From: Bacteroidia bacterium
GTDB taxonomy: Bacteria; Bacteroidota; Bacteroidia; NS11-12g; UBA955
NCBI GenBank assembly: GCA_030158725.1
Contig: JAOASJ010000126.1
Span: 1-64,000 of the forward strand
Reading direction: 5' to 3'
DNA: 64,000 nt
Shown: one piece after another, positions 1-64,000 of the stretch
Numbering within the stretch: position 1 is the stretch's first letter
How the letters are laid out: every line of letters starts with the position of its first letter
Position numbers and translations under genes: made by a program
Notes under the pieces: generated by a model
Databases searched by the model: none
The model's input: only the letters and a program-made list of their open reading frames with translations
Told to the model about the DNA's origin: nothing

Positions 1-46
1 CCCGCAGGCGCAAAGCCTGCAAAAAGAGTTTTAGTAATACGTCGAT

Positions 47-811
47 TTAGAAATCGCCGTATACATCTGTCAATGCTTCACACCCATCCTCTGTTATAAG
101 AATAGTATGCTCAAATTGAGCCGATAATTTACCATCAATAGTCCTTGCAGTCCAACCATCTTTACGGTCTACCTTACAACGGGCTTTCCCAGCATTGATC
201 ATAGGCTCTATTGTAAACGTCATGCCCGGTCTAAGCACTACGCCACTATTTTTCTTAGCCACGTGGTCAACTTGTGGGTCTTCATGAAAGCGGATACCTA
301 CACCATGGCCACAAAATTCAAATACCACACTGTATCCATTTTTAACGGCGTGTTCATTGATAACGTAGCCAATATTGCCTAAATGATTACCTGGTTTGCA
401 TTCTGCAATGCCTAAGCGCAAACATTCTTTGGTGGTTTGCACCAATTTCTTTGCATAGTCGCTTACCTCACCAACCAAATACATGCGGCAGGTGTCACCG
501 AAATATCCGTTTAGAATACAAGTAACATCAATGTTGATGATGTCGCCATCTTTTACAACATAATCGTTTGGAACCCCATGACAAACCACATCATTTGGAG
601 AAATGCAGCTTGCGTGCTTGTAGCCTCTGTAACCTTTAGTTGCAGCAGTAGCACCATGCTTTAACACAAAGGCTTCTATAAGTCCATCCAGTTCGATGGT
701 CTTAACCCCTGGTTTAACAAACGGTTCAATATATTTTAAAGTTTCAGCCGCTAATTGGCTGCTTTTTCTAATCCCTTCAATTTGTTCGGGCGTTTTAATT
801 ATGATCGCCAT
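47..811 (-). CDS. map: Type I methionine aminopeptidase
   Basis: 254 aa; HGVGxxFHEDP, GMTFTIEPM and FEHTILIT motifs of type I MetAP. Confidence 0.97.
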   Translation of the reverse strand: MAIIIKTPEQIEGIRKSSQLAAETLKYIEPFVKPGVKTIELDGLIEAFVLKHGATAATKGYRGYKHASCISPNDVVCHGVPNDYVVKDGDIINIDVTCILNGYFGDTCRMYLVGEVSDYAKKLVQTTKECLRLGIAECKPGNHLGNIGYVINEHAVKNGYSVVFEFCGHGVGIRFHEDPQVDHVAKKNSGVVLRPGMTFTIEPMINAGKARCKVDRKDGWTARTIDGKLSAQFEHTILITEDGCEALTDVYGDF

Positions 812-817
812 ATCTTT

Positions 818-1612
818 TTATCTTTTAATTTTGTGCAATTGTCTTTGCAGTTCGTTGAAATACGGCTGCGAATTTAGCAATCGACTTCCATACCAACTAA
901 ATAATTCACCATCTACCGTCAATATTTTTGAATTCGGGAGTAAAGTTTGTAATTCTTCAACATGCTTTTCCTTGAAAGGGTAGGGTTCAGAGGAAAGGAG
1001 CAGAACTTCGGGATTCAGCAATTGTAGTTCATCCAAATTCAATTCTGGATAGCGTTGTTCTTTTATCAAATTATTAAAACCAGCGCGTTGCAACATGTGG
1101 TTGATAAAGGTATCGCAGCCAACAGCCATGTATGGGTTGCGCCATACCAAATACAAACAGTTGTATTGGTGTCTTATTTTCTTTTGGTTTAAACTCAGGG
1201 TGATTTTTCGAAGCAAATCTTCTGCTTCATTTTTTACATCTAACAGCTCTGCTAGACTGCGCATCATGTAAAAAGCATCATCGATGTTTTTTATATCACT
1301 AACCCAAACTGGATATTTTTTGGCAAGGGTTTCAACAATTTCCTCATTGTTTTCTTCCTTATTGCAAATAATTAAGTCTGGTTGTAGTTCATCCAATTCT
1401 TCATAACGGATTTTCTTGGTGCCTCCAATTTTGGTGGCTTTTTTAAAATGCGATTTAGGATGAACACAGAAAACAGTTTGTGCAACTATTTTGTCTTTTA
1501 ATCCAAGTTCATAAAGAAATTCAGTTTGAGAAGGCACCAAAGAAACAATACGTTGTATTGGTTTTTGGATGTTTACAACCCTTCCCAGCATATCTACAAT
1601 GCTGACAGGCAT
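818..1612 (-). CDS. Helical-backbone metal receptor / BtuF-like substrate-binding protein without signal peptide
   Basis: RIVSLVPSQTEFLYELGL and ELQPDLIICNKEEN resemble the TroA/BtuF fold; N-terminus lacks a hydrophobic stretch. Confidence 0.85.
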   Translation of the reverse strand: MPVSIVDMLGRVVNIQKPIQRIVSLVPSQTEFLYELGLKDKIVAQTVFCVHPKSHFKKATKIGGTKKIRYEELDELQPDLIICNKEENNEEIVETLAKKYPVWVSDIKNIDDAFYMMRSLAELLDVKNEAEDLLRKITLSLNQKKIRHQYNCLYLVWRNPYMAVGCDTFINHMLQRAGFNNLIKEQRYPELNLDELQLLNPEVLLLSSEPYPFKEKHVEELQTLLPNSKILTVDGELFSWYGSRLLNSQPYFNELQRQLHKIKR

Positions 1613-1615
1613 TGA

Positions 1616-2716
1616 TTATAAGTTGCCGCGTTCGGCTTGTTCGCGTTCTATGGCCTCAAATAATGCTTTGAAATTACCTTTACCGAATGATTTAGCCCCT
1701 TTACGTTGTATGATTTCATAGAACATAGTTGGTCTATCTTCAACAGGCTTGGTAAACAATTGTAACAAATAACCTTCATCGTCGCGGTCTACCAATATGC
1801 CTAATTCTTTTAAAGGCTCGATATCTTCTTCTATTGGACCAACACGGTCTAATAAATCGTCGTAATATGAACTTGGAACTTTAAGAAACTCAACACCACG
1901 CTCCATTAATTGTTTAACTGTAGAAACGATATCAAGGGTAGCAATAGCAACGTGCTGGGTGCCTTCACCTTCGTAGAACTCAAGGTATTCTTCTACCTGT
2001 GATTTCTTTTTGCCTTCAGCAGGTTCGTTGATAGGGAATTTAACAAAACCATTTCCATTACTCATCACTTTACTCATTAGTGCTGAGTATTCAGTTGAAA
2101 TGTCATTGTCATCGAAAGATAAAATATTCTTAAAGCCCATTACGTCTTCATAGAATTTTACCCAAGGATTCATTTGATCCCAACCAACATTTCCAACGCA
2201 ATGGTCAACGTACAACAAACCGGTAGGACCAGGGTTGTAGGCACTTTCCCATTTTCTATAACCTGGCATAAATATGCCATTGTAATTTTTACGTTCAATA
2301 AACAAATGCACCACTTCACCATAGGTGTGAATACCACTCATGCGAACTTCACCATTTTCATCAGAAAGGGTAGTAGGTTCTAGGCATGACTTACCACCGC
2401 GTTTGGTGGTTTGTTCATGAGCATCGTAGGCGTCATCAACCATTAAGGCTAAAGTTTTAACACCGTCACCATGTTTGAAATGGTGTTTTGCGATTTCTGA
2501 ATCAGAGTGCAATGGCGTGGTTAAAACCAAGCGCATTTTATTTTGCACCAATACATAACTAACACGGTCTTTAACTCCAGTTTCTGGTCCAGCGTAGGCT
2601 AAACTTTGAAAACCAAAGGCTGTTTTGTAATAGTGGGCAGCTTGTTTAGCATTGCCAACATACAATTCAATATAGTCGGTACCGTGTAAGGGCAGGAAAT
2701 CTGTTTCTGAACTCAT
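1616..2716 (-). CDS. hppD: 4-hydroxyphenylpyruvate dioxygenase
   Basis: 366 aa; GTDYIELYVGNAKQAAHYY, two VOC domains, C-terminal FEAIEREQAERGNL typical of HPPD. Confidence 0.96.
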   Translation of the reverse strand: MSSETDFLPLHGTDYIELYVGNAKQAAHYYKTAFGFQSLAYAGPETGVKDRVSYVLVQNKMRLVLTTPLHSDSEIAKHHFKHGDGVKTLALMVDDAYDAHEQTTKRGGKSCLEPTTLSDENGEVRMSGIHTYGEVVHLFIERKNYNGIFMPGYRKWESAYNPGPTGLLYVDHCVGNVGWDQMNPWVKFYEDVMGFKNILSFDDNDISTEYSALMSKVMSNGNGFVKFPINEPAEGKKKSQVEEYLEFYEGEGTQHVAIATLDIVSTVKQLMERGVEFLKVPSSYYDDLLDRVGPIEEDIEPLKELGILVDRDDEGYLLQLFTKPVEDRPTMFYEIIQRKGAKSFGKGNFKALFEAIEREQAERGNL

Positions 2717-2755
2717 AAATAGGTTTTGTTAATAGATTACTTTAAGGAAAAACTA

Positions 2756-4855
2756 TTAATAGAATTTGTAACGTTCGTCTTTAACATCAGCAGCTTTTTT
2801 AAGGGCTTCGAATACTGAGTTATAAGCTTGTTGTTTCTTTTGGTCGTATAAGATTTTCTTTCTTGAGCTAAGATCGCTAGGAATGTCAGCTTTACTTGAA
2901 CTTTCAACCAAGATAATGTGCACACCATCGTTGCTCACAATTGGTTTACTCATTACATTTTGTTTCAATCCGCAAACATAACCTACAAGTTTTAAATCGT
3001 TACCAGCAAATTGAACGTTGGTAGAGTAGAAATTAATGTTGTAGAAAGGTTGAACCATTGATTTTACGCTAGTTGCTACTTCGTCAATTGATTTAGACTT
3101 TTTCATGCCATCTTCAAATTGTGTGGTCAAGATCGCAGCTTTCTTTTCGTTCATTACCAAACGGGTTACTTTTTCTCTAACATCTTCAACATCTGAAGTA
3201 CCTTCTTCTCTAACTTTAGAAAGTTTAGCAACGATTAATAGATTACCTGCAGAGATTACATCTGAGTATTCACCTACTTCTCTTTTTTCGTTGTATGCCC
3301 ATCTAACTACATCCATGGTACCTGGGATACCAGTCATAGAACGGTCGCTTTCTTTTACGTTGTTTGCTATACTCTTAACCAAGCCAAATTTCTTAACTTG
3401 TTGTTCGAACTCATCTTTATTTTCACCTGTAAGTGCAGATCTGAAATTGCTTGCTTTTTGGTAAGCTTCATCTTCAGTTGATTTAAGTGCTTCGATTGGT
3501 TTTCTAACTTCAGCAATTTTGATTAGCTCAGATGATTTTGGTTCTACCAATTTGATTAATGATAAACCATACATAGATTTAACTACAGTTGATTGACCCA
3601 TGCCAAGCGTTTTAACCGCTTTGTTGATTTCATCTACTTGTGAACCATCTCTTACCCATCCTAAGTCTTGAGCATATGTTACATCACCTGTGCTGGTTTT
3701 GCTGTTGAAGAAATCAAGTGCGTTTGGACTAGAATTAGATTCTGCACCTAATTTTTTTCCGTTAGCAATTGCTTTTAAAGTATCTTCTTTGGTAACACCT
3801 TTAACTGCTAACTCAACTTTTATAGCGTGGTAATAGAAAGCAGAGTCAGTTTTTTTGTCTAGTACTTTGAATAAACTGAATCCACCATCATAATATATTG
3901 GTCCGATTACGCTGTCTTTTGGAGCAGCAAATAATTTAGATTCGTATTCTTTGTTGTATGAACCATGTGATTGGAACAAGTCAGAATAAGGAACAGAACT
4001 GTTTAATTGAACATACACTGAATCTACTTCAGCGTTTTTGAATTCGTTCATTTCAGCAACTAAAGAGTTTCTAACTTCTAAAGTATCTTGTTTAGATGGA
4101 GATACATTGATTAAAACATATTCTAAATCTCTAGAAGCTTTTTGTTTGAACTCATCTTTGTGACGGTTGATGTAATCTTTCAAATCAGCATCTTCAATTT
4201 TAATTGATTTGTCATCAATAGAAGCGAAATTCAAGGTTACAGTTTTTCCATTGTAGTTAACTGTTGCTGCAAAATAGTCATCTTCAGCATCCAAACTGGT
4301 TGCGTAAAGTGATTTTGCAATTAATGAATTGTATTTTCTACTTTGAACTTCCATGAAAACTTGTTTTAAGATAAGTTCAAATTGAGCCATCATTTTGGCA
4401 TCTTTTTTCGCAACTTGGTTTTTGAAGTTGATAACGTTTGATGGAGAAAATTGACCATCTCTGCTAAAATATTGTTTAATGGTAGAGTGTGCATCATCAG
4501 AGTAAAGCAATTTTCCTGCTTCAGCAACTGAAATGTCTAAACCTAAAGTTTCAAATTCTTTATCTACAATCAATGATTGAATAAATTGATTCCAAGCATA
4601 AGAAGAAGCTTGTTCTCTAGTTTGTTCATTTTCACCTGTGCCATTTGAATTTAATTGAGCCAAAAGTTCTTTGTATTTGGCATCGAATTCAATAACAGAA
4701 ATTTCAGTTCCCGCAATTTCACCTACGTTTTGAGCGCCGCCAAAACTAAATTTGCTTTTACTGGAGAAATAGTCGCTAACAACAAAAAGGACAAGGGATA
4801 CTAGGATGAGCATTAGCACCCATGTTGAATTTCTAAGTTTATTTAATATGGACAT
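2756..4855 (-). CDS. SurA/PpiD-like periplasmic peptidyl-prolyl isomerase
   Basis: 699 aa; N-terminal TM segment MSILNKLRNSTWVLMLILVSLVLFVV, SurA_N-like region and rotamase-like repeats. Confidence 0.88.
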   Translation of the reverse strand: MSILNKLRNSTWVLMLILVSLVLFVVSDYFSSKSKFSFGGAQNVGEIAGTEISVIEFDAKYKELLAQLNSNGTGENEQTREQASSYAWNQFIQSLIVDKEFETLGLDISVAEAGKLLYSDDAHSTIKQYFSRDGQFSPSNVINFKNQVAKKDAKMMAQFELILKQVFMEVQSRKYNSLIAKSLYATSLDAEDDYFAATVNYNGKTVTLNFASIDDKSIKIEDADLKDYINRHKDEFKQKASRDLEYVLINVSPSKQDTLEVRNSLVAEMNEFKNAEVDSVYVQLNSSVPYSDLFQSHGSYNKEYESKLFAAPKDSVIGPIYYDGGFSLFKVLDKKTDSAFYYHAIKVELAVKGVTKEDTLKAIANGKKLGAESNSSPNALDFFNSKTSTGDVTYAQDLGWVRDGSQVDEINKAVKTLGMGQSTVVKSMYGLSLIKLVEPKSSELIKIAEVRKPIEALKSTEDEAYQKASNFRSALTGENKDEFEQQVKKFGLVKSIANNVKESDRSMTGIPGTMDVVRWAYNEKREVGEYSDVISAGNLLIVAKLSKVREEGTSDVEDVREKVTRLVMNEKKAAILTTQFEDGMKKSKSIDEVATSVKSMVQPFYNINFYSTNVQFAGNDLKLVGYVCGLKQNVMSKPIVSNDGVHIILVESSSKADIPSDLSSRKKILYDQKKQQAYNSVFEALKKAADVKDERYKFY

Positions 4856-5109
4856 ATCAGATTTTTTGAAAAATGAGTCGCAAAATAATGCTTTTAATCG
4901 TTAAAAATCAAATTACAATTAAAAAAAGGCGTAATTCAAGTGTAATAAATTTGATTAAGAGGCAAAATAATTGAGATTTGAGTTTATTAAATCAAGAAAA
5001 CGACTAAATATTTGGGCTTATAAAAGTTGGTTTAGTTTGTGTTTTAATACAAATTAATTAATGTATTTTTATGATTATTGTTGAAAATCATTCTTACCTT
5101 TGAAGGCTC

Positions 5110-5676
5110 ATGCACGACATAGAACCACACTACCATTGGTTGCATCTGTACAATTCAGTTGAAGATGAACGTTCCCCATTTTTTGAAACCATACATAGTG
5201 AGTTCGAATACAGCAATACCATATACAATTACTTAATACATCCTCAATGGGATAATTTTGGTTCACCTACTTTATACCTGAAAGTTTTATTTGCAGATTA
5301 TGAGGCTGGATACACAATTATTGAGCTAATTGGTGAATGGAACGATGTAATTCAAAATGACATCATGACTTTTAAACGCGATTTAATTGAATTAATGCAA
5401 GATGAAGGCATCAATAAGTTCATATTAATCGGCGATAATGTGCTCAATTTTCATGCATCAGACGACAGTTATTACGAAGAATGGTACAATGATATTGAAG
5501 ATGGATGGGTAGCTTTAGTCAATTTTAGAGAACATGTTTTGGAGGAATTCAAACAACACCGAATAGATTATTATCTCAATTTTGGAGGAGAACTTGATAA
5601 TTTGTTGTGGAGAAAATTTACGCCATTGCAAATGTTTAAGAAAGTTGATGAAATCATTCAACATAGATTGGGCTAG
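5110..5676 (+). CDS. Conserved hypothetical acidic protein
   Basis: 188 aa continuous ORF with TACCTTTG -7 element directly upstream. Confidence 0.75.
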   Translation: MHDIEPHYHWLHLYNSVEDERSPFFETIHSEFEYSNTIYNYLIHPQWDNFGSPTLYLKVLFADYEAGYTIIELIGEWNDVIQNDIMTFKRDLIELMQDEGINKFILIGDNVLNFHASDDSYYEEWYNDIEDGWVALVNFREHVLEEFKQHRIDYYLNFGGELDNLLWRKFTPLQMFKKVDEIIQHRLG

Positions 5677-5825
5677 GGTTCTAGAACCATTGGCGATTAT
5701 TTAATCCAACTTTTTCAATACTTTTTTTCAATCTGTCTGATAATCAATGTCAAATTTTTGTCATTTTTGATATTTGTTACAACATATATTGAGCAATCTC
5801 ATCTATTTTTGCATTCAATACGCTT

Positions 5826-8366
5826 ATGAGAAATATATACTTAAGAAATTTACTTTTCGGATCTGCTTTTGTCATTATACTGTGTAGCGCAGTTATGAAT
5901 GCAGGTGGACCAAATCCATCTTTAACCAATGCTCCAGGAGATAATGGAAATTGTACTTCATGTCATGGAGGAACTATAGTTACCTCTGGTAGCAATTTAA
6001 ACAACGTTCGTTTGAAATCTAATTTCACCGGAAATGGTTATATCCCAGATTCAACCTATACCATGGAATTAACCTACAAACAAACAGGTATTGTGAAATT
6101 TGGTTTTCAAGTTACATGCTTAGACAAAAACAACAGTCCTGCAGGTACATTAACCAGCACCACTTCTAGGACTGGTAAATCTACTGCTGTAATTAGCGGG
6201 CAAACTAGAGAATATATATCCCACACATCTACAGGTACTGCAAGTGTTGGTACAGATAGCACAAGATGGGTGTTTACTTGGAAAGCGCCATCTACCAACA
6301 TTGGTCCAGTTAAATTCCACTTGGTGGTAATGGCTACCAACAACAACAGCAACGATGATCCAGGTGATGCCGTTTATGGTAAATCGTTCCAAATTAATCC
6401 ATCGACTCTTTTACCTGTTGCTAAAGCAAAAAGTAATGATACCATTACTTGTACCAATTACAATGTACAATTACAAGGTACAGGAACAAATTCACCAAGT
6501 ACCTATACTTGGAAAATGACAGGTGGTTCACCTTCAACCAGTACTGCTCAAAATCCAACCGTGACTTATTTATCGCCAGGATTAAAGCAAGTAATTTTAA
6601 CTGTTAAAAACAGTAAGGGTGTCAGTTTTCCTGATACCATGGATATCTTAGTTAATACCTCTCCAGCTGCTACTATTTTAAATGGTTCTGCCGCTAGCAT
6701 TTGTCAAGGTGACTCCTTGCTTTTGAGTGCTAATACTGGAGCGGGCTTGACCTATTTATGGTTGAACAACAATAAAACCGTTCGTAACATCTATGTTAAA
6801 GACTCTGCTTCTTATACGGTTAAGGTAACTAGTACCAGCAACCAATGTGCAAAGACAAGTGCACCATTTAAATTAAGTTGGTATGGAAAACCGACCATCT
6901 CTTTATCGAAAACAAGCAATGACACTATATGTGGTCCTTACAATGAAACAATTACTGCAAGTGGTAATTTGATAGACAGTGTTCTGTGGTATGTAAATGG
7001 AGTACTTAGTAGAAGAACCAAAACCTTAACTACTGTATTTACTGGCACTAATAATATTAGTGTCACAGCGATTGCTAAAAGTGTAAATGGCTGCAGAAGC
7101 GCATTTGCAAGTCCTCTGAAATTGGTATCAATACCTAAACTTTATCCTAGCAACATACAAACAACTAAGTCAACCTCAACCATAGACTTTAGCTGGAATA
7201 AAAACAATGGAGCAATAGCTTATAGATATTCAATTAATGGGGGTTCTTTTTCAAACACCACCACTGATTCATCTCTTAATTTATCAGGGTTACAACCAAA
7301 TACCAGTTACAATATCACTTTAAGAACCTTACAGCTTTCTCCTTGTCAGTTTACCGATACAAGTTTTGTAATCAAAACAAATTTCTGTTCTAATATTGCC
7401 TTTAGTGTTAATTTAGATTCTAGAATTTGTAAAGGAAGTTCAATAACTGCTTTAGTCACTAAATTATATGCAGCTAAATACAGCATTGCCTTCGATAACC
7501 AAGCTTATGGAAAAGATACATCGTATACTTTTACACCAAACAAATCAGACAGTTTGACCATTTCAATTATAGACAGTTTAAGTCCTACTTGTCCTGCAAT
7601 AGTTGAAAAGTATGGTTACAGTGTTGATACCTTGTTCGATAATTCAATTGCAACTGCCACGCAAGAAAGCAGTTGTGTAAACCAATACAACATGAGTATT
7701 ATATCTGGTTATGGCACCTATGAGTTTTATAAAAATGGAGTGCTTCAAAATTCAGGTACAAGCAACTCGTATTTATTTACCGGTTTAAGTACTGGCGATA
7801 AACTTTCAGCAATTGGTAAAATAAACTCTTGCTCTAAATCATACGGTCAAGTTACTTTCACATTAAATCCTGCTGCAGTTTCTACCTATACCTATACACG
7901 TGCTTTTAAAAACTATACTTTCACCGCTGATGCCCAATCAAATGCATCTTATTCATGGAAAGTTGGTCAAACCGTGATTGGCAACACCGCAAGCTTTACC
8001 AAAGATATGAGTGCCTATGACAACTCTACTATTGCGGTAAGTTTGATCTCCACAACAGCCAATAATTGCATAGACTCTAGTGTTCAAAATATTACAGTAC
8101 CTAACTTCTCATCTATAGAAAACATAGGCAATTCAAACTTCAAAGTTTATCCAAATCCGTTTAATGAAAAATTAAACATTGAAGGTGCAATGAATGGTTT
8201 CACCGTAAGATTGCTTGATCATTTAGGAAGAATTGTACTAGAACAAAGTACCGATGAAAATTCATTAATCATTTCAAGTTCAGAATTAGCAAATGGAGTA
8301 TACCACATACTAATTCAAGACAATGATGGTGGAATGAACAGCTTCACTTTTGTGAAAGCCCAATAA
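5826..8366 (+). CDS. T9SS-secreted multidomain protein (choice-of-anchor/Reelin-like, PKD, fibronectin-III-like domains, CxxCH motif)
   Basis: Signal peptide; GNCTSCHGG; PKD-like region VTYLSPGLKQVILTVKNSKG; C-terminal FKVYPNPFNEKLNIEG sorting domain. Confidence 0.88.
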   Translation: MRNIYLRNLLFGSAFVIILCSAVMNAGGPNPSLTNAPGDNGNCTSCHGGTIVTSGSNLNNVRLKSNFTGNGYIPDSTYTMELTYKQTGIVKFGFQVTCLDKNNSPAGTLTSTTSRTGKSTAVISGQTREYISHTSTGTASVGTDSTRWVFTWKAPSTNIGPVKFHLVVMATNNNSNDDPGDAVYGKSFQINPSTLLPVAKAKSNDTITCTNYNVQLQGTGTNSPSTYTWKMTGGSPSTSTAQNPTVTYLSPGLKQVILTVKNSKGVSFPDTMDILVNTSPAATILNGSAASICQGDSLLLSANTGAGLTYLWLNNNKTVRNIYVKDSASYTVKVTSTSNQCAKTSAPFKLSWYGKPTISLSKTSNDTICGPYNETITASGNLIDSVLWYVNGVLSRRTKTLTTVFTGTNNISVTAIAKSVNGCRSAFASPLKLVSIPKLYPSNIQTTKSTSTIDFSWNKNNGAIAYRYSINGGSFSNTTTDSSLNLSGLQPNTSYNITLRTLQLSPCQFTDTSFVIKTNFCSNIAFSVNLDSRICKGSSITALVTKLYAAKYSIAFDNQAYGKDTSYTFTPNKSDSLTISIIDSLSPTCPAIVEKYGYSVDTLFDNSIATATQESSCVNQYNMSIISGYGTYEFYKNGVLQNSGTSNSYLFTGLSTGDKLSAIGKINSCSKSYGQVTFTLNPAAVSTYTYTRAFKNYTFTADAQSNASYSWKVGQTVIGNTASFTKDMSAYDNSTIAVSLISTTANNCIDSSVQNITVPNFSSIENIGNSNFKVYPNPFNEKLNIEGAMNGFTVRLLDHLGRIVLEQSTDENSLIISSSELANGVYHILIQDNDGGMNSFTFVKAQ

Positions 8367-8396
8367 AATATTCTCTTACAGTATGAATGCGAAGAT

Positions 8397-8420
8397 CCCG
8401 GGTCTGAAAAGGCTCGGGTT
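8397..8420. terminator. Weak hairpin between convergent genes
   Basis: cccggg tctgaaaagg ctcggg stem (one G-U pair) followed by ttcttt. Confidence 0.4.
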
Positions 8421-8436
8421 CTTTGCTTTATAGGGT

Positions 8437-9426
8437 TTATGAAAGAAATTCCAACAAATTGATATTGTCGGCATAATCTGTTAGACCAGGTTTTTGGGTT
8501 TGTCCCAAACCAACAGCTTGCTTTATTTCTGGCATATCTGAAGCAACACATTGCCACTGCTCTTTGTGTTGTTCTAAATAATTGTGAACTTCGTCAATAT
8601 CGTCGTAGTAATGGTAATTTAAAGTCGCAATAGGAGCGTGTGGCTCTTGCTTTTCTTGAAACAACATAAAGCCATTGTCGTAATGTTTGTCGAGATTCAT
8701 CAACAAAATTGACTTATGGTACATGTAGTTGTTGTAATATTTATGATGGTTCACATGGTCCATATACACATCGTATGCTTCGTATAATGGGCGTAATTCA
8801 AAACCTCTTGGCAAAATTAAATGAGAAACATTTCTGCACCCTAAGCCATAATAACTATAGATGTCATCGGCTAATCGTTTTAAAGTTTCTTCATTTTCAT
8901 TGCCACTTAATACGGCAATTGAAGTTCTGTTTTTGCGAATAACAGAAGGCACATCTTTGAAGTAGTACTCAAAATATCTTGCAGAATTATTGCTGCCAGT
9001 GGCGATTAAATAATGGATGCCATTTAATTTACCCTCGGTATTGATTCTGTTTTCTAATTCGGGGCTAAATTCAATAAGCTTTTGAATGGCATATTTCATC
9101 AAGACCTCATCGTTTGATGACAGTTTAGCTGAAATTTTTAATCCTTTTGCTAAGCCAGCAAGTAGGTCGTGCAAACCGACAAATGGAATGTTTCCAGCCA
9201 TTATAATTCCTAAAGTTTGCTCTCTCAATTCACATGTTTCATCCTTTAACCACTCTTCGATTTTTTCTTTGCTTAAAGCCTCCGACCAGCTGTTGGCAGA
9301 TAGTTGAATAAAGGTTTGGGTAAACCAAGGATTCATAATTTGAGCCTTCTCTTTAATGTCTTGAGGAATGTCTAATAAAGCCTGACCCAATTGGTAAAAA
9401 CTATTGATTATGTTTGTTTTTTGCAC
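8437..9426 (-). CDS. LuxC-like acyl-CoA reductase / acyl transferase
   Basis: 329 aa; GIIMAGNIPFVGLHDLL, ATGSNNSARYFEYYF, YSYYGLGCRNVSHLILPRG. Confidence 0.85.
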   Translation of the reverse strand: MQKTNIINSFYQLGQALLDIPQDIKEKAQIMNPWFTQTFIQLSANSWSEALSKEKIEEWLKDETCELREQTLGIIMAGNIPFVGLHDLLAGLAKGLKISAKLSSNDEVLMKYAIQKLIEFSPELENRINTEGKLNGIHYLIATGSNNSARYFEYYFKDVPSVIRKNRTSIAVLSGNENEETLKRLADDIYSYYGLGCRNVSHLILPRGFELRPLYEAYDVYMDHVNHHKYYNNYMYHKSILLMNLDKHYDNGFMLFQEKQEPHAPIATLNYHYYDDIDEVHNYLEQHKEQWQCVASDMPEIKQAVGLGQTQKPGLTDYADNINLLEFLS

Positions 9427-9469
9427 GGTGTAAAATGAGGTAACAAAATTAAAGATAATCCGTTACATA

Positions 9470-10243
9470 TTGGAAATGATTATAAGTTCTAAAAAAAATG
9501 TGTTTGTAAACAAAAAAAATGATAGGTTTGTACTAATGATTTCAAGATCCATTTTAGCTGTGTTTTTGTTGAGTTTAAGCGCTACTTGCTTTGCGCAAGA
9601 GGGTTTTAAATTTGGGCCTTCAGTAGCTTTTATCAGTTCTAGAACCCATGTTTTAGATAAGTTACCAGACAATTACAATTTCAGATTCAAGTCTGGGTTT
9701 AAATTTGGATTCACTGCCCAATACGGTTTTACACCAAAGTTTGTTCTTGGTACTGGTTTGTCTTTTGTAAACAAAGGATACCGTGTATTTAATGACACCA
9801 ACAGCAAAGGAAATCTTTTGAAAAGTAATTTAAGCCATATTGAACTTCCTGTTAACATGATTTTCAAATTCAGAATGGGTGCTTCATCGAGAATGCGTTT
9901 TTTATTGGGTGGAACTTTAAACTATCAAATTAAAACCAATGAAAAATTATTGGTAAACACAGGAGAGACATTTGTTATCAGAGAAAAAAATGAGCAACAA
10001 ATTTATCCGATGTTGAATACAGGGGTAGAAATTGCTAGCGAAAACAAGGCTGGAAATGTATTTGTTTTTGGGATTTACTATAGCCAAGCATTCAGCAACC
10101 AAAGTGTTTTGCATATTTCAGGATCTAAAACAGCTAGCTCAGACATATTTGCTTTAGGCTACAGAGGTTCTTATATCGGAATAGGATTGTCTTATTTGTT
10201 TGATCTTAAGAACTTTAAGAAAGAAGAAGTATTCTTCTATTAA
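9470..10243 (+). CDS. PorT-like outer-membrane beta-barrel protein
   Basis: Signal peptide ending CFAQEGFKFGP; amphipathic barrel pattern. Confidence 0.75.
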   Translation: MEMIISSKKNVFVNKKNDRFVLMISRSILAVFLLSLSATCFAQEGFKFGPSVAFISSRTHVLDKLPDNYNFRFKSGFKFGFTAQYGFTPKFVLGTGLSFVNKGYRVFNDTNSKGNLLKSNLSHIELPVNMIFKFRMGASSRMRFLLGGTLNYQIKTNEKLLVNTGETFVIREKNEQQIYPMLNTGVEIASENKAGNVFVFGIYYSQAFSNQSVLHISGSKTASSDIFALGYRGSYIGIGLSYLFDLKNFKKEEVFFY

Positions 10244-10407
10244 TTAAAGCGCTTTTATCGGGTTTTCTTCCAAAGGATTTAGTCATTGACTTCTTTGGAA
10301 TTCGCTTTGTTTTCCAATGTTATTTTTTTATTAATATCAATTAAACTCTCATTTAAGTTTGTTACATTTGCATAAATTTTGCAATCTAAGTAACTTACAT
10401 TTTAATT

Positions 10408-11802
10408 ATGAAAGACAAATATGTTGATTTAATCAACCAAACTTTTGATTTTCCTGTCGATGAATTTAGTCTAAATGATGACAAGGAATTAACTTTTCAC
10501 GATATTCCATTAATGGATTTGGTGGAGCAATACGGCACTCCGCTTAAGTTTACGTATTTGCCTAGAATTTCTGAAAACATAAAAAAGGCACGTACTTGGT
10601 TCAATGTTGCTATGGCCAAAGTTGATTACAAGGCGAAATATCACTATTGTTATTGTACCAAAAGTTCACATTTTGCCCATGTACTAGAAGAGGTACTTCG
10701 CAACGATGTGCACCTTGAGACTTCGTCTGCTTTTGATATTAACTTGATTTTATCGCTTTTTGAACAAGGTTTAATCAGCAAAGAAAAATATATTGTGTGC
10801 AACGGATTCAAATTGCAACCCTATGTTGACAATATCGCAATGATTATAAATGAAGGGTTTAGCAATGTTATTCCTGTTATTGATAACATAAGGGAAATCG
10901 ATTTGTTGGCCAATGCAGTGCAAGGTAATTTCAAAGTAGGTTTGCGTATTGCTGCAGAAGAAGAACCTAAGTTTCCTTTCTATACTTCTAGATTGGGAAT
11001 TGGTTACAAGGATATTGTTCCTTTATATAAAGAGAAGATTCAAAAGAACAAACACATGAGTTTGAAGATGCTCCATTTCTTTATTAATACAGGAATTGAG
11101 GATGATGCTTACTATTGGAATGAGCTACACAAGTGCTTAAATGTGTATTGTGAATTGAAGAAAATGTGCCCAGAATTGGATAGTTTGAACATCGGGGGAG
11201 GATTCCCAATTAAGAATTCCTTGAAGTTTGATTTCGATTACGAGTACATGGCGTCTGAAATTGTTGCACAAGTAAAACAAGTATGCGACAGCAATGGAGT
11301 GCCAGAACCAGATATCTTTACTGAGTTTGGTTCATTTACTGTTGGTGAAAGTGGAGGAGCTATCTTCAAAATTGAATATCAAAAAGTTCAGAATGACAGA
11401 GAGAAATGGAATATGATTGACAGCAGTTTCATGACCACACTTCCTGATTCTTGGGCTATTAATAAGAAATTTATTATGTTCCCATTGAACAATTGGGAAA
11501 AGAACTATGAACGTGTATTGTTAGGTGGTATTACTTGCGATAGCGACGATTACTACAACAGTGAGCAACATGCAAATGCAATTTATTTACCTGTATTTGA
11601 TGAGGCAGATCCACTTTATATCGGATATTTCCATTGTGGTGCTTACCAAGAAAGCATTGGTGGTTTTGGAGGAATTCAGCACTGTTTGACTCCTTCTCCA
11701 AAGCATATTATAATTTCTATTGACGAAAATGGAGATTACAACACCAAGTTGTTTTCAAAAGAACAGACGTATAAGAGTATGCTAAAAACCTTAGGATACT
11801 AA
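10408..11802 (+). CDS. Arginine decarboxylase-like PLP enzyme (fold type III)
   Basis: 464 aa; YHYCYCTKSSHFAHVLEEVL PLP-lysine region, SLNIGGGFPI, FTEFGSFTVGESGG. Confidence 0.85.
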   Translation: MKDKYVDLINQTFDFPVDEFSLNDDKELTFHDIPLMDLVEQYGTPLKFTYLPRISENIKKARTWFNVAMAKVDYKAKYHYCYCTKSSHFAHVLEEVLRNDVHLETSSAFDINLILSLFEQGLISKEKYIVCNGFKLQPYVDNIAMIINEGFSNVIPVIDNIREIDLLANAVQGNFKVGLRIAAEEEPKFPFYTSRLGIGYKDIVPLYKEKIQKNKHMSLKMLHFFINTGIEDDAYYWNELHKCLNVYCELKKMCPELDSLNIGGGFPIKNSLKFDFDYEYMASEIVAQVKQVCDSNGVPEPDIFTEFGSFTVGESGGAIFKIEYQKVQNDREKWNMIDSSFMTTLPDSWAINKKFIMFPLNNWEKNYERVLLGGITCDSDDYYNSEQHANAIYLPVFDEADPLYIGYFHCGAYQESIGGFGGIQHCLTPSPKHIIISIDENGDYNTKLFSKEQTYKSMLKTLGY

Positions 11803-11815
11803 AGAATATTTATCC

Positions 11816-11850
11816 CATAAAAAAACCCGCTTTAAGCGGGTTTTTTTATG
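11816..11850. terminator. Bidirectional intrinsic terminator
   Basis: cataaaaaaacccgc tttaa gcgggtttttttatg, perfect 15-bp inverted repeat between convergent genes. Confidence 0.93.
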
Positions 11851-11862
11851 GTTATTAATGTT

Positions 11863-12189
11863 TTAAGCTTGGCCAGTCATGCCACCAAAGTTAATTGGAA
11901 AGCCATTGTTGCCTCCATTACCTTCAATATCTACTTCACCAAAGTTGGATTCAAATTTTTGCATGTTATCACCCAAAGCAAACAACAATCTTTTTGCATG
12001 TTGTGGGGTCATTATGATGCGGCTTTTTACTTTCCCTTTTGGAATTCCTGGTAATATGCGCACAAAGTCAATGATGAACTCTGCTTGACTATGGGTAATT
12101 ATAGCCAAGTTGCTATAGGTGCCTTCTGCTACTTCTTCAGACAATTCGATGTCAATTGGTTGTTCGATTATTTCGTTTTTATTGCTCAT
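11863..12189 (-). CDS. DUF3467 domain protein
   Basis: 108 aa; YSNLAIITHSQAEFIIDFVRILPG...SRIIMTPQHAKRLL. Confidence 0.88.
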   Translation of the reverse strand: MSNKNEIIEQPIDIELSEEVAEGTYSNLAIITHSQAEFIIDFVRILPGIPKGKVKSRIIMTPQHAKRLLFALGDNMQKFESNFGEVDIEGNGGNNGFPINFGGMTGQA

Positions 12190-12274
12190 GGTGATTTGAT
12201 GTTCAAATATAAATCCTAATTTTGATAATTAAATCTTAATTCCAATTAAATTTGTAAAATCATTTTAAATAAAC

Positions 12275-12640
12275 ATGAATAAAATATTTGCTTTAATCCT
12301 TGTCCTTGCCTTAGCGGCTTGCCAATCAAATTCTAAAACCAATACTTTCGGTGAGAAATTTGAAAACAAAGGTTCTGTTGATTTCAAATCTGCAATCGCT
12401 TCATACAACGAAGGGAAAGATACTACCTACATTATAACCGGTACAATTGAAAATGTTTGCCAAGGTGAAGGTTGCTGGTTGTCTTTTAAAAATGATTCAA
12501 ACGAGTTTGTGGTAAATACCCACGAAAAATTTTCAATGCCGAAAGACAGTAAAGGTAAAAAAGCTACTGCTAAAGGTCGTTTCGTAAAAACTGAAGACGG
12601 TGAATTGGAGTTTTCTCCAACAGGTGTAATTATAGATTAA
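12275..12640 (+). CDS. DUF4920 lipoprotein
   Basis: Lipobox LALAAC; GTIENVCQGEGCWLSF. Confidence 0.85.
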   Translation: MNKIFALILVLALAACQSNSKTNTFGEKFENKGSVDFKSAIASYNEGKDTTYIITGTIENVCQGEGCWLSFKNDSNEFVVNTHEKFSMPKDSKGKKATAKGRFVKTEDGELEFSPTGVIID

Positions 12641-12642
12641 TT

Positions 12643-13680
12643 CTAAAGACTTTTCTTTAGTGAAAAAGAAAAGGTAGTACCTTTTCCAATGGTGCTCGTA
12701 ACGTCTATGGTTTGGTTATGGGCTTCAATGATATGTTTCACAATTGATAGTCCCAAGCCACTGCCACCACTGTTTCTTGACCTGCTTTTGTCTGTGCGGT
12801 AAAAACGTTCAAATAGGCGAGGTAAATGTTCTGCTTCTATACCTTCACCATTGTCGGTAACTTCAATTAAGATGTTTTGATGCATGTCATATAGACCAAT
12901 AGATGTAGTTCCTTTCTCTCTGCCATATGCTATGCTGTTTCCTATAAGGTTGTTTAAGACTTGACGAATCCTGTCTTTGTCCGCCAACACTTTATATGGA
13001 TGGTCGCAATCTTCTTTAAACTGTAGGGTAGTGGAACGTTCTTTTGCTTGTTTTTGATAGCTTTCAAATACTTCTTTGCAAAGTTCGGTGATATCAAATT
13101 CACTTACCCTTAACTTCATAGCATTGCTTTCCATCTTACTGATGTCTAGCAAATCGTTAACGAGTGTGTTTAATCTTTCGGCACTGGCTGCAGCTTTCTT
13201 CAAGAATAAAACCCTTACTTCGTCATCATCCATTGCGCCATCTAAAAGTGTTTCTAGATAGCCTTGAATATTGAAGATTGGAGTCTTTAATTCATGCGAC
13301 ACATTGCCCAAGAATTCTTTACGGTATTGCTCGGTAGCACGTAGTTGGGAAATCTCTTGCTTTTGATCGTTTGCCCATTCAATTACCTCTTCATTTACAC
13401 GCTTAATAGGGTCTAAATTGTATTCATCGATGTAGTTTGTTTTCTTTAAACTACTGGTCTTGAAATGGTGTATGGTTTTATAAATTAATTTGATTTTTCG
13501 GTAAATGAATGCCTCTAAACCAAATAAAATAATAATAAAGGTAAGTGAGCCAAAGGTAAATAAGGCTATTAGAAACTGTAAAAATGGAATTCTGAAATAG
13601 AGTAGAAAACCTGTAAATATGGCACTTAACAACAAAGTTGTTAGCAGTGTAATTCTTTCAGGAGTTGGGTTTTTAATCAC
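12643..13680 (-). CDS. PhoR-like sensor histidine kinase
   Basis: Two TM segments, FLGNVSHELKTPIFNIQGYLETLL H-box, GGSGLGLSIVKHI. Confidence 0.93.
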   Translation of the reverse strand: MIKNPTPERITLLTTLLLSAIFTGFLLYFRIPFLQFLIALFTFGSLTFIIILFGLEAFIYRKIKLIYKTIHHFKTSSLKKTNYIDEYNLDPIKRVNEEVIEWANDQKQEISQLRATEQYRKEFLGNVSHELKTPIFNIQGYLETLLDGAMDDDEVRVLFLKKAAASAERLNTLVNDLLDISKMESNAMKLRVSEFDITELCKEVFESYQKQAKERSTTLQFKEDCDHPYKVLADKDRIRQVLNNLIGNSIAYGREKGTTSIGLYDMHQNILIEVTDNGEGIEAEHLPRLFERFYRTDKSRSRNSGGSGLGLSIVKHIIEAHNQTIDVTSTIGKGTTFSFSLKKSL

Positions 13681-14390
13681 ACTTCAAATTTATAGCCTAC
13701 GCCTTTAATTGTTTGTATAAAATTATCATCTAATTTTTCGCGGATTTTTCTAATGTGAACATCAATGGTTCTGTCAACCACCAACACATCGTCACCCCAT
13801 ATAGATTCTAAAATTTGTTCTCTTGTAAATACTTTTCCAGGTTTGCTAGCCAACAAAGAAAGCAATTCAAATTCTTTCTTAGGAAATTGTAATACTTTGC
13901 CTAAATAGGTAACTGAAAAACTTTCTCTATCAATTTTAAGGTCTGGAAATTCCATTTTTTCATTGGCATTATTGTCAGCAATGTTGCGTCTCAATATGGC
14001 TTTTAGTCTTGAAATTAAAACCCTTGGTTTAATTGGTTTGATGATGTAGTCATCAGCGCCAGCTTCGAATCCAGCCAATTCGCTAAACTCTTCGCCTCTA
14101 GCAGTAAGAAATATTAATGGAATGTTTTTTAACTGTGGTATGGCTTTTATTTGTCTGCAAGATTCAATTCCATCCATTTCTGGCATCATTACATCCATTA
14201 AAATAATGTCTGGTTTTATTTTGCTTGCAATATTAATCGCCTCTTTTCCATTCATTGCCGCAACAACGGTAAAGTTTTCCTTTTTTAAATTATAACTAAG
14301 TAATTCTATTATGTCAATTTCATCATCAACAATCAGAATCTTATAAGAAGTATGTGAACTCATATTATTTGATGGTTCAAAATAAGACAT
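13677..14390 (-). CDS. OmpR/PhoB-family response regulator
   Basis: Receiver DVMMPEMDGIE plus C-terminal winged helix; overlaps the kinase gene by 4 nt. Confidence 0.94.
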   Translation of the reverse strand: MSYFEPSNNMSSHTSYKILIVDDEIDIIELLSYNLKKENFTVVAAMNGKEAINIASKIKPDIILMDVMMPEMDGIESCRQIKAIPQLKNIPLIFLTARGEEFSELAGFEAGADDYIIKPIKPRVLISRLKAILRRNIADNNANEKMEFPDLKIDRESFSVTYLGKVLQFPKKEFELLSLLASKPGKVFTREQILESIWGDDVLVVDRTIDVHIRKIREKLDDNFIQTIKGVGYKFEV

Positions 14391-14429
14391 AATAACTGAA
14401 CAAATAGTTAATTGTAGATTAAATAATCA

Positions 14430-15617
14430 TTACGGGAATAACTCTTCTAGTTTTTTCTCTAGATCTTCTCCTCTCAAATTCTTAGCAATAATTTTACCTT
14501 CCTTGTCAATTAAAACGGTAAATGGTATGCCAGAAACTTTATAGGTTTTTGCAGGTGCACAATTCCAAAATTTCAAGTCACTTACGTGCTTCCAGGTTAG
14601 ACCAAGGCTATTGATAGAGCCAACCCAAGATGGTTTGTCTTTGTCTAATGATACACCGTAAATCTCAAATCCTTTTGATTTGAAACGGGCGTATAGTGCT
14701 TTTACATTCGGGAATTCAGCTCTACATGGTCCACACCAACTTGCCCAAAAATCAATTAAAACAATTTTACCTCTTAGATCTGACAATTTTAAAATGCTAC
14801 CATCTACTTGTGGTAACTCTATTTCTGGCGCCAATTCACCAACTTCTAAAAGTTTGTTGTTGTCGTAAATCGTTTTTAAATCGGTGTAGTAACTGCTCTT
14901 AATATCTTGAGGTTCCATGCGTATTTTAAGCGCTTTTATTTTTTGGAAATCTTGCTCTTCCATAAAATTGAACAATACAAAATATGATTCTAGTGGTGCA
15001 TGGAATTTTAACATTGAATCAATGCTGTTTCTGAAATCTTCTTGTTTACTTCCAAACACCATTTGTAACTCATACATTTTGGTGCCATCTGGTTCTTCTG
15101 CAATGGCTCTGTCTAGCGCAGCCAACTCATTGTTAGATCGTGTGTACTGACGGATGAAGTTGTATAGGTTTTTTGATTTCTCAGACTTAACACCAGATAC
15201 ATCATAATTTAATCCATTTGGGGTCGGGAATATCTTTACGTTTAATTTTGCCCCATTTTCAACGACTAAAGGAACTGCTGATTGTGTATTGTATTGAATG
15301 TATAATATACTTGCTTCAGAAATTGGTTTTTTAAAGGTAAAATAACCACTGTCGTTGGTCATAGTTGAATCCACCAATTCAAGTGAATTTACTCTGAATT
15401 TATTAAGTATTACCAAGTGGTTTGGATATCCTTCTATCTTTCCAGTGATGGTATAAACAACTTTTTTTACTGGAGCTTTAGCAACTGGTTTAGCTGGCGT
15501 TTTAGTGCTGCTGCTGCTTTTTGGAGTGGCTTTATTTGTCGCAGTCTTGGGCTTATTTTGTGCTTGAACTATGAGCAAACCAGCAATTATAAATGCTGTG
15601 AAAGTCTTTTTAAACAT
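14430..15617 (-). CDS. TlpA-family thiol-disulfide oxidoreductase with N-terminal DUF4369-like domain
   Basis: FWASWCGPCRAEFPNV; Lys/Pro/Ala/Ser-rich linker after the signal peptide. Confidence 0.92.
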   Translation of the reverse strand: MFKKTFTAFIIAGLLIVQAQNKPKTATNKATPKSSSSTKTPAKPVAKAPVKKVVYTITGKIEGYPNHLVILNKFRVNSLELVDSTMTNDSGYFTFKKPISEASILYIQYNTQSAVPLVVENGAKLNVKIFPTPNGLNYDVSGVKSEKSKNLYNFIRQYTRSNNELAALDRAIAEEPDGTKMYELQMVFGSKQEDFRNSIDSMLKFHAPLESYFVLFNFMEEQDFQKIKALKIRMEPQDIKSSYYTDLKTIYDNNKLLEVGELAPEIELPQVDGSILKLSDLRGKIVLIDFWASWCGPCRAEFPNVKALYARFKSKGFEIYGVSLDKDKPSWVGSINSLGLTWKHVSDLKFWNCAPAKTYKVSGIPFTVLIDKEGKIIAKNLRGEDLEKKLEELFP

Positions 15618-15637
15618 ATTGCAAATTTACTTTTTTT

Positions 15638-16138
15638 TTATTGATTGATTTTAACAATTTCTTCCTCTAGTAGACGAAATTTGTTTGAATTAGGTTGTAT
15701 AAGTAATCCGTGAATGCCTGCTTTATGAGCTGCTTCTATATCTCTAGTGGTATCACCTATCATTAAGCTTTTGTTTTTATCAATGTTGTATTTGGCCATT
15801 GCTTTCTCCAACATCAATGAATCTGGTTTACGGCATAAGCATTTACCAGAAATAGGGTGGTGGGGGCAATAATAAAAGTCATCTATTTTTGTGCCATTTT
15901 TTAAACAGGCATCTTGTAACTTTTGATGGAAAGAATTTAACTCTTCTGGAGAATAAAGTTTTTTGCCAATTCCTCCTTGATTGGTAATTACAATGGCTAA
16001 AAAACCAAGTGATTTGGCCAGTTTAATGCAATCAACAGCATCGGGTAAGATTTCAAAATCATCTATTTGACATACGTAGTCTCCTATTTCTTTGTTTAAT
16101 ACCCCATCTCTATCGAAAAAAATTGCCTTTTGCATCAA
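15638..16138 (-). CDS. HAD-IIIA phosphatase, GmhB-like
   Basis: FFDRDGVLN, ITNQGGIG, zinc site CPHHPISGKCLCRKP. Confidence 0.9.
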   Translation of the reverse strand: MMQKAIFFDRDGVLNKEIGDYVCQIDDFEILPDAVDCIKLAKSLGFLAIVITNQGGIGKKLYSPEELNSFHQKLQDACLKNGTKIDDFYYCPHHPISGKCLCRKPDSLMLEKAMAKYNIDKNKSLMIGDTTRDIEAAHKAGIHGLLIQPNSNKFRLLEEEIVKINQ

Positions 16139-16202
16139 ATCCTGTTTTTAAAGCTACGAAATAAGTACTATTTTGCACCGTTTTTATATAAATTTTATTG
16201 AT

Positions 16203-16925
16203 TTGTCCACGAACATTGTTATAATCCCCACCTACAACGAAAAAGAGAACGTTGAAGCCATAATTAGAAAGGTTATGTCGCTTCCAATTTCTTTCGATAT
16301 TTTAATAGTCGACGACAACTCTCCCGACGGAACCGCAAATATTGTCAAACAATTGCAATTGGAATTTGCTGACAAACTTCATTTATTGCAAAGAATGGAG
16401 AAAAATGGTTTAGGCACTGCCTATATCGCTGGGTTCAAATGGTGTTTGGAACGCTCTTACAAATTCATTTTCGAAATGGACGCAGACTTTTCTCATAACC
16501 CAGAAGATTTAATCAAACTTCTGGATGCCTGCGAAAACAAAGAAGCTGGTTTAGCCGTCGGTTCTAGATACATTACAGGTGTGAATGTTGTAAATTGGCC
16601 TATGAGTCGTGTTATTATGAGTTATTACGCAAGTGTTTACGTGAGATTTATAACTGGAATGACCATTCGTGACGCTACAGCTGGTTTTGTATGCTACACC
16701 AGGGAAACTTTAGAGAAAATCAACTTGGATAAAATTAAATTTAAAGGCTATGCCTTCCAAATTGAAATGAAATTCAAAGCCTGGTTGCAAAAGGTTAAAA
16801 TCACTGAAGTGCCAATTATCTTTACCGATAGAACTCTAGGTACATCAAAAATGAGCAAGAAGATTTTTAGAGAAGCTTTCTTTGGTGTTATCGAACTGAA
16901 AATAAACTCTTGGTTTCGTAAATAA
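16203..16925 (+). CDS. Polyprenol monophosphomannose synthase-like glycosyltransferase (GT2), probable TTG start
   Basis: VIIPTYNEKENVEAIIRKV, IVDDNSPDGT, EMDADFSHNPEDL; ORF track start at 16173 adds a non-conserved leader. Confidence 0.88.
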   Translation: MSTNIVIIPTYNEKENVEAIIRKVMSLPISFDILIVDDNSPDGTANIVKQLQLEFADKLHLLQRMEKNGLGTAYIAGFKWCLERSYKFIFEMDADFSHNPEDLIKLLDACENKEAGLAVGSRYITGVNVVNWPMSRVIMSYYASVYVRFITGMTIRDATAGFVCYTRETLEKINLDKIKFKGYAFQIEMKFKAWLQKVKITEVPIIFTDRTLGTSKMSKKIFREAFFGVIELKINSWFRK

Positions 16926-17569
16926 TGACACACAACGAGCAAATAGCTGCCTTAAGAAAAGACTACAGACATTCTGAATTGTTGGAATCGGATGTAGATG
17001 CAGATCCAATCATGCTGTTTCACAAATGGTTTAAGCAAGCCATAGAAGCGGAAATTACAGAACCTAATGCCATGTGTTTGTCGACTGTAGCCAATGGGAA
17101 ACCAGAAAGCCGCATCGTTTTACTAAAAGGTATAGAACACCATGGGTTTGTTTTTTATACCAATTACAATAGCCATAAAGGTCAGCAAATTGATAACAAT
17201 CCAAATGTACATCTTAATTTTGCTTGGTTGGAACTTGAAAGACAAATAAGAATCAGTGGAACTGCGCATAAAATAAGTGAAGCAGAAAGCGATTTGTACT
17301 TTGCTTCTAGACCATTTGAAAGTAGAGTAGGTGCCATAGTAAGTGCGCAAAGTCAAGCCATAGAATCTAGAGAAGCTTTGGAAAAATCAATGTCTGAAGC
17401 ATTGGCAAAATACGAGGGAAGCAATCCTCCTAGACCAGAACATTGGGGTGGTTACGCCGTAATTCCAGATTCTATAGAGTTTTGGCAAGGTAGAACCGGT
17501 CGTTTACACGACAGACTACTTTATACAAAAGAAGACCAAGCTTGGAAAATTAGCAGGTTGTGCCCTTAA
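16925..17569 (+). CDS. pdxH: Pyridoxamine 5'-phosphate oxidase
   Basis: 214 aa; PNAMCLSTVANGKPESRIVLLKG, FYTNYNSHKG, EFWQGRTGRLHDR. Confidence 0.96.
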   Translation: MTHNEQIAALRKDYRHSELLESDVDADPIMLFHKWFKQAIEAEITEPNAMCLSTVANGKPESRIVLLKGIEHHGFVFYTNYNSHKGQQIDNNPNVHLNFAWLELERQIRISGTAHKISEAESDLYFASRPFESRVGAIVSAQSQAIESREALEKSMSEALAKYEGSNPPRPEHWGGYAVIPDSIEFWQGRTGRLHDRLLYTKEDQAWKISRLCP

Positions 17570-17579
17570 GGGTTTTAAA

Positions 17580-18791
17580 TTAAATTTCGTGACCCATTTT
17601 CTCACGCTTAGTATTCAAATACTCTGCGTTGTGAGCGTTTGGAGAAGTAATAATTGGAATGTTTTCGATGATCTCCAATCCATAACCAATTAAACCCGTA
17701 CGTTTTTTAGGGTTATTGCTTATAAGCTTCATTTTTGAAACGCCTAGGTCGCGCAATATTTGAGCACCTATACCATAATCGCGTTCATCCATTTTAAATC
17801 CAAGTTCAATATTGGCATCAACTGTATCCATGCCTTGTTCTTGAAGTTTATACGCTTTTAATTTGTTTAACAAACCAATTCCACGTCCTTCTTGGTTCAT
17901 GTACAACACAACTCCTTTTCCAGTTTTTTGAATTAGGTTCATTGATTGGTGTAATTGTTCTCCGCAATCGCAACGGCAACTTCCAAATATATCACCAGTC
18001 ATACAACTGCTGTGAACACGCACCAATATTGGTTCGTCTTTTTCCCATTCACCTTTCTTCATTACCAAGTGTTGGGTGCCATCGCTAACTTGCGAATAGG
18101 CTATCATTTCAAAATCGCCGAAAGAGGTTGGCATGTTAACAGTGATTTCACGTTTCACATGGCTTTCGTTTTTGATGCGGTATTTAATTAAATCCTCGAT
18201 TGAAACAATTTTCAAATCGAATTTTTTAGCAATCTCAATCAATTCTGGTAGGCGAGCCATTTCACCATCTTCTTTCAAAATTTCCACAATACAACCTGCG
18301 GGTTCGAATCCTGCCAAACGGGCAAAATCGATTGCAGCTTCAGTGTGTCCAGCTCTTTTTAAAACACCTTCTTTTTGTGCTTTTAAAGGAAAAATATGTC
18401 CTGGTCTAGCCAAATCAGTTGATATGGTATCTGCATGCACCAAGGCTTGTATTGTTTTGCTTCTGTCAGAGGCAGAAATTCCAGTAGTGGTTCCATGTCC
18501 TTTCAAATCCACCGAAACGGTAAAAGGTGTTTCGTGTACTGAATCGTTGCTACTAACCATCATGTCCAAACCAAGATCTAAGCAACGCTCTGGTAATAAA
18601 GGAACGCATATCAAACCACGTCCTTCTCTTGCCATGAAGTTAATCATTTCTGGAGTCACATTGGCTGCAGCGGTTAAAAAATCACCTTCATTCTCACGGT
18701 CTTCATCATCAACGACAATAATTACTTTGCCGTTTTTTATATCTTCTATTGCAGATTCTATGGTGTTTAATTGGTATGGATTTGACATCAC
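17580..18791 (-). CDS. ribBA: Bifunctional DHBP synthase / GTP cyclohydrolase II
   Basis: [16 protein letters not shown]-terminal [21 protein letters not shown]. Confidence 0.96.
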
Positions 18792-18832
18792 TCAGATTTT
18801 GCTGCAAAATTAAGCAAAACCATAAACTTATC

Positions 18833-19315
18833 TTATATCTTCTTAAACAAGATGGATAGATTATTTTTATAATTTTCAAAGGGTATTATTTTGCCTTTTT
18901 TTTCTATCTGAACTGCAGTATTTGTTTGAATGTTTTTAACAATGACATTTTCCAGTTCATAGAAGCAATCGTCTGAAAGTCCATTCTCTCGGTGCAAGAT
19001 TTTTCCATTTCTCTCCATCACGATAAAACTTGGGAATGTATTGATGTGGTAAAACAAAGCCGTTCTTTTTTCGTCGTAACAGAGCTCAAAATCTATGTTC
19101 ATGCTTTTCTGGTATTGTTGTATGTCTTCTTGGCTGTTGAAAGGATTGAGACCAACAATTCTCAATGGTAAGCCTACAGTTTTTCTTTGTAAGGTTTTTA
19201 ATGATTCAAATACTCTTGCGTTGTGGCGGTTGCTGATAAACCAGTAAACCAATAAGATTAGTTCATTGCTTGAGTTTGCTTTGTTTTGTTCAGGGTTTAG
19301 GATTTTAATGTTCAT
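18833..19315 (-). CDS. Thioredoxin-fold protein lacking the CxxC motif
   Basis: ILLVYWFISNRHNARVFESL at the active-site position and cis-Pro loop FHINTFPSFIV-like segment; start MNIKILNP preferred over the ORF track start 19360. Confidence 0.65.
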   Translation of the reverse strand: MNIKILNPEQNKANSSNELILLVYWFISNRHNARVFESLKTLQRKTVGLPLRIVGLNPFNSQEDIQQYQKSMNIDFELCYDEKRTALFYHINTFPSFIVMERNGKILHRENGLSDDCFYELENVIVKNIQTNTAVQIEKKGKIIPFENYKNNLSILFKKI

Positions 19316-19561
19316 ATTGTAAGTGGTAAAATTTATTGTGGGTACACAGCACAAACACATTACATCTATTGAACTTAGGACATTCGTCGAAGCCGCCCCA
19401 ATTGTAAAATTGGAGCAAACTTCTAGAATGAGTCGTTTTTATCTTTTATTTAACTAATGAGTAAATCCAAACAAGAAGGGGAATGAAAAACCTATAAATT
19501 CAGAAAACAAGCAAGCAACGCATTCTTCATTCCTCCTTCAAGTCAGGAAGCATTCATAGTT

Positions 19562-19822
19562 TTAGTTTTTATAGTTTACTAAAGGGGTATCAAGCGTGAT
19601 TGCTTGGAATTGCTCGGTTTGGAAATGCTGTCTGCTCCAATTGTTCAAAGTGGCAATGATTAGATTTTTTGTGAAATCACCATCAGTGAAATCATCTTCT
19701 AATGCATCGTCTTGCAAAATTGAATTTGAATTTTGTTGCTTAAGATTTTGTTTGCTTGAATGGTCAAAACTGCCAGTATTTTGATGGCTAGAATTAGATT
19801 TAAGAAAGTAATTTGTTTTCAT
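19562..19822 (-). CDS. Orphan small ORF (86 aa, start MKTNYFLKSN)
   Basis: Open frame, acidic central segment DDALEDDFTDGDF; no family recognised. Confidence 0.4.
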   Translation of the reverse strand: MKTNYFLKSNSSHQNTGSFDHSSKQNLKQQNSNSILQDDALEDDFTDGDFTKNLIIATLNNWSRQHFQTEQFQAITLDTPLVNYKN

Positions 19823-20005
19823 GTTAATTAGTTTATTAAAGTTTTGTAACACAAATTTGAAAAATTAGAATTACACAATTGATAAACAATTTACACGGTA
19901 TTGGTAGAGAAAATTAAATGGTCATTTAGCGAAATAAGTGGACTTTTTTGTATTAAAAAATCCAATTTTTCAATAGTTCTATTGGTTTATTTGTTAGAAT
20001 TACAA

Positions 20006-20689
20006 TCAAATACGCCAAGTTGGCGATTCTTGTAAAATGTCTAATTTGCCTTGGTCGATATGCCAATAAGAACTTGCAAATTCTTTAACACTATCGATAT
20101 CGTGGGTAGATACTATAATCGTTTTGTTTTGTGTCAAACATATTTCCTTCAGATCTCTGTATAAGCGCATTCTAGAAGGGTAGTCTAAAAAGGCGGTTGG
20201 CTCATCCATTAGAATTAAGTCTGTTTTTTGTGCCAATACACGGGCAATATTTGCTTTTTGCCATTCACCATCACTTACTTGATTCAAGTATTTGTTGCGG
20301 ATTTTATCAATCCCCATGAGTGTAATAGCCTTTTCAACTTCATTGTTGTTGTTTTCGCTTTCGCTTAATTGTAGGTAAGGAAATTGTCCAAAACGAACCA
20401 CATCTTCAATTCGAATGTAGTCTTCTCGAATTCTTTGGGTGCTTGCAAAGGCAAGTTTTTCTGCACGTTTTTTTTGCGGGAGCAGGGAAATTGATTCGCC
20501 AGAAATAAATATCTCACCAGATAGGACTTTGTATATACCTGCTATTGTTTTGAGTAAAGTAGATTTTCCGCTGCCATTTTCGCCTGTCAAAACAATTAAA
20601 TCATTCTTAAAAGCTTGCGCATTGATGGCTTCTACAATTGGCGTTTCTTGCCCAATACTTAAGTTGACGATATTTAAAACTGGTTTCAT
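20006..20689 (-). CDS. FecE/BtuD-type ABC transporter ATPase
   Basis: LTGENGSGKSTLLKTIAG, LILMDEPTAFLD; start MKPVLNIV overlaps the permease stop (TAATG). Confidence 0.9.
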   Translation of the reverse strand: MKPVLNIVNLSIGQETPIVEAINAQAFKNDLIVLTGENGSGKSTLLKTIAGIYKVLSGEIFISGESISLLPQKKRAEKLAFASTQRIREDYIRIEDVVRFGQFPYLQLSESENNNNEVEKAITLMGIDKIRNKYLNQVSDGEWQKANIARVLAQKTDLILMDEPTAFLDYPSRMRLYRDLKEICLTQNKTIIVSTHDIDSVKEFASSYWHIDQGKLDILQESPTWRI

Positions 20690-21651
20690 TACCTTTTTCT
20701 TCTTAGTAAAATATAAATAATGAAAGGACCTCCTATTAAAGCAGTGCACACATTAATAGGAATATTGAAACTCAATATTTCAGCAGAGGAAATGATATCG
20801 CTTACCAAGGCCATAGCAGCGCCTAGAATGGCGTTGACCAATAGCATAAATCTAAAATTGACGGTCTTGATTAACAATCTTGAAACATTAGGAATGGCCA
20901 TGCCTATAAATGCGATGGGCCCACAAAATGCCGTTGCAATTCCACTGAGTATACCTGTGCAAATAAGCAGTTGAATTGATATGCTTTTGGTGTTTACACC
21001 TAAGGTATAAGCTACTTCATCACCTAATAACATGGTAGACAATTGAGGCATAATTAGAAAAGCCCAGAACATTCCCAATAGGGCCGATAGGCCAAAAAAC
21101 AATAAGTCAAATTCTATAACTTGGCTAAAAGAACCCATACTCCAAAGGGTAAAGTTTTTCAAGTCGCCTGGCACAGCCATATAATTTAATAGACCTTGCA
21201 AGGCTCCGGTAATTTGGCCAATAATAACGCCAAACAATAATATAATTGCACCAGTTCCAAAGCGCGATGATACCAGCATAACCAGCAAAAGAACCATACT
21301 TGCGCCGACGAATCCCGCGAATGAAATGCCGATTCCATGGTTGAGGAAAGGAAAATAGTGGCTTCCAATAATAAGAATAGCTACGGCTAGAGAGGCACCA
21401 GAACTAACACCCAAAATATAGGGGCCAGCGAGGTTGTTTCTATACAGTTGTTGAAGTATAAAGCCTGAAACAGATAGGGAAGCCCCTGCAATAAGGGCCG
21501 TGATGGTCTTGGGTAATCGGTAATTCCACAATAAATCAGCTTCTATGCCTTCAGTTTGAAAGGGAGAAATCCATTCAGGTATAGCCAAGGCGCTGACAAT
21601 TAGCAGTATACATAAGCCCACTAAGGCAAATAATAGTTTATAAATTTGCAT
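20689..21651 (-). CDS. FecCD/BtuC-family ABC transporter permease
   Basis: 320 aa, RLPKTITALIAGASLSVSGFILQQLYRNNLAGPYILGVSSGA. Confidence 0.94.
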   Translation of the reverse strand: MQIYKLLFALVGLCILLIVSALAIPEWISPFQTEGIEADLLWNYRLPKTITALIAGASLSVSGFILQQLYRNNLAGPYILGVSSGASLAVAILIIGSHYFPFLNHGIGISFAGFVGASMVLLLVMLVSSRFGTGAIILLFGVIIGQITGALQGLLNYMAVPGDLKNFTLWSMGSFSQVIEFDLLFFGLSALLGMFWAFLIMPQLSTMLLGDEVAYTLGVNTKSISIQLLICTGILSGIATAFCGPIAFIGMAIPNVSRLLIKTVNFRFMLLVNAILGAAMALVSDIISSAEILSFNIPINVCTALIGGPFIIYILLRRKR

Positions 21652-21705
21652 GAATTACCTTGTTCAAAACAACATTAAAAGCATGGATTTTCTGTGTTTT
21701 AAGTA

Positions 21706-21717
21706 TGATATATATCA
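21706..21717. promoter_or_regulatory. Perfect 12-bp palindrome in divergent intergenic region
   Basis: tgatatatatca between the ABC permease and pckA. Confidence 0.35.
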
Positions 21718-21755
21718 ACAACTTAGCAATATTATGGAAACTTGATTTTTTTTAG

Positions 21756-21763
21756 TAAATTTG
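21756..21763 (+). promoter_or_regulatory. Candidate -7 element for pckA
   Basis: TAAATTTG followed by C; matches TAnnTTTG. Confidence 0.55.
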
Positions 21764-21789
21764 CAACCCTAATTTTATACAAAAAACAA

Positions 21790-23379
21790 ATGACAAACCA
21801 AGACATTTTATCAGGCGTTGTTGCAGCAGCAGGCAATGCATTTGTTAATCTTACACCAGATGAACTTATTCAAAAAGCATTAGAAAGAAACGAAGGTATT
21901 CTTACCGACAGAGGTGCTTTGGCAGCTGATACAGGTGAATTCACTGGCCGTTCTCCAAAAGACAAATTCACTGTTTGCGACGATAAAACCGAAAACACAG
22001 TTTGGTGGGGTCCAGTTAATTTCAAATTTGAGCCATCTAAATTTGATGCATTGTTGGATAAAGTATTAAACCACTATAAAGGTAAAGACCTTTTTATCCG
22101 CGATGCTTATGCTTGCGCACACCCTGATTTTAAATTAAATATTAAAGTTGTAACTGAAACAGCTTACCAAAATTTATTCGCAAACAATTTGTTTTTGCGT
22201 CCAAATGAAGGTGAAAACAACCCAACAGAATGGTTGATTTTAGCTGCTCCATCATTTTTAGCCAATGCTGCTGAAGATGGAACAAGACAACACAACTTCT
22301 CTATCATCAATTTTTCTAAAAAAATCATCTTAATTGGTGGTTCAGGTTATACAGGTGAAATCAAAAAAGGAATTTTCACCGTATTGAATTATATTCTTCC
22401 TCAAGAAAGAGGCGTATTGTCTATGCACTGCTCAGCTAACATCGGTGCTAAAGGTGATACTGCTATTTTCTTCGGATTGTCAGGTACTGGTAAAACAACT
22501 TTATCAGCAGATCCAGACCGTAAATTAATCGGTGACGATGAACACGGTTGGGCTGACGATTCAGTGTTTAACTTCGAAGGTGGTTGCTATGCAAAATGTA
22601 TTGACCTAACTGAAGAAAAAGAACCACAAATTTGGAATGCAATTAAACGTGGTGCCTTGGTTGAAAACGTTAGATTCTTCGAAGGAAGCAACAAAGTTAA
22701 TTACGAAGATGTTTCTGTTACAGAAAACACCCGCGTTGCTTACCCAATTGATTTTATTGATAACATCGCAGTTCCTTCAGTTGGAAAATCGCCTAAAAAC
22801 ATTTTCTTCCTTACTTGTGATGCTTATGGTGTATTGCCTCCAATTTCTAAATTAACTGCTGAACAAGCAATGTACCACTTCGTTTCTGGTTATACCAGTA
22901 AAGTAGCAGGTACTGAAGCTGGTATCACTGAACCACAAAGTACTTTCTCTGCTTGTTTCGGTCAAGCTTTCTTGCCTTTACACCCAGCTAAATATGCTGA
23001 ATTGTTAGGTGCAAAATTAAATGCTGATTCTAGCATCAACGTATGGTTGGTTAACACAGGCTGGAGCGGTGGTGGATACGGTGTTGGTAGCAGAATGAAA
23101 TTGTCTTTCACTAGAGCGATGCTAACTGCAGCGTTAAACGGTGAGTTGGATTCAATTGAATACACCAAACATCCTGTATTCGGTATGTTAATGCCGAACT
23201 CTTGTCCAAATGTTCCTCAAGAAATTTTACACCCAAGAAACACTTGGGCTGATAAAGCAGCTTACGATCAAACAGCAAATTCATTGGCAGACAAATTCAA
23301 TGAGAATTTCAAAAAGTTTGAAGATGGTAGCAGCGAAGCAATTAAAAATGCTGCGCCTAAAGCCGTTCAAGCTCAATAA
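21790..23379 (+). CDS. pckA: Phosphoenolpyruvate carboxykinase (ATP)
   Basis: LSGTGKTTLSADPDRKLIGDDEHGW; start MTNQDIL, because the ORF track start lies upstream of the -7 element. Confidence 0.96.
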   Translation: MTNQDILSGVVAAAGNAFVNLTPDELIQKALERNEGILTDRGALAADTGEFTGRSPKDKFTVCDDKTENTVWWGPVNFKFEPSKFDALLDKVLNHYKGKDLFIRDAYACAHPDFKLNIKVVTETAYQNLFANNLFLRPNEGENNPTEWLILAAPSFLANAAEDGTRQHNFSIINFSKKIILIGGSGYTGEIKKGIFTVLNYILPQERGVLSMHCSANIGAKGDTAIFFGLSGTGKTTLSADPDRKLIGDDEHGWADDSVFNFEGGCYAKCIDLTEEKEPQIWNAIKRGALVENVRFFEGSNKVNYEDVSVTENTRVAYPIDFIDNIAVPSVGKSPKNIFFLTCDAYGVLPPISKLTAEQAMYHFVSGYTSKVAGTEAGITEPQSTFSACFGQAFLPLHPAKYAELLGAKLNADSSINVWLVNTGWSGGGYGVGSRMKLSFTRAMLTAALNGELDSIEYTKHPVFGMLMPNSCPNVPQEILHPRNTWADKAAYDQTANSLADKFNENFKKFEDGSSEAIKNAAPKAVQAQ

Positions 23380-23400
23380 TATTAATCTTATCAATAGAAA

Positions 23401-23428
23401 GGCAGTGATTTATCACTGCCTTTTTTTA
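23401..23428 (+). terminator. pckA intrinsic terminator
   Basis: ggcagtga ttta tcactgcc followed by ttttttt. Confidence 0.92.
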
Positions 23429-23560
23429 TGCCCTTTTTACACTATTTTCTTTTCGTTTGTTAATTCAAATGCCTAGAAAACTCTGAATTTTTTTTCGAAT
23501 TTAAATGGGTGTTCAACCTCACTAATTATCAATACCTTATAAATTTATTTGATTCTTTTT

Positions 23561-23575
23561 AATACATAATGTATT
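23561..23575. promoter_or_regulatory. Candidate operator: perfect inverted repeat upstream of the porin/Rieske/imelysin operon
   Basis: aatacat a atgtatt, 53 nt upstream of the -7 element. Confidence 0.4.
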
Positions 23576-23627
23576 GAAAAACTGACATTAATCACAACTA
23601 TTTGTAATTAGTCTAAATAAAAACTTA

Positions 23628-23635
23628 TATATTTG
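23628..23635 (+). promoter_or_regulatory. Candidate -7 element
   Basis: TATATTTG, 5 nt before the ATG at 23641. Confidence 0.6.
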
Positions 23636-23640
23636 CCCCG

Positions 23641-24858
23641 ATGAAAAAATTAATTTTATTACTAAGTATAGGATTCTGCTTTAATGCATCTGTTAAAGCA
23701 CAAATATTAACTAAAGAGGATTCTCTTGCTGCGGGTCTGCAAATGAGTGGAAAAACCACTGTGTTGAGTGGATACGGTGAAAGCATGTTTTCATATGATA
23801 AGGGTCAAAAGACGGCTAATATAAATGTGACTAGATTTGTTACTTTCTTCGGTCACAGATTTAGCAAAAGCATTACTTTGTTTTCTGAATTGGAATTGGA
23901 AAATGCCAAGGTAGCTAACGGTAGTCCTAGTGGAGAGTTTTCTCTAGAGCAAATGTTCTTGAAATTTGATTTAAACCGCTCAAACTACATCGTTGCGGGT
24001 TTATTTATTCCGAGGATTGGTATCATTAATGAAAACCATTTGCCTACAACTTATAATGGCAACAACAGGCATTTTGTTGAATCAAGAATGATTCCATCTA
24101 CATGGAGAGAATTGGGTGTAGGATTGTATGGTAAGTTTGACCGCCTGCCAGGTTTTAACTACTATGTAGGATTAACCAATGGTCTGAATAGTGCTGCCTT
24201 CACCCGTCAAACTGGAATTCGCGAAGGAAGATATGAAGGAAGCAATGCATCAGCAACCAATGTTGCAATTAGCGCTGCTGCCTTGTATTACTATAGAAAT
24301 TTTAGAATTCAAGCTTCCGGATACTATGGTGGAAGCGCTGGTGTTACGCCTAAACAAGCCGATAGTTTGATGTTAATCAGTGGGCCTTTCGGGACACCTG
24401 TAGCATTGGCTGAAATGAATGTTCAGTACACAGGTAAAAGATGGGGCTTTAAATCTTTAATCGGTACTGTATCCATAGCGGATGCTTATGGTGTTAATAG
24501 AGCTTATGCGAACAATGTGGCAAGAAACATGTTGGGTGCTTTTACCGAGGTTTCTTACAACATTATCCATTCAAGCGATATGATGGCTAAAAGATTAACT
24601 GCTTTTGCTCGATACGAGTGGTTTGATTTGAATTATAGAATGCCTCTCAATGGTATTAAAGACAATGCCCTTAACCAACAGTTTTTTGTCTATGGTTTTA
24701 CCTACAGACCAACCGTTGGTGTTGCAATTAAATTAGATGCCGTGAACAAAATAACTGGAACACCTAACAGTGCATTCAATATTACGCCATTCCCACAATT
24801 GCCAGTTTACTATAAAAACAATTGGTTCTTTAATTTAGGCTTGGCTTATAATTTCTAA
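23641..24858 (+). CDS. Outer-membrane porin-like protein
   Basis: Signal peptide ending SVKAQ; barrel pattern; C-terminal LGLAYNF. Confidence 0.8.
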   Translation: MKKLILLLSIGFCFNASVKAQILTKEDSLAAGLQMSGKTTVLSGYGESMFSYDKGQKTANINVTRFVTFFGHRFSKSITLFSELELENAKVANGSPSGEFSLEQMFLKFDLNRSNYIVAGLFIPRIGIINENHLPTTYNGNNRHFVESRMIPSTWRELGVGLYGKFDRLPGFNYYVGLTNGLNSAAFTRQTGIREGRYEGSNASATNVAISAAALYYYRNFRIQASGYYGGSAGVTPKQADSLMLISGPFGTPVALAEMNVQYTGKRWGFKSLIGTVSIADAYGVNRAYANNVARNMLGAFTEVSYNIIHSSDMMAKRLTAFARYEWFDLNYRMPLNGIKDNALNQQFFVYGFTYRPTVGVAIKLDAVNKITGTPNSAFNITPFPQLPVYYKNNWFFNLGLAYNF

Positions 24859-24859
24859 A

Positions 24860-25288
24860 ATGAAAAGAAAAGAATTTGTAAAAACGAGTTGCAGTATTTG
24901 CATAGGTGCTTTGGCCGGTGTTTCTGTATTGAGTTTGATGCAGTCGTGCGCTACTGGTAGAATTATAAAAATGGAACCTCAGAACAATGTGTTAAGTGTG
25001 ATGAAATCTGAATTTACACCTGAGCAAAATTTCGTGCTCTTGCGCACCAGCAATTTAAACTTTGATGTTTTGTTGTATAAAAAATCAGAGACTGAATACA
25101 AAGCATTATTAATGCAATGTACCCATTATGACAATCCAGTTTTTGCAAATAAAAAAGAGATTTTTTGTCCCTCACATGGCAGCACTTTTAGCTTCGAAGG
25201 TAAAGTGCAAAAAGAGCCTGCGAGCCGCGATTTGAAGTCTTATAAAACAGAAATATTAAACGATAAAATAAATATAAACCTAGTATGA
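24860..25288 (+). CDS. Rieske [2Fe-2S] domain protein
   Basis: CTHYDNPVF ... IFCPSHGSTFSFEGKV; possible lipobox LMQSC. Confidence 0.9.
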   Translation: MKRKEFVKTSCSICIGALAGVSVLSLMQSCATGRIIKMEPQNNVLSVMKSEFTPEQNFVLLRTSNLNFDVLLYKKSETEYKALLMQCTHYDNPVFANKKEIFCPSHGSTFSFEGKVQKEPASRDLKSYKTEILNDKININLV

Positions 25289-26334
25289 GAAATCTATATA
25301 TAATTACATGTATTTTGGTGCTTATTTCATGTGAAAAAGAGAAAGCTACCAATAATGTAGTAAGCACGCAATCTGATGTATTACGCGATTTAAGTTTAAA
25401 TGTTTACTTAAGCACTTATGAAAATTTAAGTCTAAGAACCAATAAATTTCACCAAGATGTTCAATCATTCATTAATAATCCTACTCAAGAGAATCTAGAC
25501 CTATGCCGCAGCGGTTGGAAAAGTGCTAGAGAAGCTTGGGAAAACTCTGAAGCTTGGCTGTTTGGCCCCGTTTCTACCAATAGCATAGACCCAAGTATTG
25601 ATACTTGGCCAGTAGATTTTATTCGACTTGACTCTGTGCTTTCTAGTACTGCGGTTTTTGACAATACCTATATTAATAATTTAGAAGAATCATTAAAGGG
25701 ATTTCATCCAATTGAATATATTTTATTTGGTTTTAATGGCAATAAATCAGCCAACCAAATTACCAGCCGACAAAAGGAATACTTGCTTGCTTTGTCAGAA
25801 AATTTACGCCAACTAACTCTTGACCTGCATAATTCTTGGGCGCTTCAAGGGGGTAATTATGTTACTGAAATTTTGAATGCAGGTAGTTCAAATTTATTTC
25901 CAAGCAAACTTAGTGCTTATCAAGAAATAGCCAATGCTATGATTGGTATATGCGATGAAGTAGCCAATGGAAAAATTGGTGATGTGTTTACCACCTTAGA
26001 TTCTATGGGTGAAGAATCGCCTTTTGCAAAAAACTCTATGGTCGACTTTAAAAACAATATACTAGGTGTTGAAGCTGTTTATTTGGGCAATATCAATGGC
26101 TCAGACAACAAAGGAATGGAGGATTTTGTACGTATGTACAATCTGAGTTTGGATGGAAAAATCAAACAAAAGATTAGCCAATCCAAAGCTGCATTAGCCC
26201 AAATTACACTTCCATTTGGTCGCGCCATTTTCGAACAACCTATACAGGTACAACAAGCCATAGATGCGATTAATAGCTTGAAAACCGAATTAGAAGAAGG
26301 TCTGTTGCCACTAATACAAATGCATGTCAAATGA
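25285..26334 (+). CDS. Imelysin-family lipoprotein
   Basis: Lipobox LISC; GFHPIEYILFG (GxHxxE). Confidence 0.92.
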   Translation: MRNLYIITCILVLISCEKEKATNNVVSTQSDVLRDLSLNVYLSTYENLSLRTNKFHQDVQSFINNPTQENLDLCRSGWKSAREAWENSEAWLFGPVSTNSIDPSIDTWPVDFIRLDSVLSSTAVFDNTYINNLEESLKGFHPIEYILFGFNGNKSANQITSRQKEYLLALSENLRQLTLDLHNSWALQGGNYVTEILNAGSSNLFPSKLSAYQEIANAMIGICDEVANGKIGDVFTTLDSMGEESPFAKNSMVDFKNNILGVEAVYLGNINGSDNKGMEDFVRMYNLSLDGKIKQKISQSKAALAQITLPFGRAIFEQPIQVQQAIDAINSLKTELEEGLLPLIQMHVK

Positions 26335-27713
26335 GCATAAGAACTAAATTCATACTTTCAATTGTATTGGTTTCTTCTTTAATAATTACCTCATGTAGAA
26401 AATACAATGAGTCTTATGAAGATCCAGACGAGGAATGGTTCTCTGGCGGAAGTCAGACTTTCTTTGATGGAAATACCAGTGGATTTGACCATGCTTTTAC
26501 CGGATTAGATGCCCGTCAGATGCAAAACCATGAAGTGGGTGATAAAGCCTTCGATGCAGCTTTTGTAACTGCGCCTGCGCCTTTAAATTCTGGTCTAGGC
26601 CCATTGTACAACAATGTCTCTTGCGTGAGCTGTCATGTAAACGATGGAAGGGGTAAACCGCCTGTAAATGGGGAGTCATTATCGAGTATGCTTATTCGTG
26701 TAAGTATTCCAGGTGCCAATTCTCACGGAGGACCTAATGGTATTCCTGGTTTTGGTGGTCAGCTACAACAGCGTTCTATTGCCGGAAAAATGCCGGAGGC
26801 TGATGTGCAAATTTCGTACACCAATATCAATGGGACTATGGACGATGGAACTCCTTATACCTTGCGTCAGCCATCGTACACCTTAAACAATGCGTATACA
26901 AGTTTGCCTCCTAACTATTTAATGTCAGCCCGCGTTGCACCGCCTGTTTTTGGTCTGGGACTATTAGAAGCTATTTCAGATTATGACATCATAAAATATG
27001 CCGATGAAAACGATATGAACGGAGATGGCATAAGTGGCAAACCAAATAGAGTATGGGATGTTTTAACTGCCTCTTATCGATTGGGTCGTTTTGGTTGGAA
27101 AGCTGGTCAGCCAAGCCTTTTGCAACAATCAGCTGGGGCTTATAATGAAGATATGGGTGTTACAAATTTTGTGTTTCCAGTTGAAAATTCATTTTCTCAA
27201 ATTCAACACGATGGTATAAATGATGAAACTGAAATAAGTGATTCAATTATGCATGCAGTTGCCTTTTATATGCAAACCCTAGGTGTTCCTGCACGCAGAA
27301 ATGCAAAGGATCCTGTAGTACTTGAAGGCAAACGGATTTTTAACCAAATCCAATGTGCTTCTTGTCATATTGCCAAACATGTTACGGCTACCGATATGGC
27401 ATTTACATCAAGAAGCAATCAAAAAATATTTCCTTACACCGATTTGTTGTTGCACGACATGGGTCCTGGTTTGGCCGATATGCGTTCAGAATTTCAAGCC
27501 GATGGATACGAATGGCGCACACCTGCTTTGTGGGGCATTGGTTTAACCCAGAAAATAAATGGACATGCTTATTTCTTGCACGATGGTAGGGCGCGTAATT
27601 TAACAGAAGCCATTTTGTGGCATGGTGGGGAAGCGGAGGCGAGTAAAAACAAGTTTAAAAAGCTAAGTGCCGATGAGCGCAATGCTGTTTTAAAGTTTCT
27701 AGAATCGCTTTAA
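26331..27713 (+). CDS. Di-heme DUF1111-family thiol oxidoreductase lipoprotein
   Basis: Lipobox IITSC; heme motifs CVSCH and CASCH; DLLLHDMGPGLAD, EWRTPALWGIG, FLHDGRA. Confidence 0.93.
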   Translation: MSIRTKFILSIVLVSSLIITSCRKYNESYEDPDEEWFSGGSQTFFDGNTSGFDHAFTGLDARQMQNHEVGDKAFDAAFVTAPAPLNSGLGPLYNNVSCVSCHVNDGRGKPPVNGESLSSMLIRVSIPGANSHGGPNGIPGFGGQLQQRSIAGKMPEADVQISYTNINGTMDDGTPYTLRQPSYTLNNAYTSLPPNYLMSARVAPPVFGLGLLEAISDYDIIKYADENDMNGDGISGKPNRVWDVLTASYRLGRFGWKAGQPSLLQQSAGAYNEDMGVTNFVFPVENSFSQIQHDGINDETEISDSIMHAVAFYMQTLGVPARRNAKDPVVLEGKRIFNQIQCASCHIAKHVTATDMAFTSRSNQKIFPYTDLLLHDMGPGLADMRSEFQADGYEWRTPALWGIGLTQKINGHAYFLHDGRARNLTEAILWHGGEAEASKNKFKKLSADERNAVLKFLESL

Positions 27714-29522
27714 TTACCAATAAATATAATCGAAGAAATAGATGTTTGGTTGATTGCCATTTTCTGTTTCTTCTATTACTTTTTCTATCTCACCTTTTTC
27801 ATTGTAGGTGATGGTTTTTTTAGAGCTTTGTTTGTCTCTATAGTATCTCGTTTCACTTACTATACGGGCTTGATCATCGTAGGCATAAATATAACTTTGG
27901 TCATCGTCATGCTCTATAGAAATTAAAAGGCCTGAGTCATTGTAAACAAAATGGGTCCCGTCTTCAGGCACATTATGTATTCCACTGGTAATGAAGAGTA
28001 TTTTCTTGTTCTTAAATAAATAATAATTGCTGTAATTACTGCTGTTTTGATTGTATTGCTTTTTGTCTTTTAAAAAGCCACTGTCGGTGAATGAAAACAC
28101 GGAATAATCTATATCTATTTTTCCATTAAATACTGAATACGATTCTAGATAGCACACATTGTCTTTGTAATAGTAATAACGGGTCTCGTCACTTGTAGGG
28201 TTGCCGGTTTGAGTTGAGGTTAATATATTGCCTTTCGTATTGTAGGTGAAATCAAATGCCTCAGAGATTACCTCTCTTTTGAATTCAGAAATCTTAATTA
28301 ATTGACCTAGCGAGTCGAACAAATAACTTTCTGAATAGTATTTCTTTCCAGAAGAAAAATTTACTTTTTCTAGCACTTGACCAGACTTGGAAATTGAAAT
28401 TTCTCTAAATGGAATTACCGTGTCTTTTTTAGTATAACGGTCCTTTTGTTTGATGATTACCGTCTTAATGTTATGGGGATAAAATTTAGGCAATTCCTCT
28501 AAGAAAGGGATGTTAATTTTAGCCTCTACATATGGACTTTTATACGTGTTAATGGTGTGCTTGTTAGGGAAAATGAAATTGTTAATTTCCTTTGGCATAG
28601 TTGTGTTTATCAAGGAACCATAAGGACCATTAGGGTTTAAGAAGGGTTTAATTTCTTCAAAACTTAAACGAATTTCTGCATCCAAACCGCCAGTGTTGTA
28701 CATACACGATTGCCATTGAGGAATGTAATATGAAAAAGAGAAGATCTTAGGGAAAATGAAGCCGTTTTTAAGTGCAGAAAAACCACTGACTTTCATAGGT
28801 TTTTTTGATTGCGCATATTCTAGTGTAGCATCTTCATAAAAATCAGATGGATCTTGTTTGTTTTTTTGATTCTGCTGCACATAATTGTTGAGTTTTAAAC
28901 TGATTTTCTTTTCAAGAAGCTCATTGAATTGCTTTATACTGCTTTGCTTATATATAGCAGAAGCATTGTATTCTTTGCCTGTATTTACATTGATATAATA
29001 GGTTTGCGTGTACTCGAATTTGTTGATTTTAAAACGGTTGTACACCGCTTGGTATTTAAATACCGCTTGAAAAACCAAGATGCCATTGTAGTAGGATAAA
29101 AACTGATGTTTTATGTAGGTTAGTTCAGGAGAGAATCTGGTTTCATTGTCTTGGTATAGGCCTAAATCATCATAGTCTTCGTCGCGGTTATTTAAATACA
29201 TATGTACACTTTCTTTGCAGTGCGCATTGATTTTTAATTTGAAAGAATCAGACTCCAATTGTGAAAATAATATGTTCTCAAACCGTTTGTTGATCTTCTT
29301 TTGAATGTTGCTGTCTTTTAAATCAATGAGGATAGGAATTGATACATCCAACTCTTCATAAAAATTGATTTTAGAATTATTCAGGGTTTGATATTTGCTA
29401 ATGTAGGTGACTTTTTTGTTGTTCAATAAATCATGAACTTCTAAGCCATCATTGTATGCACTAAGTGTTTGAATTGAGCATAGGCTCAATAAAAGTATAA
29501 GTATAAATTGTGTTTTTCTCAT
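27714..29522 (-). CDS. Secreted protein, DUF3298-like N-terminal half and YD-repeat-like C-terminal half
   Basis: 602 aa with signal peptide; YYNGILVFQAVFKYQ...YYINVNTGKEYNASAIY; repeated FTYNTKGNILTSTQ / FVYNDSGLLISIE / YAYDDQARIVSET. Confidence 0.65.
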   Translation of the reverse strand: MRKTQFILILLLSLCSIQTLSAYNDGLEVHDLLNNKKVTYISKYQTLNNSKINFYEELDVSIPILIDLKDSNIQKKINKRFENILFSQLESDSFKLKINAHCKESVHMYLNNRDEDYDDLGLYQDNETRFSPELTYIKHQFLSYYNGILVFQAVFKYQAVYNRFKINKFEYTQTYYINVNTGKEYNASAIYKQSSIKQFNELLEKKISLKLNNYVQQNQKNKQDPSDFYEDATLEYAQSKKPMKVSGFSALKNGFIFPKIFSFSYYIPQWQSCMYNTGGLDAEIRLSFEEIKPFLNPNGPYGSLINTTMPKEINNFIFPNKHTINTYKSPYVEAKINIPFLEELPKFYPHNIKTVIIKQKDRYTKKDTVIPFREISISKSGQVLEKVNFSSGKKYYSESYLFDSLGQLIKISEFKREVISEAFDFTYNTKGNILTSTQTGNPTSDETRYYYYKDNVCYLESYSVFNGKIDIDYSVFSFTDSGFLKDKKQYNQNSSNYSNYYLFKNKKILFITSGIHNVPEDGTHFVYNDSGLLISIEHDDDQSYIYAYDDQARIVSETRYYRDKQSSKKTITYNEKGEIEKVIEETENGNQPNIYFFDYIYW

Positions 29523-29524
29523 GA

Positions 29525-32500
29525 TTAGTTGGCTTTAAAATAAATGTAGAATACGTATTCTGATTTTTCATTGTCGTACTCACTGTAAACTGAATAAAAG
29601 CCTTTTTCTTTCAGTTTGTTTTCAACGCTCTTAGGAATAAATGAATAGTCTTTTCCCTTGTATTTAAACTCATAAAATAATGCAGCACCTACTTTCGCTT
29701 TTATGGCAAATGAGGCTATGATATAATTGTTTTCAATAAGGGTGTTGCGGCCAATTACCATCATGTTTGTGTCTGTATTGAAAACATCTTTAGGAAAGCC
29801 TAATTGAGCAGAATCAATGAATATCCCAACAAATTTACTTAAGGCTGATTCTTTTTTGCCATAGGAGCCTGGATTGTTTGTGCCATAGCTACCTCTACCG
29901 CCGCCATCACCATAGCCCCGTGAGCTTCCTCTCGAATACGTGCTTTCATATTCATCTTCCCCATAATAATAGTAATTTCCATAGCGTTCAAAACTCAAGG
30001 CCTCTATTTGATAAGGGTTTCTGCTAATATCTAAGTCGAGAACAAAATCATTGAAATCTATACTCACGCCGGAATGACCAATTTCAGATTTTGGAAAACA
30101 AATGTCACTGGCATTTGATACTTCGAAATGGGCATCTTTGTTATATCTGATTTCTTTGGCTTTAAACAAAAGAGGAGAGGGTAAGTATACGTCAAATTGT
30201 CTAGCGGTATTGCTGTATTCATTCACCTGTTTGTTCTTGTACAAGAGGGAAGTATCCCAGCGGTGGAAAAGGTTTTTTGAAAATTGTATACTTAAATATT
30301 TCGGATAAATACTTACCCTAGTTTGCGCTTTGTCTTTGGTGTTCACATTTACCATAAAGGGTATAGAACTAATTGAATTCGCTTTGGTATAACATGGGTT
30401 TAGGCAAAGTTCTAGTCCATTGTAATTGGGTATTTTAATGTTCAGTTTTTCGAAGGACAACAAATCAAAGGAAGCAAAACTGGCATTTTCATTGTTGTTG
30501 AATTGCAAGTTTTTATAGAACAATCTGTTAAGGTATTCGTCAATAGGTGCATGGAAATTAAAACTCCATTCGCGCAACTTGGTTTGACTCACCAAATCTT
30601 TTAAACCTGGGGCATAAGAAATTCTTGAGCTTGTTGTGTCTAGGCATTCACATTCCAATTGAGAAAAAGACTTTAAAGAATAACCATTCTTATATTGGAT
30701 TTCTTTGTTGAATGAGCCATCTTCATTGTAAAAAGTCCAGGTGCTGTCAGACTTGCCGTTTTTATACCAAGCAACTGTTTTTGGTTTTCCGTTATTCCAC
30801 CATTGCAGATAAGGACCATTTTGTTTGTGGTTTTCCCATTCTTCATATTGGGTTTTTATACCATTGATGTTAAAGCTCTCAATAATTTGATGTTTTAAAT
30901 TTGAGGTGGTGAAATAACTGCTTGACTTTAATTGTCCATTTTTGTGAAAGTTTTTATAGCCAATATTTATACCTGAATCGTAGTTGATTTCAGTTTCAAT
31001 TTTGCCATTTGGGTACCACAAGGTGTGTGTGCCGTGCATTTTATTGTCTAGGTAAAAAGCCAACATTTTAATTTGCCCCGAATCGTACCATTCTCTTTTT
31101 TCTATAGATTTGTTGTTCAAACTAATTTCCATGAAGGATTTAAATCCGCTAGGATAATAACTGTAGCTGGTATCATTGTATTTGCCAAAATGTTCGGTTT
31201 CTTCCTTAAAAACGTTGCCATTGGCATGGTAAATTTTGAATGGTCCGTAGGCTTTTTGATTCTCTAAATAACAATCCACCATTTTGTTCCCATTGGGATA
31301 AAAGAGGTTTAATTTAACGTGTTCGCCAAATTCATATTTAAAAAATGAACGGGCTGCAGGGTTGGCAAGTCGGTCGGGATCCCGGGAGATGTCTATGTTT
31401 TTTTGCTTAACTGTCTTATTGTAAAGTGTATAAAAATGATTGATTAAGGTGTCTGTTTGACGCATGGTCGAGTCCTTATACAAAGCTTTTAATACACTGC
31501 CATCAGAGGCCCAAAACAGATCGTAATCCATTGCTCTGCCATGCACATCATAATCCGTTAAGCTTTTTAAATTTCCATTGTAATAATACTTTAAAACTCT
31601 GCCAACTCGGTGGGAATGGTATAAAATTTCCAGTTCTTTCAACTTGCCGTTGTTGTGAAATTTTAGGCTATATAAAAAATCGGTTGAGCTATACGCTTGG
31701 GTGTTTTTAAGGTTAATATGGTATTGTATTTCATTATTGATATTGTTTTCGTAATACTGAATACGTTTAAAGACATGGTCCCCATTATAGTAAGTAACTG
31801 TTTTTGGCATACCTGTTTTGTAATATTCAAAATGGGTTTTCAAATAATCCATTTTGTTGTTTAGTGTATTGCGGGCAGAGTCAACTTGAATCATTGAGCT
31901 TATTTTGCCATCTTTGTCGTAAGTTTTAACTTCTCCATTTGGGAGGTTGTGCTTGAAATACCTAGACTCCATTAATTGTCCATTCTCATACCAAATAAGC
32001 CATTGTCCTTCTTTAAAGCCCATCACATAATTGCCTTTTTCAATTAAGTTTCCGTTTTCCGCATATATAAGTTGCTCCCCATCTTTAACAGAACAAAAGG
32101 TGTCTTTTTTTAGCACATAATTTTCTACAGTTCTTATAATGTTGTTGTCATTCCAGTAAGTAGCCTTGCCGATTTTTTGTCCGTTTTTATACATTACCTC
32201 GCTAGACTTAATGCCATTGAGAAAGTAGTTGGTAAAAAGGCCATCTTCCTTGCCGTGTATGTATTTGCCTATGCTTTTCTTATTGCCATTGTTGTAATAT
32301 GTTTGATAGTTTCCATGGTAAATGGTTCTGTGGTATTTGCGTATGCTATCATATTTGTCGTACGACTCAGTAAATTGAGAAAGATTGCCGTTGCTTTCCC
32401 ATGTTTTATTGATACCGTCAACACGGTCTAGTTTGTAGTTTGTTTCTTGCTTTTTTAAACCGCTTTCATACCACAATTCATACAAGCCATTTTTTTTGCC

Positions 32501-33211
32501 AAACACATAATTGCAATGCTCGGACATTTTGCCGTTTTCAAAATATGTAATTTGCTCTCCATTCTTTATTTCTCTTTTGTATCTTTTGCTGGTGTCTTGT
32601 GCATAATGATAAACATACCTCAGTTTTCCACTTGTATACCAAGCCTTGCTGCTTAAGGTCTCGTCGTTTTTATACGTTATTTCCGATCTTTTACTTCCTG
32701 TTTCATAGTATTCTATCCATTTTCCATACCTGGCACCCGCTTTGTAATTGCCAGAGGTTTGAATGCCTCCACTTTTGTAATACTTTAAATATTTACCATC
32801 TAGTTTGGTGTAATAATCATTAATAGGTTTATTGTATTTAACATCAACAACGACATCGTATTTAGCCTTTATGTAATGCTCTTCACTTTGCATTTGACCA
32901 TTGTCATACCATTCTTTGATAGACATACATAGGTCATTCACATAAATATGCTCGCGTCGAACTTGGCCGTTGTCGTACCAGAAAAGGTGTTTGCCTTCTT
33001 TTAAACTGTCGATTATAAATTCTTCACTGGCCAAATTTCCACTAATATGGTAAGTGCGGATGGTGGTTTTATTCCCTTCCTTAGTGGTGATCGATTGAAT
33101 TGCTTTTTTATTGTACCTAGAATATACCGTATCAGAATGGAAATTTGATTGGCCAATTCCACAAGTAATACTTGTGAAAATGATTAAAAATAGCAGATAA
33201 ATTTTACGCAT
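29525..33211 (-). CDS. Giant MORN_2/YwqK-like repeat secreted protein
   Basis: 1228 aa, signal peptide, roughly 25 WYxNGxxKxxxxY-type motifs, unique C-terminal region. Confidence 0.88.
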   Translation of the reverse strand: MRKIYLLFLIIFTSITCGIGQSNFHSDTVYSRYNKKAIQSITTKEGNKTTIRTYHISGNLASEEFIIDSLKEGKHLFWYDNGQVRREHIYVNDLCMSIKEWYDNGQMQSEEHYIKAKYDVVVDVKYNKPINDYYTKLDGKYLKYYKSGGIQTSGNYKAGARYGKWIEYYETGSKRSEITYKNDETLSSKAWYTSGKLRYVYHYAQDTSKRYKREIKNGEQITYFENGKMSEHCNYVFGKKNGLYELWYESGLKKQETNYKLDRVDGINKTWESNGNLSQFTESYDKYDSIRKYHRTIYHGNYQTYYNNGNKKSIGKYIHGKEDGLFTNYFLNGIKSSEVMYKNGQKIGKATYWNDNNIIRTVENYVLKKDTFCSVKDGEQLIYAENGNLIEKGNYVMGFKEGQWLIWYENGQLMESRYFKHNLPNGEVKTYDKDGKISSMIQVDSARNTLNNKMDYLKTHFEYYKTGMPKTVTYYNGDHVFKRIQYYENNINNEIQYHINLKNTQAYSSTDFLYSLKFHNNGKLKELEILYHSHRVGRVLKYYYNGNLKSLTDYDVHGRAMDYDLFWASDGSVLKALYKDSTMRQTDTLINHFYTLYNKTVKQKNIDISRDPDRLANPAARSFFKYEFGEHVKLNLFYPNGNKMVDCYLENQKAYGPFKIYHANGNVFKEETEHFGKYNDTSYSYYPSGFKSFMEISLNNKSIEKREWYDSGQIKMLAFYLDNKMHGTHTLWYPNGKIETEINYDSGINIGYKNFHKNGQLKSSSYFTTSNLKHQIIESFNINGIKTQYEEWENHKQNGPYLQWWNNGKPKTVAWYKNGKSDSTWTFYNEDGSFNKEIQYKNGYSLKSFSQLECECLDTTSSRISYAPGLKDLVSQTKLREWSFNFHAPIDEYLNRLFYKNLQFNNNENASFASFDLLSFEKLNIKIPNYNGLELCLNPCYTKANSISSIPFMVNVNTKDKAQTRVSIYPKYLSIQFSKNLFHRWDTSLLYKNKQVNEYSNTARQFDVYLPSPLLFKAKEIRYNKDAHFEVSNASDICFPKSEIGHSGVSIDFNDFVLDLDISRNPYQIEALSFERYGNYYYYGEDEYESTYSRGSSRGYGDGGGRGSYGTNNPGSYGKKESALSKFVGIFIDSAQLGFPKDVFNTDTNMMVIGRNTLIENNYIIASFAIKAKVGAALFYEFKYKGKDYSFIPKSVENKLKEKGFYSVYSEYDNEKSEYVFYIYFKAN

Positions 33212-33222
33212 AATAGAAATAC

Positions 33223-33867
33223 TTAGATTTTCGTTTCTTCAGCGTAAGCTTGGTCTAGTGTTCTTGTAAATACCTCCAAAGGTTGCGCGCCTGAAATCCC
33301 GTATTTGCGGTTGAATACAAAGAAAGGAACTCCGCGCACACCAATTTGTTGGGCTTCATAAGCATCGAATTCAACTTGCTCTGAAAATTGTTTTTCATCT
33401 AAAACCTTTTCTGCTTCAGCGGCATTTAAACCAATAGACACAGCAATTTCAATTAGTTCAGTCTTGCTGTCAATGTTTTTGCCTTCCATGAAATAGGCTT
33501 TAAACAAGGCCTCCTCAATGGCATCGCCTAAATTTTGAGTTTTCGCAAATTGAATTATGCGGTGGGCATTAAAGGTGTTAGCAACCACAGTAGCGTCCAT
33601 GTTGTAATTCAAACCAACTTCTTCAGCCATGGCTGTAACTTGCTCACCCATTTGTTTGGCATATTCAATAGTCCAACCTTTGGCTTCGGCTAAATATTCG
33701 TGTATGCTTTGGATTTTATTGGTTTTAAGTTCTGGATTTAACTGAAAGCTTTTCCATTCTATTTCTACATCCGATTGGTGTTCAAATCCATTCAATGCTT
33801 CTTCCAAACGGCGTTTTCCAATATAGCAAAAGGGGCAGGCTACATCGCTCCAAATTTCAATTTTCAT
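33223..33867 (-). CDS. DsbA-family (FrnE-like) oxidoreductase
   Basis: WSDVACPFCYIGKRRLEEAL, GVRGVPFFVFN; start ATG at 33867, as the ORF track start 33876 is the TTG inside the -7 element. Confidence 0.92.
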   Translation of the reverse strand: MKIEIWSDVACPFCYIGKRRLEEALNGFEHQSDVEIEWKSFQLNPELKTNKIQSIHEYLAEAKGWTIEYAKQMGEQVTAMAEEVGLNYNMDATVVANTFNAHRIIQFAKTQNLGDAIEEALFKAYFMEGKNIDSKTELIEIAVSIGLNAAEAEKVLDEKQFSEQVEFDAYEAQQIGVRGVPFFVFNRKYGISGAQPLEVFTRTLDQAYAEETKI

Positions 33868-33873
33868 ATGCCA

Positions 33874-33881
33874 CAAATATA
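33874..33881 (-). promoter_or_regulatory. Candidate -7 element for the DsbA/MORN operon
   Basis: TATATTTG on the minus strand, 6 nt before the ATG. Confidence 0.6.
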
Positions 33882-34359
33882 AGGCTTATATGCTTTTTTA
33901 TTTCGGATATTAGACTGTAAATTTAAGTGTTAAAAAATTTGATTTATTGGTGTTTTGAGCGCTGTTTCGAGGAATTAAAATTCAAGTTCAAGAGTAAAAT
34001 TTGTCGTTTTTGTCTCTGAAATTCATGCAATTAGTTCAAAATTAAGAAGTTTTTCTTTTTCTTTTCTTAAAATAGTTAAAACGTAATTGTTTGAATTTTA
34101 AATAATAAAAAATATTTTGTTTAAACAAAGTTGCACAATACTCAATAATATGACATTTATTTCATAAATAATTAGAATTATTCACAAGTAAGAATTGTAT
34201 ATTTGTGTAGAATCTAAACTGAAATTATTGAATATTTATAATTGAATTACAATTACTTTAATAACGTAACAATTGTTTTAACTTTCACAAAACTTGGGAA
34301 TGCTTTTAGAGTTTCATCTTTTTCTGTTTCAAACTTAATTTTAGAAAAGGAGGGTAGTA

Positions 34360-36357
34360 ATGGATAGAGATAGGGCTTGTGATCCTAAACGCCTGAATGC
34401 CTTGAGTCAATTCCAGATTATGGATAGTGAATCTGAGAAGGAATTCGATGACATTGTCAAATTGGCGGCAGAATATACCGAATGTCCAATAGCCTATATT
34501 TCTTTTGTTGACGATAAGCGCTCTTGGTTTAAGGCCAGAATAGGAATAGATGTAAATGAAGTTAGCATGGAACATTCATTTTGTGCTCAGTATACAGGTG
34601 TAGATCCATATTTATTAATAAACGATATTGATTCAAAGTCTGAATACAAAAACTTTCCGATACTAAAGCAATATCCTAACTTGAAATTTTATGCCGGTAT
34701 CCCAATTATTACAGTTGATGGATACATGCTGGGTTTTTTATCTGTAATGGATAACAAGTCAAGAGAAATTTCAGATGTTCAATTAAAATTCATGGGTTTG
34801 TTGCGCGATCAGGTTTTGAATTTGTTGCGTCTGAATTTAAAAGCGATAAACATTGAAAAATTAAGACAAGAGTCTGCAAGGAAATCAGTACATCTGAGAA
34901 ATTTATTTAACTATTCAATTGATGGGGTTATGATTTTTGATTCAGATTTTAAAGTCATAGAATGGAATCCAGTTTTAGAAAATATTTTTCAAATAAAATC
35001 GGTTGATGCAACCGGTAAAATGTTTTTAGATTTGATTTTTGATGGACAACAAGCCAGAGAATTTGAGAAAAATGTAGAGACCTTTATGGCTGGTGGATAT
35101 AAAACCCAGGGCAATGTTGTGTTTGAACAATCTGGAAAAGATCGCGCTGGTAATATTAAATATTTATCCATTGGTGTGTCAAGTTTTATCGGACAAAGAG
35201 GGCAATATTTTCCTTGCTTTATTTCTGACAGGACGGAATATATTTCAGCTCAAAAGGAAATAGCCAATCAAAAGCGTTTTTATGAAACGGTAATAAACAA
35301 TATACCTACGGACATCGTTGTATTTGATCGGAATCACCGTTACGTTTTTGTTAATCCAGAAGGAATTAAAAATCCTGAATTACGTGCTTTTGCAATTGGT
35401 AAAGATGATATTGAATACGCAAAGCACCTCAATAGAAGTATTGAGCCAGCCTTGCAAAGGAGAAAATTTTTTAATGAAGCTATAGAAACCAAACATCAAA
35501 TTGGTTGGGAGGAATCAGCCTACGGTTTAGATGGTCAGAGTTATACCAAACTCAGACGCTTTTTCCCAATTGTAGACGAGAACAATGAAGTGAATTTAGT
35601 TATAGGTTATGGGCTTGATATTTCGGATAGAAAACGCTTAGAGGAGGAACAAAAAAGTTTGATGGAAAAACTATCCTATCAAAACTTACAGCTCAGCGAT
35701 TTTTGCAATATTATTTCCCATAATTTACGTGCTCCTCTGGTGAGTATGACTATGCTCACTGAGTTTATTCATACAGCGGAAGACCAAGAAGAGCAAAAAT
35801 TATTGGTTTCAAAATTGGATCCTGTACTTAACAGTTTGAATGAAACCTTTGACGAATTGGTAAACTCACTTCAAATTCAACAAGACACAAAAATCCCAGT
35901 TGAGAAAAATGATTTGCACGACAGCATTCAAAGAGTGCTAAATGCTATGGATTTTGATATTTTACACAACAATGTAAAATTTGAATTTGAAATAGAGTCT
36001 ACACCCATAATCTCTTTCCCTGTTAAATACATGAACAGTATTTTGCAAAATTTAATCAGCAATGCAATTAAATACCGTTCATTGGAACGTGACCCAATTA
36101 TTAAAATATCAAGTAAAAAATTTGAAGACGAAATCGAATTATATGTATCTGACAATGGATTAGGAATAGACATTAATAGATACAAAGACCAAATCTTTAA
36201 AATAGGAAAAATATTTCACCGCCACCCCAATGCAAAAGGTTTTGGTTTGTTTATGACTAAAGCGCAAGTTGAAGCCATGGGTGGAAAAATTGAAATAGAC
36301 AGTAAAATCAACGAAGGAACAACATTTAAAATCACATTTATAGATCAGCAAATATGA
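34360..36357 (+). CDS. Soluble GAF-PAS-PAS sensor histidine kinase
   Basis: GAF CPIAYISFVDDKRSWFKARIG; PAS domains; FCNIISHNLRAPLVSM; GFGLFMTKAQVEAMGGKI; no TM segment. Confidence 0.9.
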   Translation: MDRDRACDPKRLNALSQFQIMDSESEKEFDDIVKLAAEYTECPIAYISFVDDKRSWFKARIGIDVNEVSMEHSFCAQYTGVDPYLLINDIDSKSEYKNFPILKQYPNLKFYAGIPIITVDGYMLGFLSVMDNKSREISDVQLKFMGLLRDQVLNLLRLNLKAINIEKLRQESARKSVHLRNLFNYSIDGVMIFDSDFKVIEWNPVLENIFQIKSVDATGKMFLDLIFDGQQAREFEKNVETFMAGGYKTQGNVVFEQSGKDRAGNIKYLSIGVSSFIGQRGQYFPCFISDRTEYISAQKEIANQKRFYETVINNIPTDIVVFDRNHRYVFVNPEGIKNPELRAFAIGKDDIEYAKHLNRSIEPALQRRKFFNEAIETKHQIGWEESAYGLDGQSYTKLRRFFPIVDENNEVNLVIGYGLDISDRKRLEEEQKSLMEKLSYQNLQLSDFCNIISHNLRAPLVSMTMLTEFIHTAEDQEEQKLLVSKLDPVLNSLNETFDELVNSLQIQQDTKIPVEKNDLHDSIQRVLNAMDFDILHNNVKFEFEIESTPIISFPVKYMNSILQNLISNAIKYRSLERDPIIKISSKKFEDEIELYVSDNGLGIDINRYKDQIFKIGKIFHRHPNAKGFGLFMTKAQVEAMGGKIEIDSKINEGTTFKITFIDQQI

Positions 36358-36764
36358 GGCAACTAAAAATATTTATTATTGACGACGACAGTGTAATCGC
36401 TTTTTTAGCTAAAAAAACGATAGACTCCAGCAATGTCTCAAGTAAAATCAGAGATTTCCAAGAGGGTAGCGATGCCTTAGCTTTTTTAAAAGAATTTTGT
36501 GATGTCGCAGAGGAATTACCTGACATAATTTTACTAGATATCAGTATGCCAATTATGGATGGTTGGCACTTCCTAGAGGAATACGCTAAGTTAATGCCTA
36601 AAATGTCTAAGAAGAATAATTTATATATGTTCTCATCATCAATTAGTCAAATCGACATAGAACGCGCTAAAAGTAATCCTTTGGTAAAAGACTATATTTT
36701 CAAACCATTGCAAAAAGAAAGATTTTTAGCTATGGTTGAAGAACTTGGTGAAACCATGAACTAG
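36354..36764 (+). CDS. Single-domain response regulator
   Basis: FIIDDDSVIAFLAKKTI, LLDISMPIMDGW; overlaps the kinase stop by 4 nt. Confidence 0.93.
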   Translation: MRQLKIFIIDDDSVIAFLAKKTIDSSNVSSKIRDFQEGSDALAFLKEFCDVAEELPDIILLDISMPIMDGWHFLEEYAKLMPKMSKKNNLYMFSSSISQIDIERAKSNPLVKDYIFKPLQKERFLAMVEELGETMN

Positions 36765-37936
36765 ATAAAAAACTCTTTTTTTGAATTGATTCGTTCAAAT
36801 GCTTCACTCAAAATTGCCTCTGAGCTAGCATAACAGATTCTTAAATAGCCTTCTGATTTAGACTCAAACCAATTATTACCTCCAGGTACTAACGCTACAT
36901 TGCTAATGTCTAATATATTTTTTACCAATTCTTCTGAATTGATTTCTTGTCTTATTTTAGGGAACATCAAATAGGTTGAATCACTTTCAACGGGGTGAAG
37001 AAATCCTGAGTTTTTTACAAAATTCTGACTCAGTGTTTTCATTTTACCCAAGTGTTTTCTGAAACCATTTAACCAATCGTCGCACTCACTTAGCGCACTA
37101 ATACCAGCCGCTTGTGCTAAGGGTGACAATCCAAAGGCTGTAGATTGGTGTAAAGAGTTTTCAAGTACTTTTCGGTAAAAGGTATTATTGGGGCTAATAA
37201 TATAGCCGATACGCAGTCCCGCTAATCCAAAGTTTTTAGATAAACCCGAAATTACAACCGTCTTTTCGTAAGGAATACTTGAAGAATTTAAAACACTAAT
37301 GACCTTTTTGTCGTAGTAAATATCTGCCCATATTTCATCTGCTATCAACCATAAATCATGCTTTTTTGCAAACGATTTTAGCTTGTTTATTTGTTCTAAA
37401 GTATAACTTTTGCCTAGAGGATTATTTGGATTACAAAGCATGATTGCTTTGGTTTTGGAATTGATTTTTTGCTCCAGTTCAATAAAATCGTATTCTGCAG
37501 TATCCATATTTACTTCACAAGGAATCGCGCTTCCTTTTGCATACTCTATAGATTTTCTAAAAAGAAAGTCTACCGGATTGGGGATAATTGCTTGCTCGCC
37601 TTCTTTCAATATGGTTTTCATAACCACAAACAAAGCATAAGCAGCGCTGTTAACAGGTAAAATAAACTCTGGGTTACAATCTGCTAAATGCTGTCTTTTA
37701 TACCAATTTGAGATGGCTTGTTTAAATTCATACAAACCTTCTGCTGGTCCGTAAGAAAAGTAGCCATCTTCTATATATTTTTTAATGCTTTCTTTGATAG
37801 GAGGGGCAACAGGGAAATCGGGGTCAGCTGCAGTTAAAGGTATTATACCCTTGGGGTGTACAGCCCAACGGTAATTAAATGCTTTTTTTTCTAAAGCATC
37901 AATGTTTACATTTTCATTTGAGAAAAATCTATCCAT
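36761..37936 (-). CDS. Class I/II PLP aminotransferase / MalY-PatB-like
   Basis: ICNPNNPLGK-like CNPNNPLG, ADEIWADI, SGLSKNFGLAGLRIGY. Confidence 0.88.
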   Translation of the reverse strand: MDRFFSNENVNIDALEKKAFNYRWAVHPKGIIPLTAADPDFPVAPPIKESIKKYIEDGYFSYGPAEGLYEFKQAISNWYKRQHLADCNPEFILPVNSAAYALFVVMKTILKEGEQAIIPNPVDFLFRKSIEYAKGSAIPCEVNMDTAEYDFIELEQKINSKTKAIMLCNPNNPLGKSYTLEQINKLKSFAKKHDLWLIADEIWADIYYDKKVISVLNSSSIPYEKTVVISGLSKNFGLAGLRIGYIISPNNTFYRKVLENSLHQSTAFGLSPLAQAAGISALSECDDWLNGFRKHLGKMKTLSQNFVKNSGFLHPVESDSTYLMFPKIRQEINSEELVKNILDISNVALVPGGNNWFESKSEGYLRICYASSEAILSEAFERINSKKEFFI

Positions 37937-37937
37937 T

Positions 37938-39905
37938 TTAATGTAATGATATTGGAATTTTTAATTGTTCAACATTGGTGAGATTTAAAAAATCTTTAAC
38001 CAAGTCATCACCTTCGTTAATATAAAATTGAATCTGTTCTTTTCTATCTTGATAATATTGGTCAAATACGTCCTCTAAACTTTGGTTTTCGCCTTGTTTT
38101 GACAAATTGGATAGCAAACAAGAGACATCTTCGAGTGCTGAGTTTGCTCCCTGACTGGTAAATGCAATTAATGGGTGTGCGGCATCTCCCGCTAAAACCA
38201 AATTGCTTGAATGGAATGAAGGCAATAAATCCATTCGTTTGGCCACCCAAAGAACAGACTTTGCTGGATCGCTATATTTCACCACATTTTGAAATTCTAT
38301 TGGATAGTTTTTAACTGTGTCTAATGCATAATTTTTAATGCTTTCAGGGTCTCTGTCATTTAATGGATGTGTGGAATTGTTAAATTGAATAAACCATATA
38401 TAATCGCCACCACCAAGAGGAATTAAGCCCATGTTTTTGCCATTTTCTTTGTCAATTATTTTTAGAAATTCATCGCTAGGAATATTTAATTCATGCTGGT
38501 TTAATATTCCTACAATTTCCCTTTCATTGATTTCTTCCAATATTAGATTTGGGAAAATTTGTGACCTGATTTTTGAGTGAATACCATCACAAGCAAAGTA
38601 AATATCATTTTGAATCGTTTGCCCATTTTGCATACTCAAGCTTTCAATTTTGTTTTCTGAATTGTAGTTGATATTTGCTACCTGATTTTCCATTAAGAGA
38701 TGGTCATCGCCAACTTCATCTTGTAAAATTTTCAGGAAATTTTCACGGCTAATTGCAGTGCATTCTTCAAGGATTTGGGTAAATAAAAGTTGTCCTTTGG
38801 GGTTAATGGCTTTAAAGAAATTAAGCGTATTGCTGTTTTTTAACAGAATATTCTTTAAACCCAATAGGCGCATTGCTTCCATGCCATTTTCAAGAAGCAA
38901 GAAGCCTAAGCCACCCGATTTAAATACATCATTTTTTTCGTAAATTTTAAAATCAATTTTATACCTTTTTAAATGCAGAGCTAGAAAGTAACCACAAACA
39001 CCGCCACCAATTATGGCCGCGTTTTTAAACTTCAATCCATTCTTATTTATTTTATAAGGAGAGTTGTTTATACTCCAATAGTTTATTTCGGTATTCTCTT
39101 CTTTAATTACTTCTCCTTTGTCAAAGGACTCTTGAAGGTCTGCATTTACTTTGTCAATACCTTCTTCGTTAATTGAATTTAGCTCTGATGTTGTCATTCC
39201 GTAAAAATTTTCTAAAATTTTAATCGCACTTGTTTTTGCCGTCTTCTTTGTTATTTCTCCATTCGATAATTCGAACATGATGTCTTCCCAATCTTTATAT
39301 ATTTCTTCTCCTCTGGTATTGTTGTTAATGTGTTTTACGTATTTTTTGTATTGGAAACTTTCATTGTAGAATACCATGCTTGGGTATGAGGTGATTTTCC
39401 AAATATCTCTTTCAATTAGATCGCGTTTAAAATCGTGTTCTGCAATTCCACTTTTGAAATCGGTAACAAACTGCGCTAAGTCTAATTTGCATTGTATTGC
39501 TGCACTTATTACATGGTGTTCTTTGCTAATGTCTTTGTGTTGAAGAAAAACCATTTCTCTAAGTGTGTGCAAAAAATGTAGGGCTTTCTTATTGCCTTGT
39601 TTTTTCGCTGCATAGTAGGCAATACAAGCAGGGAAGGAAGACTGAATAGGGTAGTCTGTCCAAATTTTCCCATCCATTATAACACCATATTTTCGACCGA
39701 GACTGGTCCACATCTCTGAAAGATATAAATCTTTAGGCATGGTCGTATTAGAAGGTTGGTAATATTCCCATGATTCTAAAAGCCCACCCATTCTTACCTC
39801 TATATCAATGTCATCGCCGTATTCAATGAGTAATTTATTTAAAAATGGTTCCGCTAGCCAGCAACTAGAACAGATGGGGTCGGTATAATAAACCAGTTTA
39901 ACCAT
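37938..39905 (-). CDS. Thioredoxin/DsbA-fold (CSSC) - FAD-dependent monooxygenase fusion protein
   Basis: 655 aa; YYTDPICSSCWLAEPFL at N-terminus; AAIIGGGVCGYFLALHLKRYKIDFKIYEK and LAGDAAHPLIAFTSQGANSALED in C-terminal two thirds. Confidence 0.9.
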   Translation of the reverse strand: MVKLVYYTDPICSSCWLAEPFLNKLLIEYGDDIDIEVRMGGLLESWEYYQPSNTTMPKDLYLSEMWTSLGRKYGVIMDGKIWTDYPIQSSFPACIAYYAAKKQGNKKALHFLHTLREMVFLQHKDISKEHHVISAAIQCKLDLAQFVTDFKSGIAEHDFKRDLIERDIWKITSYPSMVFYNESFQYKKYVKHINNNTRGEEIYKDWEDIMFELSNGEITKKTAKTSAIKILENFYGMTTSELNSINEEGIDKVNADLQESFDKGEVIKEENTEINYWSINNSPYKINKNGLKFKNAAIIGGGVCGYFLALHLKRYKIDFKIYEKNDVFKSGGLGFLLLENGMEAMRLLGLKNILLKNSNTLNFFKAINPKGQLLFTQILEECTAISRENFLKILQDEVGDDHLLMENQVANINYNSENKIESLSMQNGQTIQNDIYFACDGIHSKIRSQIFPNLILEEINEREIVGILNQHELNIPSDEFLKIIDKENGKNMGLIPLGGGDYIWFIQFNNSTHPLNDRDPESIKNYALDTVKNYPIEFQNVVKYSDPAKSVLWVAKRMDLLPSFHSSNLVLAGDAAHPLIAFTSQGANSALEDVSCLLSNLSKQGENQSLEDVFDQYYQDRKEQIQFYINEGDDLVKDFLNLTNVEQLKIPISLH

Positions 39906-40033
39906 TTTTAATATTTTTAATCATTTCTAAGGTTGTTGAAACAAGTAATTTTAATCTCCTCAGTACTAAATTAGTCTAAATACTCTACGCTTTCAAAATA
40001 TTAAAATTGTTTTTTGTTTAAAATTAAAACATT

Positions 40034-40046
40034 GATTATCATAATC
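40034..40046. promoter_or_regulatory. Perfect 13-bp inverted repeat upstream of the fusion gene
   Basis: gattat c ataatc. Confidence 0.35.
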
Positions 40047-40248
40047 TTAAAAATAAAACAAATTCAACAAAGAAGAAAAGTACTAATACTTGAACTTAAT
40101 AAAAAGGGCATAAAAAGTCGAGTATTAGCCGAAAACTCAGTTTTTGAACTATTTAAATTGCTTTTTTGAGGCCTTAATTAACTCTAGAATTTAGCCCAAA
40201 AATAGCCTCAGAAATCCGCCAATTTTTACGTATTTTTGCACGTTTTAC

Positions 40249-42150
40249 ATGTTAACTTTAAATGAATTATCGTTCGACTTTGGTGGTCGTTATTTATACA
40301 GTGATGTCAATTGGCAAATAAAGCCAGGTGAGAGAATTGGATTGGTGGGTCAAAATGGTACTGGGAAGTCAACCCTTTTGCGCATTATTACAGGAGAGTA
40401 CAAGCCAACAGAAGGTGTGCTTTCCAAATCAAAAGATTGTACCATAGGATTTTTAAATCAAGATCTATTGAGCTATGAAAGTACTGAAAGTATTTACCAT
40501 GTGGCTCTGCAGGCATTTGATAAAGCTTTAAAGCTTCAAACTGAAATTGACCAAATTCTCGAAAGAATGGAAACAGACCATTCCGATGAAATACTCAACC
40601 AACTTGGAGATAAACAAGAGCAATTTGAAGCACTTGACGGTTATAATATCCAATTTAAAACCGAAGAGATTTTAGAAGGTTTAGGTTTTAAAACAGCCGA
40701 TTTGGAACGTCCTCTTAACGAATTCAGTGGAGGATGGAGAATGCGTGTGATGTTGGCCAAACTCTTGTTGCAAAACCCGCGTCTACTTTTACTGGATGAG
40801 CCTACCAACCACTTGGACTTACCTTCAATTGAATGGATAGAAGAATATTTACAATCATACCAAGGAACGGTAATCATCGTATCGCATGACCGTTATTTCT
40901 TGGATAGAATGGTAACCAAAATTGTTGAAGTTGCTAATAGGAAAGTATACCAATGGGCAGGGAATTATTCTAAATTTTTAGAACTAAAAGTTGAACGTGA
41001 CGATCTGCAACAAAGGGCTTTCGACAACCAACAGTCTTTTATCAAACAACAAGAGCGTTTAATTGACCGTTTCAAAGCCAAGGCTAGTAAAGCGACTATG
41101 GCCCAAAGTAGGATGAAGATGTTGGACAAAATTGAACGCATTGAAGAAGTACAGAACGATGAATCTGTAATGAATCTTAAGTTTAAAGTTAGACAACAAC
41201 CAGGTAAAGTAATTGTTGCCATTAAAAATTTGTCAAAGCAATACGGCGACCAAGTTATCTTCGATCATACGAATGCTGAGATATTAAGAGGTGATAAAAT
41301 TGCCTTGATTGGAGCCAATGGTAAAGGTAAATCAACCTTGTTGAGAATAGTCGATCAAAGTGAATCTTTTGAGGGAACTGTTGAAAATGGGTACAATGTA
41401 GAAAAGACATTCTATGCCCAGCACCAATTAGAATCATTGAATGTAAACAATGAAATTCTAGAAGAAATGGTTCAAATGGGTTCGGTTAAAACCGAAAATG
41501 AATTGAGAACCATACTAGGTTGTTTCTTGTTTACGGGCGACGATTCATTTAAGAAAATTAAAGTACTTAGTGGTGGTGAAAAAGCCAGAGTTGCTCTAGC
41601 AAAAGCTTTGGTTAACGAAGCAAATTTCATGTTGCTGGATGAGCCTACCAACCACTTGGATATTCAAAGTATGAATATCTTGATACAAGCTTTACAACAA
41701 TTTGAAGGTACTTTCATTACCGTTTCCCACGACCGTTATTTTATTTCAAACATAGCCAATAAGATTTGGTGGATAGAAGAGGATCAAATCAAAGAATATT
41801 TAGGTACTTACGATGAATGGAAGTATTTCATGCAACAACGTGAGAAGAACGGATTGGCGCCTAAACCAAAGCAAGAAAAGTCTAGCAATAAATCTGCACC
41901 AGTCCAAGAAATCAATACCCCTGATGCCAATAGCAAATTGAAAAAACAATTGCAAAAGCAAGCGGATGAAATTGAACAAGCTTTGGAAAAATTGAAGATT
42001 CAAAAACTTGATGTGGAAAAACAAATTTCAGAAATGAACGATCAATCCAAAATTGGTACACTTTCTGAACAATACAAAGTGTTAGAAGATTCAATTGTTA
42101 GTAAAAATAAAGAGTTCGAAACAATATTCGAACAATTACTGAGTTTATAA
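40249..42150 (+). CDS. ABC-F family ATPase
   Basis: Two ABC domains, two LLDEPTNHLD Walker B motifs, C-terminal coiled coil. Confidence 0.95.
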   Translation: MLTLNELSFDFGGRYLYSDVNWQIKPGERIGLVGQNGTGKSTLLRIITGEYKPTEGVLSKSKDCTIGFLNQDLLSYESTESIYHVALQAFDKALKLQTEIDQILERMETDHSDEILNQLGDKQEQFEALDGYNIQFKTEEILEGLGFKTADLERPLNEFSGGWRMRVMLAKLLLQNPRLLLLDEPTNHLDLPSIEWIEEYLQSYQGTVIIVSHDRYFLDRMVTKIVEVANRKVYQWAGNYSKFLELKVERDDLQQRAFDNQQSFIKQQERLIDRFKAKASKATMAQSRMKMLDKIERIEEVQNDESVMNLKFKVRQQPGKVIVAIKNLSKQYGDQVIFDHTNAEILRGDKIALIGANGKGKSTLLRIVDQSESFEGTVENGYNVEKTFYAQHQLESLNVNNEILEEMVQMGSVKTENELRTILGCFLFTGDDSFKKIKVLSGGEKARVALAKALVNEANFMLLDEPTNHLDIQSMNILIQALQQFEGTFITVSHDRYFISNIANKIWWIEEDQIKEYLGTYDEWKYFMQQREKNGLAPKPKQEKSSNKSAPVQEINTPDANSKLKKQLQKQADEIEQALEKLKIQKLDVEKQISEMNDQSKIGTLSEQYKVLEDSIVSKNKEFETIFEQLLSL

Positions 42151-42160
42151 ACCCGATTAA

Positions 42161-43456
42161 ATGAAGAACTATTCAACTTCAATATTTGTAAAACAAGGCC
42201 GCCTCGCTGCCTTGTTTGTTTTTTTATTTCCCATGCTTGCTCATGCAGCTTACCTTCCAATCGCATATACAAATTCTGCGTATGAGAGTAATATCAAAAC
42301 AGCAATCATGACACAGTCAGGAAGCTACGAACGTTTCCCTGCCATCGATTTAAATAGCAACCAACAGTTGAATCTTCAATTTGATGATATGATGCCAGAA
42401 AGCGACAATTATCAATTTACCTTTATACATTGCAGCTCTGATTGGAAACCTTCCAGTTTAAAACCCAACGAATATTTAACAGGTGCAATGTTTGAAAACA
42501 TCACCAATTATACTTTTTCAACCACCACCTTTCAAGTTTATACCCACTACAACGTAAATTTCCCTTCTGCAGAAATGAAGCCGAAGCTATCAGGAAATTA
42601 CATCTTGAAAATCTTTCGCAACTTTGATGAGAATGATTTGATTCTAACCCATCGCTTCATGGTGGTTGATGATAAATTTGTTTTAACCCCAAGTGTAAAA
42701 ATAGCTACCAACCCTAGTGTTCGATTTACTTCACAAGAATTGGACTTTAGTGTAAACATGGGCGACAATGTGGTGCCGAATCCAATGACTGATGTTAAAG
42801 CCACTTTGATGCAGAACTTGAGATGGGACAACGCAATCTTTGACCTTAAACCACGCTTTATTAATGGAAAGATCTTAGACTACAACTACGAAAGTGGTAA
42901 TGTTTTCCTAGGTGGAAATGAATTTAGATATTTTGATATTAGAAACTTAAGGTTCTTAAGTTTTAACGTTAGAAGAAAATACGATGAGAACAACATCAAA
43001 AATGCGGTGCTATACAGCGATGCAAGTAAGATGTCTGCGCCGTATTTGCAAACCATAGATTTTAACGGTAAGATAGTTGTCGATAATAGAGACGGTGCCG
43101 TAAAGGGTGAAATTGGAGCCGACTATGCTGCAGTGCATTTTACTTTTGTTAGCGATAAATTAAGTAAGGATGTATACATTTTCGGAGAGTTGACCGATTG
43201 GCAACTTAAAGAAGAATTTAAAATGGAATGGAATGAAAAGGCCATGCAATATGAAAAAGTAGTTATGCTTAAACAAGCGTATTACAACTATTATTATGCA
43301 ACACCTGACGATAAAGGACAAGCCGATTTGAAGTATACTGAAAACAATTTCAGCAATACAGAGAACGATTACTATATCATGGTTTACAATAAAAATCCTT
43401 TTATGCAATACGATGAATTACTTGCAACCATTCATTGTAATACCATGTCAAAATAA
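42161..43456 (+). CDS. DUF5103 / type IX secretion system plug-type protein
   Basis: 431 aa; signal peptide; FIHCSSDWKPSSLKPNEYLTG; family pattern YYNYYYATPDDKGQADLKYTENNFSNTENDYYIMVYNKNPFMQYDELLA. Confidence 0.88.
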   Translation: MKNYSTSIFVKQGRLAALFVFLFPMLAHAAYLPIAYTNSAYESNIKTAIMTQSGSYERFPAIDLNSNQQLNLQFDDMMPESDNYQFTFIHCSSDWKPSSLKPNEYLTGAMFENITNYTFSTTTFQVYTHYNVNFPSAEMKPKLSGNYILKIFRNFDENDLILTHRFMVVDDKFVLTPSVKIATNPSVRFTSQELDFSVNMGDNVVPNPMTDVKATLMQNLRWDNAIFDLKPRFINGKILDYNYESGNVFLGGNEFRYFDIRNLRFLSFNVRRKYDENNIKNAVLYSDASKMSAPYLQTIDFNGKIVVDNRDGAVKGEIGADYAAVHFTFVSDKLSKDVYIFGELTDWQLKEEFKMEWNEKAMQYEKVVMLKQAYYNYYYATPDDKGQADLKYTENNFSNTENDYYIMVYNKNPFMQYDELLATIHCNTMSK

Positions 43457-43468
43457 AAACAAACTATA

Positions 43469-45025
43469 ATGAGCGATAAAATTAAGATTCTATGGGCCGA
43501 CGATGAAATCGATTTGCTTAAACCACATATACTTTTTCTAGAACAAAAAGGCTACGAATTAATAACGGTTAACAATGGCAATGCGGCGGTTGCAAAAGCA
43601 ATAAGCGAAAAACCAGACTTGGTGTTCTTGGATGAAAATATGCCAGGTATTAGTGGACTTGAAACACTGCGTCAAATTAAAGCTATTCAAGCCGATGTGA
43701 AAGTGGTTATGATAACCAAAAGCGAAGAGGAGTACATTATGGATGATGCCATAGGTTCTCAAATTGCCGATTATCTAATTAAACCAGTAAACCCGAATCA
43801 AATTCTACACTCCATTAAGAAACTAATGGACAAGAGTAGATTGGTAACTGAAAAAACCAATCAAAACTATCAAATAGATTTTCGAAACATCAGCAATATG
43901 CTTATGGATTCTCAGAGTTTGGACGATTGGAAAGATTTGTACAACAAACTAATTTATTGGGAACTTGAGCTTGGTAAAAGCACTGATAAAAGCATGAATG
44001 AAGTGTATGAAAATCAGAAAAAGGAAGCCAACCACAATTTTGGAAAGTTTATCGTTAAAAACTATTTTAATTATTTACAACCAACCGGTGACAATGGTCC
44101 TGTAATGAGTCATAATTTGTTTAGACGTAAAGTAAAGCAGCATATTGATGAAAAGGTTCCAGTATTCTTCATTTTGATAGACAATCTCCGTTTGGATCAA
44201 TGGAAAACCATTGCACCAATATTGAAAGAGAAATTTAAAATAGACGAGGAAGATCAATATTTAACCATATTACCAACGACTACCCAATACTGCAGAAATG
44301 CAATTTTTAGCGGTTTGCTTCCTAGTGAAATAGAAAAAAGGTTCCCTGATAAATGGAGCAACGACGAAGACGAAGGGGGTAAAAATAATTTTGAAGAAGA
44401 CTTCTTTAAAGACATGCTTCAACGTTTGCAGATCAAAGGTAAAAACAGTTATACCAAGGTTACAAATCTAGATGGCGGAAAGGCTATGGTCGATAAAATT
44501 TCTAATTTGTTTCAGAACGCTATCAATGTTATTGTCTACAATTTTGTTGATGCATTTTCACATGCTAGGACTGATGTTAGTATTATCAGAGAGTTGGCTG
44601 AAGATGAAGCTGCTTATCGTTCAGTAACCGAAAGCTGGTTTAAACACTCGCCACTATGGGAAGCCTTGCAAATGATTTCTGAAAAGAAATGTAAGGTTAT
44701 TATTACCACCGACCATGGTTCTGTAAGGGTTAATAAACCGGTTAAGATTATTGGTGACAAAAACACAAATTCAAATTTGCGTTACAAACAAGGTAAAAAC
44801 TTAAGCTATGATGCCAAAGATGTTTTTGAAATCAAAAAACCAGAAATGGCCTTTTTGCCCAAAGTCAACGTGAGTCAGTCGTTCGTTGTTTGTAAAGAAG
44901 ACGATTTTTTTGCTTACCCAAACAACTACAATTATTATGTAAAATACTACAGCAATACCTTCCAACACGGGGGGATTTCATTAGAAGAAATGATGGTTCC
45001 CTACATCGTAATGGAGTCAAGATAA
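43469..45025 (+). CDS. porX: PorX-type response regulator with PglZ/alkaline-phosphatase-like domain
   Basis: Receiver ILWADDEIDLLKPH, LDENMPGISGLETL; PglZ-like VFFILIDNLRLDQW ... VIITTDHGSVRVNKPVKI. Confidence 0.93.
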   Translation: MSDKIKILWADDEIDLLKPHILFLEQKGYELITVNNGNAAVAKAISEKPDLVFLDENMPGISGLETLRQIKAIQADVKVVMITKSEEEYIMDDAIGSQIADYLIKPVNPNQILHSIKKLMDKSRLVTEKTNQNYQIDFRNISNMLMDSQSLDDWKDLYNKLIYWELELGKSTDKSMNEVYENQKKEANHNFGKFIVKNYFNYLQPTGDNGPVMSHNLFRRKVKQHIDEKVPVFFILIDNLRLDQWKTIAPILKEKFKIDEEDQYLTILPTTTQYCRNAIFSGLLPSEIEKRFPDKWSNDEDEGGKNNFEEDFFKDMLQRLQIKGKNSYTKVTNLDGGKAMVDKISNLFQNAINVIVYNFVDAFSHARTDVSIIRELAEDEAAYRSVTESWFKHSPLWEALQMISEKKCKVIITTDHGSVRVNKPVKIIGDKNTNSNLRYKQGKNLSYDAKDVFEIKKPEMAFLPKVNVSQSFVVCKEDDFFAYPNNYNYYVKYYSNTFQHGGISLEEMMVPYIVMESR

Positions 45026-45065
45026 TTGCGAACTAAAAGTATTTTTAATAATAAATTAAAAATGT

Positions 45066-45096
45066 TTTGATTTATTAACTCAGAATTGTATATTTG
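45066..45096 (+). promoter_or_regulatory. Bacteroidota-type promoter (-33 TTTG, 19-nt spacer, -7 TATATTTG)
   Basis: TTTG 45066-45069 and TATATTTG 45089-45096. Confidence 0.7.
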
Positions 45097-45116
45097 CACC
45101 CTTAAAAATTAATATC

Positions 45117-45266
45117 ATGGCTGTTACCAGACTTAAACGTAAAGATAGAAGAAATAAAGAGTTTACTCGTATTAGAAAAACAAATCTTAAGAATGTAAAC
45201 AAACTGGTATACATCCAGTCACCTTATAAAGGTACTTCAGGTATTGTTCTAGAAGACCAAGCATAA
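45117..45266 (+). CDS. Small basic conserved-looking protein (49 aa) absent from the ORF track
   Basis: MAVTRLKRKDRRNKEFTRIRKTNLKNVNKLVYIQSPYKGTSGIVLEDQA; own promoter and downstream terminator. Confidence 0.8.
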   Translation: MAVTRLKRKDRRNKEFTRIRKTNLKNVNKLVYIQSPYKGTSGIVLEDQA

Positions 45267-45292
45267 TAAGCATTATCGCTTTTACAATATTT

Positions 45293-45323
45293 AAAAACCT
45301 TGTCCTTGGGCAAGGTTTTTTTT
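45293..45323 (+). terminator. Intrinsic terminator
   Basis: aaaaaccttg tccttggg caaggttttttt. Confidence 0.9.
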
Positions 45324-45389
45324 ATTTATTGGGTATCCAAAATATCAAGTTAAATTTTATATTTGCAGAAATAACCCTATCCTTTAAAC

Positions 45390-46625
45390 ATGAACAAAAT
45401 CAAAGTAGCGAATCCTGTAGTGGAGCTAGACGGCGACGAAATGACCAGAATAATCTGGAAATTTATTAAAGACAAATTAATCCTTCCGTATTTAGACTTA
45501 GATATTAAGTATTACGATTTGGGTGTTGAATACCGCGACCAAACCAATGACCAAGTTACCATCGATGCAGCTGAGGCCATTAAAAAATATAATGTAGGTA
45601 TCAAATGTGCTACAATCACACCTGATGAAGCCCGTGTGGTTGAGTTTAACTTAAAGCAAATGTGGAAATCACCTAACGGAACCATTCGTAATATCTTAGA
45701 TGGTACTGTTTTCCGTGAACCAATTGTTTGTAAAAATGTTCCTAGATTGGTGCCAAACTGGACTGCTCCAATTTGTATTGGACGTCACGCTTTTGGTGAT
45801 CAATACCGTGCAACCGATTTCGTTACCAAAGGAAAAGGTAAATTAACGGTTAAGTTCGAAGGTGAAGATGGAACTGTTCAAGAATTTGAAGTATATAATT
45901 TCAAAGGTGATGGCGTAGCAATGGCTATGTACAATACTGATGAGTCTATCAGAGGTTTTGCTCATTCTTGCTTCAATACGGCTTTACAAAAAGGCTGGCC
46001 TTTATATTTGTCAACTAAAAACACCATCTTGAAAAAATACGATGGCCGTTTTAAAGATATATTTGAAGAAATTTACAATGCTGACTACAAAGCAAGATAT
46101 GAAGCTGCTGGTATCGTATACGAGCACCGCTTAATTGATGATATGGTAGCATCTGCGTTGAAATGGAACGGTAACTTCGTTTGGGCTTGTAAAAACTATG
46201 ATGGTGACGTTCAATCTGATACTGTTGCTCAAGGTTTTGGTTCACTAGGTTTGATGACTTCAGTATTGGTTACTCCAGATGGAAAAACCATGGAAGCTGA
46301 AGCAGCTCACGGAACTGTAACAAGACACTTCCGCGATCACCAAGCGGGTAAACCAACTTCTACAAATCCAATTGCTTCAATTTTTGCTTGGACTAGAGGT
46401 TTAGAGTTTAGAGGTAAACTTGACAACAACCAAGAATTAATCAATTTCTGCCATACATTAGAGAAAGTTTGTATCGATGTAGTAGAAAGTGGAAAAATGA
46501 CTAAAGACTTAGCCGTTTGCATACATGGAAATAAAGTAAGCCATGGTGAGCACTACTTGTATACCGAAGAGTTCTTAGATGAGCTAGATAAAGGTTTAAA
46601 AGCAAGTTTAGGCCAAACTGCTTAA
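45390..46625 (+). CDS. icd: NADP-dependent isocitrate dehydrogenase (eukaryote-like class)
   Basis: [72 protein letters not shown]. Confidence 0.96.
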
Positions 46626-46637
46626 AATACTAATTGC

Positions 46638-46678
46638 ATAAAAAAGGCGCTTTTATTAAAAGCGCCTTTTTTTATGTT
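46638..46678. terminator. Bidirectional intrinsic terminator
   Basis: cataaaaaaggcgctttt att aaaagcgcctttttttatg between convergent icd and purA. Confidence 0.93.
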
Positions 46679-46687
46679 TAATTTTTT

Positions 46688-47956
46688 TTAATCTACTATG
46701 GTTTGCTCTCTGTCTGGACCAACCGAAATAATATGTATTGGCATGCCCAATTCAGATTCTAAGAAATCGATATAGGTTTTGAAATTTGCAGGCAATTCAG
46801 ATTTTTTACGACAAATGGTTAAATCTTCTGTCCAACCTTTGAAACTTTGGTATACAGGTTCAACAGTTTCGTTGCACAGATCGTAAGGGATATGTGTGCT
46901 TATTTCTCCGTTTACTTTATATCCTGTGCAAACTTTAACTTCTTCAAAGCCACTTAATACATCACTTTTCATCATAATTAAATAGTCTACACCACTTAAC
47001 ATGATGGCATATTTAAGTGCCACTAAATCCATCCATCCACATCTTCTCGGTCTGCCAGTTGTGGCGCCAAATTCATTTCCTTTTTTGCGCAACTCTTCAC
47101 CAACCTCATCGTTTAACTCAGTAGGGAATGGGCCACTTCCAACACGGGTACAATATGCTTTAAAAATACCATGCACGCGACCAATGTGTTGAGGTGCTAT
47201 ACCTAGTCCATTGCAAACGCCGCCACTAATAGTGTTGCTAGAGGTTACAAATGGATAACTTCCGAAATCAATATCCAACATACTGCCTTGTGCACCTTCT
47301 GCTAATATCTTTTCGGTTTTCATTTTTTCATTGACAAGGTATTCAGTGTCAACAAAAGTAAATCCTTTTAAAAATTCACAAGCTTCGTAGAATTCAGTTT
47401 CTAATGTATTGATGTCAAAATCTGAATAACCAAGAAAATCAATTAGCTTTAAATGCTCGTCTTTAATTGCTTGGTATTTATTTTTAAAATCAGGATGAAC
47501 AATATCACCTATGCGTATGCCATTTCTGCCAATTTTGTCTCTGTAAGTTGGGCCAATTCCACGAAGAGTAGAACCAATTTTAGCCGCGCCTTTTGCATGC
47601 TCACTTGCCGCATCTAATAATCTATGGGTTGGCAAAATAACGTGGGCTTTTCTAGAAAAAACTAAGTGTTTCTTTACATCTGCACCTGCAGCCTCTACAC
47701 GCTCTATTTCAGCTTTAATTCTCACTGGGTCAACAACAACGCCATTGCCTATAATATTTAAACTTCCACTGTGGAAAATGCCTGATGGTATGGTGTTCAA
47801 TACATGGGTTTGTCCATTGAATTTTAAAGAATGACCAGCATTTGGACCTCCTTGAAAACGGGCAATTACATTGTATTGTGGAGTAAGAAAATCTGCTATT
47901 TTCCCTTTGCCTTCATCACCCCATTGTAGTCCTAATACGACATCTACTTTATTCAT
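46688..47956 (-). CDS. purA: Adenylosuccinate synthase
   Basis: [31 protein letters not shown]. Confidence 0.97.
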
Positions 47957-48455
47957 CTTTATTGATTACTTCTTTATGACAACTTTTACATTGATTGTTA
48001 TTCTCCAATAATGGGTTTGCATACAGGTGCAGTGAATGGTGATTCACTTCAAAACCTAGCAATTCGCCCATTGTATTTTTAATTTGTTGAATTCTTGGAT
48101 CGCAGAATTCTAATACTTTGTTGCAATGCAAGCATATTAAATGGTCATGTTGACTGTAACCATAACTTTGCTCATACATTGCCATGTTTTGTCCAAATTG
48201 ATGGCGTTTCACCAAACCGCTGTCAAGAAGTAAATCTAAGGTATTGTATACCGTTGCTCTACTTACGCGGTATTTTCTGTTTTTCATGTGAATAAACAGA
48301 GTGTCTACATCAAAATGTTCTTTATGCGTGTAAATTTCATCAAGTATAGCATAGCGTTCCGGAGTTTTTCTTTGTTTGTTTTTCTCCAGATATGCAGTAA
48401 AGATTTTTCTAACCTCTAGCTTTACTTTTTTTATTTTATCGACTGAGGTTTGCAT
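47949..48455 (-). CDS. fur: Fur-family transcriptional regulator
   Basis: [56 protein letters not shown]; start MQTSVDK placed after the -7 element. Confidence 0.9.
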
Positions 48456-48461
48456 AAAGCG

Positions 48462-48469
48462 CAAATATA
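48462..48469 (-). promoter_or_regulatory. Candidate -7 element for fur
   Basis: TATATTTG on the minus strand, 6 nt before the ATG at 48455. Confidence 0.6.
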
Positions 48470-48548
48470 CATTCAATTTTTTTATGAATCCGGGCAATTA
48501 TCACAATCTTTTGCACGGAATTCAACAGAATTAGAATTGCTATTTTAA

Positions 48549-50777
48549 TTAAGAGGTTAATTCCATTCTGAATACATCCATCATTGGGTGCTTTTGTTTG
48601 ATATTGGCGATCAAATCATCGAGATGCTTAGTGTCTTCAACAAATACTGAAATCATGCCTTCAAAGGTGCCTTCATGACTTTCAATGGTTATTGCCTTCA
48701 TATTTACCCCCATGTTTTTACTGATGATTTCAGACAATGAACTCACAATTCCAACATCATCTATTCCAATAATCTTGATACCAGCAAGGAACCTCGATTC
48801 AGTTTTTACCAAGGTGTTTTTCCACTGCGATTTAATGATTCTATATCCATAGTTACTCATTAAAGATACCGCATTAGGGCAACTGGTTCTATGTATTTTG
48901 ACGCCCTCACCAATGGTAATAAATCCAAAAATATCATCACCTGGAATTGGGTTGCAACATTTGGCCAAACTGTAAGGCAAATCATATTCATCACCCACCA
49001 CAATTTCATTCTTTTTTGAATTGGTGTTTGGTGCGGTATTGGTCTTAACTGGAGGCGGGGTAACTACAATCTTCTTGTTTAGGATATTGCTAATTTCCAG
49101 TTTGTCCGAGCTTATTAGTTCTTTGGCAACTGAGTAATACAGGTCAAGTGAACTTTGTACCTTGAAATAACGAACTAGTTTTTGAATATTGTCATCAATG
49201 AATTCAACTTTCTCTTTGTGAAAGCGTTTCTTCAATTGTTCTTTGCCTTTTTCAGCAACTTCTCTTTTTGATTCTCTTAAGAAGTTTCGAATTCTGGCAA
49301 TCGCTTTACCCGTTATTACATATTGTAACCATTCGTCTCTAGGGTGTTGTTTTTCTGAAGTTAGAATTTCTACTTGGTCGCCATTAGAAAGGGTATGGCT
49401 TAATGGTACCAATCGGTTGTTTACTTTAGCCCCAATACATTTGCTGCCTACTTGGGTGTGGATTTCAAATGCAAAGTCAAGCGTACTTGCACCTTTTGGT
49501 AGTTTCTTTAAATCACCATTTGGGGTAAATACAAAAATTTCTTCATGAATTAATTGGAGTTTAAAATCATCTAAAAATTCAAGTGCATTTGACGATGGGT
49601 TGTCTAATATATCTTTAATACGGGCCAACCATCCATCGACTCCAGTTTGAGCTTCATTTTCTATACCTTCTTTACTATCCTTGTATTTCCAATGGGCAGC
49701 ATAGCCTTTTTCAGCTATTTCATCCATACGCTCGGTCCTGATTTGTACTTCAACCCATTTCCCGTCATTTCCCATTACAGTGGTATGCAAACTCTCATAA
49801 CCGTTGCTTTTAGGCGTTGTAATCCAGTCGCGCGTCCTTGAAGGGTTAGGCTTGTAAATATCCGTTACAATAGAGTATGCTGTCCAACAATCTGATTTCT
49901 CTTTTTCAGGTAAGGAATCAACAATAATTCGAATGGCAAATAAATCAAATACCTGTTCAAAAGGAATGTCCTGTTGGTTCATCTTTTTCAATATTGAATA
50001 GATGCTTTTTGGACGGCCTTTAATGGTGTATTTTACATTGGCTTCATCGAGTTTCTTTTTAATTGGCTCAATGAATTTTCGGATATAACGGTCTCTTGCT
50101 GCTTTCTTAGCATTTAATTTTACCGATATTTCTTTATAGGCTTCTCTTTGGGTGTATTTAATAGAAAGGTCTTCTAACTCCGACTTCACGTTATACAAGC
50201 CAAGTCTATGCGCTAAAGGGGCATATAAGAACAAAGTTTCACTTGCAATTTTTAATTGGTTTTTTCGGCTCATGCTGTCTAGCGTTCGCATATTGTGCAA
50301 ACGGTCGCAGAGCTTTACCAAAATTACCCTAACATCATCGCTCAGGGTTAATAGCATCTTTCTGAAATTCTCAGCTTGCATGCTATCGGTGTGGTCAAAG
50401 ACTTCTTTTATTTTTGTTAAACCGTCTACAATCTTAGCGGTCTTTTCGCCGAATTTCCTTTTAATGTCTTGAACAGTGTAATTGCTGTCTTCAACTACGT
50501 CGTGTATCAGACCGCAAACGACTGAAGTGGTGCCTAGACCGATTTCTTGAGCAGCAATTTTTGCAACAGCAATAGGATGGTAAATATAAGGTTCACCGGT
50601 TTTGCGGCGCATGTCTTTGTGCGCATCAAGGGCTAGATCGAAGGCTGAACGTATGGTTTTCTTTTGTTCGTTGGTTAAGTCGTGTCGAATAGACCTCAAC
50701 AATGATTTATACCGTTTAAGGATTTCTTTTCTTTCAAGTTCTTCGCGAACCGCAACAGACATTTCTAGTTCAGACAT
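48549..50777 (-). CDS. Bifunctional (p)ppGpp synthetase/hydrolase
   Basis: 742 aa RelA/SpoT with HD (LIHDVVEDSNYT), RSD (SKSNGYESLHTTVMG-like), TGS and ACT domains. Confidence 0.95.
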   Translation of the reverse strand: MSELEMSVAVREELERKEILKRYKSLLRSIRHDLTNEQKKTIRSAFDLALDAHKDMRRKTGEPYIYHPIAVAKIAAQEIGLGTTSVVCGLIHDVVEDSNYTVQDIKRKFGEKTAKIVDGLTKIKEVFDHTDSMQAENFRKMLLTLSDDVRVILVKLCDRLHNMRTLDSMSRKNQLKIASETLFLYAPLAHRLGLYNVKSELEDLSIKYTQREAYKEISVKLNAKKAARDRYIRKFIEPIKKKLDEANVKYTIKGRPKSIYSILKKMNQQDIPFEQVFDLFAIRIIVDSLPEKEKSDCWTAYSIVTDIYKPNPSRTRDWITTPKSNGYESLHTTVMGNDGKWVEVQIRTERMDEIAEKGYAAHWKYKDSKEGIENEAQTGVDGWLARIKDILDNPSSNALEFLDDFKLQLIHEEIFVFTPNGDLKKLPKGASTLDFAFEIHTQVGSKCIGAKVNNRLVPLSHTLSNGDQVEILTSEKQHPRDEWLQYVITGKAIARIRNFLRESKREVAEKGKEQLKKRFHKEKVEFIDDNIQKLVRYFKVQSSLDLYYSVAKELISSDKLEISNILNKKIVVTPPPVKTNTAPNTNSKKNEIVVGDEYDLPYSLAKCCNPIPGDDIFGFITIGEGVKIHRTSCPNAVSLMSNYGYRIIKSQWKNTLVKTESRFLAGIKIIGIDDVGIVSSLSEIISKNMGVNMKAITIESHEGTFEGMISVFVEDTKHLDDLIANIKQKHPMMDVFRMELTS

Positions 50778-50892
50778 GGTTTTAGATACTTATGCAAAGG
50801 TAGTGTATAATTTGAAAGTCAAAATAAGGGCAGATTACAAATTGAAAACATTGAATTGAAAAGTGTCTGAAAAACAAGAAGGATAGGGGCAT

Positions 50893-50922
50893 AAAAAAAG
50901 GCGACCTATTGGTCGCCTTTTT
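50893..50922. terminator. Intrinsic terminator
   Basis: aaaaaaaggcgacc tatt ggtcgccttttt downstream of rpsA. Confidence 0.92.
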
Positions 50923-50938
50923 GATGATTTAAATTTAA

Positions 50939-53044
50939 TTAAGCTTTCAAAGCTTTAGCTTCTTCCATCCAAGTATGCCATTGCTCAAGGCTGGTCATGC
51001 TGTCTTGGGTTTCTAATTCAGCGATTTTCTCATCTGTAAGATTGATTAAATCGTCGTAGCTAATGATTCCTAAAGCGTTAAGTCTTTTTTCGAAAGCAGG
51101 ACCTACGCCAGTGATCTTTTTAAGATCATCTTTACCTTCAGCGGCTTCAGCTTTTTCTTTCTTTTCAACTTTTACTTTTTCGTCTTTAACACCAGCGCTA
51201 TCGAACATTGCTTTCAAATCACTGAATGCATCCAATTCACCAAGAGTTGATTTTTCATTGGTTTTGTTTGGAGCTTTGCTTGATTTGTTGTTTGCTCTGT
51301 CTCTAACAACTTGGTCTTCTGCAGCTTTAACTTTGTCGTCAGCTTTCCAAGTGTTGGTATGTGATAAAACGATGCTTTTGTTTTCTTTGTTGAATTCGAT
51401 TACTTCGAATACCAATGCATCACCATCTTTAATTTTGCCACCGTTCTCTCTTACAAGATGACGTTTTGGAGCAAAACCTTCGATTCCATATTGCAATTGT
51501 ACGTTAGCACCTTTGTCGTTAACACCAACAACTGTACCTTCATGTTTGCTATGTAAATAGAAAATGGTTTCAAAAGTATCCCAAGGATTTTCTTCAAGTT
51601 GTTTATGACCTAAAGACAATCTGCGGTTTTCAGAATCTACTTCAAGAACTACAACATCAATTTTCTCATCTTTCTTAATGAATTCAGATGGATGCTTGAT
51701 TTTTTTAGTCCATGATAAATCAGAAACGTGAACCAATCCGTCAACACCTTCTTCTAGTTCGATGAATAAACCATAGCTGGTTAAATTCTTAACGATACCA
51801 GTGTGTTTGCTTCCAACTTTGTATTTTTCAACAATGCTAGACCATGGATCAGGAGTTAATTGTTTAATGCCTAAAGACATTTTGTGTTCGTCTTTTTCAA
51901 GCGCAGTGATGATAGCTTCAACTTCATCGCCAGCTTTTAAGAAATCATGTGGACTTCTTAAGTGACTTGACCAGCTCATTTCAGATACGTGTACTAAACC
52001 TTCAACACCTGGAGTGATTTCGATAAATGCACCGTAATCTGTAACTGTAACAACTTTACCTTTTATTTTAGCACCAACTACAAACTCAGCACCTAGAGAA
52101 TCCCAAGGGTGCTCAGAAAGTTGTTTCATGCCTAATGAAATACGTTTTTTGTCTTCATCAAAATCCAATACTACTACAGTTATTTTTTGTTCTAATTGTA
52201 ATAATTCTTCTGGATGGTTGATACGACCCCATGACATATCAGTGATATGCAATAAACCGTCGATACCACCTAAATCAACAAATGCACCAAATGGAGCGAT
52301 ATTTTTAACAATACCTTCTAACACTTGACCTTTTTCTAATTTAGATAAGATGTCTGATTTTTGAGCCTCGATATCATCTTCGATAAGCGCTTTGTGAGAA
52401 ATAACTACGTTTTTGAACACGTCGTTTACTTTCACTATTTTGAATTCCATGTCTTTACCAACATATTGATCGTAATCTTTAATTGGTTTAACATCGATTT
52501 GTGAACCTGGTAAGAATGCATCGATGCCCATTACATCAACTACCAATCCACCTTTAGTTCTTGTTTTAACTAATCCAGTCATCACAGTTCCTTCTTCCAT
52601 TGCTTTAATGATGAAGTCCCATGCTTTTTCTTGAATTGCACGTTTACGGGAAATGATCAATTGTCCATCTTGATCTTCTACATTTTCTAGATATACTTCT
52701 ACAGTGTCACCAACTTTAAGATCGTTTAAATCTTTAAATTCGTTTCTAGAAATGATACCGTCAGATTTGAAACCAACGTTTACCACGACTTCTCTTTCAG
52801 AAATTGCTACTACTGTACCTGAAATTAATTCATTTTGAGTAAGTGATTTAAGAGAGGTTGAATAGAGATTTACCATCTCTTGATGCTTTGCGGTATTGTA
52901 ATTACCGAATCCTGCTTTGTCCATGCTCCAATCGAAATCTTCCGCAGCTGGAGCAGCTGGGGTTTTAGTGCGGGTCTTTGTTGTTTCTGTGGCGGTATCA
53001 ACTCCGGTTGACACGGTGCCGTCTTGTAATTGTTCTTCTGTCAA
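50939..53044 (-). CDS. rpsA: 30S ribosomal protein S1 with C-terminal helix-hairpin-helix extension
   Basis: Six S1 domains by eye; C-terminal LKKITGVGPAFEKRLNALGIISYDDLINLTDEKIAEL. Confidence 0.95.
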   Translation of the reverse strand: MTEEQLQDGTVSTGVDTATETTKTRTKTPAAPAAEDFDWSMDKAGFGNYNTAKHQEMVNLYSTSLKSLTQNELISGTVVAISEREVVVNVGFKSDGIISRNEFKDLNDLKVGDTVEVYLENVEDQDGQLIISRKRAIQEKAWDFIIKAMEEGTVMTGLVKTRTKGGLVVDVMGIDAFLPGSQIDVKPIKDYDQYVGKDMEFKIVKVNDVFKNVVISHKALIEDDIEAQKSDILSKLEKGQVLEGIVKNIAPFGAFVDLGGIDGLLHITDMSWGRINHPEELLQLEQKITVVVLDFDEDKKRISLGMKQLSEHPWDSLGAEFVVGAKIKGKVVTVTDYGAFIEITPGVEGLVHVSEMSWSSHLRSPHDFLKAGDEVEAIITALEKDEHKMSLGIKQLTPDPWSSIVEKYKVGSKHTGIVKNLTSYGLFIELEEGVDGLVHVSDLSWTKKIKHPSEFIKKDEKIDVVVLEVDSENRRLSLGHKQLEENPWDTFETIFYLHSKHEGTVVGVNDKGANVQLQYGIEGFAPKRHLVRENGGKIKDGDALVFEVIEFNKENKSIVLSHTNTWKADDKVKAAEDQVVRDRANNKSSKAPNKTNEKSTLGELDAFSDLKAMFDSAGVKDEKVKVEKKEKAEAAEGKDDLKKITGVGPAFEKRLNALGIISYDDLINLTDEKIAELETQDSMTSLEQWHTWMEEAKALKA

Positions 53045-53121
53045 ATTTAATTTCCTCCTTTGTGGGGCGGCAAATTTAATACAGAAGTTTCAATTTTCCT
53101 ACTTGTTTAAACCTTTCTTCC

Positions 53122-53457
53122 TTAAAATTTTTTTGCAATGAAAAAAACACTTAAAAAAAGTAAAATAAATCCCACAATATGGTTCCATTTTAATGGCTCC
53201 TTTAAAACAAATACCGCAAATACGATAAAGATAATAATAGTAATGGCTTCCTGAGTTATTTTTAATTGATAACCTGACATGCCCTCAAGTTTTCCTATTC
53301 TATTTGCTGGAATCATAAAGCTGTATTCAATAAATGCAATTAACCAACTAATAACAACAATTTTCCATAATGATACATTTTCGAATTTTAAATGCCCATA
53401 CCAGGCTATCGTCATGAAAATATTTGAAATTATGAGTAATATTATGGTCTTTAACAT
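53122..53457 (-). CDS. DMT-family / DUF486 membrane protein
   Basis: 111 aa, four TM segments, MTIAWYGHLKF, FVLKEPLKWNHIVGFILL. Confidence 0.88.
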   Translation of the reverse strand: MLKTIILLIISNIFMTIAWYGHLKFENVSLWKIVVISWLIAFIEYSFMIPANRIGKLEGMSGYQLKITQEAITIIIFIVFAVFVLKEPLKWNHIVGFILLFLSVFFIAKKF

Positions 53458-53927
53458 TATTGTTTGGGTTTTAATTGTCGGTTTGAACGCAAAAAATGAA
53501 TATCACTTTTGATTGATGCAATCTCTAATTTTATCTCAATAGGGTATTCCGTGCTTTGTTCTAATTTTTCGTTTTGAAGCTCTATTTCTTCAAATATTTG
53601 GTCCAAATACTTGCGCTGTGATTCAATTGAATCGCTATACTTTTTCGTTGTCATTAAAAGATTGGTGTAAACATCTAAGACATTCTCGATACTTAAGTCC
53701 TTAATATCGTATTTTGGTTTCAATGGCTTCAACGCTATTTGATTCAGCGATATTTTGTCAAGCTCACTTAAGCCCTCATCGCTTGAATACATATTGGTAT
53801 CAATCGTAAATGAATCCTCTGCTATCATTTTTCTTATTTCATCTGATGGCCCATCAGTTGATTGCTTAGAACTCTGATTAGAAGTACAAGCTGATAAGAT
53901 GATTCCTATAATAATGTATAAGCGCAT
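53457..53927 (-). CDS. Hypothetical lipoprotein
   Basis: Lipobox ILSAC; coiled C-terminal half. Confidence 0.7.
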   Translation of the reverse strand: MRLYIIIGIILSACTSNQSSKQSTDGPSDEIRKMIAEDSFTIDTNMYSSDEGLSELDKISLNQIALKPLKPKYDIKDLSIENVLDVYTNLLMTTKKYSDSIESQRKYLDQIFEEIELQNEKLEQSTEYPIEIKLEIASIKSDIHFLRSNRQLKPKQ

Positions 53928-53945
53928 GGTTTTCTTTTATATAAA

Positions 53946-53976
53946 AAAAGAGGCTGGGTTACCCCAACCTCTTTCG
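53946..53976 (-). terminator. Intrinsic terminator
   Basis: aaagaggctggg ttac cccaacctcttt with flanking A/T tracts. Confidence 0.8.
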
Positions 53977-53992
53977 TCAAATATAGTTAGAA

Positions 53993-54391
53993 TTATTTAT
54001 TAGATTTCAATACTTGCTCAACAACTGGCATGCTGTCTTTTGCTGTTGAATCCATTGCTGCTGCTTCTAAAGCTGCTTTTTTGCTGTTTTCCATTCCTGA
54101 AAGGTAAGATTCGCCAATGCCTTCCCAAGTGCTTTGGATAGTGCCATAAGTGGTTCTTGTAGCTTCATCTAATTCAGTTTCATTGATGCCTTCTTTAGCC
54201 GTGTTAAAACCTTCTGAGTATCCAGCCCATGTAGCTGAATCAAAAGTGCTAGATGATGATACTAAGTTTTTTACAGAATCAACCCATTTACCTAAGTCAG
54301 CAACTTTCATTGCAGATTCAGATAGTTCCGGAGAATTGTTGCAAGCAGCAAAGAAAGCTGCGAAAACAGTAAGGATAAATAATTTTTTCAT
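53993..54391 (-). CDS. Hypothetical lipoprotein
   Basis: Lipobox FFAACNNS. Confidence 0.75.
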   Translation of the reverse strand: MKKLFILTVFAAFFAACNNSPELSESAMKVADLGKWVDSVKNLVSSSSTFDSATWAGYSEGFNTAKEGINETELDEATRTTYGTIQSTWEGIGESYLSGMENSKKAALEAAAMDSTAKDSMPVVEQVLKSNK

Positions 54392-54466
54392 TCTTTTTGT
54401 TTATTAATAAAATTTACGCAAATCTAATTTTAAAGTTAGATATTGCAAAACATTTTTTAACCGAAA

Positions 54467-56569
54467 TTGAAACGCGATTTTCTTAGTACACCAATAGAAT
54501 ACCTCAAAGGGGTCGGTCCGCAAAAAGCAGAAGTTTTGCAAGCTGAAATCAATGTGTTTAGGTATGGTGATTTACTGCGTTTTTTCCCTTTTAGATATAT
54601 TGATAAATCGAAAATTACTTCCATTTCAGAATTAAATGAAGAATCTGCTGCCATTCAATTAAGGGGTAAATTGTCAAATATTCGTGTTATTGGTGCTGAC
54701 AGGGGGAAGCGTCTTGTTGCCAATCTAATTGACAAAACGGGTGTAATTGAATTGCTTTGGTTTAAAAACTACCAATACATCCTTAAGGTTTTAAAAGAAG
54801 ATGCTCACTATACCGTTTATGGTAAAGTAAACGCTTTTATGGGTAAATTAAGTATTGCCCACCCTGAGATAAAATTATACGATCCCAAAGACGATGAAAA
54901 AGGTTACCAAATGGAACCTGTTTATCCTTTGACCGAAAAGTTGAAATCGAGGTTTATGGATTCAAAGTATATTCTCAGTTTGGTGAAACAGATTCTTCAA
55001 AGTCCGGAATTTGAATGTCTTGACCATATTCCTGATTCTGTATTAAAGCCCCTGAATTTAATCAGTCGGAAGTCGGCCTTATACCACATGCATTTGCCTA
55101 GTTCCGAACAAGCGGCATTGGCTTCAGCGAGGCGAATAAAGTTTGAGGAAATGTTTACCCTTGCCATGCGTTCTGAAAAAATCAAAAGCAAAAGATGGCA
55201 AGAAATGAACGGTTTCAAAATGACCCAATCTGGTGTTTTGCTAAAAGAATTTTACCATAACCATTTATCGTTTGAATTAACCGATGCTCAAAAAAGGGTT
55301 ATAAAAGAAATTCGAACAGATATGAGAAGTGGGCATCAAATGAACCGTTTGCTTCAAGGGGATGTTGGAAGTGGAAAAACAATAGTTGCACTTTTTTGCA
55401 TGCTAATGTGTATTGACAACAATGCCCAAGCTTGTATGATGGCACCAACGGAAATATTGGCCACACAACATTATATAACACTCAAAGACCAAGTTCAAGG
55501 TTTGCCCATTAAAGTTGAATTGCTTACCGGTTCAACCAGTAAAAAGAAACGCAACTCTATACTCGAGGAACTGAAATCGGGCGACATACATATTTTAATT
55601 GGAACCCATGCATTAATTGAGAACGATGTTGAATTTCAAAAACTAGGCTTGGCCGTAATAGATGAACAGCACCGCTTCGGTGTGGCTCAAAGGGCAGAAC
55701 TTTGGAATAAATACAAAACCAAGCCCCATGTTTTAGTCATGACGGCAACACCTATTCCTAGAACCTTGGCCATGACCATTCATGGTGAATTAGAGGTTTC
55801 AGTAATTGACGAACTGCCTAAAAACCGTAAGCCAATTAGGACGGTTCAAAGGGAGGAGCGATACCGTTCAGAAGTTATGGAGTTCCTGAAATTGGAAATA
55901 CTAAAAGGCAGGCAAGCCTATATTGTATATCCTTTGATAGAGGAGTCAGGCAAGCTTAATTTAAATGACTTGATGAATGGCTACGATTTGGTTTGTAGTT
56001 TTTTCCCAATTCCTCAATATCAAATTAGTTTAATGCACGGCAAACTGAAGCCTGAAGTGAAAGCTTTAGAAATGCAAAGGTTTAAAGATGGCGTTACCCA
56101 AATTATGATTTCTACCACTGTAATCGAGGTGGGTGTTAACGTGCCCAATGCTTCGGTGATGGTAATAGAAGATTCTAATCGTTTTGGTCTATCGCAATTG
56201 CATCAATTGCGCGGTCGCGTAGGTAGGGGAGCGGAACAGAGTTATTGTATATTAATGACCAAAGAAGATTTAAATTATCCAGCCAAAAGGCGCATTCAGA
56301 CAATGTGTGCAACCAATAATGGTTTCGATATTTCTGAAGTCGATTTGGAGCTCAGAGGTCCTGGAGATGTTATGGGGACTAGGCAAAGCGGTTTGCCTGA
56401 ATTTAAACTATTAGATTTGGTAAAGGATACAGAGATAATTGATTTGGCAAAGCGGGCAGCTGCTTATATTATAAAAAACGATCCCACGCTCGAAAAGGCT
56501 GAGCATAGCTTATTGCTAGAGTATCTCTTGGCCCATCAAGACGACCATTTCTGGAGTAGGGTGAGTTAA
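54467..56569 (+). CDS. recG: ATP-dependent DNA helicase RecG (TTG start)
   Basis: TPIEYLKGVGPQKAEVL, LLQGDVGSGKT, VIDEQHRFGV, QLRGRVGRG. Confidence 0.96.
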   Translation: MKRDFLSTPIEYLKGVGPQKAEVLQAEINVFRYGDLLRFFPFRYIDKSKITSISELNEESAAIQLRGKLSNIRVIGADRGKRLVANLIDKTGVIELLWFKNYQYILKVLKEDAHYTVYGKVNAFMGKLSIAHPEIKLYDPKDDEKGYQMEPVYPLTEKLKSRFMDSKYILSLVKQILQSPEFECLDHIPDSVLKPLNLISRKSALYHMHLPSSEQAALASARRIKFEEMFTLAMRSEKIKSKRWQEMNGFKMTQSGVLLKEFYHNHLSFELTDAQKRVIKEIRTDMRSGHQMNRLLQGDVGSGKTIVALFCMLMCIDNNAQACMMAPTEILATQHYITLKDQVQGLPIKVELLTGSTSKKKRNSILEELKSGDIHILIGTHALIENDVEFQKLGLAVIDEQHRFGVAQRAELWNKYKTKPHVLVMTATPIPRTLAMTIHGELEVSVIDELPKNRKPIRTVQREERYRSEVMEFLKLEILKGRQAYIVYPLIEESGKLNLNDLMNGYDLVCSFFPIPQYQISLMHGKLKPEVKALEMQRFKDGVTQIMISTTVIEVGVNVPNASVMVIEDSNRFGLSQLHQLRGRVGRGAEQSYCILMTKEDLNYPAKRRIQTMCATNNGFDISEVDLELRGPGDVMGTRQSGLPEFKLLDLVKDTEIIDLAKRAAAYIIKNDPTLEKAEHSLLLEYLLAHQDDHFWSRVS

Positions 56570-56639
56570 GATAAAATGAATTTTATATTTTTCTCTCTCA
56601 GTTTTATTCTTATCTTTGCGGCCCCAATTACGTTCATAC

Positions 56640-57584
56640 ATGTTATCGCGCAGGAATATCCGCATTAAAGTTCTTCAACAATTATATGCTTTTCAGCAAC
56701 AAGACGCTAAGTCTGTTCCTGTGTTTCAAAAAGCATTAGAAAATCAGTTTACAGATTTTTACAAATTTTACTATTTTAGTTTACAATTTCTTATCGATTT
56801 TAACACTTTCATGGAAAGTGAAAAGGAGTTAGAGTTGGAAAAATACTTCCCAAATAAAACGCATATCAGAAATGCAGACGTTTTAAAAAGGGTTGAATTC
56901 TTTAAAACATTATCAGAGAGCACAAATTTCCAAGAAGTTTGTGGCAAATTGCCTTACGATTGGAGAAGACATGGTGACATGTTTAACCGCATATTTATTG
57001 ACATCGTTCAATACGATTTCTTTATTGATTTTTGTGTGTTTGACGAACCAAGTCCAGAAGTTCAAAAGGAGTTTTTAATCAACTTATATGAGTTTTTATT
57101 CAACGAATTGGAGTTGTTCGATCAATCAATGGAAGATGAGTATATTTATTGGGAAGATGATTCTGCTGATATTTTAAAATCTGTGGTCAACACCATTGAT
57201 ACATATTACACCAAGAATAAGCTTAAAATTGAAATCATCAACGACAAGCAAAGAGAAGATATTCAATTTGGTGTTTCATTGTTTCAAAATTGTATTGTAA
57301 ACAAAGAATCTCTTGATGAAATTATCCATCAAAACACATCTAACTGGGATGCAGAGCGCTTAACAGTTAATGATATCATTATGCTTAGAATGGCATTGTC
57401 TGAGTTTTTATATTTTGAGACCATTCCACCAAAAGTAAGCATCAATGAATACTTGGATATCGCCAAATCATATTCTACACCTAAGAGTCATTTGTTCTTA
57501 AATGGCGTATTAGATAAAATAAGAATCACTCTTACTCAAAGTGGTAAATTAAATAAAACGGGTAGGGGATTGAAAAACGAATAA
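56640..57584 (+). CDS. nusB: Transcription antitermination protein NusB (extended Bacteroidota type)
   Basis: MLSRRNIRIKVLQQLYAF; C-terminal NWDAERLTVNDIIMLRMALSEFLYFETIPPKVSINEYLDIAKSYSTPKSHLFLNGVLDKI. Confidence 0.94.
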   Translation: MLSRRNIRIKVLQQLYAFQQQDAKSVPVFQKALENQFTDFYKFYYFSLQFLIDFNTFMESEKELELEKYFPNKTHIRNADVLKRVEFFKTLSESTNFQEVCGKLPYDWRRHGDMFNRIFIDIVQYDFFIDFCVFDEPSPEVQKEFLINLYEFLFNELELFDQSMEDEYIYWEDDSADILKSVVNTIDTYYTKNKLKIEIINDKQREDIQFGVSLFQNCIVNKESLDEIIHQNTSNWDAERLTVNDIIMLRMALSEFLYFETIPPKVSINEYLDIAKSYSTPKSHLFLNGVLDKIRITLTQSGKLNKTGRGLKNE

Positions 57585-57622
57585 TTCGATTTATTTTTGC
57601 CTCAACAATCAATATTTAATAT

Positions 57623-58111
57623 ATGAAACAAATTAGCTTTTGTGTTTTAGCCTTTTTATTTTTGGCTTCTTGCAATACCAAATCAGGTAGCAATGAAAAT
57701 TCAAACTCAACAACTGAGAATAGCACTGAAATTTCAAACGAGCAAATCAACAATCCTGCTACAGCGAGCAATCCTACAGCTACTCCAACAGAATTTGCTA
57801 TTATGAGTTTTAAAAACACTGAACACAATTTCGGAGATATTTTAGAAAATCAAAAAGTTGAAACAACATATGAATTTACCAATACCGGTAAAGTTGATTT
57901 GTTGATTAACGATTGCCGAGCTTCTTGTGGTTGCACTGTTCCTAATTGGCCAAAAACACCAATCAAACCAGGTGCTTCTGGTGTCATTAAAGTTGTATTT
58001 GACAGTGCAGGTAAATCTGGTGAGAACAATAAAATAGTTACCGTATTGGCTAACATTAAAGAAGGTTCAATTGAACTTAAATTTAAAGCATCTGTACGTT
58101 CACTTAAATAA
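57623..58111 (+). CDS. DUF1573 lipoprotein
   Basis: Lipobox LASC; EHNFGDILENQKVETTYEFTNTGKVDLLINDCRASCGCTVPNWPKTPIKPG. Confidence 0.93.
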   Translation: MKQISFCVLAFLFLASCNTKSGSNENSNSTTENSTEISNEQINNPATASNPTATPTEFAIMSFKNTEHNFGDILENQKVETTYEFTNTGKVDLLINDCRASCGCTVPNWPKTPIKPGASGVIKVVFDSAGKSGENNKIVTVLANIKEGSIELKFKASVRSLK

Positions 58112-58121
58112 TTAAACAAAC

Positions 58122-58451
58122 ATGGACAATTCAATTATAATTTTACAAGCTCCTGCTTCAGGAGGTTCAAGCAGCTTCATGATCATGATGGGCTTGATGT
58201 TGGTGGTGATGTATTTTTTTATGATCAGACCTCAACAAAAGAAAATGAAAGCTCAAAAGAAATTCATTGACGAAATGAAAAAAGGTGATTTAGTTGTTAC
58301 CACTGGTGGTATTCACGGTAAAGTAGTTTCTCTAGATGAAGGTTCTACGCTTGTGATTGATTCTGAAGGTACAAGATTGAAAATTGAAAAATCTTCAATT
58401 TCATCTGATTTAAGCGCACCTTTGAACGCAGTAGCAACAGCAAAAGCATAA
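58122..58451 (+). CDS. yajC: Preprotein translocase subunit YajC
   Basis: MMGLMLVVMYFFMIRPQQKKMKAQKKF, GDLVVTTGGIHGKV. Confidence 0.96.
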   Translation: MDNSIIILQAPASGGSSSFMIMMGLMLVVMYFFMIRPQQKKMKAQKKFIDEMKKGDLVVTTGGIHGKVVSLDEGSTLVIDSEGTRLKIEKSSISSDLSAPLNAVATAKA

Positions 58452-58455
58452 TTCT

Positions 58456-59040
58456 ATGCTCAGGGTTGGTATAACTGGAGGTATTGGAAGCGGAAAAACA
58501 ACAGTTTGTTCAATATTTGAAAGACTTGGAGTTCCTGTTTATTACGCCGATTCAAGAGCCAAAGAATTAGTTAATACCAATTCAGAATTACAAAACAAAA
58601 TTACAAATGCCTTCGGGCAAAACTCTTTTATAGAAGGCGCGTATAATCGCGCCTTCATTGCTTCTATCGTTTTTTCTGATAAGGAAAAACTTGAATTGTT
58701 AAATTCAATTATCCATCCCTTTGTCTTAAATGATTGGGAAGTTTTTTGTCATGAACATGCACATTGCTCTTATGTAATTAAGGAGGCTGCTATTATGCTT
58801 GAAACAGATAGCAAAAACTCAATCGACCATATTGTTCTTGTTCATTCGCCATTGGAAACAAGAATTCAAAGAATTCAAAAAAGAGATAAGGTCTCTGAAG
58901 CTGAAATCAAAGCTAGAATTGAATCTCAGATGTCTGAAGATGATAAAATGAAATTGGCAGATTCAGTGATTTATAACGACCAAGAACATTCATTAATTGA
59001 ACAGGTTCTGGCTTTGCATCAAAAATTCAACTTACTTTAA
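58456..59040 (+). CDS. coaE: Dephospho-CoA kinase
   Basis: MLRVGITGGIGSGKTTVCSIFERLGVPVYYAD. Confidence 0.96.
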   Translation: MLRVGITGGIGSGKTTVCSIFERLGVPVYYADSRAKELVNTNSELQNKITNAFGQNSFIEGAYNRAFIASIVFSDKEKLELLNSIIHPFVLNDWEVFCHEHAHCSYVIKEAAIMLETDSKNSIDHIVLVHSPLETRIQRIQKRDKVSEAEIKARIESQMSEDDKMKLADSVIYNDQEHSLIEQVLALHQKFNLL

Positions 59041-59760
59041 TTGATTCAAATACATTTTAATTGTATTTGACATGCCGTATTCCAAGGCATCACAAATTAG
59101 TGCATGTCCAATGCTAACTTCTAATAAACCAGGGATATTTTGAGCAAAGTATTTTAAATTAAATAAGTCTAAATCGTGTCCAGCATTTATGCCTAGGCCA
59201 TATTCTAAAGCTTTTTCAGCTGTTTCTCTATAAGGCTTGATAGCAGCTTCTTTATTGCTTGGGAAATTTACTGCATAGTATTCAGTGTATAATTCTATTC
59301 TATCAGTGCCAGTGTTTGATGCTGATTCAATAAGTGAAGGGTCTGGATTTAAAAATATACTGCTTCTAATGCCTGCGGCTTTAAATTTTGCAATAGTTTC
59401 TTTTAAAAAGTCTAAATGTTTAACCGTGTCCCAACCTGCATTACTAGTCAACACATCTGGTGGATCTGGTACCAATGTTACTTGATGTGGTTTAACTTCT
59501 AAAACCATTTTAATAAAGTCTTCGCTGGGATAACCTTCAATGTTGTATTCGGTTTTAACCGTGTTTTTAAGGGCATATACATCGTCAAAACGGATATGCC
59601 TCTGATCCGGTCGCGGATGGATAGTTATGCCTTCAGCGCCATAAGATTCAATTTTCTCAGCGAATTTAATGATATCAGGATTGTTACCCCCTCTAGCATT
59701 CCTAATGGTTGCTAATTTATTGATGTTAACACTTAATTTGGTCTTATTTATAATTTCCAT
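59032..59760 (-). CDS. pdxJ: Pyridoxine 5'-phosphate synthase
   Basis: LSVNINKLATIRNARGG, GITIHPRPDQRHI, GINAGHDL. Confidence 0.96.
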   Translation of the reverse strand: MEIINKTKLSVNINKLATIRNARGGNNPDIIKFAEKIESYGAEGITIHPRPDQRHIRFDDVYALKNTVKTEYNIEGYPSEDFIKMVLEVKPHQVTLVPDPPDVLTSNAGWDTVKHLDFLKETIAKFKAAGIRSSIFLNPDPSLIESASNTGTDRIELYTEYYAVNFPSNKEAAIKPYRETAEKALEYGLGINAGHDLDLFNLKYFAQNIPGLLEVSIGHALICDALEYGMSNTIKMYLNQLK

Positions 59761-61733
59761 TGTAGTTGAAAAGTTAAGTCGCTTGTATGGGGTTGGTCTA
59801 TGTAATTTAATCCTGTTCCATTGCTTCCAACACCTGCAAATGAGCTGCGTGCAAATCTAAACCAAATTTGCAGATCTTTTTGTATTTGGTGCTTAATTAA
59901 TATGTAGGTTCTGCTTCCTTTTCCTATATATGCTGGAATATTAAAAGTACCCGGTACATCATTTTCATAAGCGAAGGTTCTTGTATTGTAATCGTCGGAG
60001 CTGAAATTGCTGTATCGAAAGCTTATGTTGGTCTTTGTATTGAGCATGAATTGAACGTCTTGGTAAATCAAACTCCCATTACTTGGACTGCGGTTTTCAA
60101 TTTGATAGTTTACAATTTCAATTCGATTTCTGAGTTTTATTTTATCAAATTTGGTCTCACTATGCAAACGAAATACTGTTTTTTGATGTCTTTCTAGGCT
60201 GTGGATATTGTCATACGAATCTTCATTCTGTTGATGCTCTGTATGTTTTAGTCTTAAGTAGATTGAAAATGCTTGTTTGGTTTTATAAGCAATTTCTAAC
60301 ATCTGTTCTGTTTGATAACTTTTCGCATCAACTCTGAATTTGGGTTTATCAAACTGACATAAATCGTTGTATAAACTCAAGGTAAATTTACCAGGTAACT
60401 GCGTGCTTAAGCCCAAATAAAATCCCTTTTCATTGCTATTGGTGCTAGAGCTTCCAAAGCCATTACTTAATCGTGTGTCATCGGCAACTGTATAATAACG
60501 GGTTAGTATACTTAAGTCTGACTTTTTTCCTAATGTTCTTAATAAGCCACATACCAATGACTTTCCGCTTTTTATTGGTAGTGAGAGTTCTCCAAAGATT
60601 AAATTGTTTTTGATGTGAAATTTCCAATCCAAACCCATTCTAATTTTGGAACTATTAATCATTTCAGTTTCTATTGCAGCGTATTTTGTTTTGGTAAAAG
60701 GATTTAATTTAATGCTGTTGTATATTAAACTTGAACCTATTTCCATTTTTTTAAATTTAAATAAAGTATGGCATCCACTTAAGTATTGATACAATTGATG
60801 TCTGCTTTTTTGTTCTTCACTATTTCTGTAATAACCGGTATTTAATATGCTTCCAATTGTGGTTTCGTTGCTGTCGTTTTTTATCTTGGTATCCAATTGT
60901 CGTATGCCAGTAAAGAGTATGGCTTCAACATTTGAACCAATGTTTTTTCGTATTGATAGCCCTCTTAAAAAACCTGTTTCATTGAATGATTTGTATGGTT
61001 TACATCCAATATTATTTTTCATTATTTGCATAACTAAGGCCGAAGTTCCGCTGGATATTCCAGTACCTAAACTGAGTCCTTGCGCAAAATTTATTTGTTG
61101 GTCGCCGATTAAAATACTCTGAATTTTATTCTTTGGCTTGATTAAAACATAAGCCGATTGAAACAACATTTTTTCGGGTTCACCTGCATCTTTTTCAATA
61201 TGTAATCCGTAATCTAAATTGATGGATTCTGATTGGTATAAGAATCCGATTTTAGAACGGTTTCCTGCAAATTTATTTGAGTCGTTGGAGCTGAAACCCA
61301 AAGATTTTTCCAATCTGTAGCTATATTTCAAACGCAATAACTCTTGGTGTTTTTGTTTGAGAATGGTTTGAAAGGAGAAGTCATTGACATCAAACACCGA
61401 TAGAATACGATTAATCTCAATGGAATCGAGTCCTTCAATGGTTTGTAATTCGTATTTAGATTTAATTGGACCATATGTTTTTTGATGTTCTAAAATGTGT
61501 TCCACTTGCCCATATGCAAGTAGATTTAATGAATGAAAATTAAGTTGGCTAATTTTGTTAAGGTTTAATTTTTTGTTCATCCATTGCTTATTGTCCAGTT
61601 CAGAATAGTCAATTTCGTTGTCGGAAATTAAATTACTAGATTCTATAAGTTTTTCGAATTCTGAATTGTCAGAATCTTGGGCCCGAATTTGGCCACAGAA
61701 AAGAATTATGAAAAGACTAAGACTTAATTTCAT
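59748..61733 (-). CDS. ComEA-like helix-hairpin-helix protein with probable outer-membrane barrel
   Basis: 661 aa; KLNLNKISQL...YELQTIEGLDSIEINRILSVF followed by barrel-like strands. Confidence 0.8.
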   Translation of the reverse strand: MKLSLSLFIILFCGQIRAQDSDNSEFEKLIESSNLISDNEIDYSELDNKQWMNKKLNLNKISQLNFHSLNLLAYGQVEHILEHQKTYGPIKSKYELQTIEGLDSIEINRILSVFDVNDFSFQTILKQKHQELLRLKYSYRLEKSLGFSSNDSNKFAGNRSKIGFLYQSESINLDYGLHIEKDAGEPEKMLFQSAYVLIKPKNKIQSILIGDQQINFAQGLSLGTGISSGTSALVMQIMKNNIGCKPYKSFNETGFLRGLSIRKNIGSNVEAILFTGIRQLDTKIKNDSNETTIGSILNTGYYRNSEEQKSRHQLYQYLSGCHTLFKFKKMEIGSSLIYNSIKLNPFTKTKYAAIETEMINSSKIRMGLDWKFHIKNNLIFGELSLPIKSGKSLVCGLLRTLGKKSDLSILTRYYTVADDTRLSNGFGSSSTNSNEKGFYLGLSTQLPGKFTLSLYNDLCQFDKPKFRVDAKSYQTEQMLEIAYKTKQAFSIYLRLKHTEHQQNEDSYDNIHSLERHQKTVFRLHSETKFDKIKLRNRIEIVNYQIENRSPSNGSLIYQDVQFMLNTKTNISFRYSNFSSDDYNTRTFAYENDVPGTFNIPAYIGKGSRTYILIKHQIQKDLQIWFRFARSSFAGVGSNGTGLNYIDQPHTSDLTFQLQWKL

Positions 61734-62520
61734 AGGCTAGGCTTAAACAAGTGCTAAATCCGAGAATAATATGGGCGGTAAAAGCAAAACCAAGTTCTAC
61801 TTTCTTCTTTTTCATACCAATGCCTAAACCTAATTGTCTGCCCGCATTGCTGCTGCATATATTTATATTAAATATAGAATCTTTTTGAACAGACAGGGCT
61901 GCTTTTAATTGAATGGGAATAAGTTTTGATTTTTCAATCTCAAGCAAAAGTTTGATTCTTTTCTCAATGTTATACGCAAGGCCCCAGACGATTGTTTGAT
62001 TGTGGTTAAATTCATTCCCTGTGTTTGTTTTGAAATGGATTAAATTTTTAACTAAGAAACTGGTTTTGATTTTAGAGTTTGGCACCACACTAATTGAGAG
62101 ATCGATGTTGTACCGTTTTCTAAGAGCATATTTTGTAATGGACATTAATTCGAGATGACCTTTAAGTCCCACACTTATGTCTTTACTTGGTTTTAATGCT
62201 GTGCTTAATCCAATCTTATTGAAATGATAGGCTTGATTTCCCTCGTTTTGCCAAGAAATACCTGCGCCAAAATGTGATGTTGAGGATTGCAGATTCATTC
62301 CCACTGCATATAAATCTTTTACACCATATGGATTGCTAATTGAATAGGAGAGTGTTGTTTTTGCATTTATCAATTCTGCGGGGTTGTTTAATGCTGCAAA
62401 ACATGAATTGCCTTGACTAATGCAAGAAGAGAATGCGTAATAACCATAGGCTTGGGCATTCGCATGATTCAGTTTACCCCATAGCAAAGCTGTAATCAAA
62501 AATATAGTTTTGAAATTCAT
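61717..62520 (-). CDS. PorV/PorQ-like outer-membrane protein, function unknown
   Basis: Signal peptide ending HANAQ; SCFAALNNPAELINAKTTLSYSISNPYGV; overlaps the next gene. Confidence 0.6.
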   Translation of the reverse strand: MNFKTIFLITALLWGKLNHANAQAYGYYAFSSCISQGNSCFAALNNPAELINAKTTLSYSISNPYGVKDLYAVGMNLQSSTSHFGAGISWQNEGNQAYHFNKIGLSTALKPSKDISVGLKGHLELMSITKYALRKRYNIDLSISVVPNSKIKTSFLVKNLIHFKTNTGNEFNHNQTIVWGLAYNIEKRIKLLLEIEKSKLIPIQLKAALSVQKDSIFNINICSSNAGRQLGLGIGMKKKKVELGFAFTAHIILGFSTCLSLAYEIKS

Positions 62521-62673
62521 AGTGTTCGTTTAACCCAAAGATAGTAAAAGAAATTCAATGTTACAACATAGGATTTAGGCCTTGGTCTTTAATGAAATTC
62601 CTTTTTTGAATACAGTTTTTATTGCCGGGGCTAAACATTTATGATATAATTCTAAAATATCCAACAAACCATT

Positions 62674-62681
62674 TAATTTTG
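62674..62681 (+). promoter_or_regulatory. Candidate -7 element
   Basis: TAATTTTG, 5 nt before the ATG at 62687. Confidence 0.5.
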
Positions 62682-62686
62682 CATAA

Positions 62687-63382
62687 ATGATAAAAGCAAA
62701 ATTTGCAGTTATAGGTCTAGGTCGTTTCGGCGGAAAAATTGCAAGGCAACTCTCTAGAAGAGGTGCTGAGGTAGTTGCAATAGATGACAATGAAGATAAA
62801 GTAGAGGTGCTTAAAGAAGACGTAGCTATGGCAATAACCATGGATGCAACTGAAATAAATGCCCTAAAAAGTTTTAAAATTGAAGAGATGGATGCTGTCG
62901 TTGTCGCGATAGGAGAAAATTTTGAAGCATTGATTTTAACCGTGGTGAACTTAATGGAGTTAAAAATCAAACGTATTATTGCACGTGCAGGCTCACCTCA
63001 CCAAAAGTTGATTTTAGAAAAATTGGGTATAACCGAGACATTGTCTCCCGAAGAGGAAGTTGGTATCTTAGTAGCTGAAAGACTAATTCACCCAAGTGTG
63101 AAAACCTTTTTGCAATTGCCAGATGGTTATGAAATTGCTGAGATTTCGGCACCAAAGGGTATCAAGAATATGACAATCGAAAAAATTGAATTCGATGTGA
63201 AGTATAATTTGACTTTAATCACAATTAAACGTCTTTATGAGGTAGATAAAAGAGGAAAGATTGAACACGAAAGACATTTGCTAGGTGTTGTTCAATCCAA
63301 TACGGTAATTTACGAGCAAGATGAAATTATTGTAATGGGAAAAGAAATCGATATTGAAAGATTTATCGAACTAAACAAATAG
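62687..63382 (+). CDS. TrkA/KtrA-family potassium channel regulator
   Basis: 231 aa; FAVIGLGRFGGKIARQLSRRGAEVVAIDDNEDKVE; TrkA-C domain. Confidence 0.94.
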   Translation: MIKAKFAVIGLGRFGGKIARQLSRRGAEVVAIDDNEDKVEVLKEDVAMAITMDATEINALKSFKIEEMDAVVVAIGENFEALILTVVNLMELKIKRIIARAGSPHQKLILEKLGITETLSPEEEVGILVAERLIHPSVKTFLQLPDGYEIAEISAPKGIKNMTIEKIEFDVKYNLTLITIKRLYEVDKRGKIEHERHLLGVVQSNTVIYEQDEIIVMGKEIDIERFIELNK

Positions 63383-63394
63383 AAAAATATTTAA

Positions 63395-63434
63395 CATAAA
63401 AAAAGCCCGAATATTAATTCGGGCTTTTTTTATG
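63395..63434. terminator. Bidirectional intrinsic terminator
   Basis: cataaaaaaagcccgaat atta attcgggctttttttatg, perfect 18-bp stem. Confidence 0.93.
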
Positions 63435-63444
63435 AAGTAAATAT

Positions 63445-63600
63445 CTAGACTTTATTGCTGCCTTTTATTACACGCAATAAAAATGCTATAACAGCTATGA
63501 CCAGTAAAACGTGAATAATGCCACTTGCATTATAACCAATGTAACCAATGGCCCATAATACAACCAAGACTACAGCTAATAAATATAAAGTATTTGACAT
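63445..63600 (-). CDS. Small lmo0937-like membrane protein (51 aa) absent from the ORF track
   Basis: MSNTLYLLAVVLVVLWAIGYIGYNASGIIHVLLVIAVIAFLLRVIKGSNKV. Confidence 0.85.
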   Translation of the reverse strand: MSNTLYLLAVVLVVLWAIGYIGYNASGIIHVLLVIAVIAFLLRVIKGSNKV

Positions 63601-63601
63601 A

Positions 63602-63922
63602 TTACAATAAGATAATAATTAAAATAATTAGCAGAACTGCACCAGTAGAAATATATATACCACTTCTAGATCCGTGTACTTGAGCTTTCATTCTTTTAAG
63701 TTCAGATTTTAATTGAGTTTTCTCTTTTTTTGAGAGTTTAGATTTATCCATTGCATTAATTTCATTTATTCTATTGATTAAAATACTTGAATTTTGTTTT
63801 GCGGATATTTCTGTTTGAGTAAGTGGTGCTGTCTCGTTATGCGACTTAGCATTTAAGTTATTTATTGAAAAATTACTTAGAATAATTGCAATAATGAATA
63901 TTGCTTTTTTGATGTTTTTCAT
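63602..63922 (-). CDS. Hypothetical secreted/membrane protein
   Basis: 106 aa; signal peptide, basic coiled segment, C-terminal TM ISTGAVLLIILIIILL. Confidence 0.65.
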   Translation of the reverse strand: MKNIKKAIFIIAIILSNFSINNLNAKSHNETAPLTQTEISAKQNSSILINRINEINAMDKSKLSKKEKTQLKSELKRMKAQVHGSRSGIYISTGAVLLIILIIILL

Positions 63923-63939
63923 GTGCTTGAATTGTTTTT

Positions 63940-64000
63940 TAAAAATGTACTGCTACCCCAAAAGTTGAAACGCCTGTAGAAAGGTCAAGGAATAACCCTG
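63940..64000 (-). CDS. C-terminal fragment of a probable outer-membrane barrel protein, runs off the window
   Basis: Partial translation GLFLDLSTGVSTFGVAVHF*, aromatic C-terminus. Confidence 0.5.

Follow-up and report, generated by a model that had tools for sequence, protein, structure and literature searches.

A thioredoxin-monooxygenase fusion beside a PLP enzyme gene

What does a thioredoxin domain do when it is fused to a flavin-dependent monooxygenase and encoded next to a PLP enzyme? This question is raised by a locus in a Bacteroidia bacterium (GTDB UBA955; GenBank assembly GCA_030158725.1, contig JAOASJ010000126.1), of which we analysed a stretch of 64,000 nucleotides, referred to here as the window. 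The fusion gene and the PLP gene (the module) lie on the minus strand and meet a histidine kinase and response regulator pair on the plus strand. The features of the locus are as follows:

34360-36357 (+): histidine kinase with GAF and PAS domains, from a subfamily tied to the module; adjacent in 15 genomes; subfamily present in 2 of 393 genomes of the phylum, both times at the module
36354-36764 (+): single-domain (CheY-like) response regulator (RR), PF00072; conserved beside the module
36761-37936 (-): fold-type I PLP enzyme (aminotransferase or C-S-lyase-like), PF00155; invariant motifs DEIW.D and SK...GLAGLR; adjacency to the monooxygenase conserved
37938-39905 (-): fusion of a thioredoxin (DsbA/SpxH-like), a winged-helix-like segment and a group A FAD monooxygenase (FMO); identified by ORF, Pfam and same-order homologues in 11 other genomes
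39339-39905 (-): Thioredoxin_5 domain, residues 1-189; PF13743, E 6e-42; closest solved structure SpxH/YjbH, 6ghb, E 1.6e-23
39861-39872 (-): CSSC redox motif, residues 12-15; CxxC retained in 47 of 49 fused relatives
39051-39338 (-): residues 190-285, winged-helix-like segment modelled as helix-helix-helix-hairpin; aligned to the C-termini of stand-alone Thioredoxin_5 proteins, with AF2 secondary structure
37938-39050 (-): FMO domain of group A, residues 286-655; matches PF01494 and, in profile and fold searches, TetX, HpxO and 6-hydroxynicotinate monooxygenase
38991-39008, 38565-38591 and 38175-38189 (-): FMO motifs GGGVCG, DG motif and GDAAH

The fusion is encoded by a single uninterrupted, frameshift-free ORF of 655 amino acids with an ATG start. 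A preliminary description of this DNA had reported such an ORF, joining a Thioredoxin_5 domain to a FAD monooxygenase, and ORF, Pfam and motif checks found its coordinates and motifs to be correct. Thioredoxin_5 (PF13743) matches residues 7-185 (E 6e-42, 143.9 bits against a cut-off of 27) and FAD_binding_3 (PF01494) matches residues 296-625 (E 2e-19, 70.7 bits against a cut-off of 22). The CSSC motif, a cis-Pro region (TSYPS), GGGVCG (GxGxxG), the DG motif CDGIHSKIR and GDAAH are all present. A profile score above the gathering threshold together with CxxC places the first domain, as judged from its sequence, in the Thioredoxin_5 family, and the FAD_binding_3 profile with GxGxxG, DG and GD motifs indicates a group A monooxygenase. 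None of the curated family cut-offs that is reached names the fusion as such.

Same-order relatives include proteins from the same genus at 89% and 54% identity. Comparison of the window with the 89% identical relative (G010) gave dN/dS values of 0.025 (thioredoxin domain), 0.044 (linker) and 0.040 (FMO); these ratios are rough, as synonymous sites are near saturation, and all parts of the fusion are under purifying selection. An origin by assembly artefact, frameshift or sequencing error was therefore excluded, because 11 other genomes have the same order and dN/dS is low (0.025-0.044). The whole fusion was modelled by AF2 as a single confident structure (pLDDT 94.8, pTM 0.92), which suggests a defined packing of its two halves. 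The fusions should be cytosolic, as no signal peptide was seen in them by eye. The inverted repeat GATTATCATAATC (40034-40046), to which the preliminary description had also drawn attention, is indeed present but is at chance expectation: repeats of its type with up to one mismatch are expected 0.34 times per window and occurred at least once in 29 of 100 shuffles. It is not conserved in G010, and on both grounds we rejected it as a regulatory site.

The PLP gene begins one base past the fusion stop codon (TAA-A-ATG), a spacing shared by G010 and L055. Its product matches PF00155 with 161.8 bits, has invariant K234 (catalytic Lys) and R366 (carboxylate Arg), as would be expected of the class I/II aminotransferase fold, and has a confident AF2 model (pLDDT 94.6). 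In profile and fold searches it falls between aminotransferases and C-S lyases; PatB/MalY C-S lyases, class I/II aminotransferases and GntC, which belong to the same fold-type I family, provided the closest profiles and structures. It differs from PatB/MalY and the aminotransferases in its invariant DEIW and AGLR, which mix lyase-like with transaminase-like features. In the alignment, DEIW.D equals the DEIH.D of a C-S-lyase-like relative apart from the Trp, and AGLR is a mixture of lyase-like AGLQ and transaminase-like GWR. No curated NCBIfam model reaches its cut-off on this protein (173.7 bits against 340 for the PatB C-S lyase model TIGR04350). The one-nucleotide spacing given in the preliminary description is thus accurate, but the activity name is not borne out by these mixed motifs: "aminotransferase" is best read as a fold label, with profile, predicted structure and motifs compatible with either a transaminase or a lyase.

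The thioredoxin domain is fused to the monooxygenase in both orders

To place the locus among its relatives, 84,980 species genomes were scanned with an alignment of the PLP enzyme, the best 80 loci were kept, and domains were mapped on each. The PLP gene adjoins an orthologous FMO gene in nearly all of these best 80 loci. Among the matches listed, the thioredoxin domain is at the N-terminus of the FMO in 12 genomes (including the window) and at its C-terminus in about 35; it is a neighbouring gene of its own in 5 (L080, L087, L096, L098 and L106, in the order thioredoxin, FMO, PLP) and is absent elsewhere. In the window-type arrangement the thioredoxin-FMO fusion is followed by the PLP gene. 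The commonest fusion among the best 80 loci has the PLP gene first, followed by an FMO-thioredoxin fusion, and is found in Pedobacter, Flavobacterium, Flectobacillus and many MAGs, while L063 has the FMO-thioredoxin fusion followed by the PLP gene. FMO and PLP genes without an adjacent thioredoxin occur in most Chryseobacterium, some Pedobacter and others. The linkage to the PLP gene, proposed for checking in the preliminary description, is therefore conserved and extends to the reversed fusion order, and the idea that the thioredoxin domain might be a separate gene in all relatives is false, since many relatives have it fused and some have it as its own gene. Across 393 genomes sampled from the phylum, one fusion was found beyond the window's own (in G303), so the fusion is rare, yet it is spread across several families. 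That the same two domains are fused in both orders and also occur as free-standing neighbours strongly supports, at the genomic level, a joint function of redox domain and monooxygenase.

In the thioredoxin tree, sequences from thioredoxin-FMO fusions form one clade (support 99/99); L106 and G095s, which are separate proteins, branch immediately outside it. A second clade comprises 35 sequences from FMO-thioredoxin fusions but not L063, and stand-alone proteins lie in between. The FMO tree, inferred by a quick method and with long branches flagged, agrees on the thioredoxin-FMO clade and on the placement of L063. Two or three independent fusions would be the simplest explanation of the opposite domain orders. 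This is favoured rather than proven, because a single clade of all fusions was not rejected by an AU test (p 0.109), the best thioredoxin tree being one that separates the two orders. Pedobacter FMOs without thioredoxin nest among the FMO-thioredoxin sequences in the same quickly inferred FMO tree with its flagged long branches, and the thioredoxin domain was therefore also lost in evolution, as in Pedobacter.

Residues 190-285 had no Pfam match. Stand-alone Thioredoxin_5 proteins align with them at the C-terminus, and AF2 predicts three helices and a beta hairpin for this region, which points to a winged-helix-like topology rather than a neutral linker. As this segment corresponds to the C-terminus of the free-standing relatives, the fusion took in an entire thioredoxin/winged-helix-like protein. 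In many of the stand-alone versions the N-terminus is extended by a hydrophobic stretch resembling that of a lipoprotein, and in some the start codon is uncertain. This segment, the reversed fusions and the kinase/RR pair had all been missed by the preliminary description.

Relationship to known thioredoxin-bearing proteins

The preliminary description had considered the arrangement unrecognised. However, a thioredoxin-like C-terminal domain III of unclear function is already known on group A monooxygenases (PMC4515095, PMC3546652, PMC9299503), and the module is therefore a variant of these thioredoxin-bearing enzymes rather than the first of its kind. PHHY, MHBH, PgaE, CabE, RdmE, HbpA and GrhO5 resemble the fusion in having a FAD core of the same group and a thioredoxin fold on one chain (PMC4515095, PMC3546652, PMC9299503). 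In contrast to the fusion, their domain III is C-terminal, of another thioredoxin type and mostly without catalytic cysteines, whereas the module has a DsbA/SpxH-type domain with CxxC at either end, a winged-helix-like segment, a PLP partner and a kinase. Neither Rng_hyd_C nor Phe_hydrox_dim matched the window fusion at E 1e-3, the window domain being N-terminal and of the Thioredoxin_5 family. A CxxC-bearing counterpart to the mostly cysteine-less domain III makes the role of such domains testable.

The closest solved monooxygenases in profile and fold searches are HpxO, Tet(X) and 6-hydroxynicotinate 3-monooxygenase, at only 17-22% identity in the fold search. Membership of the first two families was rejected at the NCBIfam equivalog/exception cut-offs (HpxO, 99.9 against 500 bits; Tet(X), 46.1 against 750 bits). 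PADLOC had no match for the four module proteins, and we rejected an anti-phage defence system. A phage origin was likewise rejected: no PHROG matched the fusion, and the PLP enzyme matches one PHROG of unknown function. No description of the module was found in the open full-text literature, a scope outside which most subscription journals lie.

On the thioredoxin side, the SpxH/YjbH and Thioredoxin_5 family has a homologous domain (6ghb, E 1.6e-23; PF13743). SpxH/YjbH is an adaptor for ClpXP. The thioredoxin/winged-helix-like half could be an adaptor that, in the manner of SpxH/YjbH, binds a protein or nucleic acid partner and delivers or regulates it depending on redox state, with the FMO as sensor or effector. 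SpxH/YjbH is the closest solved homologue, one free-standing relative is named "ClpXP adapter SpxH family protein" by NCBI, and the winged-helix-like segment is conserved in all. The similarity to SpxH is limited to the thioredoxin domain, however: the C-terminal part of the adaptor did not align to the fusion, and the adaptor has no monooxygenase. Intact FAD motifs and the linkage to a PLP enzyme also point to metabolism, and we regard an adaptor role as improbable.

The redox site is conserved and the domain is dispensable in some lineages

Both cysteines of the CxxC motif are kept in 47 of 49 fused domains. The second cysteine is gone in the two exceptions (G079 and L092), each of which has an adjacent stand-alone thioredoxin gene. 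FAD motifs are intact in 80 of 85 FMOs under a strict pattern. Genomes with FMO and PLP genes but without an adjacent thioredoxin were searched for a thioredoxin homologue at a threshold of E 1e-15; none was found at this level in any of the 4 Pedobacter genomes tested or in 10 of the 11 Chryseobacterium genomes, and the eleventh Chryseobacterium genome has a weak homologue only. Because CxxC is mostly kept, yet these genomes with FMO and PLP genes have no homologue above the threshold, the thioredoxin domain appears to be a selected but replaceable helper that is dispensable in some lineages. Cultured hosts (Pedobacter, Flavobacterium and Chryseobacterium) offer versions with and without the thioredoxin domain.

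This pattern bears on the main rival to a role in product chemistry, namely that the domain scavenges H2O2 released when FMO turnover is uncoupled, or that it serves the stability or oligomerisation of the enzyme. Domain III provides a precedent: in some members catalytic cysteines are reported to allow degradation of H2O2 with DTT, and otherwise a role in stability or protein contacts is proposed (PMC9299503; PMC4515095). Such a role accounts for the placement of the domain at either end, and peroxide scavenging would explain its dispensability in Chryseobacterium and Pedobacter better than product reduction does. The thioredoxin type differs from that of domain III, however, as the absence of Rng_hyd_C and Phe_hydrox_dim matches indicates, and the strong conservation of CxxC speaks against a purely structural role. 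We consider a scavenging or structural role unlikely, though the strongest of the competing explanations.

A kinase and response regulator are frequent partners

The RR gene overlaps the kinase gene, and overlaps the PLP gene tail to tail. This kinase/RR pair adjoins the module in 15 genomes in three relative orientations. The window and G010 have it convergent with the module and G015 has it divergent, and the genes are co-directional (kinase, RR, PLP, FMO with or without thioredoxin) in L071, L075, L095, L099, L103, L110, L113, L122, L125, L127, L131 and G527, where the gaps between the RR and PLP genes are about 100 bp or less. Genome-wide, the module kinase scores 380-630 bits in relatives, against less than 181 bits for all other kinases except one paralogue, and within the 393 phylum genomes its subfamily was found only in the window genome and G527, at the module in both. 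At the syntenic site of G008, from the same genus, a deletion has removed the fusion gene together with most of the PLP and kinase genes; what remains is the RR gene, the C-terminus of the kinase and roughly 95 bp at the PLP gene's 3' end. Outside the kinase-bearing lineages a linked kinase is absent from most modules, and the kinase is therefore a frequent partner rather than a core part of the module. Where present, it provides a handle on when the pathway is used.

The paralogous kinase occurs in three genomes of the same genus, paired with a FIST gene. A FIST/NosP link to the module was rejected, since only the paralogue is involved and a FIST search of the window was empty.

A synthase gene can stand beside the gene for its own sensor kinase, as in CqsA/CqsS, and by this logic the module might make a signal molecule that the linked kinase detects. 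The near-exclusive association of the kinase subfamily with the module in three orientations, the joint loss of kinase and module in G008 and the pairing of the paralogous kinase with a FIST gene are all consistent with this. Nevertheless, most modules have no kinase, neither the FMO nor the PLP enzyme is CqsA-like in any profile, and regulation suffices to explain the linkage; we see a signalling product as a long shot.

A candidate oxidation module for an amino-acid-derived substrate

Our preferred reading, to which we give a probability of roughly 0.4, is that of a conserved module for oxidation in the cytosol, whose FMO and fold-type I PLP enzyme would act on one amino-acid-derived small molecule. 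The DsbA/SpxH-type dithiol domain, fused or neighbouring, would reduce what oxygenation leaves behind, be it a product that is electrophilic or carries oxidised sulfur, or the enzymes themselves in an oxidised state, and in part of the lineages the histidine kinase and RR would control the module or respond to its product. The reading builds on the gene linkage, the fusion in both orders, the FAD and CxxC motifs, purifying selection, the near-exclusive kinase, and the loss in G008 that left a PLP gene remnant. That the FMO and PLP enzyme share a substrate, that CxxC serves as reductant for the oxygenation step, and the direction of signalling are what we infer beyond these observations. Thiol redox chemistry on substrate or enzyme, as put forward in the preliminary description, may be the function of the domain. 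The fusion at either end, the neighbouring PLP gene and the frequent kinase, as found in scattered Bacteroidota, suggest an unstudied pathway for small molecules in which redox chemistry is built in. There is a slim chance that the module is biosynthetic, with FMO oxygenation, PLP-dependent bond cleavage and dithiol reduction physically coupled to yield a novel metabolite, which might contain sulfur and which the linked two-component system would also sense.

A sulfur substrate would explain this combination of enzymes well, as one candidate among others. EgtE, a PLP lyase, turns a sulfoxide into a sulfenic acid, which DTT then reduces to the thiol (PMC4493562). The likeness would lie in the proposed logic alone, that of a PLP lyase with thiol reduction of an oxidised sulfur product, as EgtE has neither an FMO nor a fused thioredoxin. 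Among neighbouring genes, two lineages have metK next to the module, and L062 has both cysK and a Cys/Met PLP gene nearby; these are weak hints of sulfur amino acids that could also be coincidence.

Thioredoxin variants and loss of the module

In one lineage the fused thioredoxin has lost the second cysteine of its CxxC motif (CSAS or CSTS in place of CSSC) or is missing entirely, and a stand-alone thioredoxin gene with CSSC adjoins on the opposite strand. Stand-alone proteins of the Thioredoxin_5 family carry a conserved N-terminal motif resembling NPLLCDPETGICEIP (C-x7-C or similar) ahead of the thioredoxin domain, which is absent from the fusions.

Thioredoxin genes (L, loci)
L035 12687-13724; L092 8154-9155; L070 9644-10645: lineage whose fused thioredoxin lacks the second Cys or is missing, with stand-alone CSSC gene
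L047 9558-10604; L050 622-1623: examples of stand-alone Thioredoxin_5 proteins with the NPLLCDPETGICEIP-like motif
Window 33223-33876 (-): second DsbA-family gene, ordinary type (PF01323), near the module beyond the kinase gene

The fusion gene is absent from G008, a genome of the same genus, where the syntenic site (L169 7150-8376) is a deletion scar that retains approximately 95 bp of the 3' end of the PLP gene, the C-terminus of the kinase and the whole regulator.

Genes near the module

The gene for S-adenosylmethionine synthetase adjoins the module in two lineages, one with the thioredoxin at the N-terminus of the monooxygenase and one, from Flavobacterium, with it at the C-terminus. A Flavobacteriales locus (L062 5875-13543) has one PLP gene flanked by two module-type monooxygenase genes; next in line come genes for cysteine synthase and for a PLP enzyme of Cys/Met metabolism.

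A paralogue of the module kinase lies directly 3' of a FIST-domain gene in the window genome, G010 (same genus) and G015; at L033 this pair is located just downstream of the module. A FIST gene followed by a kinase gene is a NosP-like architecture; NosP FIST proteins sense NO and control the adjacent kinase (PMC12570481).

Neighbouring genes
L055 3629-4882; L123 10457-11809; L170 11700-12950: gene for S-adenosylmethionine synthetase, adjoining the module
L132 3888-6769; L133 8871-11719; L033 12591-15445: FIST-kinase pair

Two genes at L133 5536-8389, both assigned by eye, adjoin the FIST-kinase pair of G010: one is rhodopsin-like (239 aa) and the other resembles lycopene cyclase/beta-carotene cleavage enzymes.
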